A stretch of 41,021 nt of DNA from Clostridiales bacterium (GTDB taxonomy: Bacteria; Bacillota; Clostridia; Lachnospirales; WRAX01), in assembly GCA_031277225.1 (NCBI GenBank), contig JAITMQ010000163.1, positions 1 through 41,021 on the forward strand, given 5' to 3'. The translations under genes and the position numbers were made by a program. Positions 1 through 41,021 of the stretch are shown piece after piece (position 1 is the first letter of the stretch; each line of letters opens with the position of its first letter). The notes beneath the pieces were generated by a model, which worked only from the letters and a program-made list of their open reading frames with translations, ran no database searches and was not told where the DNA came from.

Positions 1-41
1 ACTTCAATGCCCTTTTTGCCGATTTTTTTCGTGCTAAACAT
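1..41 (-). CDS. 5' end of a leftward gene, cut by the window edge
   Basis: An ATG at 41-39 opens a frame that reads MFSTKKIGKKGIE before the window ends. A GGGGAG Shine-Dalgarno-like sequence lies about 8 nt upstream, and a sigma-A-type promoter at 335-363 points toward it. Thirteen residues are too few to assign a product. The call rests only on the start codon, the SD and the promoter behind it. Confidence 0.4.
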   Translation of the reverse strand, partial: MFSTKKIGKKGIE

Positions 42-64
42 GGCAGGCACTCCCCGAATAAGGT

Positions 65-90
65 CTAGGGTCTGCACACACAGACCCTAG
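65..90. repeat. perfect 10-bp hairpin in the leader of the left-edge gene
   Basis: CTAGGGTCTG (65-74) and its exact complement (81-90) flank a 6-nt CACACA loop. No T-tract follows on either strand, so it is not an obvious intrinsic terminator. It lies just upstream of the ribosome-binding region of the left-edge gene and abuts the inverted-repeat element at 88-254. It could be an RNA structure controlling that gene. Confidence 0.6.
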
Positions 91-254
91 GGCGTGTGGA
101 CAAACTGAAGGTGCATAGATTTTTGAGATGAAATTTTGCAGATTGTTGTCAGTTTTTTCCGCAGTGTGCCAGGGGCACATAAGGAAAAAATTGGCAACAA
201 GATGCGAAATTTCAGCCAAAAAGATATGTGCCGGCAGTTTGTCCACACGCCCTA
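88..254. mobile_element. MITE-like foldback element with 20-bp perfect terminal inverted repeats
   Basis: TAGGGCGTGTGGACAAACTG at 88-107 is the exact reverse complement of 235-254. The inverted similarity continues with mismatches through almost all the interior, so the 167-bp unit is close to one long hairpin. Each end carries a TA dinucleotide, so a TA target duplication with an element of 90-252 is possible, as in IS630/Tc1-mariner-type transposition. There is no room for a transposase. The reading frame across it on the minus strand is a by-product of the palindrome. This reading is inferred from structure; other copies in the genome would confirm it. Confidence 0.65.
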
Positions 255-334
255 AAGTTCCATACACATCACCTGCCCTCTGAGAGCAGATTAACAGCCG
301 CACCTGTGTTGAACCATTTTCTCGCTACATTCTC

Positions 335-363
335 ACTATAACACACAATGCGATAAAATTCAA
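335..363 (-). promoter_or_regulatory. sigma-A promoter for the left-edge gene
   Basis: On the minus strand the -35 is TTGAAT (363-358) and the -10 is TATAGT (340-335), with a 17-bp spacer. Transcription would start near 328 and run about 290 nt to the ATG at 41, through the foldback element. The leader segment at about 255-325 contains a smaller hairpin (CTGC...GCAG, 273-289) and could be a cis-regulatory RNA. Confidence 0.55.
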
Positions 364-398
364 CACAATTTTCGAAAATCCCCTCAAGATAATTTACC

Positions 399-427
399 TT
401 GACTTATTTTAAAACTTGCGGTATAAT
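399..427 (+). promoter_or_regulatory. sigma-A promoter of the chemoreceptor operon
   Basis: TTGACT (399-404), a 17-bp spacer and a perfect TATAAT (422-427). The SD AAGGAGGA (451-458) and the ATG at 463 follow. It is divergent from the promoter at 335-363. Confidence 0.85.
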
Positions 428-462
428 TATGATAGTTTATTCTAAAACTTAAGGAGGAGATT

Positions 463-2676
463 ATGAGTATATCTCGATTAATTATTATTTTATCGGTGGT
501 TTTCGTTATTTTGGCGGGCTTGGCCGTAGCTTTTAATATTTTGTCAACCCGCGCCGACGACCGCCTTAAGGCCTATTTTGCGCAAAACATTTCCCTAACC
601 CGCGCCGCACAGGAATTGCGCCAATCTTCGGAAGATTTAACCCGCTGGGCGCGCGTTTACGCCGTTACGGGCGACAGAGCCATGTATGAGGCATTTTGGA
701 ATGAAATTAATGTAGACAGGCGCGCCGACGCCGCCGTTGCTGTTTTTGAATATTACAATGCCCCCGCAGAGGAACTTCATTTAATTTCAACCGCCGCCGA
801 CCTCTCTATGGCACTTGCCGAGGTTGAAGACGCGGCCTTTGAGCTTGCAACGGCCGGAAATTTTGCGGCGGCCACGGCCATAATGTTCGGCGACGAATAT
901 GAAGCCTTCCGACTGCCGATAATGGCCACTTTGGACCAATTGGTCGAAACCGTAACCATAAGAACCCAGGAAGAGCAAGACGAAGCCGATGTTACGGTGG
1001 CATTTTTTGAAATGTTGTCTTTGGGCGCAATTATTCTTTTTGCAGTCGTGGGCGTGGGCGGCGTATTGCTCATTCTGCGCAAAATTTCGCCCATCAATGA
1101 TTTGGTTACGACTTTTGGCGAGGTTTCAAATGGCAATTTGAACGTAAATATCGACAGAACAAAGATTTCAAATGACGAAATTGGGAAATTGACCCGCTCT
1201 ACATATGAATTGATTGACATATTAAAGACCATTGTGCAGGATTTGTCGATAATGGAAAAGGAGTTTAATGTCAATGGTGATTTTGAGCATCGCGTTGATG
1301 TCAATAAATACAACAATTCCTTTAGAGAGATGATTGAAGGAATTCACGCCATTATTGACGACCAAATGAAGGATATAGTCGGCGTTTTGGACGTTGTCGG
1401 CAAAATAAGCGATGGCGACTTTGATGTGAAAATCGCCGACATGCCCGGCAAAAAGGCCATTATGCCGCAGATGTTGCGCGGCGTAACACAAACCCTAAAC
1501 GAACTTTACGAGTCTGCGGCCTATTTGGCGGAATCCGCCGCAAAGGGCAAATTGGACGTGAATGTCGACACAGCCAAGTTTAAGGGCAATTGGGCCAGCC
1601 TTGTCGGTTCGCTAAACGAATTGGTTGAGGCCGTGGCAGAGCCTATGGAGCTAATCGAAGCCTCTCTAACCCATATGCAAAAGGGCAATTTTGCAGACGC
1701 GCGAATTAATGCATCCTTTAACGGCACATTTGAAAATGTTAAGAATGCCCTAAATTCAACGGAAGAGATTACTTTGTCATATATTAACGAAATTGCGGAC
1801 GTGCTTTCGCGCATGGCGCGGGGCGATTTGACCGTGGATGTGCGGCGCGATTATATCGGCTCTTATGCGCCGATAAAGTCGGCTTTGTTGACAATTTTGG
1901 ACTCGTTGAACAATACCATGTCGGAAATTCAGGCGGCTGTGAATCAGGTTGTTTCCGGCGCAGAACAAATTGCGCGCTCCGCCACTCATTTGGCAGAAGG
2001 CGCAACCCGCCAAACCGCCTCTATAGAGGAATTGTCAAGCTCTATGGCGCTTATTCACGAAAAGGCAACACAGGCCAGCCAAGGCGCGGAATCGGCCAAT
2101 CAAAGCACCGAGCGTACGCAGAAATATGCCATTGCGGGCACAGAGGCCATTCGCCATATGACCGACACAATGAACGAAGTCAAGGCCTCAACGGACGATA
2201 TTGCCAAAATTATCGACGTTATCACAAGCATTGCCTTCCAAACGAATTTGCTTGCGCTTAATGCCTCGGTTGAGGCGGCGCGCGCGGGCGAGCATGGGCG
2301 CGGCTTTAGCGTGGTTGCCGACGAGGTGCGCACGCTGGCCGGCCGAAGCCAAAAGGCCGCAAACGACACTTCCGAAATTATAATTGACGACATACAAAAA
2401 GTTGAGCAGGGCGTGAAGGCCGCCGACGATGTGGTTACTTCATTTGACACCATTGCCGAAAATATTGCCGAAATTTCTAAAACAATTCGGAGTATTACCG
2501 AAATTTCGGGCGAACAGCTGGATTCTATCAGCACCGTGAACCACAGCGTTACGGAGATTATGGATGTTGTAACCGACACGTCGGCAACGGCGCAGGAGTC
2601 GGCCTCGGCCTCGGAAGAGCTGAACTCGCAGGCAGAAGTTTTGCGGGAGATGATTGACTTCTTCAAGCTTAAGTGA
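463..2676 (+). CDS. methyl-accepting chemotaxis protein with stacked HAMP-like segments
   Basis: This is a membrane chemoreceptor that would signal to CheA/CheW. Residues about 5-27 and 186-206 are hydrophobic membrane spans, and they bracket a helical extracytoplasmic sensor (about 28-185) with the pattern [12 protein letters not shown]. After TM2 come a HAMP domain and at least three more HAMP-like segments (for example around DGDFDV, KGKLDV and RGDLTV, about 305-485). The C-terminal signalling hairpin has the invariant tip, with [20 protein letters not shown] at about 589-608. The length of 737 aa is long for an MCP because of the HAMP stack. The start is fixed by a perfect SD. The sensor resembles that of the large kinase at 18538-23349. 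The RCC1 lipoprotein gene follows after 15 nt, probably in the same operon. Confidence 0.95.
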
Positions 2677-2691
2677 TGCCGGAGGAGGATT

Positions 2692-3903
2692 ATGAAAAAA
2701 ATTGCTAAGTTCGGAATAGCTTTAATTTTGGCGGCTTTGCTGACCGCCTGCGGCGCGAGGGAGGGCGATTATCCCGATTATGAGGACTATGTTGAGATTA
2801 CGACCCCCGCATTGCCCACACCGCCGTTGCCAACGGGAACGCCGCCAAGTCCAACGCCCGCGCCAACCACGCCGGCCGCCGAAACGCCCGCTATTGCGGA
2901 AGAAACGGATTTTACGCCAACCATGCCAATTGCCGAGGAAGGTTTTAGCCTTCCCGTCAGGCGCAATACGATTTCCGCAGGATATACCCTTTCCGCCGCA
3001 ATTATGGCGGACGGCGGCGTTTACACCTGGGGCGGTACATATGGCGAACCCACGCGAACCTCGGAGAATATGGCCGCCATAAGGGCGTTTACGCTGTGGT
3101 TTTGGGCTTTAGACCATGATGGCGGGCTTTGGGGTTTTAGTCAGCATGACGGCGAAAAATTTGCCATAGCGGAAGAAATTGCCGACATCAGCGGCGACGG
3201 CATCATAGCCAAAAACGGCAATTTAAGGAATTCCCCGCCCATGCCGCCCATAACGCAATTTATGTTTTCGATTCACACGGAGTTTTTATGGCAACTTAGG
3301 GCGAATCATATCATCGACATGGCCGAATTCGGCGAGCAGAGGCTGTTTCTAAGCCACGACAACAGCCTTTGGGGCGCTGGTCTAAACCTGCCGGGCATTG
3401 TGCATGAAGAATTACACGGCTTTCATAGAGAAATGGTTCATATAATGGACGATGTGGCGCAAATTTCCGCCGGGTCAAATCATCTTTTGATTTTAATGAC
3501 GGATGGCCGCCTGTATACATGGGGCGCGAATCATAGAGGGCAGCTTGGAATCGGAAATTTCAGCCCCAACAGCGATTCTCACCATATTTTGGACAATGTC
3601 GCGGCAATTGAGGCCGTCGCCGATTCAAGTTTTGCCATAACCACGGCGGGCGCGCTCTATGCCTGGGGCGCGAATAATTACGGGCAGCTTGGCAATGGCG
3701 AGGTTGCGCTTCGCCAAACCACGCCCGTCCCCATAATGCAGGGCATTGCCGCCGTTTCTGCGGGTTATAGCCATACTTTGGCTTTAAGCACCACGGGCCG
3801 CCTCTACGCTTGGGGCGACAATGAATTTGGGCAATTGGGCAATAATACCACGCAATCCCGCCCTTATCCGGTTTTCGTGATGGACGGCGTGGAATTGCCC
3901 TAG
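2692..3903 (+). CDS. RCC1-repeat lipoprotein
   Basis: The N-terminus is a lipoprotein signal (MKKIAKFG..., lipobox LTAC, mature Cys at about 20), so the protein should be anchored on the outer face of the membrane. A Pro/Thr-rich linker (about 35-80) leads to a domain of RCC1-type beta-propeller repeats, recognisable by YTWGANHRGQLGIGN, YAWGANNYGQLGNG and YAWGDNEFGQLGNN near the C-terminus and weaker copies before. RCC1 propellers are binding scaffolds; the ligand cannot be read from sequence. An SD (GGAGGAGG) precedes the ATG, and the gene follows the chemoreceptor by 15 nt. Its stop TAG overlaps the stop of selO on the other strand. A role as a surface partner of the receptor is only suggested by the operon. 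Confidence 0.85.
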   Translation: MKKIAKFGIALILAALLTACGAREGDYPDYEDYVEITTPALPTPPLPTGTPPSPTPAPTTPAAETPAIAEETDFTPTMPIAEEGFSLPVRRNTISAGYTLSAAIMADGGVYTWGGTYGEPTRTSENMAAIRAFTLWFWALDHDGGLWGFSQHDGEKFAIAEEIADISGDGIIAKNGNLRNSPPMPPITQFMFSIHTEFLWQLRANHIIDMAEFGEQRLFLSHDNSLWGAGLNLPGIVHEELHGFHREMVHIMDDVAQISAGSNHLLILMTDGRLYTWGANHRGQLGIGNFSPNSDSHHILDNVAAIEAVADSSFAITTAGALYAWGANNYGQLGNGEVALRQTTPVPIMQGIAAVSAGYSHTLALSTTGRLYAWGDNEFGQLGNNTTQSRPYPVFVMDGVELP

Positions 3904-5249
3904 GTTCCGCAAAATGTTACATATTTTTCTACGACTTTTGGCTTTGAATATTGCGCCGACTCTATATAGGGTCGGCGCAACGCATTTACGAGGTCATGGA
4001 CGGGCTGCAAATCGCCCGTTTCTGCGGCTGTCAAGGCCTGCTCAACCTTATGATTCCGCGGAATAATGGCGGGATTATTGCGCCGCAACAGCTCCGTGGC
4101 CTGCTCTGCATTTTGCCCGGCGGAATTAAGCCGCCGAATCCATTTGCGCCGCCATTCGCGAAGTTCGGGGAATTCAAAGCTTCGGAAGGTTTCGGTGAAG
4201 TCCAAAGAATATTCGGCCATGGCATCCAGCAATTCCTGCGCTAAATCGTGGTCATCCTCGCGCTCGCCTTTTAGCCCCATTTTCCTGCGCATGACTTTGA
4301 GCCAATTATTCATATAATATTCCGGAAACAAATCTATTTCTTTTGTTACAAGCTCTATAGCGATTTCACGCTCGGGAGCAATTAGCGGCAGAAGAGCTTC
4401 CGCCAGGCGCGAAAGATTCCAGGCAGCGATTGCAGGCTGGTTTTTATAGGAATATCGCCCCTGTTTATCAATAAAACTAAAGACGGCGGCGGGATTATAG
4501 CCATCCAAAAAGGCGCAAGGCCCATAATCCAGCGTTTCGCCCGAAATTGCCATATTGTCGGTATTCATCACGCCATGCACAAAGCCGAGACCCATCCATC
4601 CTGCAATCAGCTCGGCTTGACTTTTGGCAACCCTTCGCAATAGTTGCAAATATTTTCCATCGGACTCCTCCAAAAGTTCGCAAAAATGCCGCCAAATGGT
4701 ATAATCCGCCAAGGCCTTAAGCTCATCAAACGAAGCATAAGCCCGCGCAAAATCGAAAGTGCCGACACGAATATGGCTTGTTGCCACACGCGTCAGAACC
4801 GCGCCAATAAGCGGCCTTTCGCGCAAAACTTCTTTACCCGTAGTTGTAATTGCAAGCGCACGCGTTGTTGGCACGCCCGCCGCCGCCATAAATTCGCCGA
4901 CAATATATTCGCGAAGCATTGGCCCAAGCGCGGCATTTCCGTCTGCGCCGCGCGCAAAAGGTGTTCGCCCCGCGCCTTTAAGTTGCACGTCAAAACGCCG
5001 CAAATTTGGGACAATAAGCTCGCCAAGCATGACGGCGCGCCCGTCGCCCAGCATATTAAAATGCCCGAATTGAAAGCCCGCATAGGCCTGTGCAAAAGGC
5101 CTTGTGGCCTGCGGCAAGCCCCCTAAAATGCCTAATTCGCGCGCCAAATCCTCGTTGAAAATAAGCGGCTCGCGTTTATACGATTCTTCGGGCTGCCACT
5201 CTCTATAGAAAATTTCGGGCAACTCCAGGTAGCTATATTGAAAATTCAT
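3900..5249 (-). CDS. selO: SelO family protein adenylyltransferase (YdiU/UPF0061)
   Basis: SelO is a pseudokinase-fold enzyme that transfers AMP from ATP to Ser/Thr/Tyr of target proteins. Family hallmarks seen are GDGRAVMLGE, the QLKGAGRTPFAR nucleotide-binding segment, LREYIVGEFMAA and the metal/active-site stretch GFVHGVMNTDNM. The length of 449 aa is slightly below the roughly 480 of the E. coli protein. The C-terminus ends in a Cys-containing FCGT tail, where many homologues have a redox Cys or selenocysteine. The SD is GGGAGG ahead of the ATG at 5249. The gene is convergent with the RCC1 lipoprotein, sharing a CTAG palindrome as both stops, and divergent from the DUF1576-like gene. Confidence 0.93.
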   Translation of the reverse strand: MNFQYSYLELPEIFYREWQPEESYKREPLIFNEDLARELGILGGLPQATRPFAQAYAGFQFGHFNMLGDGRAVMLGELIVPNLRRFDVQLKGAGRTPFARGADGNAALGPMLREYIVGEFMAAAGVPTTRALAITTTGKEVLRERPLIGAVLTRVATSHIRVGTFDFARAYASFDELKALADYTIWRHFCELLEESDGKYLQLLRRVAKSQAELIAGWMGLGFVHGVMNTDNMAISGETLDYGPCAFLDGYNPAAVFSFIDKQGRYSYKNQPAIAAWNLSRLAEALLPLIAPEREIAIELVTKEIDLFPEYYMNNWLKVMRRKMGLKGEREDDHDLAQELLDAMAEYSLDFTETFRSFEFPELREWRRKWIRRLNSAGQNAEQATELLRRNNPAIIPRNHKVEQALTAAETGDLQPVHDLVNALRRPYIESAQYSKPKVVEKYVTFCGT

Positions 5250-5259
5250 TTTTCCTCCC

Positions 5260-5288
5260 TTGAAATTCTTTCGCCTATATGCTATTAT
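5260..5288 (+). promoter_or_regulatory. sigma-A promoter of the DUF1576-like gene
   Basis: TTGAAA (5260-5265), a 17-bp spacer and TATTAT (5283-5288). The SD GAGGTGG precedes the ATG at 5310. Confidence 0.7.
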
Positions 5289-5309
5289 GTTTAATGAGGT
5301 GGATATAAA

Positions 5310-6749
5310 ATGCTAGAAAATCCTGTAAAATCTAGGACATTCAAGCCCTATCGCATTTGGGGCGCGCTTATGGTTTTAACCATTGCCTATGGCTTCACAC
5401 TGGCCTTTATCGAATACGGCACTGGCGGCTTCGCCCATATCGCGGGCGGCCTGTGGCGAATTATGACAGGCCCTGCGCTGATTTTTCACGATTACATAGC
5501 CATGGTCGGCATTGGCCCGGCACTTGTCAATTCCGGAATTTCAAGCCTAATTATGCTGGGCGCGTTTAAGCTTGCGCGCCAGCCCTGCAGCGGCTCACAA
5601 ATGGCGGTTTGCGGGCTTGTTATGGGCTTTGCCCTAATGGGCAAAAATCCTGCGAATATTCTGCCGATACTTTTTGGCGCATATCTCTACAGTCTATATA
5701 AAAAAGTAGACTACAAAGAGATTGTAACCGTGTCGGGCTTCGCCACCTGCCTGGCTCCAATAGTCAGTCAGCCGCCCCATATCCCCGAAATTGTCGCGCT
5801 TATCGGCGTTGGCGGCGGCGTGGTTATGGGTCTTGCGCTCGGCATTTTTCTGGGCTTTATTATGAATGCAGTCGCCGCCAATATCCGCAAAAGCCACGAG
5901 GGGCTGAATCTCTATAATATGGGCTGGGCGGCGGGTTTGGTCGCAATTGCGCTGACAATGATTTACACCGTGGCCGGAATTGAACGCTTTGGCCCGGGCA
6001 TTACTCCCGGTTATATTTTGGGAGGCTACACTTTTGATGAATTTTGGAATCCAATCGCGCTAAGCCCGATTGGAAGCTATAATGCCCTGCTCTATGGCTA
6101 TGTCATTTTTGTCAGTCTATATTTCATAACTTTTGGTCTGTTGGCCGGCGCGCGCTTCCGCAATCTTAAGCAAATTTTGAACCTTAAGGCCGGCGACGCG
6201 CATTTTCTCAACAATTATTACGCAAAATACGGCCAAGGGCCGGTCTATATGGCCATGGGCTTTTTGGGCGTTCTTACGCTGGTTTTAACCCTGCCTCTGC
6301 AAGTAAATCTCACGGGCCCTATTGTCGGCGCAATTATGTCCATGGTGGGTTGGGGCGGCTTTGGCAAGTCCGTTGCGAATGCCGCCGCAATAATTTCGGG
6401 CGTGCTTGTCGCCGCGACTGCCCGCTATTTCATTTCGCCGAATTTTCTGCGCGAAGGCTATAATTTGCTAACTTATTTTTCAACACAAACAGTCATATGG
6501 ACATCGGCCTTTTGGGGCACCTGCCTAAGCCCCATGGCGCGCTTTTTCGGCTGGAAATGGGCCATTCCCATAGGCATGGTGCATTTCGCCTTCGCCTATA
6601 CAATCGCGCCCTTCCATTGGGGCCAAAACCTCTATAACAACGGCCTCGCCGCAGGCTTTGTCTGCATGGTAATGATTCCAATAATCCGCGCCTTCGACAA
6701 AAAAGGCAAATACAATCCGGAAAATGTCTATCCTTCAATTGAGGTTTAA
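5310..6749 (+). CDS. polytopic membrane protein, DUF1576-like
   Basis: A 479-aa protein made almost entirely of hydrophobic helices (roughly ten to twelve spans), with short Gly/Ala/Pro-rich loops such as MGKNPANILPILFG and LAPIVSQPPHIPEI. The pattern fits the DUF1576 family of Firmicutes membrane proteins, whose function is unknown; a transport role is plausible from the topology but not shown. There is no signal peptide and no soluble domain. The promoter and SD are clear, and it is probably transcribed alone. Its TAA stop lies in a TTAA palindrome that is also the stop of the converging GAF/HD-GYP gene. Confidence 0.7.
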   Translation: MLENPVKSRTFKPYRIWGALMVLTIAYGFTLAFIEYGTGGFAHIAGGLWRIMTGPALIFHDYIAMVGIGPALVNSGISSLIMLGAFKLARQPCSGSQMAVCGLVMGFALMGKNPANILPILFGAYLYSLYKKVDYKEIVTVSGFATCLAPIVSQPPHIPEIVALIGVGGGVVMGLALGIFLGFIMNAVAANIRKSHEGLNLYNMGWAAGLVAIALTMIYTVAGIERFGPGITPGYILGGYTFDEFWNPIALSPIGSYNALLYGYVIFVSLYFITFGLLAGARFRNLKQILNLKAGDAHFLNNYYAKYGQGPVYMAMGFLGVLTLVLTLPLQVNLTGPIVGAIMSMVGWGGFGKSVANAAAIISGVLVAATARYFISPNFLREGYNLLTYFSTQTVIWTSAFWGTCLSPMARFFGWKWAIPIGMVHFAFAYTIAPFHWGQNLYNNGLAAGFVCMVMIPIIRAFDKKGKYNPENVYPSIEV

Positions 6750-8227
6750 CTCAAGGCCTCCCAAACACCGCTTTTTATGAACAGACCCACCAATTCCGGC
6801 TGCAATTTGCCCTCTTCTGCCATGGAAAGCAGGATGTTTTGGGCTTTTTCCACGGGCATCCCCTTTTTATAGGGCCTGTCCATGGCCGTAAGGGCGTCAA
6901 AAATGTCGATAATTGCCAAAATGCACATTTCCGTGGTTACTTCGCCGCCCTTAAGGCCCTGCGGATAGCCGCTTCCGTCAAGATATTCATGATGACCCTT
7001 CGCCCACGCCGCCACATTGCTATAATGGCGGTTAAATTTCATATTATCAAGCAATCTGCCCGTAATTGACACATGTTCCTGCATAATTTCGCGCTCTTTC
7101 GCGGTCAACGTACCCTTTTTAATCAAAAGCGCGTCCATTTCGTCGGCAGTCAGCAGGGGAATCTCGTTCTCATCCGAGTCGTAATATCTAATTCGCCCCA
7201 AGGCCTTAATTTCCTCAATTTGCTCGTCGGCCAAAAATCCCGCAGAATTTGTCGATTCAATGAATTCCAAGTTTTTGCGTAACTCGCTCAGCTCATCCTC
7301 GGGCGAAGTCCGGTTTTTCAAATGCTTGTTGAGGGCTTGCTGCCGCTTAATCTCGAACTTTAGCCGCACAATCTCAAGACGCTCGCCCAAACGGTCAATT
7401 TTGTCCATAATATGCAGAGGCGTGATAATTTTGCCTATATCATGCAAAAAAGCCGCCATAACCAGCTGTTCGCGACGGTTTTTGCTAAAATGAAATTCAT
7501 GCCCTTCTTGGAAATTTTCGGCCAAAAAATCGGCAAAAAGGCCGCAAAAGCGCGCCACATTTTTTGTATGGTTTACATTGTATACAGAACGTTCGTCGAT
7601 GGCCTTGGTCATCACGCTGACAAAAGACTGAAACAGCTCGTCAATCTCCTTGGCGAGAAAAATATTGTCCAAGGCATTGGCCGAAATGCTTGCAAGTGCC
7701 GTTAAAAGCGTTATATCGCAGGTATTGTTAAACGAAGTGGGCTGATTGGTATTTTTATCCATTGCGTTTATAAGCTGAATCACCCCCACAACCTCATGGG
7801 ACGAGGTTGAAAGCGGAAAAACCAGCATAGAACGGGTTTTATAGCCCGTTATCCTGTCATAATTTTTTGGCCCGTCAAAATTGAAAATTTTATCCGAATA
7901 TACATCATCGACAATGACAATTTCTTCCTTCAGCGCGGCATATGCGCTTACGGTCTTGATATTACTTTCGTCAAGAACAATAGGGGGCAGGTCGATTTTA
8001 TCCCTTGCCCCCTGATATGTGTTAAGGCTGTTATTCCTTAGAATACGAAAATGCAGCCTGCCTTCGTCCGCGATATAAAGCGTGCCCGCATCGGCATTCG
8101 ACATGCGCATCATTTCGTCCAAAATAATGTTTAAAAGTTCAAAATAATCCTTTTCGCGACTAAATGCGACAACCACGTCCAAGATGCTTTTTAAATCACT
8201 TTCGCTTATTTCATAATGCGCGCTCAT
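6746..8227 (-). CDS. GAF + HD-GYP domain protein, probable cyclic-di-GMP phosphodiesterase
   Basis: Residues about 1-180 form a GAF sensor domain (ADAGTLYI, STSSHEVVGVIQLINAMDK). The rest is an HD-GYP phosphohydrolase of the kind that hydrolyses cyclic di-GMP: HDIGKI supplies the HD pair and HHEYLDGSGYPQGLKGGE the GYP motif. Between them is a charged, helical insertion of about 100 residues. No membrane span is seen, so it should be cytosolic. I chose the ATG at 8227 (MSAHYEIS), which has GGAG 6 nt upstream, over the in-frame ATG at 8239, which has none. It starts 21 nt after rplT in the same direction, so it may be a fourth gene of the infC operon. Its stop overlaps that of the DUF1576-like gene. 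Confidence 0.9.
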   Translation of the reverse strand: MSAHYEISESDLKSILDVVVAFSREKDYFELLNIILDEMMRMSNADAGTLYIADEGRLHFRILRNNSLNTYQGARDKIDLPPIVLDESNIKTVSAYAALKEEIVIVDDVYSDKIFNFDGPKNYDRITGYKTRSMLVFPLSTSSHEVVGVIQLINAMDKNTNQPTSFNNTCDITLLTALASISANALDNIFLAKEIDELFQSFVSVMTKAIDERSVYNVNHTKNVARFCGLFADFLAENFQEGHEFHFSKNRREQLVMAAFLHDIGKIITPLHIMDKIDRLGERLEIVRLKFEIKRQQALNKHLKNRTSPEDELSELRKNLEFIESTNSAGFLADEQIEEIKALGRIRYYDSDENEIPLLTADEMDALLIKKGTLTAKEREIMQEHVSITGRLLDNMKFNRHYSNVAAWAKGHHEYLDGSGYPQGLKGGEVTTEMCILAIIDIFDALTAMDRPYKKGMPVEKAQNILLSMAEEGKLQPELVGLFIKSGVWEALS

Positions 8228-8248
8228 CTCAATCTCCATGGTTTTCGG

Positions 8249-8602
8249 CTATACAGCGGCTTTTGCGGTTTCAACCAGCTTTGAGAAGGCGGGCGCGTCG
8301 TGAATGGCCATTTCCGCCAGCATTTTGCGATTTATGTCGATTCCGGACACTTTTAGGCCATTCATAAAGCGGGAATAGGACATTCCATTGATGCGCGCGG
8401 CGGCATTTATGCGCGTAATCCACAGCCTTCTAAAGTCGCGCTTGACTTGCTTGCGGCCGACATATGCATGGGCCATGGCGCGAATAACCGCCTGTTTTGC
8501 GGCCTTATACTGCTTCGAGCGCGCGCCGTAATATCCCTTTGCTAATTTCAACACTTTCTTTTGTCTTTTTTTGGCATTTAAGCCACCTTTAACTCTTGGC
8601 AT
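8249..8602 (-). CDS. rplT: 50S ribosomal protein L20
   Basis: Full-length 117-aa L20: [20 protein letters not shown] at the start, then [20 protein letters not shown] in the centre. It binds 23S rRNA early in assembly of the large subunit. In Firmicutes, L20 also represses its own operon by binding the mRNA leader, which fits the attenuator found ahead of infC. It is third in infC-rpmI-rplT, 28 nt after rpmI. Confidence 0.99.
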
Positions 8603-8630
8603 CTATATTCCTCCAATATATTACAGTATC

Positions 8631-8828
8631 TTACAAATATGGCATAGCCTGCTTGTAATTTTTTTCTGTGGTCTTGTCCATAAGCGTGGCTTTGCGCAAA
8701 TTGCGCTTACGCTTAGGCGATTTTTTTTCCAAAATATGGCTTTTGTTGGCCTTCATGCGCTTAAGCCGCCCCGTTCCTGTGGCTTTAAAGCGCTTGGCCG
8801 CGCCCTTATGGGTCTTCATTTTAGGCAT
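8631..8828 (-). CDS. rpmI: 50S ribosomal protein L35
   Basis: A 65-aa, strongly basic protein of normal family length, starting [20 protein letters not shown] and carrying the usual [20 protein letters not shown] centre. It is a structural protein of the large ribosomal subunit, between infC and rplT as in most bacteria. Confidence 0.98.
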
Positions 8829-8840
8829 ATTAAAACTCCT

Positions 8841-9407
8841 TTACTCTTCTTTTTGTACATTCTCTTTTGCTTCTTTTTTGGCTTCTTCCTTCTTTAAATC
8901 CTTGCGGGGAACCAAAAACATGGACATGCGGCGGCCGTCAAGCTTCGGAGCCCTGTCAATTGTGCCAAATTCCTCTACGGATTTAGCGAATTCTTCCAAT
9001 ATTTTGTTGGCAACAGAAGTGCGTCCCATCTCGCGCCCATGGCGAAAACGCACGGTAATTTTAACTTTGTCGCCGCTTTTCAAAAAGTCAATTGCGCGCT
9101 TAACCCGAACCTCAACATCGTGCTTGTCGATATTTGGCGAAAGCCACAATTCCTTTGTTTCCGCGCCTTTAGACTTTTTGCGCGCCTCCCGCTCTTTTTT
9201 GGATTGCTCGAATTTAAATTTCGAAAAATCCATAATTTTACAGACGGGCGGCTTGGCCTTTGGCGAAATTTTCACCAAATCGAGATTCTTATCCTCGGCC
9301 ATTTTTTGCGCATCCCTAGTGGCGACAACCCCTATCATTTCGCCATTTGAGCCAATCAGACGAATCTCTTTGTCCCTAATTTGCTCATTAATGTAATAAT
9401 TTGCTAT
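8841..9407 (-). CDS. infC: translation initiation factor IF-3, AUA start
   Basis: IF-3 binds the 30S subunit and checks the start codon and initiator tRNA. The protein shows INEQIRDKEIRLIGSNGE, KISPKAKPPVCKIMDFSKFK and the C-terminal GDKVKITVRFRHGREM. No ATG, GTG or TTG sits at the expected N-terminus. AGGAGG (from about 9421) is followed after 8 nt by ATA (9407-9405), giving an 188-aa protein starting (M)ANYYINEQ. Other infC genes use rare AUU/AUC/AUA starts, through which IF-3 limits its own synthesis. The longer frame that begins at 9611 reads back through the attenuator, the promoter and the end of thrB, so it is not the real start. The tail is Lys/Glu-rich (KKEEAKKEAKENVQKEE). Confidence 0.96.
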   Translation of the reverse strand: MANYYINEQIRDKEIRLIGSNGEMIGVVATRDAQKMAEDKNLDLVKISPKAKPPVCKIMDFSKFKFEQSKKEREARKKSKGAETKELWLSPNIDKHDVEVRVKRAIDFLKSGDKVKITVRFRHGREMGRTSVANKILEEFAKSVEEFGTIDRAPKLDGRRMSMFLVPRKDLKKEEAKKEAKENVQKEE

Positions 9408-9522
9408 ATTCAGCACCTCCTGAACCCCGCAAAAAAACGGGCTAATTAGCCCGCAAAGATTCAAAAAATCCTTTAACCCCAGCACCGAAGCACGAGGTGA
9501 GAAGCAGGCTTCTTCTTCATAC
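9408..9522 (-). promoter_or_regulatory. infC-operon leader, probable L20-type attenuator
   Basis: Between the promoter start (about 9522) and the infC start lies a roughly 115-nt untranslated leader. It has a GAAGCCTGCTTCTCACC stretch, a GGTGCTGGGG stretch and then a complete intrinsic terminator before the SD. A terminator inside the leader of infC-rpmI-rplT matches the L20 leader of Firmicutes, where excess L20 favours termination. I infer the class from position and architecture, not from a covariance search. Confidence 0.65.
9431..9453 (-). terminator. intrinsic terminator inside the infC leader
   Basis: Read on the minus strand, the 16-nt palindrome CGGGCTAATTAGCCCG (9453-9438) is followed by seven T (9437-9431). 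It stands only 24 nt upstream of the infC start codon, which makes it a conditional (attenuating) rather than an end-of-operon terminator. Confidence 0.85.
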
Positions 9523-9528
9523 CAAAAC

Positions 9529-9557
9529 ATTCTAACATACTCAACCCCCGCTGTCAA
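9529..9557 (-). promoter_or_regulatory. sigma-A promoter of infC-rpmI-rplT
   Basis: TTGACA (9557-9552), a 17-bp spacer and TAGAAT (9534-9529). It overlaps the last codons of thrB, so the ribosomal operon has its own promoter within the upstream gene. Confidence 0.8.
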
Positions 9558-10446
9558 GCAAAACTTTTGCGCCTGCGTGGCTTGCCTCGAATTCTGTGAA
9601 TTGCCAGCCACTTTCCAGGCTTTTTAGGGCGGCTTTGGCCATTTTGGGGAAATTTTCGCCTTTGTAGAATGCGAAAATTGACGGGCCTGCCCCACTTAGG
9701 AAAGTGCCCACAGCCCCATTTTGGCGTAAAATGCTCATAACATCGGCATATTCGGGGATGAATTTCGCGCGATGGGGCTGATGCAGCTTATCGCTCATTG
9801 CGATGCCGATTTTTTCAATATCCGCCGCCGCAAGTGCCGCCACCAAAAGCCCGTAATGCGCCATATTAAAGCGATATGCCTCCACGATTTCATGCATATT
9901 TTCGGCACTTAATTTAGGCAAAATTGCGCGCGATTTTTTGGTCGGAAAGTCAAAATTTGGGATGGCCGCACCAAATTTCAGTCCTGCGTCAATCAGCGGC
10001 TCTATGCTCATGCTATTGCCGTAATATCGCCCATTTTCGCCGCGCGCGCCCACGAAAATTCCGCCAAAAATCGCGGCCCCTGCATTGTCCGCATGGCCCT
10101 CGAATTTGGCGGCAATATTCAAAATTTCGTCCTTATCGAGATTTTGGCCGGAAAGCGCATTTGCGGCCAAAATGCCCGCAACAATGCAGGCCGCACTAGA
10201 GCCAAATCCCATGCTTATGGGAATTTGGCTGTCCTGCCTAATATTCACACCGACAAAATTCTCCTTAAGCCCCAATTCCCGATAAAAGCCGTAAAATGCG
10301 CGCTCAATGAGATTCGCATAATCCCTCGGTTTTGCCTCGCAAATCGGCTCAAACCAAAACTGATTGTATACATTCAAAGCTATGCTGATACAATCAAAGC
10401 CCGAACCCAAATTCGCGCTTGTCGCGGGTACTTTTACATAAATCAT
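9541..10446 (-). CDS. thrB: homoserine kinase
   Basis: A GHMP-superfamily kinase that phosphorylates L-homoserine with ATP on the path to threonine. The N-terminal [20 protein letters not shown] and the phosphate-binding [11 protein letters not shown] (about 91-101) are typical, as is the C-terminal [14 protein letters not shown]. The length of 301 aa is normal for the family. The start ATG overlaps the stop of cysE by 4 nt (ATGA), so translation is probably coupled. No other threonine genes are in the window. Confidence 0.95.
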
Positions 10447-11006
10447 CTTTTTTCCAATTCCTCCACGCGGCCGCGAAGCTCCTTAATCTCAAGGTTTAGC
10501 GAGCTTTCGTGGCAGATGTCGCGGGCGCGTTCGCCTACAACGGTGCTGTTTGGCGGCACATTGCGCAAAACCACAGCTCCCGCGCCAATTTTCGTATTAT
10601 GCCCAATTTTAATCGGCCCCAAAATGGCAGAACCTGCGCCAATCATCACATTATTGCCGATGCAGGGATGGCGTTTGCCCGTGTCCTTGCCCGTTCCTCC
10701 AAGGGTTACGCCCTGATAAATCGTTACAAAATCGCCGATATTGCAGGTTTCACCGATTACAACGCCCGTTCCGTGGTCGATAAAAACCACGCCCAGCCGC
10801 GCGCCGGGATGAATTTCAATTCCCGTAAAAAGCCGCACAATTTGCGACAAAAGGCGGGACAGGAAGAAAAAACGCCGCCTATAGAGGGCGTGCGAGGCGC
10901 GATGCACCAAAACCGCCCAAAATCCCGCATAGAGAAAAACCTCGAAAACCGTGTGAATTGCGGGGTCTTGTTCCTTGATAAATCGAATTAGCCTTAAAGT
11001 CCTCAT
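10443..11006 (-). CDS. cysE: serine O-acetyltransferase
   Basis: Makes O-acetylserine from serine and acetyl-CoA, the substrate of the cysK product encoded just upstream. The left-handed beta-helix hexapeptide repeats are clear ([55 protein letters not shown]), and the catalytic His lies in IDHGTG. At 187 aa it is the short Firmicutes type lacking the long N-terminal helical domain of the E. coli enzyme. The gap to cysK is 7 nt and thrB follows by overlap, so cysK-cysE-thrB read as one operon. Confidence 0.95.
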
Positions 11007-11013
11007 TTTAACC

Positions 11014-11952
11014 TCATTCTAGGTGGGCGAACATTAGGGTCGAGATATAACGCTCGCCTGTGTCGGGAAGGATGGCGACGATATTTTTGCCCGAATTTTC
11101 GGGGCGCAAAGCCAGCTGCAAGGCCGCCCAAGCCGCCGCCCCCGAGGATATGCCCGCCAAAAGACCCTCAATTTCAGCCAATTTGCGGGCGGTTTCAATT
11201 GCGTCATCATTACTGACTGTCATAATTTCGTCATAAACATTTCTGTCAAGCACATTCGGCACAAAATTCACGCCAATGCCCTGAATCTTGTGAAGCCCCC
11301 ACTGCCCCGCGGACAAAATCGGCGAATCGGCGGGCTCAATCGCAACAATTTGTATATCGGGATTTTGCTCTTTTAAGTACTGACCCGCGCCCGTCAAAGT
11401 GCCGCCCGTGCCCACACCCGCCACAAAAATATCAACCAGCCCGCCCGTGGCCTCCCAAATTTCGGGCCCCGTCGTGCGCCTATGCATTTCGGGATTGGCG
11501 GGATTGTCGAATTGTGCGGGAATAAAGCTGTTCGGGGTCTTGGCGGCAATTTCCCGCGCTTTTTCAATTGCGCCCGTCATGCCCAATTTGCCGTCGGTCA
11601 GCACAACTTGCGCGCCAAAAATTTCCATAAGTCTGCGCCGTTCTATACTCATAGTATCGGGCATTGTAAGCACACAATGATAGCCGCGCGCCGCCGCAAC
11701 CGCCGCCAGGCCAATGCCCGTATTGCCGCTGGTTGGCTCAATAATCACGGAATCGGGGGTTAAAATTCCGCGCGCCTCAGCGTCCGTAATCAATGCCAGC
11801 GCGAGGCGGTCTTTGACGCTGCCGGCGGGATTATAGCTCTCCAATTTCCCGATAATTCGACTTCTAGCACCGAATTTCGCCGCAAATTTCGCCAAATCCA
11901 AATGCGGGGTATTGCCAATTAATTCCAACAAATTTTTGTAAATTTTACCCAT
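11014..11952 (-). CDS. cysK: cysteine synthase (O-acetylserine sulfhydrylase)
   Basis: A PLP enzyme that converts O-acetylserine and sulfide to cysteine. Lys in [18 protein letters not shown] binds [13 protein letters not shown] holds the substrate carboxylate and [10 protein letters not shown] binds the PLP phosphate. The length of 312 aa is normal. It is the first gene of cysK-cysE-thrB and lies behind its own promoter at 11978-12006. It is followed by its metabolic partner cysE. Confidence 0.96.
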
Positions 11953-11977
11953 AAAACGCCTCTTTCGTTTTTAGCAC

Positions 11978-12006
11978 ATTTTACCACATTCGAGCCTAAT
12001 TGTCAA
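11978..12006 (-). promoter_or_regulatory. sigma-A promoter of cysK-cysE-thrB
   Basis: TTGACA (12006-12001), a 17-bp spacer and TAAAAT (11983-11978). The -35 lies inside the last codons of the preceding gene. No T-box or other riboswitch fits in the short leader of about 20 nt. Confidence 0.75.
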
Positions 12007-12583
12007 TAGCCTTTAAGGCCTCTTGCGCCTCGGCCACAGCCGCCTGATGGCAAGGATTTGAGCGATTGCTGCCATGCAGCAGACTGCCCGCAAAATGCAG
12101 GCAAATTACGCCACAAACCCCATTATCCTTGACCGCATCAAGATTCACGCCGCGCCCATAGCCCCCCGAACGATTGTTGACCACGGCGGTTGCGGGCGCG
12201 TCGTCGCGCCCCGCATGTGGAAAATTCGTTAGCGAACCCGCAAAGGCATAATTTTCGACAAAAATCAGCACAGGCCGCCGCGCCCATGAATGTCCGCCCC
12301 AAATTTCGTTGATAATTTGCGCGTCGCAGGTTGTGAGCGGTTCGACATCGGCGTGATTATGGCCGAAAGTGCGGCGAATGTAGAATTCGCGCCCGGTTTG
12401 TAAATCCAGAGCCAGCGCATCGGCGCCGCGCGCAAAGACATGCTGAATCTCGTCAAACCAATTCGCGTCATATCTGACAGTATATGTAATTTCCGTGGTG
12501 TGGTGAATCTCCTCATGCGCAATCTCCAAATCCACCGCGCAGACCAGGGCCGCCAAGGCCGAAATTATCGCATATTTTGCCAT
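11996..12583 (-). CDS. secreted protein of unknown function
   Basis: A 195-aa protein with a short hydrophobic N-terminus (AIISALAALVCA) consistent with a signal peptide. The body has conserved-looking blocks: GREFYIRRTFGHNHADVEPLT, NEIWGGHSWARRPVLIF, SLTNFPHAGRDDAPA, NRSGGYGRGVNLDAV and CGVICLHFAGSLLHGSNR. I recall this block order from C-terminal regions of clostridial cell-wall-associated proteins, but I know no established function. The clustered Cys and His residues near the end (CxxxCLHF...HGSN) could be catalytic. It has its own strong promoter (12620-12648) and an SD (GGAGGG). cysK follows, with its -35 inside this gene. Confidence 0.75.
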   Translation of the reverse strand: MAKYAIISALAALVCAVDLEIAHEEIHHTTEITYTVRYDANWFDEIQHVFARGADALALDLQTGREFYIRRTFGHNHADVEPLTTCDAQIINEIWGGHSWARRPVLIFVENYAFAGSLTNFPHAGRDDAPATAVVNNRSGGYGRGVNLDAVKDNGVCGVICLHFAGSLLHGSNRSNPCHQAAVAEAQEALKAIDN

Positions 12584-12619
12584 TAAATTCCCTCCAATTG
12601 CGTCATTAAGTTTATTACG

Positions 12620-12648
12620 ATAATATTACAAAATTGTTAACTTGTCAA
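12620..12648 (-). promoter_or_regulatory. sigma-A promoter of the secreted-protein gene
   Basis: TTGACA (12648-12643), a 17-bp spacer and TATTAT (12625-12620), in an AT-rich stretch. The SD and the ATG at 12583 follow. Confidence 0.75.
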
Positions 12649-12714
12649 TAATTTTGTAACAATTTGTCCTAGTAATTTCAGGCAGCGCGGCATAAAATGG
12701 CTTGAGGTGATGAT

Positions 12715-12870
12715 ATGTCAAGCAAGTTTCAAAACCGCATTAAGCGCATACTTTACCGCCCAATTCGAAGAAAACGCCCGCATCGCGATTTTATTTCAAA
12801 AAAACTTGAAGAGGCCGAAAAAGCCCTAAATAGCACGGTTGGCGGAATTTTTGGCCGTCGGCGGCGGTAA
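12715..12870 (+). CDS. small basic protein, 51 aa
   Basis: An ATG at 12715 with GAGGTGA about 4 nt upstream opens a 51-codon frame: MSSKFQNRIKRILYRPIRRK, then KKLEEAEKALNSTVGGIF, ending in five Arg-rich residues (GRRRR). It is strongly basic with an amphipathic centre. I do not recognise a family. The SigD-like promoter of the next gene starts 9 nt after its stop. It could be a real small protein or chance; the SD is the main support. Confidence 0.45.
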   Translation: MSSKFQNRIKRILYRPIRRKRPHRDFISKKLEEAEKALNSTVGGIFGRRRR

Positions 12871-12878
12871 AATTTGGC

Positions 12879-12906
12879 TAAAGTTTTTTCTATTTTTTGC
12901 CGAAAT
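12879..12906 (+). promoter_or_regulatory. SigD/sigma-28-like promoter
   Basis: TAAA (12879-12882), a 16-nt spacer and GCCGAAAT (12899-12906), one base off the B. subtilis SigD consensus TAAA-N15/16-GCCGATAT. The SD AAGGAGG (12924-12930) and the ATG at 12938 follow at normal distances. There is no sigma-A -35/-10 pair here. Confidence 0.65.
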
Positions 12907-12937
12907 AGAAATAAGAAGTAGCCAAGGAGGGAAAATT

Positions 12938-13462
12938 ATGGCAGTTGTAAATTTAGGCGGACTATCCGTAACAGAAAGCTCCTATCGCAAGGCGCGGGGC
13001 ATTGTTGAAAATAAGGCGGGCGGCGGCAGAAAGTCCGCCGGTGATGTTTTGTCGTCGCTTCGTTCCATGATGCCCGGCTGGAATATTTCGACCAGCTCGG
13101 CCAATTGGGGCGAGGGTTTTCGCAATATCGAGATTGACGTGAACACCCTCAACCGCATGGCGCGCGACCCCGAGGCGATGGTGCGTTATAAGGCGTTAAT
13201 CCTTGATTTGGAGGGCGTTGTGCCAAGTCTTGAAGAATGGGCGGCGCAGAATCCCGATGCCGAAAAATCCTTTGAATTCGGCATTACAATGGCGCTTGAC
13301 GGCATGGTTACGGCCGTGGCCATGATGCGCACACTTTTGGGCGCGGAAACGCGCACAACCTTCGAATTGCCAAGCGACAGAGCAAGCTGGGCGGAATTGA
13401 TTACGCAAAAATTGAACGCGCTGAATGAAGGGCGCGCGGAAAATGTGAGCTGGCAAGCTTAA
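12938..13462 (+). CDS. 174-aa protein of unknown function behind a SigD-like promoter
   Basis: The start at 12938 (MAVVNLGGLSVTE) is fixed by AAGGAGGG. The frame is open to 12839, but nothing upstream supports initiation there and the promoter lies in between. The protein is soluble, with an N-terminal Gly-rich part and the helical blocks NTLNRMARDPEAMVRYKAL and FGITMALDGMVTAVAMMRTL. It distantly resembles DUF6033-type proteins of Clostridia (no search was possible). There is no signal peptide. The SigD-like promoter and the FliS-like gene just downstream on the other strand suggest a link to motility. Confidence 0.75.
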   Translation: MAVVNLGGLSVTESSYRKARGIVENKAGGGRKSAGDVLSSLRSMMPGWNISTSSANWGEGFRNIEIDVNTLNRMARDPEAMVRYKALILDLEGVVPSLEEWAAQNPDAEKSFEFGITMALDGMVTAVAMMRTLLGAETRTTFELPSDRASWAELITQKLNALNEGRAENVSWQA

Positions 13463-13466
13463 TAAT

Positions 13467-13490
13467 AGAGGTCAGAGGTCAGAGGTCAGA
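13467..13490. repeat. 7-bp tandem repeat, three copies
   Basis: AGAGGTC is repeated three times (13467-13487) plus a partial unit. It overlaps the stop of the FliS-like gene, and another AGAGGTCAG occurs inside that gene near 13591. It may reflect slippage. Confidence 0.7.
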
Positions 13491-13968
13491 TTTTGTAGCC
13501 GCTGTTGGGGTCGTAGTCTTCGTATTCGTTTAGTTGGCCGTTTGGGCCATAGGTTAGGCCTATATATACCGGGGTTTTTGGCTTCGATTCAGAGGTCAGT
13601 TTTGGGTCGTTTAGAAGGGTCTGCCAAGAGGATTTTAGTTCTTCGGCAATTTGGCGCGCTTGGTTTAGTGCGCCGTTTTTTTCGTCTTCGGTTCGTGCGA
13701 AGTCGGCACGAATTAAGATGGAGTTGACAAAAAGATAGATGTCGGCCAGCTCGAAGGAGAATTCCACGCTCATGTCCAGGGTTTCAAAAAGCACGCCAAG
13801 GCAGTCCTTGGCGTTTTTTAGGGCTTTTGAGCAAGCGACGCTCCTAGGCGCGGCATTGATTGCTGTGTCAATATGCGTGATTAACAGCTCAAAATTTATG
13901 ACAGTTAATTCCAGCGGGCTTGCTTCTTTGATTCTTTCAGTTAAGGCTTTTTTGTCGACTTCTGTCAA
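13486..13968 (-). CDS. FliS-like flagellar export chaperone
   Basis: FliS binds flagellin in the cytosol and delivers it to the flagellar export gate. The 160-aa product shows the FliS layout: SPLELTVINFELLITHIDTA near the N-terminus, a central LFETLDMSVEFSFELADIYL and then a helix ending EELKSSWQTLL, which matches the family's four-helix bundle. The C-terminal 35 residues are an extra tail rich in Tyr, Pro, Asn and Asp. The start is TTG at 13968 with AGGAG 6 nt upstream; no ATG is available. It follows the SNase/HhH gene by 10 nt. Similarity is moderate, so it may be a specialised paralogue of the main FliS. Confidence 0.65.
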   Translation of the reverse strand: MTEVDKKALTERIKEASPLELTVINFELLITHIDTAINAAPRSVACSKALKNAKDCLGVLFETLDMSVEFSFELADIYLFVNSILIRADFARTEDEKNGALNQARQIAEELKSSWQTLLNDPKLTSESKPKTPVYIGLTYGPNGQLNEYEDYDPNSGYKI

Positions 13969-13978
13969 ATTGATTCTC

Positions 13979-15673
13979 CTAGCGCAGAATTAGGAATCGC
14001 ATAATACGATTATACAGCGGCAATTGATTAAGATCTGTAAAAAGGCTTTGCAATTCGGCGAAAGAGCCGAAAATCTGGTCTTCGCGATATTCGATGATGC
14101 GGCCGATAATTTCGGGAGTCATGGCGGCGTCAAGGCTTGCAAGCTCGGCGGGCGCGGCCGTGTTAATATTCGTGCGAACGGCAAAATGCGCCCGAATATC
14201 GGCGGGTAAATTGCGGATAAACGGCGGCAATTGGCTTGGGAAATTCCAATTGCCCCGCCCCGTCGAACTCACGATTTGATTGGCTTGAAGCGGGGTTAGG
14301 CCCAGCTCGGTCAGTCTTGCGGCGGGCGCGGTGTTAATATTTACCAATTCCGGGACAGGCCGCACGTCAACATAGATAAATGGCGAAATTGCGGCAAAAC
14401 TCGCGCCCGGCGGCAAAAGAATGGCGATTTGCTCAATATTCACAAAGGGCGTGTGTTCCCGTTGTTCAATAATATTATTTAACGCTCTGTTAAGATTAAC
14501 GGTGCTGACCACGGAAGTGCCAAAAAGGCTCTCCAGCTCGCTTCGCGGGGCGGTGTTAATATTTGTAAAAGCGCGCAAATTGTCGCCCAGCGCGTTGGTA
14601 TTGGCGGGACTAATGAAGCCCGTATGGCTGATTAAATCTTGCAAATTGCGAATTGGCATAATTTGCCTTTGCATCACAATTGCATTGGCCTGGACAACAC
14701 TTGTTCCCGCCCGCGTCAGCTGGAAATTATTGGCAAGATTCATATTCGCCCTAAATCCCGGACGCGAAAACTCAATTTCATAGACATCGCTGACCGCAAC
14801 AAAGGGCGCGCGCGGGTTGAAAATACCAAGAGGCATTATTCCGCGAGCAACTAATTGTTCAGTATTCTCAAACAGACCTCGATTTTGCACGGCGCGCGAA
14901 TTTATAATCGCCTGCGCCTGTGGCGAGCTGAAAATCGATTCCAGCTCTTCCCTGACGGCGGTGTTAATATTCGTGCTAACGCCCAATCTATGGCGGTTTT
15001 GCTCGAAAAAGTCCCGCGTCATGCCCGGAACGAATTTAAGGTCGCTAATTTGCTGAAATGGCGCATTTGCGCGGAAAGTAACGATGCTGCGGGCAAGCGC
15101 AAAACTCGCGCCCGTATGCAGCTGAATTTGCAATTCGGAGGCCGTGTTGACATTAATGCGCTCTAAATAGCGCACAATATGGGGGTGGCGGCCCTCATTG
15201 GCCCAAAGGCCGAGGCCGGTCGTGTCGGCAATGCCGCCCGCTTGTCGAATTGTGTCAAAAAGTAAGGCCTCGGAGTGATTTTCATTGGGTTTTGCATAGC
15301 CCGACAACACAATTTCGCTATTAATCAGCCTTCCCTCAAAGTAAACATACATATAATTCCAGCGGCCGGGTTCGCTTAAGCTGCCCGTCAGAAGCGGGTC
15401 TGTGGCCAGGCTGACATATCGTCCGTTAATTTCGCGCGACAAATAGTTAATGCCCGCGCGAGAGCCGCCGGGTGAAACGCCCAAAAGTCGCACAAGGGCT
15501 TGGCCTTCGTCGGTCTGCACCAAAATGGCGTTGACATCGATAATTTGCAGAACCCTTGCCGATGTTGCTTCGCGAATGTCGATGAAAGGTTGGGCACTAA
15601 TTGTAGCGGGCGGAATGGTCGCTAAAACAAAAAGTAATATAAAAATTATGGACAATCCTCTCAATTTTTTCAT
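13979..15673 (-). CDS. secreted SNase-like protein with five ComEA-type helix-hairpin-helix repeats
   Basis: A signal peptide (about 1-27, ending ATISA) is followed by a staphylococcal-nuclease-like domain (about 35-165: ARVLQIIDVNAILVQTDEGQ, VRLLGVS, INSEIVLSGYAKPNEN). The usual TPE after RLIGID is replaced by PGG, so a key catalytic Glu seems lost. From about 170 to the end there are five repeats starting NVNTA or NINTA, each followed by LAR.IV..R or similar, as in ComEA DNA-binding domains. The protein probably binds DNA outside the membrane; whether it cuts DNA is doubtful. It overlaps yhbY by 4 nt and precedes the FliS-like gene. The 564 aa are much longer than ComEA or SNase alone. Confidence 0.85.
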   Translation of the reverse strand: MKKLRGLSIIFILLFVLATIPPATISAQPFIDIREATSARVLQIIDVNAILVQTDEGQALVRLLGVSPGGSRAGINYLSREINGRYVSLATDPLLTGSLSEPGRWNYMYVYFEGRLINSEIVLSGYAKPNENHSEALLFDTIRQAGGIADTTGLGLWANEGRHPHIVRYLERINVNTASELQIQLHTGASFALARSIVTFRANAPFQQISDLKFVPGMTRDFFEQNRHRLGVSTNINTAVREELESIFSSPQAQAIINSRAVQNRGLFENTEQLVARGIMPLGIFNPRAPFVAVSDVYEIEFSRPGFRANMNLANNFQLTRAGTSVVQANAIVMQRQIMPIRNLQDLISHTGFISPANTNALGDNLRAFTNINTAPRSELESLFGTSVVSTVNLNRALNNIIEQREHTPFVNIEQIAILLPPGASFAAISPFIYVDVRPVPELVNINTAPAARLTELGLTPLQANQIVSSTGRGNWNFPSQLPPFIRNLPADIRAHFAVRTNINTAAPAELASLDAAMTPEIIGRIIEYREDQIFGSFAELQSLFTDLNQLPLYNRIMRFLILR

Positions 15674-15957
15674 AGAACGCCCTCCTTCTTGGTTTTGGAC
15701 TTTTTATATAAGACAAATTTTTTGCCGATAATCTGCACAATTTCCGCGCCCGAACGCGAAGCGACAATTTCCGCCGCCTCCTTCACCTCCAGCTCGCAAT
15801 TGTCCAAAAGTGCGATTTTTATGAGTTCGCGCGCCTCAAGCGCCTCGCGTACGCCGGCAATCATGGCCGGAGTAACACCGCCCTTGCCCACATGAAAAAT
15901 CGCCGTCAAATGATGCGCGCGGGCGCGAAGCGCCGCTCTGTCTTTGCTATTTAGCAT
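15670..15957 (-). CDS. yhbY: YhbY family RNA-binding protein (CRM domain)
   Basis: A single CRM domain of 95 aa: LRARAHHLTAIFHVGKGGVT, the RNA-contacting HVGKGG loop, and SGAEIVQIIGKKFVLYKKS at the end. YhbY proteins associate with pre-50S ribosomal particles. It lies just downstream of obg, a common Firmicutes order. Its stop overlaps the start of the SNase/HhH gene by 4 nt, an unusual neighbour for this housekeeping gene. Confidence 0.92.
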   Translation of the reverse strand: MLNSKDRAALRARAHHLTAIFHVGKGGVTPAMIAGVREALEARELIKIALLDNCELEVKEAAEIVASRSGAEIVQIIGKKFVLYKKSKTKKEGVL

Positions 15958-15978
15958 GATTCTCTCCTTTTCTGCCTT

Positions 15979-16063
15979 GGGCTGTTAATGCGGGCGACCG
16001 AGGGCTGTTAATGCGGGCGACCGAGGGCGGTCAATGCGGGCGACCGAGGGCGGTCGCCCCTAC
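15979..16063. repeat. 23-bp tandem repeat with hairpin, overlapping the obg stop
   Basis: Three units of about GGGCTGTTAATGCGGGCGACCG (15979-16001, 16002-16024, 16025-16047) and a partial fourth unit (16048-16063). GGGCGACCG (16038-16046) pairs perfectly with 16051-16059 around a 4-nt loop. The obg stop codon (16062-16060) is inside the partial unit. There is no T-tract, so it is a REP-like palindrome rather than a clear terminator, though it could stabilise the obg mRNA 3' side. Confidence 0.8.
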
Positions 16064-17340
16064 TTGAAATACTCAAATTCAATATCATAAATCCGCACGG
16101 TGTCGCCTTCTTTTATACCCTTCTCTTCTAATTCGGCAATAATCCCCTTATCCTTTAGGTATTTTTGGAAGAATGCATTGCCTTTTTCAGTTTCGATATT
16201 TGTATAGCCCAGCATTTTTTCAACGCCAACCCCTTCAACCACAAAATAATCGTCCTCCGGAATACTTATGGTAAATGGCGCGGATTGGCTTAAATCGGGC
16301 ATTTCTTCGACATAATCCTCCTCGAAGGTAATATCTTCGGGCTGCTCTTTCACAAGGGAATGTGCGGCGCTCATCAGCGCGTCAAGCCCCTGCGCGCCCG
16401 CCGCCGAAATCGCAAAAACCTGCCAATCCCGCGCCTCGCAATATTCCTTAATTTTCGGCAAATTTTCCTCGGAATCGGGCAAAATGTCCATTTTATTTGC
16501 GGCGACAATTTGCGGCCGCTTCGCCAAAAGTTCGCTATAATTTATTAACTCCTTGTTAATTTTTTCAATGGCATCCACGGGGTCAACCCCCTCACTTGCC
16601 GCGGCATCCACAACGTGAATGAAGACCTTCGTACGCTCAACATGACGCAAAAAATCCGCGCCAAGCCCCGCGCCCTCGCTCGCACCCTCAATAAGGCCGG
16701 GAATGTCGGCCAGCACAAAATCCTCGCCATAATTATTGCGCACAACGCCGAGATTTGGCGAAAGTGTCGTAAAGTGATAATTGGCAATTTTTGGATTGGC
16801 ATTGGTTACCATGGACAGCAGGGTCGATTTGCCAACATTTGGCAGGCCAATCAGCCCCACATCCGCCAGCGTCTTAAGCTCCAGCACAACCTCATAGGCC
16901 TTAGAATTTCGCCCCCGCTCGGCATAACGCGGCGCTTGCCGACTGGCCGTGGCAAAATGCTGATTCCCGCGCCCGCCGCGCCCGCCGCGAATAAGCACAC
17001 GGCGTTCGCCCGCCTTGCTTAAATCCGCCATAATTTTGCCGCTTTCCGCCTCGCGCACAATAGTTCCGCGCGGCACAAAAATTTCCAAATCCGGCGCAGA
17101 CTTGCCGCTACAGCGATTTTTGCCGCCATTTTTGCCATTTTCTGCAATAAAACTGCGCCTATAGCGAAAATCCAAAAGAGTCGCCATTTGCTCGTCAACG
17201 CAAAAAATAATGTCGCCGCCATCGCCGCCATCGCCGCCATCCGGCCCGCCATTTACAACATATTTCGCCCTATGAAAGGACACGCAACCATCGCCGCCGC
17301 GCCCCCCGGCAATCTTAATCCTAACCTTATCAACAAACAT
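16060..17340 (-). CDS. obg: GTPase Obg
   Basis: An essential ribosome-associated GTPase that acts in 50S assembly and stress control. Obg N-terminal fold about 1-158 with the Gly-rich GGRGGDGCVSF and GGPDGGDGGDGG; G domain about 159-330 with P-loop GLPNVGKST, G3 DIPG, G4 NKMD and G5 SAA; C-terminal OCT domain with FTISIPEDDYFVVEGVGVEK. The length of 426 aa is typical. The SD is weak (GGTGAT) and the -10 region is at 17357-17365. yhbY follows after the tandem repeat. Confidence 0.97.
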   Translation of the reverse strand: MFVDKVRIKIAGGRGGDGCVSFHRAKYVVNGGPDGGDGGDGGDIIFCVDEQMATLLDFRYRRSFIAENGKNGGKNRCSGKSAPDLEIFVPRGTIVREAESGKIMADLSKAGERRVLIRGGRGGRGNQHFATASRQAPRYAERGRNSKAYEVVLELKTLADVGLIGLPNVGKSTLLSMVTNANPKIANYHFTTLSPNLGVVRNNYGEDFVLADIPGLIEGASEGAGLGADFLRHVERTKVFIHVVDAAASEGVDPVDAIEKINKELINYSELLAKRPQIVAANKMDILPDSEENLPKIKEYCEARDWQVFAISAAGAQGLDALMSAAHSLVKEQPEDITFEEDYVEEMPDLSQSAPFTISIPEDDYFVVEGVGVEKMLGYTNIETEKGNAFFQKYLKDKGIIAELEEKGIKEGDTVRIYDIEFEYFK

Positions 17341-17356
17341 TCAAATCACCAATACC

Positions 17357-17365
17357 ATTATATCA
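17357..17365 (-). promoter_or_regulatory. extended -10 element ahead of obg
   Basis: TGATATAAT on the minus strand: TATAAT at 17362-17357 with an upstream TGn. A TTGACA stands only 7 nt further up, too close to be its -35. An extended -10 promoter is the best reading. Confidence 0.5.
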
Positions 17366-17396
17366 TACTTGTCAAGTATTAGTTCTGCGCGCCAAC

Positions 17397-17474
17397 CGTC
17401 ATCCCCGCGAAAGCGGGGATCCCCCATTGGGCGGTTCGCACCTGCAGGGGATTCCCGCTTTCGCGGGAATGACG
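17397..17474. repeat. dispersed palindromic repeat, CGTCATTCC family
   Basis: Two inverted arms (CGTCATCCCCGCGAAAGCGG and its variant in reverse) flank a GC-rich centre containing CCTGCAGGGG, and each arm is itself a hairpin. Related copies are at 25182, 28164, 29871 and 34940. It fills most of the space between obg and the HD-GYP response regulator and could act as a transcription barrier. Confidence 0.75.
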
Positions 17475-17485
17475 CAGCTGCGTCT

Positions 17486-18565
17486 CTAGTTTCTAGCAGC
17501 TTCTTCTCTAGTTACGCGGTCAAATTCTTCATGAATTTCCATAAAAACATCCACCAGCGCCGGGTCAAAATGTGTACCCGAATCTTTTTTAATTATGTCA
17601 ACCGCCGCCTGATGCGAATATGCGCCCTTATACGGCCGCTTTGTTACCAGCGCGTCATAAACATCCGCAATGGCCATAATCCGCCCCAACAGCGGAATAT
17701 CCGCGCCGGCAAGGCCTTGATGATAGCCCGTTCCATCCCATTTTTCATGATGCGACTCGGCAAAAATTTTGGCATATTCCAAAAATTCGGAATCCAGCGC
17801 CTTGGCCTGAATTCGGCTGATAACCTCGCCGCCAAATTTTGTATGGATTTTCATTTCGTTGAATTCTTCGGGAGTAAGCGGGCCGGGCTTCATTAAAATC
17901 ACGTCGCGCACCGCAATTTTGCCAATGTCGTGCAATTGTGAAGACTGCATGGCAAGGCTTATGCAAATATTTGCCACCTCTTCCATATAAACCCCGCGCT
18001 CGCGCATTCCGTGCAAAAGCACCTCAATATAGCGTTGCGTTCGCCGAATATGCCCGTCGGTTATAACGCGATGTTCCACAAGGTCTGTCATGGTTTCCAC
18101 AAAGACATTTTTAAGATTAACGGCCTCCTCTGTGCGCTCATGCACCATTTTTTCAAGGTTTAGGCTGTAATTTGCAAGCTCGCGCCGCTGGTCTTCCATT
18201 ATAAGTTGCAACTCGATTCGTTTCAACAGGCGCGGGGCGGAAAACGGCTTGGTAATATAATCCAGCGCACCCAAATCAAAGCCTCTGATTTCGTTTTCGT
18301 CGCTGTCATAGGCCGTCAGAAAAATTACCGGAATGTCGGTCGTTGCGGGGTCGGCTTTAAGCCGCCTTATAACCTCATAGCCGTCCATTTCGGGCATATT
18401 AATGTCAAGCAGAATTAAATCCGGCCTGATTTTTTGAATAAGCTTAAACATCCTCTTGCCGCTGTCCAGGGTAAAAACCGTGTAATATTCGGACAAAAGG
18501 TCGCTTCCCAGCTTAAGATTCGAGCTTGCGTCATCCACTAAGAAGATGGTTTTTTGTTTTTCCAC
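17486..18565 (-). CDS. response regulator with HD-GYP output domain
   Basis: Receiver domain at about 5-120: acidic pair VDD, phospho-acceptor Asp in LLDINMPEMDG and the switch Lys in ITKPFS. Next comes a helical linker, then an HD-GYP domain from about 150 with HDIGKIAVRDVILMKPGPLT and HHEKWDGTGYHQGLAG; the defining GYP reads GYH here. HD-GYP domains hydrolyse cyclic di-GMP, so this is the likely output of the hybrid kinase encoded immediately upstream. The start is GTG at 18565 with AAGGGG before it. It overlaps the kinase 3' end by 28 nt, implying translational coupling. Confidence 0.93.
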   Translation of the reverse strand: MEKQKTIFLVDDASSNLKLGSDLLSEYYTVFTLDSGKRMFKLIQKIRPDLILLDINMPEMDGYEVIRRLKADPATTDIPVIFLTAYDSDENEIRGFDLGALDYITKPFSAPRLLKRIELQLIMEDQRRELANYSLNLEKMVHERTEEAVNLKNVFVETMTDLVEHRVITDGHIRRTQRYIEVLLHGMRERGVYMEEVANICISLAMQSSQLHDIGKIAVRDVILMKPGPLTPEEFNEMKIHTKFGGEVISRIQAKALDSEFLEYAKIFAESHHEKWDGTGYHQGLAGADIPLLGRIMAIADVYDALVTKRPYKGAYSHQAAVDIIKKDSGTHFDPALVDVFMEIHEEFDRVTREEAARN

Positions 18566-21500
18566 AAATAATTCCCCTTTCTTGCCAGCTCCGCCGCGCC
18601 GTCGAAATCGCCATATAAAATATTGGCGGAAATTTCCTTTAACAGCTCCTTCGTATCTCTTGAATATGTTTTTGCAGTCAATTCGTCAAGCAGACGCTTC
18701 GCCTCGGCCACCTCATAATCCTCGCAGGCCTCGGCAATTTGCGCAAGAGTTGTCCAAAGATATTCAATATCTTCTTCAATTTGAAATTCGTCGGATTCTT
18801 CGATTGCGGGGGCGGCCAATTCCTCAATAAGCTCCTTAAGCTCTCCAATAAAAATCTGCGAATTCATTTCAATTGTTTGCATGTCAAATTCGCGCGCCGC
18901 CGTTTCAAGCGCGCCCGCAAGCTTTGACAAGTCAATTCGCCCGATATTGTTAAGCGCAGAGCGCATGGCGTGAAATTGCGTTGTAATGGCCTTTAATTCC
19001 TCGTCTTCGGGGGCCTTAAAGTCCAAAAGCGGCTCCAAAATTTCGACAGCCCGCTTGGCATCCAGCAAAAACGCCTCTGTAAGCCCGTCAATATTGCTGA
19101 TATTTTGCGCGCGCGCCGCCGCAATTTCCTCGGGCGAGCGTTGCTCCCTAATATGCCGCACCAAAAACGCGTTTAACAGGTCAATATCAATCGGCTTTGA
19201 AATAAAGCCATCAAAGCCATTTTCCAAGAACATTGACGAAACGCCCTTAAGCGCATTCGCCGTCAGCGCGACAATCGGCTTTTTATAGCCCATGTCGCGA
19301 ATTCGCTTTGTTGTTTCAATGCCGTCCATTTTGGGCATCATATGGTCCATGAAAATAATGTCATATTCTTCACCATCGGAAATTTTGTCCACGGCATCAA
19401 AGCCGCTTGTAACCGTTTCGACGGCAATTTTATAGGGTTGCAAAATTCCCTTAACGACATAAAGATTCGACTCTACATCATCAACAACCAGAACACGCCC
19501 GTATGGCATGGGTTCGCGCCTGGTTTTCTTCACTTTTTTCAGAGAAAGCTGCGTTTCTTCAAGTTTTTGCAAATTCTCCACGGCCTCTTTTCCTAAAGGA
19601 TTGCTTCCGCATGTTTTTTGCGGCACACAGACGGTAAATATGCTGCCTTCGCCCGGCACGCTTGTAACCGAAATTTCGCCATTCATCATGGTTATAAGAT
19701 GATGCGTAATCATCATGCCAAGGCCGCTTCCCTCAATAACGCGGTTGTTTTCCAAATTAAATCTTGTAAAATCGGCCGCAAAAAGATTTTCGACCTGTTC
19801 TTGCGTCATGCCCTGGCCGGTGTCTTCTACGCTCATAGAGAGGTAAACCTCCTCGTCGCCGCGCGATTCGGCCTTAAATGTCAGCACAACCTCGCCAATC
19901 CGCGTGTATTTAAACGCATTTGACAGCAAATTGTTTAAGATTTGCTTCAACCGAAGTTCGTCGCCAATTAGATATGCCGGGATATTTTCGTCAATTTCAA
20001 GGCGGAATTTAATGCTTTTTGAGCCGATGTGAAGCAAATTCAGCTGAACCGTGTCGACAACCATGCTTGAAACCTCGTAAAGCGCGGGCATAATTTCCAT
20101 TCTGCCCGACTCGGCCTTGGACAAGTCCAAAATATCGTTAATTATCGTCAAAAGCATATTGCTTGAATTATGTATGCGCAGGAAGGCCTCTATGGTTTCC
20201 GGGCTGTGTCCGTCCTTTTGCAATTCAATTTCCGTAATGCCCATAACCGCATTCATAGGCGTGCGAATTTCGTGGCTCATTCTGGCCAAAAAGCGCGTTT
20301 TGGCGCGGCTTTCTTCTTCGGCGGCGTCTATGCGCTTAAGTTCTTCAATCATTCGCTTAAGCTCTCTAAGGTCTTGCGTATAATAGGCCAGCACGGTTTC
20401 ACCCTTATAATAAATGCGCACCATTGTAATTTCGCATGGGATAATTTCGCCGCTGACATGCAATTGTTCGAATTCAAAGCGATTATAGCCCTTGTCAAAG
20501 GCCTCTGCAACTTTTCTGAACACAAATTCTTTAACCTCTTTACTTTTCGGGAAGGTGCCCACAAAGCCCTTGATTGCCTCTTCCTTGGTTTTAAAGCCAA
20601 ATAAATCCAGCGTGGCCTGATTGCAGTCAATGGCCCTAAAGCGCATTATGCCGTCTTCGTCTTCATAATAGCGCGCCATAAAGCAGGACAGCGGCGTTGC
20701 ATCCAAAAGAAGCAATGCGCGGCTTTCCGCCTCAAAGCTTTGCTCTATGGCGGCCTTAATTTTGCGCAAGTCCGACGCAAAAGAAATTACCCTGTCTTTT
20801 TCCCTATGGCGGAAGGACTTAAGTATTATATCCATGGGCAGCGGCGCGCCGTCTTCATCTTGATAAATCCATTCAAAGCGCGAAGAACCCTCTTCAAAGG
20901 CAATTTTTATATTATCCATGGCCATAACCATGCTTGGCGTGCCGCAGGGCTGAAGCACATGGGCATATTCTTCAAGTTTTTCATTAAGTCCTTCGGCCGT
21001 TTCCGCGCCAAACAATTCCTTTGTATGATAGCTAACTTGAACAGGAATTCCGCTTTCATCCCAAAGGCCGATTGCGATGGGCGCAGAATTGAAAATCATT
21101 TGTGTAAGCTCGTGCGTTTCACGCTCTTTTTCCATGGCGGCATGAATTGCGCGCAGGTCTGCTGTATAAGAAACAACGACATCCTCACCATTGTAATTAA
21201 AGCGTTTTGCCGTAATTTCAGACGGAACAATCTCTCCGGAGGCCGTTTGATGTGTCCACTCAAAGTGAGATTGGCCCTCATCATAGGTTTTTTCAAAATA
21301 CATGGAAATTTTTTCGGCAGAAGATTCGCCGTCGGGCTGAACCACGGGCGAATAGTCAAAAATGCGCATGGACAAAATTTCTGTTTCACTTACGCCGAAA
21401 AATTCCGCCGCATGTTGGCTTATGCTGATAAGATTGCGATTATGGTCCCAAATTGCGATAATAAACGGCGCGGAATCCAGAATCATTTGATTAAGCAGGC

Positions 21501-23349
21501 TTGCTTGGCGTTGCTTTCGCTCCGCCGCCTTTATGTCGCGCAAATCGAAATTATAGCCGATTATAATAAATTCGCCGCCGCGCTTAATGCGCACATTTGT
21601 AACCTCAACAGGAACTTCTTCGCCCCTTGCGGTCTGATGCATAAGCTCATAGCGCGCAAATCCCTCCTCAAGGGCCTTTTTGGAATAGACCGCAATATAT
21701 TCGGCGCTCGACGTGCCGCAGGGCTGAAATTCGGGCATAAATTCGTCATAACGCGCAATAAATTCATACTTGCTTTCAACTTCAAACAATTCCACAGCCG
21801 TTTCATTGCAGTCAATTAAATTAAAATCGGCATCCCATTTTTCGATAAACATCGGGCAGGCATCCAAATACAGCTGATTAAGGGTAAACAGCTCTTTTTC
21901 CTTATCCAAAGCCGTGCGAATGTCGGACAAATCGTGAATATACATAACCATGACAAAAGTTTCACCCATGGGGATATTGGCGACGGTAACCTCGGCAGGA
22001 ATTTCTGCGCCGTCTTTATTGACATAAACCCATTCAAATTTTGTGCGGGTTTTGCTGGCAACAGCCTTGGCTCTAAGGTCTTTCATCATATGCGCGGCGG
22101 ACAGGCCGCAGGGCTGAATTGGCGCGGAAAATTCTACCATGCGCCCGCTAAAACGCTCTATAAAGTCATTTTTGTCTTCAAAGCCAAACATTCTGAGGGC
22201 TTCTTCATTGCAGTCCAAAAGATTAAATTCGCAATCATAAAGATTTACGGCCATTGGCGCAGAATCAAACATGGTCTTGATACGGTCTGTCAGCTCAAGT
22301 TCTCTCTTAAGGGCATTTTCCCTTGCCATGGCATTTTTAACGGGGCGCAAATCCGTTGTATAGGCGACAAGCATATTTTTACCTTCGTATGTAAAGCGAA
22401 CCAAAGTAACCTCGGTTGGAATGGGATTTCCTTCCAAATCTTGGTGCATCCACTCAAATTGCGCGCGCCCTTCTTTGAAGGCACCATTTAAGAATCCCTC
22501 AACCTTTTCGGAGGTCGGCGCGCCGCAGGGCTGAAATTCGGGCGAAAGCTCTATAAATCTTTCCATATACTCTTTTTTATTTTTAAGCCCAAACATTTTG
22601 GTCGCCTGCTCGCTTGTTTGCACAAGTTTGTGGTCTTCGTCCCAAATATTTATTATCATTGGCGAAGCACCGAGGAAAATTTCATTAAGTTTATTGGCAT
22701 TTTGCGCGTTTTTAGCAACTTTTGCGGCATTTCGCAAAATGGAATATGTGCCCGCGACAACCACAATGGCCAAAATTCCCGTAAAAAACACCGCCAAGGA
22801 GTCAAAAATATAGACATAGGTGCTTGCCTCATTCAGCATTTCTTCTGTACGGCTGTATGTTATATCGCTAAGCAGGCTTACAACGGCTATAAAATGGGTT
22901 TCATATGCCGAATATTCAAGGCCGAAAAGAATGTCAAGGGCTGCGTTTTGGTCGCCGGCCGTCGAGGCCTCTACAGCCAAGGTTTCAAGCCGTTTAAGCT
23001 CTTCATGATAATGGATTGCGCGGGAAAAAAGGTTCAGCACTTCGGGCGATGGGTCAATTCTAAGAAGTTCATGCCGCACGGATTCGATAAAGTCATAACT
23101 TAAAAGCTCTTGCCAATATTGCTCTAAATCGGGTTCAAGCTCATTAATTACATAAGACCGCGTAAGCCTCGTTAATTCAGCCGAAGAAACGCGGAAGCTA
23201 TGCCATGCGGACGAAAAAGTGTGCCTAAGTTCGTGCGCATAGGTCATGTCATGCGTGGCGCGGCTTGAAAGCACAAGAAATAAAATATTAGCGATGGCCA
23301 AAGTCGCAAAAACCGCAAGTAAAATTCGGATTTGCCTTGTAATTCGCAT
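18538..23349 (-). CDS. hybrid sensor histidine kinase with six PAS domains, receiver and Hpt
   Basis: TM1 (about 8-30) and TM2 (about 182-210) flank a helical extracytoplasmic sensor. Six PAS domains follow at about 223-343, 358-480, 494-615, 621-745, 750-870 and 878-1010. PAS1, 2, 3 and 5 carry QPCG at the same place, PAS4 has QPDG and PAS6 lacks it. HisKA has the phospho-His in MSHEIRTPMNAV (about 1029). The HATPase has NNLLSNAFKY, DTGQGM and GSGLGM. The receiver (about 1288-1405) has Asp in FMDHMMPKMDG. The Hpt-like domain has its candidate His in QFHAMRSALNNIG (about 1462). A second helical unit ends the protein. The ATG at 23349 is preferred because AAGGGGG lies 8 nt upstream; in-frame starts at 23358 are too close to it. 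The phosphorelay probably ends on the adjacent HD-GYP regulator. Confidence 0.95.
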   Translation of the reverse strand: MRITRQIRILLAVFATLAIANILFLVLSSRATHDMTYAHELRHTFSSAWHSFRVSSAELTRLTRSYVINELEPDLEQYWQELLSYDFIESVRHELLRIDPSPEVLNLFSRAIHYHEELKRLETLAVEASTAGDQNAALDILFGLEYSAYETHFIAVVSLLSDITYSRTEEMLNEASTYVYIFDSLAVFFTGILAIVVVAGTYSILRNAAKVAKNAQNANKLNEIFLGASPMIINIWDEDHKLVQTSEQATKMFGLKNKKEYMERFIELSPEFQPCGAPTSEKVEGFLNGAFKEGRAQFEWMHQDLEGNPIPTEVTLVRFTYEGKNMLVAYTTDLRPVKNAMARENALKRELELTDRIKTMFDSAPMAVNLYDCEFNLLDCNEEALRMFGFEDKNDFIERFSGRMVEFSAPIQPCGLSAAHMMKDLRAKAVASKTRTKFEWVYVNKDGAEIPAEVTVANIPMGETFVMVMYIHDLSDIRTALDKEKELFTLNQLYLDACPMFIEKWDADFNLIDCNETAVELFEVESKYEFIARYDEFMPEFQPCGTSSAEYIAVYSKKALEEGFARYELMHQTARGEEVPVEVTNVRIKRGGEFIIIGYNFDLRDIKAAERKQRQASLLNQMILDSAPFIIAIWDHNRNLISISQHAAEFFGVSETEILSMRIFDYSPVVQPDGESSAEKISMYFEKTYDEGQSHFEWTHQTASGEIVPSEITAKRFNYNGEDVVVSYTADLRAIHAAMEKERETHELTQMIFNSAPIAIGLWDESGIPVQVSYHTKELFGAETAEGLNEKLEEYAHVLQPCGTPSMVMAMDNIKIAFEEGSSRFEWIYQDEDGAPLPMDIILKSFRHREKDRVISFASDLRKIKAAIEQSFEAESRALLLLDATPLSCFMARYYEDEDGIMRFRAIDCNQATLDLFGFKTKEEAIKGFVGTFPKSKEVKEFVFRKVAEAFDKGYNRFEFEQLHVSGEIIPCEITMVRIYYKGETVLAYYTQDLRELKRMIEELKRIDAAEEESRAKTRFLARMSHEIRTPMNAVMGITEIELQKDGHSPETIEAFLRIHNSSNMLLTIINDILDLSKAESGRMEIMPALYEVSSMVVDTVQLNLLHIGSKSIKFRLEIDENIPAYLIGDELRLKQILNNLLSNAFKYTRIGEVVLTFKAESRGDEEVYLSMSVEDTGQGMTQEQVENLFAADFTRFNLENNRVIEGSGLGMMITHHLITMMNGEISVTSVPGEGSIFTVCVPQKTCGSNPLGKEAVENLQKLEETQLSLKKVKKTRREPMPYGRVLVVDDVESNLYVVKGILQPYKIAVETVTSGFDAVDKISDGEEYDIIFMDHMMPKMDGIETTKRIRDMGYKKPIVALTANALKGVSSMFLENGFDGFISKPIDIDLLNAFLVRHIREQRSPEEIAAARAQNISNIDGLTEAFLLDAKRAVEILEPLLDFKAPEDEELKAITTQFHAMRSALNNIGRIDLSKLAGALETAAREFDMQTIEMNSQIFIGELKELIEELAAPAIEESDEFQIEEDIEYLWTTLAQIAEACEDYEVAEAKRLLDELTAKTYSRDTKELLKEISANILYGDFDGAAELARKGNYLWKNKKPSS

Positions 23350-23370
23350 ATCCATCACCCCCTTATGAAT

Positions 23371-23399
23371 ATTCTATCACAAGTCGCCAAGATTTTCAA
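23371..23399 (-). promoter_or_regulatory. sigma-A promoter of the kinase/response-regulator operon
   Basis: TTGAAA (23399-23394), a 17-bp spacer and TAGAAT (23376-23371), with the SD AAGGGGG just downstream. Confidence 0.7.
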
Positions 23400-23421
23400 C
23401 ACTTTATCAAAATATTAGTGC

Positions 23422-24276
23422 TTACAGATAATACTCCACCTTATTTAGGGCATATTCCGCCAATTCATTGCCCGGATTTAGGCTTGTGGCCCTTCTGAAA
23501 GATTTTTGGGCCTTTTTATATTTGCCGCCATTAAAGCGCACAACGCCCACCGTATAGGCCAGGCTGGACTTAATCGGCTTTTTTCGTAATTGCAGCAGCA
23601 CATGCAACATTCCAAGGGCGGCAAGCGACATTGCGCCCAAAATTACGAAGGTTTGCTGCACAAACATAGAACCAACCATAAGAAGCAGGCCAATTACAGC
23701 CCAATGGATTTTCACCCCGATTGCGCCAAAAGGCAGGGTTGGCGAACCCACATTTTTTTTGACATCGACATCTTGACTATAGGTTTTAACCCGCATAAGC
23801 TCTTGAATTTCCTTGCGCTTAAGCGAGGCGGGCTTTTTGCGGGCTTTTGGCACGGCTGTCGACTGCAACATCTCAAATTCCGTAATTTCGTTGTTAACCA
23901 GCTTAAATAAAATATGCACGCTCCTTTTAAGCGGATTACCCTTAGCCGAGCGCACCTTTTTTGAAATATTCAGAATATAGTATTCATTTTGGCGATATAA
24001 ATCCATGGGATTAAGCACGATTAAATTCCGCGTGGCGTCATAGGTTATAATGGAATTCAAAATATAGCCCTTTGTGTCGGTTACATTCATGGTATGTTTC
24101 GAAACAGACTCGCCATCCAGCACCGTATTAAAACGAATATACCAATAGACCGCGCCGCCGGGGTCGGTTATATTCGTAGAAATGCGCGACCTAAGCTTAG
24201 GGTCTGTGGATTTAAGCACAATATTGCCCGCATCAATTTTCGATTTTTGAATTGCCTCGTGCTTTCGTCTGTCCAT
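23422..24276 (-). CDS. membrane protein with Ig-like (SbsA/Big_5-type) domain and C-terminal TPR
   Basis: The N-terminal half (about 15-125) looks like an SbsA/Big_5 Ig-like domain (VYWYIRFNTVLDGESV, then LYRQNEYYILNISKKVRSAK), yet there is no signal peptide before it. Two hydrophobic spans lie at about 190-232. After them is at least one TPR-like unit (YTVGVVRFNGGKYKKAQKSF, ATSLNPGNELAEYALNKVE). With two spans and no signal, both soluble parts should be cytosolic unless the topology is unusual. It starts 3 nt after the stop of the TPR gene upstream, so the two should be co-expressed from the SigD-like promoter. Function unknown. Confidence 0.8.
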   Translation of the reverse strand: MDRRKHEAIQKSKIDAGNIVLKSTDPKLRSRISTNITDPGGAVYWYIRFNTVLDGESVSKHTMNVTDTKGYILNSIITYDATRNLIVLNPMDLYRQNEYYILNISKKVRSAKGNPLKRSVHILFKLVNNEITEFEMLQSTAVPKARKKPASLKRKEIQELMRVKTYSQDVDVKKNVGSPTLPFGAIGVKIHWAVIGLLLMVGSMFVQQTFVILGAMSLAALGMLHVLLQLRKKPIKSSLAYTVGVVRFNGGKYKKAQKSFRRATSLNPGNELAEYALNKVEYYL

Positions 24277-24279
24277 AGA

Positions 24280-25122
24280 CTAATCCTCATGGTATTCATT
24301 GTATTTCGCGTCCGCCTGTTCCTGCGTAATGCTGTTAAAGAAGGCGAAGGGGCTTATTGCCGCCTTGCGGAAATATTCGGCGGCTTGCTCTTTTTCGCCT
24401 TCTTGCTCGCAAATAATTCCCATAAAATAATTCGAATCGGCCAGCGACTCCTTAAGCGAAAGGGCCTGTTCAAAGGCATTTCGCGCCCTTGAAAAGTCCT
24501 CTTGCTTAAAATAAATTTGCCCCAAATTGTCCCAGGCCGAGGCATAATTTGCGTCGTCCTCAATGGCCAAATTTGACATTTCAAGAGCCTTGTCCAATTC
24601 CCCGGTTTGAATATACAAATAGCCCAGCGTTACAAGCGCGCTGGTATTGACATATTCGTGCTTTTCGCGCATTCCTTCAAGTACATTTATGGCGGCCTGC
24701 GCATCATTATTCATATAGTGGCAGGTGGCCATGGTGATATACGCGCTGCGCTCATCCACCACATTTGTCGCATATTCGAGGGCCCTGTCCAAATATTTAA
24801 AGGCCTCGTTTGCGTTTTTGTCCTCTTTTACCAGCAAAAGGGCATAATAAATGTGGGCGGCCGGGCTTTTAACGCCGCCTTCTAAAGCCCGCTTAAGCAG
24901 GGGGCGCGCCCTTTCAGCATGGCCCGTTACATAGAAATAATTGCCGCGTAATGCCCAAATATTTTTGCGATTTAGAAAATAGGCCAGAGCGCCGATTGCC
25001 GCATAGGCCAGCAATACAACCCAAATATCCAAATGCAAAACGCTTGTAAACACCGCAAACAAGGCATAGAGCCCAATGCCCACGCCGAAAATAATTAAAT
25101 TACGCTTTATCCTTCGCGTCAT
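24280..25122 (-). CDS. membrane-anchored TPR protein
   Basis: Two N-terminal hydrophobic spans (about 8-48, LIIFGVGIGLYALFAVF and VVLLAYAAIGALAYFL) precede about six TPR units, for example YYALLLVKEDKNANEAFKYL, LGYLYIQTGELDKALEMSNL and LGQIYFKQEDFSRARNAFEQ. TPRs are protein-binding scaffolds, and here they would face the cytosol. GAGGTGAG precedes the ATG at 25122. A SigD-like promoter stands immediately upstream, suggesting a job in motility, flagellar assembly or surface behaviour. I do not recognise a named family. Confidence 0.85.
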   Translation of the reverse strand: MTRRIKRNLIIFGVGIGLYALFAVFTSVLHLDIWVVLLAYAAIGALAYFLNRKNIWALRGNYFYVTGHAERARPLLKRALEGGVKSPAAHIYYALLLVKEDKNANEAFKYLDRALEYATNVVDERSAYITMATCHYMNNDAQAAINVLEGMREKHEYVNTSALVTLGYLYIQTGELDKALEMSNLAIEDDANYASAWDNLGQIYFKQEDFSRARNAFEQALSLKESLADSNYFMGIICEQEGEKEQAAEYFRKAAISPFAFFNSITQEQADAKYNEYHED

Positions 25123-25139
25123 AATCTCACCTCAATTAC

Positions 25140-25167
25140 ATATCGGCATATTCGGCGAAAAACTTTA
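25140..25167 (-). promoter_or_regulatory. SigD/sigma-28 promoter, exact consensus
   Basis: On the minus strand TAAA (25167-25164), a 16-nt spacer and GCCGATAT (25147-25140), identical to the B. subtilis SigD consensus. The start point would be near 25133, at the first base of the SD, giving a leader of only about 11 nt. Confidence 0.75.
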
Positions 25168-25181
25168 GCACTTTTTTAACC

Positions 25182-25209
25182 CGTCATTCCCGCGCAAGCG
25201 GGAATCCCC
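25182..25209. repeat. half copy of the CGTCATTCC palindromic repeat
   Basis: CGTCATTCCCGCGCAAGCGG followed by GAATCCCC: one hairpin arm of the dispersed family, between the SigD-like promoter and the end of the next gene. It may block read-through into the TPR operon. Confidence 0.7.
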
Positions 25210-25210
25210 A

Positions 25211-25609
25211 TCAATACGGAATTTTAGCGAAAACCATGGGAATTGTAAAGGCCGTCGCCTCTCTTATTTGCAATTTTTGGTATGCATTTTTTACGTCTTG
25301 CAAATCCAAATTATAAATATAGGAAATGTCGTCGCTGGTGTAGGTTGGCGGGCTGTTAAGCGCAAGTTCGCGCCGAAACAGGTCGCAAATTCTGCTGGAG
25401 CCAGTTGCCATTATATGTAAGAACACCCGCCTGTCAATGTCAAATGCGCCAATTCCTGCCATAATCGCCAAAACCTCTTCTGTGCAAAGCGATAACAGCC
25501 GCGCCACACATCCCACCGAAAAACCGTCGCCCGCCTTTAAATAAATGTCAATTTCCTCGATTCGCGGCTCAATATTCTCCCGATATTCCTCCAAAAACGT
25601 ATAATTCAC
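25211..25609 (-). CDS. small protein of unknown function, 132 aa
   Basis: A soluble, mainly helical protein: MNYTFLEEYRENIEPRIEEI at the start, then CVARLLSLCTEEVLAIM and a C-terminal part with YTSDDISYIYNLDLQDVKNA. The C-terminal half hints at a helix-turn-helix, but the match is too weak for a call. The start is GTG at 25609 with GGTGGAG upstream, and a promoter lies at 25638-25666. It is divergent from the spore protein gene. Confidence 0.7.
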   Translation of the reverse strand: MNYTFLEEYRENIEPRIEEIDIYLKAGDGFSVGCVARLLSLCTEEVLAIMAGIGAFDIDRRVFLHIMATGSSRICDLFRRELALNSPPTYTSDDISYIYNLDLQDVKNAYQKLQIREATAFTIPMVFAKIPY

Positions 25610-25637
25610 GCCATCTCCACCTTTTGATTTTTAAATC

Positions 25638-25666
25638 ATTATAACATATAATTGCGAAAATTTCAT
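25638..25666 (-). promoter_or_regulatory. promoter of the 132-aa protein gene
   Basis: ATGAAA (25666-25661), a 17-bp spacer and TATAAT (25643-25638). The -10 is perfect and the -35 weak. The rest of the 168-bp space to the spore gene has no clear sigma-A promoter on the plus strand; a sporulation sigma factor would be expected there, but I could not fix a match. Confidence 0.55.
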
Positions 25667-25777
25667 ATGCAATTACTACCAAAGCCCCAAGAAACAAGGG
25701 AATCCGACAAAATGAAGAAAAAACCAGAATAAATCCGCCCTCATCTCCACAACATAATCTCAAGGGGAGGTGAAATT

Positions 25778-25981
25778 ATGTCAAGAACTAAAACAACAGT
25801 ACCGGAAGCAAAAGCCGCAATGGACGCTTTCAAATACGAAGTGGCCAGCGAAATCGGCGTACCTTTGAAAAAAGGCTACAATGGTGATCTGACTTCCGCT
25901 CAAAACGGCTCTGTTGGCGGCTATATGGTCAAGAAAATGATCGAAGCCCAAGAGCGTCAAATGGCGGGGAAAGCCCATTAA
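25778..25981 (+). CDS. alpha/beta-type small acid-soluble spore protein
   Basis: SASPs coat and protect DNA in the dormant spore. The 67-aa product shows the family core: KYEVASEIGVPL with the GPR protease site region (E-V-A-S-E), then GYNGDLTSAQNGSVGGYMVKK and a helical end. Length and layout are those of the alpha/beta type. The SD is GGGGAGGTG ahead of the ATG at 25778. A strong terminator follows, so it is a single-gene unit. This is the best evidence that the organism makes endospores. Confidence 0.97.
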   Translation: MSRTKTTVPEAKAAMDAFKYEVASEIGVPLKKGYNGDLTSAQNGSVGGYMVKKMIEAQERQMAGKAH

Positions 25982-26008
25982 TAAGTGAATATTAAGCAAC
26001 ACCATCGA

Positions 26009-26050
26009 CACCCTGAAAGAGTAAAAATATTCTTTCAGGGTGTTTTATTT
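26009..26050 (+). terminator. intrinsic terminator after the spore protein gene
   Basis: CACCCTGAAAGA (26009-26020) pairs perfectly with TCTTTCAGGGTG (26031-26042) around a 10-nt loop, followed by TTTTATTT. Confidence 0.92.
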
Positions 26051-26074
26051 CGATTTCTATTTTGAAATTCAGGG

Positions 26075-26103
26075 ATGACAACAAGGTTGTGCTGTGGTAT
26101 AAT
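26075..26103 (+). promoter_or_regulatory. sigma-A promoter of the TraB/GumN lipoprotein gene
   Basis: ATGACA (26075-26080), a 17-bp spacer and TATAAT (26098-26103); the SD AAGGAGG is just before the ATG at 26138. Confidence 0.8.
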
Positions 26104-26137
26104 GTATTCAAAGGCATTACGATTGTAAGGAGGCTTT

Positions 26138-27112
26138 ATGAAAAGATTAATATTCTTGGTTTTGCTCGTCTTAATTTTGGCCGCCTGCGGCAGGGAAGTT
26201 TACGAACCGCAGGCATATGAGCCGACAACCCCGCCACAAACCGAAGCCGCCCCCGCCACTCCCGAGGGGATTCACGGCCTCTTGTCCTATGTGGAATATG
26301 GCGGCAATCGGGCTTATATTTTCGGCTCTATGCATTTGGGTCGCCCCTATTTTTTCCCGCTGGCCGATGTGGCGGAGGATGCCCTGCGCCGCGCCGATGT
26401 TTTTGCCTTTGAATTCGACATGAACGAAATGGAAACCTTAGAGGGCGCGATTTTAATGCTGCAACATATGTTTTTGCCCGAAAACCAGACTTTGCAGACC
26501 TTTTTACCGGCGGAAGTCTATCAGCATTTTCTGGAAGTTCTTGAAACTTTCCCGCTGGTGAATTACGAAGAAATCACAAGAATGCGCCCCGTGGCCGTTT
26601 CCTCAATGATAACCGCCCTCGAAATCTTCCCGGTTTTGGGCATTTACACGGAATATAGCGTGGACAGCTATGTTCTGGATTTTGCGCGGGCGCGCGGGCG
26701 CGAAATTATCGGCCTAAACCCGCTGTTTCATGAGCTTTCGCTGCTTTTTAACGCCCCGCGAGAGGTGCAAATTGCGGCCATTGCCACCCTGACGGACAGG
26801 GACAGCCTTCTGGCTGAAGCCTATGATTTAGGCCTTGTGCAGGCCTATACAAATCAAGACATGGAAACCCTCTACAAACTTTTGCGCGGGCCCGAACCCA
26901 CAGACGCCTATTCCGCCTATCTTATTGACGTGATTTTAATTCAGCGTTCAATGGAATTCGCCGCGGAAATTGACCGCCTGCTAAGGGAAACCGAAGAGGC
27001 GACGACATTTTTTGTAACCATAGGCATTGGTCATATGCTGGGGGATGATTTCGGAAATGTCCTCGTTGCGCTTGCGGATTTGGGACATTCTGTAACGAAT
27101 GTTGTAAATTAA
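26138..27112 (+). CDS. TraB/GumN family lipoprotein
   Basis: A lipoprotein signal with lipobox LAAC (mature Cys about 17) and a short Pro/Thr linker precede a TraB/GumN domain. Its two hallmark motifs are visible: YIFGSMHLGRP near the start, with FAFEFDMNEME after it, and the closing FVTIGIGHMLGDD. This superfamily includes the metal-dependent Tiki peptidases and ChaN/EreA-like proteins, so a surface metallohydrolase is plausible but unproven. It is transcribed alone from its own promoter; the next gene has a separate one. A more distant member of the same superfamily may be the lipoprotein at 39158-40267. Confidence 0.88.
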   Translation: MKRLIFLVLLVLILAACGREVYEPQAYEPTTPPQTEAAPATPEGIHGLLSYVEYGGNRAYIFGSMHLGRPYFFPLADVAEDALRRADVFAFEFDMNEMETLEGAILMLQHMFLPENQTLQTFLPAEVYQHFLEVLETFPLVNYEEITRMRPVAVSSMITALEIFPVLGIYTEYSVDSYVLDFARARGREIIGLNPLFHELSLLFNAPREVQIAAIATLTDRDSLLAEAYDLGLVQAYTNQDMETLYKLLRGPEPTDAYSAYLIDVILIQRSMEFAAEIDRLLRETEEATTFFVTIGIGHMLGDDFGNVLVALADLGHSVTNVVN

Positions 27113-27120
27113 CTTATACA

Positions 27121-27149
27121 TTGACAAAACCTAGGCTACATTGTATAAT
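27121..27149 (+). promoter_or_regulatory. perfect-consensus sigma-A promoter
   Basis: TTGACA (27121-27126), a 17-bp spacer and TATAAT (27144-27149). It drives the sortase-type acidic protein; full consensus hexamers suggest strong expression. Confidence 0.9.
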
Positions 27150-27187
27150 GTTTATATAACCCTATAGTCATGGAAGGGGGGTTAATT

Positions 27188-28156
27188 ATGAAGCGCAAAA
27201 ACAAACCTTTCACCAAGATAGCCGCACTTATTTTGATTTTATTGCTGAATTTGGGGGGCATTGGACTGGCCTCCTATAGGCTGCTTCAGGCGGCTGATAA
27301 TGAACCTAGTCCTCCGGCTTCGCCTGTTGTAAGGGCTGTTGAGCCTCCTACTCCGCCGCCTTCGACTTCGCCGCCTCCGGCTTCGTTTGTCGAATATGAG
27401 GCTGAGGTTGAAGACGACTACGGATATGATTACGAAGAAGATTACGAAATTGCGACAAGAAGGCGATTTTGGATTAGAATCGGAAGGCCATTCCATTCTA
27501 ATAGGGAGCATTTTTGGATAGGTTCGGGCGTTAAGGCGCGGTTTTACAGGCCGGGCGTGTGGCGTTTCAACGAGGGAGGCCTGTGGCAAGAGGCAAGGCT
27601 GGGGCAGCCCGTTCTTAATGCGGGTCTACCGAATGATGAGCTTGGCGGCGGCCATTCCCGGGCGGGTGTCGATTTTGGGCTTGATTTCGGCGCATCCGAA
27701 TATGCCCATGGCGAGCAATCCTCAAATTTAGCGGCAATGAATGGCGACCCCTTAAGGCATGGTAATTATTTGCAGGCCAAGCCTGCGGTGGGGGTTGGTG
27801 AGAATTTTGCGGAAGATTCGGAAGGTGAGCCGTCAAATCTTGCGGAAGATTCGGAAGACGAGCCGTCTAATGCTGAAGATGAGGCGAATGGCGAAGATGG
27901 AGTAGAGGAAGCGAATGGCGAAGATGGAGCTGAGGAAGCGAATGGCGACGATGGAGAGGAAGACAACGAAGATGATTTAGAGCCGGCGCATAGCGCCGCG
28001 CCAAATTCCCCGAATTCCCCGAATTCAGCAAATCCCCGCACAGGCGACGAATTCGCCATTTTGGGGCTGGCCTTCTCAATCCTCGGTTTCCTGCTGTCCT
28101 CCCTAATTTTGGTAATCCTAATCCTAAACAGAAAGGCCGAAAAAAATGAAGCCTAA
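27188..28156 (+). CDS. cell-wall-anchored acidic repeat protein with NPRTG sorting signal
   Basis: The start at 27188 (MKRKNKPFTK) is set by AAGGGGGG 7 nt upstream; the ATG at 27170 has no SD. A signal peptide or anchor (about 8-35) leads to a Pro/Ser-rich linker, an acidic Tyr-rich stretch (DDYGYDYEEDYE), a middle part and then acidic repeats of 11 and 9 residues. The C-terminus has NPRTGDEF, a hydrophobic span and a basic tail (NRKAEKNEA), the layout of a sortase substrate with NPxTG in place of LPxTG. It is probably displayed on the wall. The role is unknown and no sortase is in the window. Confidence 0.75.
   Translation: MKRKNKPFTKIAALILILLLNLGGIGLASYRLLQAADNEPSPPASPVVRAVEPPTPPPSTSPPPASFVEYEAEVEDDYGYDYEEDYEIATRRRFWIRIGRPFHSNREHFWIGSGVKARFYRPGVWRFNEGGLWQEARLGQPVLNAGLPNDELGGGHSRAGVDFGLDFGASEYAHGEQSSNLAAMNGDPLRHGNYLQAKPAVGVGENFAEDSEGEPSNLAEDSEDEPSNAEDEANGEDGVEEANGEDGAEEANGDDGEEDNEDDLEPAHSAAPNSPNSPNSANPRTGDEFAILGLAFSILGFLLSSLILVILILNRKAEKNEA
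27809..27961. repeat. in-frame coding tandem repeats (33 bp x2, 27 bp x3)
   Basis: Units of 33 bp (27809-27841, 27842-27874) encode AEDSE.EPSN, and units of 27 bp (27881-27907, 27908-27934, 27935-27961) encode EANGEDG.E. Both lengths are multiples of 3, so copy-number changes keep the frame. Confidence 0.85.
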
Positions 28157-28163
28157 ACTGCGC

Positions 28164-28387
28164 CGTCATTCCGCTTTCTCCGTCATTCCGCGCTTGACGC
28201 GGAATCCCCCCGCCTTTGCAGGGGATTCCCGCTTTCGCGGGAATGACGTTGAGGGCGGGATGACGTTAGTCGCATACCGTCATTCCGCGCTTGACGCGGA
28301 ATCCCCCCGCCTTCTTCGTCATTCCCGGCTTGACCGGGAATCCCCCCCATTGTGGCAGGGGATTCCCGCTTTCGCGGGAATGACGTC
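28164..28387. repeat. cluster of CGTCATTCC palindromic repeats
   Basis: Several copies in tandem: CGTCATTCCGCGCTTGACGC at 28181 and near 28278, CGTCATTCCCGGCTTGACCG near 28317, and reverse arms GGGGATTCCCGCTTTCGCGG at 28220-28239 and again near 28359. It fills the space between the NPRTG gene and the lipoprotein gene. A stretch of about 85 bp from 28181 is almost identical to 29898-29982. Confidence 0.85.
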
Positions 28388-28418
28388 ATAGTGCTCTTTG
28401 CGGAATAAAGGAGGAGAA

Positions 28419-29051
28419 ATGAGAATTTTGAGGAAAATTAGTGCCGCGCTGCTACTGCTGTTGGTTTTAGCGGCCTGCGGCGGTCGGGGCGGGCCGGATA
28501 TTACGGCAGAAATTTGGCCCGATGGCACAATGTTGGTTAACAATAATGACAAATTTGTCGGCATCACCTTCCCGGCGGGCTGGAATATTGCCGACCTTAG
28601 AAGCGATTTAGAGGCCATTCGCGCCTATAAAAACGGTCTTTCTTTGGTTGTTTATGCGCCGGGAATCGCTACGGATGCGGCGGGCAATTTCATACCGCCT
28701 TATGAGCAATTGGCCAATGAAATCGCCTTTTTATCAGACCGCGGCGAGGGGGCCGTCATCACATTTCAAGAGGAATTTTCCGGCTTTGTGCTGATTGACT
28801 CCGTGCTAATCGCCGAAATTACTTTTGCAGACGGCGCGCAGGCTATGGCGGGGATTGTCTGTCATAACCATGTCATTGGGCTGACGAGTGTCATTCATAT
28901 ATATGGCGAGGCGGAATTTAACCAAGAGGAATTATTTGAAATAATTAAGAGCCATCACATTTTTGCTGTGCTTCTTGCGCACAATTGTTACGCTGGTGGC
29001 GCGGTGCTGACGCACTGGCTCTCACAATCGACAGCGACGAATTCACGCTAA
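28419..29051 (+). CDS. lipoprotein gene fused out of frame to a stalk-domain remnant
   Basis: The start at 28419 (MRILRKISAALL) follows AAGGAGGAG. Signal peptide with lipobox LAAC (mature Cys about 20). The mature part up to about residue 185 (NDKFVGITFPAGWNIADLRS, FADGAQAMAGIVCHNHVIGL) is an unknown soluble domain that looks intact. From about 28985 the DNA matches the stalk domain of the gene at 30028, but in another frame, so the last 25 or so residues (ending THWLSQSTATNSR) are read from the wrong frame. The native C-terminus was probably lost when the two sequences were joined. It may still make a stable protein. Confidence 0.7.
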   Translation: MRILRKISAALLLLLVLAACGGRGGPDITAEIWPDGTMLVNNNDKFVGITFPAGWNIADLRSDLEAIRAYKNGLSLVVYAPGIATDAAGNFIPPYEQLANEIAFLSDRGEGAVITFQEEFSGFVLIDSVLIAEITFADGAQAMAGIVCHNHVIGLTSVIHIYGEAEFNQEELFEIIKSHHIFAVLLAHNCYAGGAVLTHWLSQSTATNSR

Positions 29052-29760
29052 ACGGCGCACAGCGCAGCCTTCTCGAACCCGCGCGCCTTACAAGCGGCGT
29101 TACAATCGACCCCGCTACATATCCCAAAAATTTCAGGGCTTTTGTGCCTGTTTTAGCGGAGCAGATTGTGCAATACAATGAAATGGCGCAATTGCTTTGG
29201 CCGGGAATTCGCAACGATTTGTCCGTTATTTTTCACGACACACACGAGGACATACTCTGGTATTTCGCCCCAAATGGCGATTATAACGAGCTTGCGCACA
29301 CCCACGGGGCTGTTTGAGGCCATATCCATGTTTTCCCATTATGTCATGCACAATTTTGAGCAGATAACATGGCAGATTCTGCCCGACGGCGAGGTTCACA
29401 ATACTTGACCTTTGATGTCAATTTCCGAAAATTTGGAAGCCCTTTCGGGGGATTTGGACGAAATAGAGCGTATGTGGCGGCTTATTTCCTTTGATGATGG
29501 GCTGGCGGAACTTGCGGCGCATAACCTTCCCGAGCCCTATAACCGGGAAATTATGATGCAAGAGGCTTTGGACGCTTTGGGCGACGAATCGGAAGCCGCG
29601 CCGCATTGGGAGCTTGAACCTATCGCGAGCCGGACATGGCAAAATGGATAGTTGGCGAACTTTTAGCAAAGATGTATTATAATGAGCGGCCTTTTATGGA
29701 GGGCGTTGCGCGCGGCGTATGCGCTATTTGGACAATTACCATACCATAGTCTATTGTGCA
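28987..29760 (+). pseudogene. decayed paralogue of the stalk-domain protein at 30028
   Basis: From GTTACGCTGG at 28987 the DNA follows the gene at 30028: RGADALALTIDSDEFTLNG, SLLEPARLTSGVTI, then YNEMAQLLWPGIRND and finally FSHYVMHNFEQITWQI. It has lost the signal peptide and about 60 N-terminal codons, carries one extra G near 28997-29000, lacks about 230 nt between RGADALAL and HYVMH compared with the intact copy, changes frame near 29310 and has a TGA at 29406-29408. Coding-like sequence continues to 29651 (MSISENLEALSGDLDEIERM) and in another frame to about 29750 (MAKWIVGELLAKMYYN). No function is expected. Confidence 0.8.
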
Positions 29761-29870
29761 TAATCTGAGCCAAGAGGAGCGGGACAATATCCTTATTTAT
29801 GGTAAATGCCGAATGACATAACCCGCCAATTTGACGGCTTCGCGCAATATTTGCCGGCCTCTCTATGATG

Positions 29871-29985
29871 CGTCATTCCCGTGAAAGCGCATCATACCGT
29901 CATTCCGCGCTTGACGCGGAATCCCCCCGCCTTTACAGGGGATTCCCGCTTTCGCGGGAATGACGTTGAGGGTGGAATGACGTTA
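29871..29985. repeat. CGTCATTCC palindromic repeats before the intact stalk gene
   Basis: CGTCATTCCCGTGAAAGCGC (from 29871), then an 85-bp block from 29898 nearly identical to the one at 28181 (CGTCATTCCGCGCTTGACGC ... GACGTTGAGGG). The stretch 29760-29870 before it has no gene; it looks like the worn end of the pseudogene. Confidence 0.85.
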
Positions 29986-30027
29986 GCATAGTAGAACAAC
30001 ACTCTTTAAAAATCGAGGAGGAGAATT

Positions 30028-31584
30028 ATGAGATTTTTTAAGAAATTATGCGCCGCGGCACTTTTGCTGGCGGTTTTGGCGGGGTCTGCGATTTTTGCGC
30101 ATGGACAGGCCTTTGACGAATATGGGCGGGTATTCATGCCCGTTCGCGCCACATTCGAGGGGATGGGCTTTGACGTGGGCTGGGATGACGCTACACGCCA
30201 AGTTACGCTGGTGCGCGGTGCTGACGCACTGGCTCTCGCAATCGAAGTCGACGAATTCACCGTAAACGGCGAAATCCGCAGCCTGCTTGAACCCGCGCGC
30301 CTTATAGGCGGCATTACATTTGCCCCAATACGCCCGCTTCTTCACGCCGCAGGCTATACTCTGGGCGAAAATGGCGAAATTCTGCCACATTTCACGCTGG
30401 GAATTCCCGCGCAAGAGCCGCTGCCCGCCTCGCTTGAGGAATTCATCCCGACTTTGGCCATACATATTCAGCGTTACAATCAGCTAACGGCGGATTTTTG
30501 GCCAAATGTCGCAAACAACGTGTTTCTGGCGATTGATAATCGCGACACGGGGCAGCTTTGGATGATTTTGCCCGATGGCGAATTTTTCCTTATGTCGGAC
30601 GCGCAAATTGAAGCCTTAGGCGCACAACGCGCCCAATTCGACGAGGGCTGGCAGGAACTCACCTGGAATGGCCTTCGTGGCCTGTATTACGCCACAACGG
30701 AGCATGAAGTAACAGACCGCGAGAGGATTTATCGCATGGTTCATGTCGGCACATATGAAGGAATTGCCAATTTTACCCACTATGTCATGCATATTTTGGA
30801 ACAGCCAAATTGGGTCATTTCAAGCGAAATTTATGAGCATAATAGCGACCGCTTGGAATATCTTGAAGAAACCGAGGCCCGCGCCGTGCGCTGGCTTATG
30901 CAAAGGCAAATGCTGTTGGCCTTGGCAAATCCCGGGGATGAGCGACTGCTTTTAGACGTGGCGGCGACGATTGGCCGCTGGTTAAGCGAATTTCCACAGG
31001 ATGCGCTAAATGCCCTTGCCATGGACAGAATTGAAGGCACGGCGGAATATTTTGAGATGGTGGCAAGCCTTGCCGCCGCATATCCCGGGCAAATTTACAG
31101 CCGCGCCGATGTCGACCGCGCAATGAGCGAGCTTGCGCATTGGCATTTTGAAAATGCCACGGTGTTTGGGGTTGTAAGCGAATCCTATATGATTGGCGCA
31201 TATGCGGGAATGTTGCTGACGCGCATTGCGCCCGGCTGGCAAAATGCCCTAATCAATGACGGGCGCGCAACCGCCATAACCCTGTTTTACGAGCATTTCA
31301 GCGGAATTGCCCTGCCCGCACCCGTGCAGCTTACAGAGGCGGAAATGCTCTATATCGCCGAAGAGCTTGGCAGGCAAATGTTTAGCATTTTTGAGGCACA
31401 ATTTGAGCTGATTCCCGAATGGATTGCGGATTTGCCCAATTTGGACGCAGAATTGCGCGAGGCCTATCTTGGCATCATTGAGGACTTTTTAGCCGAAATG
31501 GAGGCAAATGTCCTGCCCATGCCTTATAGTCAAATTTTGGAGGATTTTGTGCGTGAAACCCGCGCAATTCTTGCAAATATATAA
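30028..31584 (+). CDS. secreted protein with copper-amine-oxidase-N (stalk) domain
   Basis: Signal peptide about 1-26 (MRFFKKLCAAALLLAVLAGS, cut near AHG). The stalk domain spans about 29-115: GRVFMPVRATFEGMGFDVGW, VTLVRGADALALAIEVDEF and FAPIRPLLHAAGY, the PF07833-type pattern that mediates surface attachment in Clostridia. The remaining 400 residues are helical and unknown, with THYVMHILEQ, DRIEGTAEYFEMVAS and SESYMIGAYAGMLL as the most distinctive stretches. EGTAEY and nearby His could suggest a metal site, but I make no enzymatic claim. The SD is GGAGGAG. The amidase fusion gene follows after 22 nt. The upstream sequence and signal peptide resemble those of the gene at 28419. Confidence 0.8.
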   Translation: MRFFKKLCAAALLLAVLAGSAIFAHGQAFDEYGRVFMPVRATFEGMGFDVGWDDATRQVTLVRGADALALAIEVDEFTVNGEIRSLLEPARLIGGITFAPIRPLLHAAGYTLGENGEILPHFTLGIPAQEPLPASLEEFIPTLAIHIQRYNQLTADFWPNVANNVFLAIDNRDTGQLWMILPDGEFFLMSDAQIEALGAQRAQFDEGWQELTWNGLRGLYYATTEHEVTDRERIYRMVHVGTYEGIANFTHYVMHILEQPNWVISSEIYEHNSDRLEYLEETEARAVRWLMQRQMLLALANPGDERLLLDVAATIGRWLSEFPQDALNALAMDRIEGTAEYFEMVASLAAAYPGQIYSRADVDRAMSELAHWHFENATVFGVVSESYMIGAYAGMLLTRIAPGWQNALINDGRATAITLFYEHFSGIALPAPVQLTEAEMLYIAEELGRQMFSIFEAQFELIPEWIADLPNLDAELREAYLGIIEDFLAEMEANVLPMPYSQILEDFVRETRAILANI

Positions 31585-31606
31585 TAAAAAACCAAAGGAG
31601 AATGAA

Positions 31607-34600
31607 ATGAGAAAATTCAAGAAGATTGCCGTAATTGTCATGATTTTCATTATGACAGCAGCATTTGCCATCACGGCGCGCGCCGCCGTGGACATTGATT
31701 CGGTGTCCATTCCCGAAATTCAAAGCATGGTGAGAGAGGGTCAGCTTACATATGAAGAATTGACCGAAACCTTTCTTGCCAGAATTGCGCGTTATGACGG
31801 GGTTTTACGCTCCATAATCGCGCTTAGCCCCGAAGCCGTCGGACGCGCAATTGCGGCGGACAATGCCGTGCGCGCAAATCCCGACCTTGCACAGGGAATG
31901 TTTGGAATTCCCGTGCTTTTAAAGGACAATATTAATTTTATGGGACTGCCCACAACGGGCGGAGCTTTGGCCTTGGCCGACAATATGGCGGAATTTAACG
32001 CCACCCTTGTCGAAAATCTGCTGGACGCGGGGGCTATAATTTTGGGCAAGGCGAATTTGTCCGAATTGGCGGGCGTTGTAACCCATGTTCCCGCATTTTC
32101 CGCCGTTGGCGGCCTGACAGTTCATCCCTTTGCGCCCTTTGATGCCGAGGCAAGCCCCGCAGGCTCGTCATCCGGCTCGGCTGTGGCTGTGGCGGCCTCG
32201 CTTGCGGCCGTTGCCGTTGGCACGGAAACAACGGGCTCTATTCAAGGCCCTGCCGCCGCCGTTCAAGTTGCGGCGATAAAGCCGACGGTTGGACTGGTTA
32301 GCACGCATGGGGTCATTCCCATTGCCGAAACAAGGGACGCGCCCGGGCCGATGGCGCGGAATCTCACGGATGCGGCCATCTTGCTGAATGCGATGGCGGG
32401 CGGCGATGTTGATTTTACCCCAAATCTTGGGCCGAATGGTCTTCAGGGGCTTCGCATCGGCGTTTTAACCGATGTTTTGGGCGATATTACGGCCTTGTCC
32501 GACGGTGCTTTGGCGAATTTTAATGCCATGCTTGCTGTGCTTGAGCAGGCGGGGGCGACAATTGTAATGGCCGAAGATGGCGGATTTTTGGCATTTGACC
32601 CCGAAATAAGCCTAGCGCATCTCATGACCTCCGCCACAAATATGTATACCGAACTTGTAATATATCTCGATGAATTTTTGGCAAGCTTGCCGCAGGGCTT
32701 CCCCATCCGCTCAACGGCGGAACTTCACGCATTTAACGCCGCAAATCCCGAAGCCATTCCGCATGAGCAAATGGCTCTGGATTTGGCCATAACCATGGAT
32801 TTAACCGACATGGATGCAGTTATGGCGGGCATTTTGGGCGAAAGGGACGCGGTTGCGGCTCTCATTGATGCCATGCTGGCCGAGCATAATCTCGACATGA
32901 TTATAGGCGTGGATTTTAGCCCCTTTGCGGCCGTTGCGGGCTATCCCGTGGTTTCGGTTCCCCTATATCTCAATGAAGATGCCGTCGGGCTTAGCACTAA
33001 TGCGATTTTCATCGGCACGGCATTTTCGGACGCGCGCCTGATTGAGGCGGCCTTTGTGGCGGAACAGGGCACGAATTTCCGCCAAAGCCCGGTTCTTTTT
33101 GGGCCTGTGCGTAGCGTGTTCGAACCGCTGGGCTTTGACGTGGGCTGGGATAATGAAACCCGCCAAGTTACGCTCGTGCGCGGTGCTGACGCACTGGCTT
33201 TAACCATCGATAGCGACATATTCACTCTAAACGGCGCGCCCCACAACCTTCCGCAAGCCCCACAAATCGTTGATGGCACAACAATGGCGCCAATTGAGCC
33301 GCTTTTGTCCGCCGTGGGTCTTGATTCGGGCGAAAATGGCGGCAGAAATGCCCTGTGGGTCGAGGATGTAGAGCAATTTAGGGATGCCGTTATGCATGTC
33401 CATCCAAGATTTTGGGATGATTCCGAAATTTTCATTCCTGCCGATGCGGCGGGCGGGGTCGGCGGCCTCGGAATATGGTATAATCTTGAATTTAATGAAT
33501 TAAGCAGGCGGAACTTTTTGCGCGAAATTGATGAGCTTTTAGAAAATATTCCAAATTTCTCCGATACACAAATTCTAATTGCCCTGCAAAGTGCGGCCGC
33601 AAAGCTTAATGACAATCATTTCCGCTTTTTGCCGTCTTGGGACGCAAGCGAAATTTTCCCTCTTGGACTGTCGCATTTTGGCGGCATGAGCGGCGGGTTT
33701 TATTTAACCCAAGCGTCGGCAGATTTTGCAAATGCGCTCAATCATAGGCTGGCCGCAATAAATGGCGTGGTTATAGGCGAAATAATCGATATGTTCGCAG
33801 AAATTTATCCGACGGAAAATATCTATGATGTCTGGCGTTTCCTGCCCAATCAAATAATCGCCCTGCCTATGCTTGAATATTTGGGGCTTTGGAATGACGG
33901 CGCAATTTTCGCATTTGAGGGCGCAGACGGAAATATTGTCGAAATTGCCTTAACCCAAGCCAATTTGGGCATGGCCGAAATGTACGATTTAAGAAGCGAA
34001 GGCGATTTGCCCGACTTTTTGAATATGAGAGACCACAACAGCTTTAGATTTATCGAGGAATACGGCATTTTGTATATTAGAATCGAGGCCTTTTCGCCCA
34101 ATAGAATTATCGCGCTTATGGCGGGCGACGACCATCCCGCAGGGGTTGAAACCCTGCTTAATACAGCCATTTTAGAGCCCTTAACCCAAATTCCCGAGGG
34201 CGTTACAGACCCAATGGAGCAAGTTATGCTGCTTTTTGGCATTTATGAGGGCGGCGACAGGGAAAATTGGGCGCCCGTGCCGGAAATTGTTTCACTTTTT
34301 GAAAGTGGGGCGGTGCAGGCCGTCATAGTTGACGCAAGGGGCAATCCCGGCGGCGACCAATTGCCGTTTTTGCCGCTTTTGCGCTATATCGCCGAACATA
34401 CGGCCGAGGGGCGTTTCTTCTATCTAACGAATCACCAATCCGGTTCTGCCGCATTTATGACGACGATGATTACGGCCTATATGGGCTTTACCACGGCGGG
34501 AACGCCGCCCGCGCAAAACACGCTTTTCCACGGGCTAAACCAAATTGACCAAGAAAGAAGCGCAATGTTTGCCTTGCCGAATGCGGGAATGTATATCACA

Positions 34601-34804
34601 ATTCCGAACAGATTTATGCATTTGGGCGAGGAATTGAGCGGGCTGCCGAGTGTGGGCATTTCGGCGGAGGCTTTCTTGGAAAGATTCCCAAATTTAGAAT
34701 TTTATGCCTTCACGCCCGATGTTGAAATTGTGCATACAATTGAAGATTGGTTCAATAATACAGACCCTGCAATAAATCATGTTATAAGCATAGTCGGCGA
34801 GTAA
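31607..34804 (+). CDS. secreted amidase / stalk domain / S41-like peptidase fusion
   Basis: The start at 31607 (MRKFKKIAVIVM) follows AAAGGAG; the open frame upstream belongs to the previous gene. Signal peptide to about residue 27. Amidase-signature domain, about 28-490: LLKDNINFMGLPTTGG (catalytic Lys), SPAGSSSGSAVAVA and GTETTGSIQGPAA (catalytic Ser pair). Stalk domain, about 498-578: FEPLGFDVGWDNETRQVTL and RGADALALTID. C-terminal S41-like domain, about 583-1065: AAAKLNDNHFRFLPSW, VIVDARGNPGGDQL and TNHQSGSAAFMTT with a candidate nucleophilic Ser. With 1,065 residues and two hydrolase folds joined by an attachment domain, it is an unusual layout. The substrate is unknown; an extracellular amide or peptide bond is likely. 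A terminator follows. Confidence 0.85.
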   Translation: MRKFKKIAVIVMIFIMTAAFAITARAAVDIDSVSIPEIQSMVREGQLTYEELTETFLARIARYDGVLRSIIALSPEAVGRAIAADNAVRANPDLAQGMFGIPVLLKDNINFMGLPTTGGALALADNMAEFNATLVENLLDAGAIILGKANLSELAGVVTHVPAFSAVGGLTVHPFAPFDAEASPAGSSSGSAVAVAASLAAVAVGTETTGSIQGPAAAVQVAAIKPTVGLVSTHGVIPIAETRDAPGPMARNLTDAAILLNAMAGGDVDFTPNLGPNGLQGLRIGVLTDVLGDITALSDGALANFNAMLAVLEQAGATIVMAEDGGFLAFDPEISLAHLMTSATNMYTELVIYLDEFLASLPQGFPIRSTAELHAFNAANPEAIPHEQMALDLAITMDLTDMDAVMAGILGERDAVAALIDAMLAEHNLDMIIGVDFSPFAAVAGYPVVSVPLYLNEDAVGLSTNAIFIGTAFSDARLIEAAFVAEQGTNFRQSPVLFGPVRSVFEPLGFDVGWDNETRQVTLVRGADALALTIDSDIFTLNGAPHNLPQAPQIVDGTTMAPIEPLLSAVGLDSGENGGRNALWVEDVEQFRDAVMHVHPRFWDDSEIFIPADAAGGVGGLGIWYNLEFNELSRRNFLREIDELLENIPNFSDTQILIALQSAAAKLNDNHFRFLPSWDASEIFPLGLSHFGGMSGGFYLTQASADFANALNHRLAAINGVVIGEIIDMFAEIYPTENIYDVWRFLPNQIIALPMLEYLGLWNDGAIFAFEGADGNIVEIALTQANLGMAEMYDLRSEGDLPDFLNMRDHNSFRFIEEYGILYIRIEAFSPNRIIALMAGDDHPAGVETLLNTAILEPLTQIPEGVTDPMEQVMLLFGIYEGGDRENWAPVPEIVSLFESGAVQAVIVDARGNPGGDQLPFLPLLRYIAEHTAEGRFFYLTNHQSGSAAFMTTMITAYMGFTTAGTPPAQNTLFHGLNQIDQERSAMFALPNAGMYITIPNRFMHLGEELSGLPSVGISAEAFLERFPNLEFYAFTPDVEIVHTIEDWFNNTDPAINHVISIVGE

Positions 34805-34815
34805 GGCCGCTAAAC

Positions 34816-34847
34816 AAAAAGCCCGGAACTATTTCCGGGCTTTTTTT
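34816..34847. terminator. bidirectional intrinsic terminator
   Basis: AAAAAGCCCGGAA (34816-34828) pairs with TTCCGGGCTTTTT (34833-34845) around CTAT, with Ts continuing to 34847. It ends the amidase fusion gene on the plus strand; the A-run gives a T-tract for hutU transcripts from the other side. Confidence 0.92.
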
Positions 34848-34939
34848 GCTTCAATTTTAGGTGTTGCGCAAAAAAGGAATCCGCGAAATTTTCGTGCATT
34901 TCGTGTTTTTCGTGGTTTAGAATCCGCGTGTGAAGTGGC

Positions 34940-34967
34940 GGGGGATTCCCGCTTTCGCGGGAATGGC
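34940..34967. repeat. single arm of the CGTCATTCC repeat family
   Basis: GGGGGATTCCCGCTTTCGCG followed by GGAATGGC, just downstream of the hutU stop. The remaining sequence 34848-34939 shows no gene or clear signal. Confidence 0.7.
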
Positions 34968-34970
34968 GGA

Positions 34971-36947
34971 CTATCCGCTTACAATTTTCTCCAGAAGAGT
35001 TTCATCCGCCACAAACGGCAGGGTTATATGTCCTGCGTGGTTTTGGTTATATTCTTCGGCCGTGGCCATGGCATTGGGGTTTTTGGCCCAGCTTCTGCGG
35101 GCAATTCCTACATTAACATCCCACATCATGGCGGATTTTATAATCTCGTCAATGCGCGCCGAGCCGTCTAAAACAAGGCCAAAGCCGCCGTTTACAGACT
35201 TGCCTATGCCAACGCCGCCGCCATTGTGCAGCGCGATTAAGGACATTCCGCGCGCGGCATTTCCGGCGAAGCTTTGCGTCGCCATATCCGCCGTAATATT
35301 GCTGCCGTCCTTGATATTTGCGGTTTCTCTAAAGGGGCTGTCCGTGCCGCCCGTGTCGTGGTGGTCGCGCCCAAGCATAATCGGCCCAACTTCGCCATTG
35401 CGCACCATTTCGTTGAATTTCAGCGCGATTTTAGTGCGCCCCTCGGCATCTTGATATAAAATCCGCGCCTTTGTGCCGACTACAAGGCGGTTTTTCTCCG
35501 CTTCGTCAATCCAGGCATAATTATCGCGGTCGGCTTCGCGGCGCGTGGGGTCTATGCAGGACTTCGCGGCCGCGTCGGTTTTGCGCAAATCGTCATCGTC
35601 GCCGGAGAGGCAAATCCAGCGGAATGGGCCATAGCCATAGTCAAAAAGCTCCGGCCCCAAAATATCTTCGACATAGGAGGGATAAATAAATCCGTCCTTT
35701 TCGTCGATTCCATTCTTGCTAATACTCGTGATTCCGCAATCGTAGAGGGCCTTAAGGAAGGAATTCCCATAATCAAAGAAATAAGTTCCGCGGGCGACAA
35801 GGGCTTCAATGGCGGCATAATGCTTTTTGAGGGTTTCGTCAACAAGGGCGACAAAATATGCCCTATCTTCGGTCAACAGCCGCGTACGCTCGCTAAAGCT
35901 GATTTGCGGGCAATAGCCGCCGCCGTAAACGTCGTGGCAGGAAGTCTGGTCTGTTAGCAGGTCAATATGAATTTCGGACGCGGCGGCATATTCCAACAAG
36001 TCCACAATATTCCCGGCATAAGCAATGGAGTAAGGTTCGCCTTTGGCTAGGTAGGAAGTCGCAAGTTCAAAGGATTCTTTAGGCGTGCGACAAATCGCCC
36101 GAACCCAGCCCTGGTCATAACGGGTTTGGATTCGACTTTCGTCAACCTCGGCAATTATGCCAACGCCGCCCGCAATTTCAATCGCTTTGGGCTGCGCGCC
36201 GCTCATTCCGCCAAGGCCGCTTGACACAAATAATTTGCCCGCAAGGTCGCTTCCCGCGCCCAGCCCAAGCTTCATGCGCCCTGCGTTTAGCAGGGTGTTA
36301 TAAGTTCCGTGAACAATGCCCTGTGGGCCTATATACATCCAGCCGCCCGCCGTCATTTGCCCATAATTCGCAACGCCCATCTGCGCCGCAATCTCAAAAT
36401 CGTTTAAATTGTCGAACATTCCAATCATTAGGCCATTTGTGATTATGACGCGGGGGGCTTCGGGGCGCGAGGGGAAAAGGCCCAGTGGGTGGCCGCTTTG
36501 CACAACGAGTGTTAAATCTTGGGTTAAATTTTGCAAGTATAACATAATTAGGCGATATTGCAGCCAATTTTGACAGACCGCGCCCGTTTCGCCATAGGTT
36601 ATCAGCTCATAGGGATATAGCGCGATTTCAAAGTCCAAATTATTGTCAATCATAACCTGAAAGGCCTTGCCTTCAAGGCATTTGCCCTCATATTCATCCA
36701 CGGGCCGCCCAAAAAGCCGCCCCGCCGGGCGATAACGATAGGCGTAAATTCGCCCGTATTTCGTGAGTTCCTCCATAAATTCGGGTGCCAGCACCTCATG
36801 CAACTCATTTGGAACATAACGAAGCGCATTTGCAAGTGCCTGCTGTGCCTGCGCGCGGCTTAAGCGAAAGCCGCGGCCGGGCGCGCGGCGAATCCCCTCC
36901 ACAAAAGCGGGATATTCAGGCAATTCACTCGATAATCTAATGTCCAT
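34971..36947 (-). CDS. hutU: urocanate hydratase
   Basis: Second step of histidine degradation: urocanate plus water gives imidazolonepropionate, using tightly bound NAD+. The protein shows GGWMYIGPQGIVHGTYNT, LAGKLFVSSGLGGMSGAQPK (NAD-binding) and DQTSCHDVYGGGYCP. At 658 aa it is longer than the roughly 555-aa Bacillus and Pseudomonas enzymes and closer in size to the long form seen in animals. AGGGAGG precedes the ATG at 36947. It lies 13 nt after the antitoxin gene on the same strand, so the promoter in front of the toxin gene probably also serves hutU. hutH is divergent, beyond the toxin-antitoxin pair. Confidence 0.96.
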   Translation of the reverse strand: MDIRLSSELPEYPAFVEGIRRAPGRGFRLSRAQAQQALANALRYVPNELHEVLAPEFMEELTKYGRIYAYRYRPAGRLFGRPVDEYEGKCLEGKAFQVMIDNNLDFEIALYPYELITYGETGAVCQNWLQYRLIMLYLQNLTQDLTLVVQSGHPLGLFPSRPEAPRVIITNGLMIGMFDNLNDFEIAAQMGVANYGQMTAGGWMYIGPQGIVHGTYNTLLNAGRMKLGLGAGSDLAGKLFVSSGLGGMSGAQPKAIEIAGGVGIIAEVDESRIQTRYDQGWVRAICRTPKESFELATSYLAKGEPYSIAYAGNIVDLLEYAAASEIHIDLLTDQTSCHDVYGGGYCPQISFSERTRLLTEDRAYFVALVDETLKKHYAAIEALVARGTYFFDYGNSFLKALYDCGITSISKNGIDEKDGFIYPSYVEDILGPELFDYGYGPFRWICLSGDDDDLRKTDAAAKSCIDPTRREADRDNYAWIDEAEKNRLVVGTKARILYQDAEGRTKIALKFNEMVRNGEVGPIMLGRDHHDTGGTDSPFRETANIKDGSNITADMATQSFAGNAARGMSLIALHNGGGVGIGKSVNGGFGLVLDGSARIDEIIKSAMMWDVNVGIARRSWAKNPNAMATAEEYNQNHAGHITLPFVADETLLEKIVSG

Positions 36948-36960
36948 AATAATCCTCCCT

Positions 36961-37182
36961 TTAATCTAAACTATCCCAGTCTATTTCATTATGACAATAA
37001 TATTCGCCCTTTGCAAATTGCTCACGAGCAAGACGCAATTCCTCCGCCTCTTTCATGGTAAGTTTTGTGAAATCCGGATCCCACGCCACCACTAACTTTT
37101 TTACAATTTGCCCGGCAAAATGTTGCTCCTCTTCCGGCAGCATTTCAAGCATGTCAACAATTCCTCTTACAGTAGCCGTCAT
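36961..37182 (-). CDS. antitoxin of a type II toxin-antitoxin pair
   Basis: A 73-aa protein starting MTATVRGIVDMLEMLPEEEQ, with GGAGGG just upstream; the frame is open further up but has no second SD. The layout (helical N-terminus, VAWDPDFTKLTMKEAEELRL, acidic end NEIDWDSLD) matches small antitoxins paired with RelE/ParE toxins in Clostridia. It would bind and block the toxin and probably repress the shared promoter. It follows the toxin gene by 13 nt and precedes hutU by 13 nt. Confidence 0.8.
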   Translation of the reverse strand: MTATVRGIVDMLEMLPEEEQHFAGQIVKKLVVAWDPDFTKLTMKEAEELRLAREQFAKGEYYCHNEIDWDSLD

Positions 37183-37195
37183 GAAATTCCCTCCT

Positions 37196-37453
37196 TTACT
37201 TATAGACATCGCCGCGACTGTCAATATTATTAATCATTAAAATCCTTAGATTTCCGTTCGCAAGATACTCATAAACTACCCTGTATTTACCAACAACCAA
37301 ACGAAGTTCATTATTTGAGCCTTTCAACGGCTTTATATCACCCTTTGGAGGGGCTTGAGTCAGTCCGTTGATTCCATTCAAAATTCTCCTTCGTGTTTTC
37401 TTGTCATATCGCTTCAATCTCTTGTATGCTTCTTTTGAATATCTAATCTCCAT
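37196..37453 (-). CDS. RelE/ParE-family toxin
   Basis: An 85-aa basic protein with the RelE fold pattern: MEIRYSKEAYKRLKRYDKKT, PPKGDIKPLKGSNNELRLVV and GKYRVVYEYLANGNLRILMI. RelE-like toxins cut mRNA on the ribosome, while ParE-like ones poison gyrase; I cannot tell which applies here. AAGGAG precedes the ATG at 37453 and a perfect promoter is upstream. The toxin gene comes first, the reverse of the usual antitoxin-first order but like higBA. Confidence 0.88.
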   Translation of the reverse strand: MEIRYSKEAYKRLKRYDKKTRRRILNGINGLTQAPPKGDIKPLKGSNNELRLVVGKYRVVYEYLANGNLRILMINNIDSRGDVYK

Positions 37454-37487
37454 CCCGCTTCTCCTTTGTTGGAATCTGGTTAAGAAA

Positions 37488-37516
37488 ATTATATAATTTC
37501 ACAAAGCTTTTGTCAA
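37488..37516 (-). promoter_or_regulatory. perfect-consensus promoter of the toxin-antitoxin-hutU unit
   Basis: TTGACA (37516-37511), a 17-bp spacer and TATAAT (37493-37488). The AT palindrome around the -10 (AATTATATAATT) could be an operator for the toxin-antitoxin complex. Confidence 0.85.
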
Positions 37517-37524
37517 GCCAGAGC

Positions 37525-37553
37525 TTGCGCAAAAGTGAATAATGTAATATAAT
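37525..37553 (+). promoter_or_regulatory. sigma-A promoter of hutH
   Basis: TTGCGC (37525-37530), a 17-bp spacer and TATAAT (37548-37553); the -10 is perfect and the -35 weak. It is divergent from, and only 8 bp away from, the toxin promoter, so a regulator bound here could affect both. Confidence 0.65.
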
Positions 37554-37571
37554 TAGGGCGGAGGTGTTGAA

Positions 37572-39137
37572 ATGATTAAAATTTCTGATAAAGACTTAAC
37601 GATTGACGAGCTTGTGCAGGTGGCGCGCGGCTATGTGCCGGTCATGCTTTGCGACGACATTAAAGAGGGCATTTTGCGCTCGCGCGAAGTGGTGGATTCC
37701 ATGGTGAATGAGCGGCAGGTGGTTTATGGCATTACCACGGGCTTTGGCAGCCTTGCCAAAACCGTTATAGAACCCGAGGCCGTGCAGGAATTACAGCGCA
37801 ATTTGATTGTCAGCCATGCCTGCGGCGTGGGCGACGCTCTGCCCGAAGATGTTGTTCGCGCCATGATTCTACTCCGCGCAAAATCGCTTGCTTGGGGACA
37901 TTCCGGCGTGCGCCTGGTTTTAATCGAGCGTCTGCTGGACTTGCTTAACAAGCGCGTAACCCCAATTGTGCCCGAAAAAGGCTCTCTTGGCGCAAGTGGC
38001 GACCTTTGCCCGCTGTCGCATATGGTTTTGCCGCTGATTGGCGAAGGTGAGGCCATTTACGAGGGCGAACGCCTTAACGGGGCTTTGGCAATGCGCCTTG
38101 CGGGCATTGAAACAATCACGCTTGAGGCCAAAGAGGGCCTTGCGCTGAATAATGGCACACAATGCATGACGGCAGTCGGCGCGCTGGCGGTCTATGACGC
38201 GTGGAATTTGCTTGAAACAGCGGAAAAAGCCGCCGCGTTGACGCTGGAGGCTTTAAATGGGCGCGTTGATGCCCTTGATGAGCGTATTCATGCGCTTCGC
38301 CGTCATTCGGGCCAGCGTATAAGCGCCGCGCTTATTTTGGAATATACCAAAGGTTCAACTTTTATTAATAATTCAAAACCCAGTCGCGACGGGGATTTTA
38401 GGATTCAAGACGCCTATGCCCTGCGCTGTGTTCCGCAGGTTCATGGCGCAAGCCGCGACAGCCTTACGCATATCACGCAAATTGTTGAGCAGGAAATGAA
38501 TTCTGTTACCGACAATCCGCTTATCGTCGGCAATGAAGCCATTTCCGGCGGCAATTTCCACGGCCAGCCCGTGGCTTTGGTTATGGACTTTTTGGGCATT
38601 GCCCTGGCAGAACTTGCCAATATTTCCGAACGCCGCCTTGAACGCCTGCTTAACGACAATCTCTCAAATGGTATGCCGTCGTATTTGATTGCCGAAAAGG
38701 AGAAAAAGGGCTTACATTCGGGCTTTATGATAGTGCAATATACGGCGGCTTCGCTGGTTTCGGAGAATAAGGTGCTGGCGCATCCGGCCTGTGTGGACTC
38801 AATTCCCAGCTCGAATAGCCAAGAAGACCATGTTTCCATGGGCACAATTGCCGCGCGCAAGGCCGCGCAAATTCTTGAGAATGTAATGCAGGTGATTGCG
38901 ATGGAATTGTTGGTTGCGGCGCAGGCCGTGGATTTGCGGCGCAAAAGGGGCGAATGGTCCAATCCCGAGTCGGAAAAGCCGAAATGGTTTGGGCCGGAAA
39001 GGCCTACCGACCTGGGGCAGACCACCGAAAAAGTCTATAATAAAATCCGCACAAAAGTCGCGCCGCTGCAGAAGGACAGAATCCTTGCGCCGGATATTGC
39101 GGCTGTGGCGGAATTAATTCGCGCTGAAGTGTTTTAA
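37572..39137 (+). CDS. hutH: histidine ammonia-lyase
   Basis: First step of histidine degradation: removes ammonia from L-histidine to give urocanate, the substrate of the hutU product. VVYGITTGFGSLAKTVI and GSLGASGDLCPLSHM are diagnostic; the Ala-Ser-Gly in the latter cyclises to the MIO electrophile. NNGTQCMTAV and SSNSQEDHVSMG are also family blocks. The length of 521 aa is normal. GGAGGTG lies 5 nt before the ATG. The next gene, a lipoprotein, starts 20 nt downstream and may be co-transcribed. Confidence 0.97.
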   Translation: MIKISDKDLTIDELVQVARGYVPVMLCDDIKEGILRSREVVDSMVNERQVVYGITTGFGSLAKTVIEPEAVQELQRNLIVSHACGVGDALPEDVVRAMILLRAKSLAWGHSGVRLVLIERLLDLLNKRVTPIVPEKGSLGASGDLCPLSHMVLPLIGEGEAIYEGERLNGALAMRLAGIETITLEAKEGLALNNGTQCMTAVGALAVYDAWNLLETAEKAAALTLEALNGRVDALDERIHALRRHSGQRISAALILEYTKGSTFINNSKPSRDGDFRIQDAYALRCVPQVHGASRDSLTHITQIVEQEMNSVTDNPLIVGNEAISGGNFHGQPVALVMDFLGIALAELANISERRLERLLNDNLSNGMPSYLIAEKEKKGLHSGFMIVQYTAASLVSENKVLAHPACVDSIPSSNSQEDHVSMGTIAARKAAQILENVMQVIAMELLVAAQAVDLRRKRGEWSNPESEKPKWFGPERPTDLGQTTEKVYNKIRTKVAPLQKDRILAPDIAAVAELIRAEVF

Positions 39138-39157
39138 ACATTCGTGGAGGTATAACT

Positions 39158-40267
39158 ATGAGATTTTTGCGTATTTTGCTCGCCGCCATGCTTTTGCTGC
39201 TCATGGCGGCTTGCAACAGGGCGATTGAGGCGGATATTCCGGACATTGTTTATCACTCCGAGCCTGAACTTCCCGCACAACCCTCCTCCGGCCAAATCCA
39301 TTTGTACGGTGAATGGCACGCCCTGGAGCATATGATAGACAAGCACTTTGAGTTATGGTATTATTACTACAATACTCACGGCATGAGGCATCTAATTTTG
39401 GAAACGTCGTTTTCTGCGGCGGAATTCCTTAATATATGGATGCATGAGGATGACGACGATATTTTAGACGCGCTTTTTCGGGACAGACGCGGCACGGCAT
39501 CGGACACGGTCTATCAGCGGGAGTTTTATCGCAGAGTTAAGCGGGAATTGCCCGAAACCATATTCCACGGCGTGGATGTGGGGCATCAATACGCCTCTAC
39601 AGGGCGGCGATTTTTGCGCCATTTGCGCGCAAACGACCTTGAAGGCAGCGAGATTTACCGCCTTGCAACGGAAAATATCGCGCAGGGGCGGGAATTTTAC
39701 GGCGTGCAAAGAAGCGACCATAATTGGCGCACGGTTGTAATGGCGAATAATTTCATTCGTGTGTTTGACGGCCTTGGCGATGAGAGCGTTATGGGGCAAT
39801 TTGGGGGCTTTCATGTGAATACGCCGGAAAGCAGGATAAACCCCATGACAACGCGCAATATGATTGCCGTGCTGAAAGAGCGTTATGGCGAAAATGTGCA
39901 TACGACCTGTCTTGTTGAGTATTTCTTGCGGCAAGTTGCCGGAACACCGGATGTTGTTATGGTTGGCGGCACAGAATTTAATGCGACATTTTATGGCGAG
40001 CAGAGCCTAAGCGCTTTCCATAATATCCCATATGTGATGCGCGAATTTTGGCTTCTGACGGACGAAAATGCCTATGATATATTCAAAGACCATCCCACAA
40101 CCGGGAATGTGCTGCCTTTTCACAACTTTCCCATGCGGGTAGAGGCCGGGCAAGTGGCGGTTATCCGCTATATCCTCCCCGACGACACATATCGCATGGA
40201 ATATCTGCGCTCCGATGGCGAAATATGGTATTATTGGGAAATTTTTAATACCTTCGTCATGCCCTAG
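39158..40267 (+). CDS. lipoprotein, ChaN/EreA/TraB-like superfamily
   Basis: Lipoprotein signal with lipobox MAAC (mature Cys about 19). The mature domain opens with IHLYGEWHALEHMIDKHFEL and MRHLILETSFSAAEF, and has GQFGGFHVNTP later. The GExH plus later GxH pattern is that of the ChaN/erythromycin-esterase/TraB group, whose members bind haem or metal or act as hydrolases. The middle part is rich in His (VDVGHQYAS, RSDHNWRT). GGAGG precedes the ATG. It is 20 nt after hutH, but nothing in the sequence links it to histidine use. The family assignment is moderate and the activity unknown. Confidence 0.7.
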   Translation: MRFLRILLAAMLLLLMAACNRAIEADIPDIVYHSEPELPAQPSSGQIHLYGEWHALEHMIDKHFELWYYYYNTHGMRHLILETSFSAAEFLNIWMHEDDDDILDALFRDRRGTASDTVYQREFYRRVKRELPETIFHGVDVGHQYASTGRRFLRHLRANDLEGSEIYRLATENIAQGREFYGVQRSDHNWRTVVMANNFIRVFDGLGDESVMGQFGGFHVNTPESRINPMTTRNMIAVLKERYGENVHTTCLVEYFLRQVAGTPDVVMVGGTEFNATFYGEQSLSAFHNIPYVMREFWLLTDENAYDIFKDHPTTGNVLPFHNFPMRVEAGQVAVIRYILPDDTYRMEYLRSDGEIWYYWEIFNTFVMP

Positions 40268-40272
40268 GGATG

Positions 40273-40311
40273 CCGACTTTCAGTCGGAATCTTTAGCCGG
40301 TTTTAACCGGC
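40273..40311. repeat. two short hairpins between convergent genes
   Basis: CCGACT-TTC-AGTCGG (40273-40287) and GCCGGTT-TT-AACCGGC (40296-40311) stand between the lipoprotein and the hemolysin III gene. Neither has a good T-tract; they probably act as 3' stabilising or weak termination structures. Confidence 0.6.
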
Positions 40312-40321
40312 ACTAACGTCT

Positions 40322-41005
40322 TTACAATATGAACACGGCAATAGCCACCGAATGTAGGATGGATGCCGCGACAACGAATAGATGGAATACCGAATGCATA
40401 TATTTTTTCTTGCGCCCGGCTATATAAAAGGCCACGCCGAGGGTGTAAAGCCCGCCGCCCGTCAGCAGAAGCACAAAAAACGGCGCGCCCAAAACCTCTA
40501 TCATAGGCCCAAGGCGAAACAACGCCGCCCAGCCCAAAAGCAAATAAAGCACAATCGAAACAACTTTAAAACGATTGATAAAAATGGCCTTCATGACTAT
40601 GCCAAGCACGGCCATTCCCCAAATTACGCCAAAAAGCACCCATGCGTCCACAGGGCGCGCAACCCGAAATTCGTTTAGCAAAATTGGCGTATAAGTGCCG
40701 GCGATAAGCACAAAAATTGTGCAATGGTCAAGGATTCTAAAGACTTTTTTGGGCAGGCCGATATGCAGGCCATGGTAAATACTTGACATTGTGAACAACA
40801 AAATCACGGAAAAGCCGTAAATCATGGCCGTAACCACGCCCACAACGGATTGGTTAAAGGCCGCCACAACAACGCAGGCCAAAAGCGCAACAAGCCCAAG
40901 CCCCGCGCCAATAATATGCGTAACCATATTCATGCGCTCTTCCCCGCGGCAATACCCCGGCAAATGAATAATCCTCCTGCGCCTGGCAGTATTCTGTAAA
41001 CTCAT
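40322..41005 (-). CDS. hemolysin III / PAQR family membrane protein
   Basis: A 227-aa protein with seven hydrophobic helices, as usual for the HlyIII/PAQR family. The three family signatures are present: SSIYHGLHIG, RILDHCTIFVLIAGTYTP and HSVFHLFVVAAS, which together hold the conserved metal-ligand His and Asp residues. Some PAQR members are hydrolases; the bacterial role is unclear despite the name. AAGGAGGGG fixes the ATG at 41005. The promoter lies beyond the window. Confidence 0.93.
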   Translation of the reverse strand: MSLQNTARRRRIIHLPGYCRGEERMNMVTHIIGAGLGLVALLACVVVAAFNQSVVGVVTAMIYGFSVILLFTMSSIYHGLHIGLPKKVFRILDHCTIFVLIAGTYTPILLNEFRVARPVDAWVLFGVIWGMAVLGIVMKAIFINRFKVVSIVLYLLLGWAALFRLGPMIEVLGAPFFVLLLTGGGLYTLGVAFYIAGRKKKYMHSVFHLFVVAASILHSVAIAVFIL

Positions 41006-41021
41006 AATTTCCCCTCCTTCT

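Follow-up and report, generated by a model that had tools for sequence, protein, structure and literature searches.

The window, by which we mean the whole stretch of 41,021 nucleotides analysed here, carries at 31607-34804 on its plus strand a single open frame of 1065 codons without interruption. Domain search and structure prediction, which an earlier note on this DNA had recommended, found in its product an amidase domain, a stalk domain and an S41-clan, CPAF-like fold. In Pfam, these regions were matched by PF01425 (E 2e-60), by PF07833 (E 3e-14) and, below the cut-off, by PF03572 (E 0.023). The N-terminus resembles a signal peptide and, in a call made by eye, reads MRKFKKIAVIVMIFIMTAAFAITARA followed by A. 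A gap of 22 nt separates the start of this frame from the stop of an upstream gene (30028-31584), and a terminator hairpin, which was seen by RNA folding and overlooked by a promoter/terminator scan, follows at 34816-34845. Because of the 22-nt spacing and the strong terminator, the pair has the appearance of a single transcription unit. The features are as follows.

28987..29510, plus strand: degenerate remnant of part of the upstream stalk/zincin-like gene, with frameshifts, run into the lipoprotein ORF 28398-29051 (matched piecewise by tblastn across several frames, best E 2e-19; direct repeats D2 and D6)
30028..31584, plus strand: upstream gene, 518 aa, with a signal-peptide-like N-terminus, a PF07833 stalk (30082-30369; Pfam E 6e-15) and a zincin-like domain (about 30391-31413; family alignment)
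30778..30792, plus strand: HYVMH at the HExxH position (family alignments; Tyr stands in place of Glu, while the two His and the EGTA further downstream, with E336, are retained)
31594..31600, plus strand: ribosome-binding site AAAGGAG, 5' of the fusion ORF (sequence)
31607..34804, plus strand: fusion ORF, 1065 aa, with a signal-peptide-like N-terminus, an amidase-signature (AS) domain, a stalk and an S41/CPAF-like domain
31607..31684, plus strand: signal-peptide-like segment, residues 1-26, ending in ARA before A (sequence, by eye)
31694..33082, plus strand: amidase-signature domain, residues 30-492 (PF01425 E 2e-60; peptide amidase 5ac3 E 1e-62, near full-length alignment)
33098..33328, plus strand: short PF07833 (Cu_amine_oxidN1) stalk between the hydrolases, residues 498-574 (Pfam; model match to 1oac)
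33335..34804, plus strand: S41-clan, CPAF-like domain, residues 577-1065 (family alignments; best Foldseek match CPAF 3dor)
34816..34845, plus strand: intrinsic terminator hairpin closing the two-gene unit (13 bp; RNA fold -20.1 kcal/mol, z -4.3)

Other genes and elements surround this unit. Two genes for histidine degradation, hutU on the minus strand and hutH on the plus strand, adjoin the fusion locus at 34971-39137, and 39158-40267 encodes a 369-aa lipoprotein-like protein that had no Pfam match. On the other side, a TraB/GumN-family lipoprotein-like protein is encoded at 26138-27112, and 27170-28156 encodes a protein rich in Glu, with repeats of 27 nt and 33 nt. At its end, this protein has NPRTGDE, then a hydrophobic segment and a charged tail, and in these respects it resembles the LPXTG-type substrates of sortases. 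REP-like palindromic elements (GTCATTCCCGC...GCGGGAATGACG) stand between genes at 28180-28406, 29897-29986 and 34935-34968, and also occur in C63, another contig of the source genome.

The N-terminal half of the fusion protein matched PF01425 at 205.6 bits against a gathering cut-off of 27, covering positions 1-444 of the 445 in the profile. In the alignment to peptide amidase, the Ser-cisSer-Lys triad is kept as S211, cis-S187 and K106. The amidase half is a complete AS amidase of the peptide-amidase-like subfamily, and by sequence the peptide amidase PAM is its closest solved relative. Substrates differ widely among AS amidases.

The C-terminal half is a 490-aa domain with H671, S947 and RGNPGG at 911-916. 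Its PF03572 score of 14.7-16.8 bits does not reach the gathering cut-off of 24, which some of its homologues do reach, and 14 of the 17 homologues matched PF03572 at E <= 0.5 (best 5e-7). These homologues, at 23-42% identity, make up a coherent family with little or no variation at the His of DxHF (H671), at RxNxGG and at the Ser of SxSA (S947); S947 was invariant in 17 of 17 and the His wherever it was aligned. Against the PDB, the family profile gave weak matches to Prc, IRBP, CtpB and CPAF, and the AlphaFold model of the fusion (pLDDT 80) had CPAF as its best Foldseek match (E 5e-10), followed by tricorn and CtpA/CtpB. The S41 assignment is therefore supported by the PF03572 matches of the homologues, by the PDB profile and by the CPAF fold.

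The earlier note had described this half as an S41-like peptidase. The fold and the clan stand, but the domain lacks the Ser-Lys dyad of the Ctp type, and PF03572 remains below its cut-off. The Ctp-type catalytic lysine was absent from the GKG position throughout the family alignment. In the same alignment, the acid matching Glu558 of CPAF, as mapped by alignment, is variable, and the usual GEP next to the S41 active site is GTP in the fusion protein. Since the Ctp lysine is missing and the Glu558 acid is unconserved, the half would be labelled S41-clan and CPAF-like rather than a confirmed S41 peptidase; in sequence and model, it resembles CPAF and tricorn (Ser-His) and not the Ser-Lys type of Ctp. 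Two unrelated hydrolase folds are thus present in one protein, as had been claimed, with K106/S187/S211 and H671/S947 visible. Degeneration of both active sites among homologues, which would have spoken against this claim, was not found, and the motifs of both hydrolases are conserved.

Between the two hydrolases, PF07833 was recognised at 53.5 bits against a gathering cut-off of 24.2 (E 3e-14). PF07833 corresponds to the D1 'stalk' of E. coli copper amine oxidase (PMC3382800). The fusion stalk has no counterpart of the first 20 profile positions, and the same is seen in several relatives of the group; its 'truncated' form was considered as a mark of the fusion point and dropped, as relatives use the identical short form. 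The source genome, a metagenome-assembled genome (MAG) of 177 contigs, holds 33 stalk domains, and the stalk behaves there as a promiscuous module, placed N- or C-terminally in many exported proteins, with partners that include Amidase_3 with AMIN, S11, CAP, GH18, S41 and rhodanese. The idea that the stalk attaches the protein to the surface was not borne out, because we found no demonstrated anchoring role for this promiscuous module. It is at least a linker between the hydrolases.

A 23-nt dispersed repeat, TGCGCGGTGCTGACGCACTGGCT, was observed in eight copies in the source genome within the limits used (window 30212, 33177 and 28998; C63:63, C106:27664, C136:13563, C143:1392 and C52:16175), and the reversed control and 15 relatives of the family had no copy. 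Copies sit in stalk domains, with the reading RGADALA, and also in an aroB-like gene and antisense to another ORF. Those in these last two places ruled the motif out as a conserved coding sequence of the stalk and indicate a dispersed repeat. It could form a hairpin, and variants with paired changes occur.

The upstream protein belongs to a zincin-like family whose members align at 25-36% identity. Six relatives have HEAFH, HELFH or HEGFH at the HExxH position and one has HGAGH, with EGTA conserved, and the upstream protein departs from HExxH in having HYVMH. Its C-terminal domain gave no PDB match below E 0.001 and no convincing Pfam match, and its model reached a pLDDT of 69; since libraries and fold give no support, the label 'zincin' is taken from the motifs, which suggest such a domain. 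The source genome also encodes a paralogue, a lipoprotein with an intact HEAFH (L155:10683-11978, in C63). Members without the HExxH glutamate, namely HYVMH in the window and HGAGH in G082 (L157:4483-6930), therefore exist beside this intact HEAFH form, and they are possibly pseudo-enzymes. The decayed copy in the window also reads HYVMH, and a lipoprotein ORF (28398-29051) runs out of frame into it at about 28987 (region 28398-29800).

Homologues of the S41-like half were found in 9 of the 392 genomes of the order, and outside the window their open frames are at most 770 aa long. Several relatives (G086, G197, G212 and G031) have a signal-stalk-S41 layout and others are stand-alone; a C-terminal stalk was seen in one homologue and an SLH domain in another. 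The amidase homologues of the family are stand-alone proteins with frames of 387-462 aa, and in the flanks examined none was linked to an S41-like gene. Among 391 genomes drawn from the class, a sample that overlaps the 392 of the order, only the window's own copy turned up. No second fused copy was found in the order (392 genomes), the class sample (391), viral contigs or plasmids, and the literature search returned nothing relevant on stalk-amidase-S41 proteins. This agrees with the earlier statement that no characterised protein of such a layout is known, as none turned up in any collection searched, and the fused form is a single example from a MAG. Since the halves occur apart in relatives and no second fusion was seen, we regard the gene as a fusion confined to one lineage, made onto a stalk-S41 gene that already existed. 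The protein is a real, rare gene fusion assembled from known part types.

Of the 392 genomes of the order, 6 have the zincin-like family, and in 5 of these 6 the S41-like family is present as well (hypergeometric 1e-8, with kinship ignored). A zincin-like gene adjoins an S41-like gene in G086, and both lie in one island in G031. The proposed pairing of the fusion with its upstream gene accordingly finds parallels elsewhere, but the partner is more than the stalk protein it had been taken for. The island in G031 (L140:6165-14075, G031:C152) consists of extracellular-type peptidase genes in the order zincin-like, zincin-like, M28-stalk, stalk-S41 and S41, and both zincin-like genes are lipoprotein-like. 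In this island, the M28-stalk gene and the stalk-S41 gene overlap over 14 nt, and the stalk of the former has 35% identity to the fusion stalk. This overlap is a plausible arrangement of the pre-fusion type. If two neighbouring stalks of this kind recombined, the result would be hydrolase-stalk-S41, which is the layout of the fusion ORF. The many exported partners of the stalk in the source genome, and the lipoprotein ORF that runs into a stalk/zincin remnant in the window, fit such a route. Judging from this gene arrangement, a complete peptide-amidase-like AS amidase would have been joined onto a pre-existing stalk-S41/CPAF-like gene with the stalk at the seam, probably when stalk-coding sequences recombined with each other.

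Considering the evidence as a whole, we favour a lineage-restricted fusion whose product is exported and whose two tethered, active hydrolases act on extracytoplasmic peptides, with a probability of roughly 0.55. Export would follow from the N-terminus and from the usual company of the stalk, and the peptides that both hydrolases act on would lie beyond the membrane. The amidase domain would take amides off peptide termini or side chains, and the CPAF-like domain would cut the peptide by Ser-His catalysis. Cooperation of the two on amidated peptides is possible. Several observations weigh against this reading, namely the wide differences in substrate among AS amidases, the variable Glu558 acid, the change of GEP to GTP, the lost HExxH glutamate of the partner, the G+C shift between the halves and the single fused example. 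A more specific version is improbable: the PAM-like domain would strip a C-terminal amide, the S41/CPAF-like domain would degrade the peptide from the freed C-terminus, and the HYVMH partner would be a substrate-binding pseudo-enzyme.

An assembly error joining separate genes had been named earlier as something that would refute the interpretation; here the assembler would have joined two genes at stalk repeats. The MAG with its 177 contigs and 33 stalk domains could favour such an event, and the G+C of the halves (0.54 vs 0.475) fits a recent join and is also compatible with a fault in assembly. However, in the window, the genome stretches compared and a genome-wide BLAST, no exact repeat exceeded 15 nt near the junction or 24 nt inside the stalk, so the junction has no repeats able to explain a misassembly. 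In addition, the reading frame is preserved across the join, and the S41-like half adjoins a zincin-like gene as in G086 and G031. We consider a chimera very unlikely. On the other hand, a genuine fusion could still be a bystander of chance recombination, with halves that work independently on different substrates or with one of them disused. The fusion is unique to one genome, GTP stands beside the S41 active site, and the join of the lipoprotein ORF with the decayed stalk/zincin copy at about 28987 looks like a second accident at the same locus. Nevertheless, neither domain has lost any of its invariant residues and the 1065-codon frame is uninterrupted, and we regard such a chance product as unlikely, though as the strongest competitor of the favoured reading.

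The substrate could also lie in the cell envelope, where the protein would trim a wall peptide, an amidated cross-link, an S-layer protein or a lipoprotein C-terminus instead of serving peptide feeding. Ctp-type S41 proteases process envelope proteins, the stalk partners in the source genome include wall enzymes (Amidase_3 with AMIN, and the S11 carboxypeptidase), and one S41-like homologue carries an SLH domain. However, we know of no AS amidases that are wall hydrolases, and GH18, CAP and rhodanese are also among the stalk partners, so a bias towards the wall is not apparent. We therefore find envelope processing rather doubtful, and the exported peptide-degrading fusion remains our preferred reading. 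If it is true, a bifunctional exported amidase-protease represents a new enzyme layout and offers a simple test of whether tethering aids the breakdown of amidated peptides. The locus also presents a possible mode by which exported enzymes recombine in this group, with stalk-coding segments as joints, and two undescribed families that travel together, the CPAF-like S41 family and the zincin-like family with catalytically altered members.

In comparison with known systems, the amidase domain is closest to the peptide amidase PAM of Stenotrophomonas maltophilia (1M21/1M22, 5AC3), which aligns to fusion residues 34-492 (E about 1e-62 to 1e-60) and has the same Ser-cisSer-Lys triad. It falls in the NCBIfam neighbourhood of PRK08137/PRK06828/PRK06707, at about half of those cut-off scores, and differs from PAM in being joined to a stalk and an S41-like domain. 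The stalk model matches D1 of E. coli copper amine oxidase (1oac) with an rmsd of 2.6 over 80 columns, whereas in the fusion the stalk is a short linker between two hydrolases with no amine oxidase attached. The S41-like domain has the DxRxNxGG and SxSA motifs in common with the tail-specific proteases Ctp/Prc, and the profile of its family hits Prc and CtpB, but it has no catalytic lysine and stays below the Pfam and NCBIfam cut-offs. Its best fold match is chlamydial CPAF (3DOR/3DPM), yet at 9% identity and a TM of 0.42, and the NCBIfam model of chlamydial CPAF was reached, weakly, by one family member only. CPAF uses a Ser-His-Glu triad of His105, Ser499 and Glu558 (PMC8787135). The S41-like family has a conserved His and Ser like His105 and Ser499 of CPAF, but the equivalent of Glu558 is not conserved in it.
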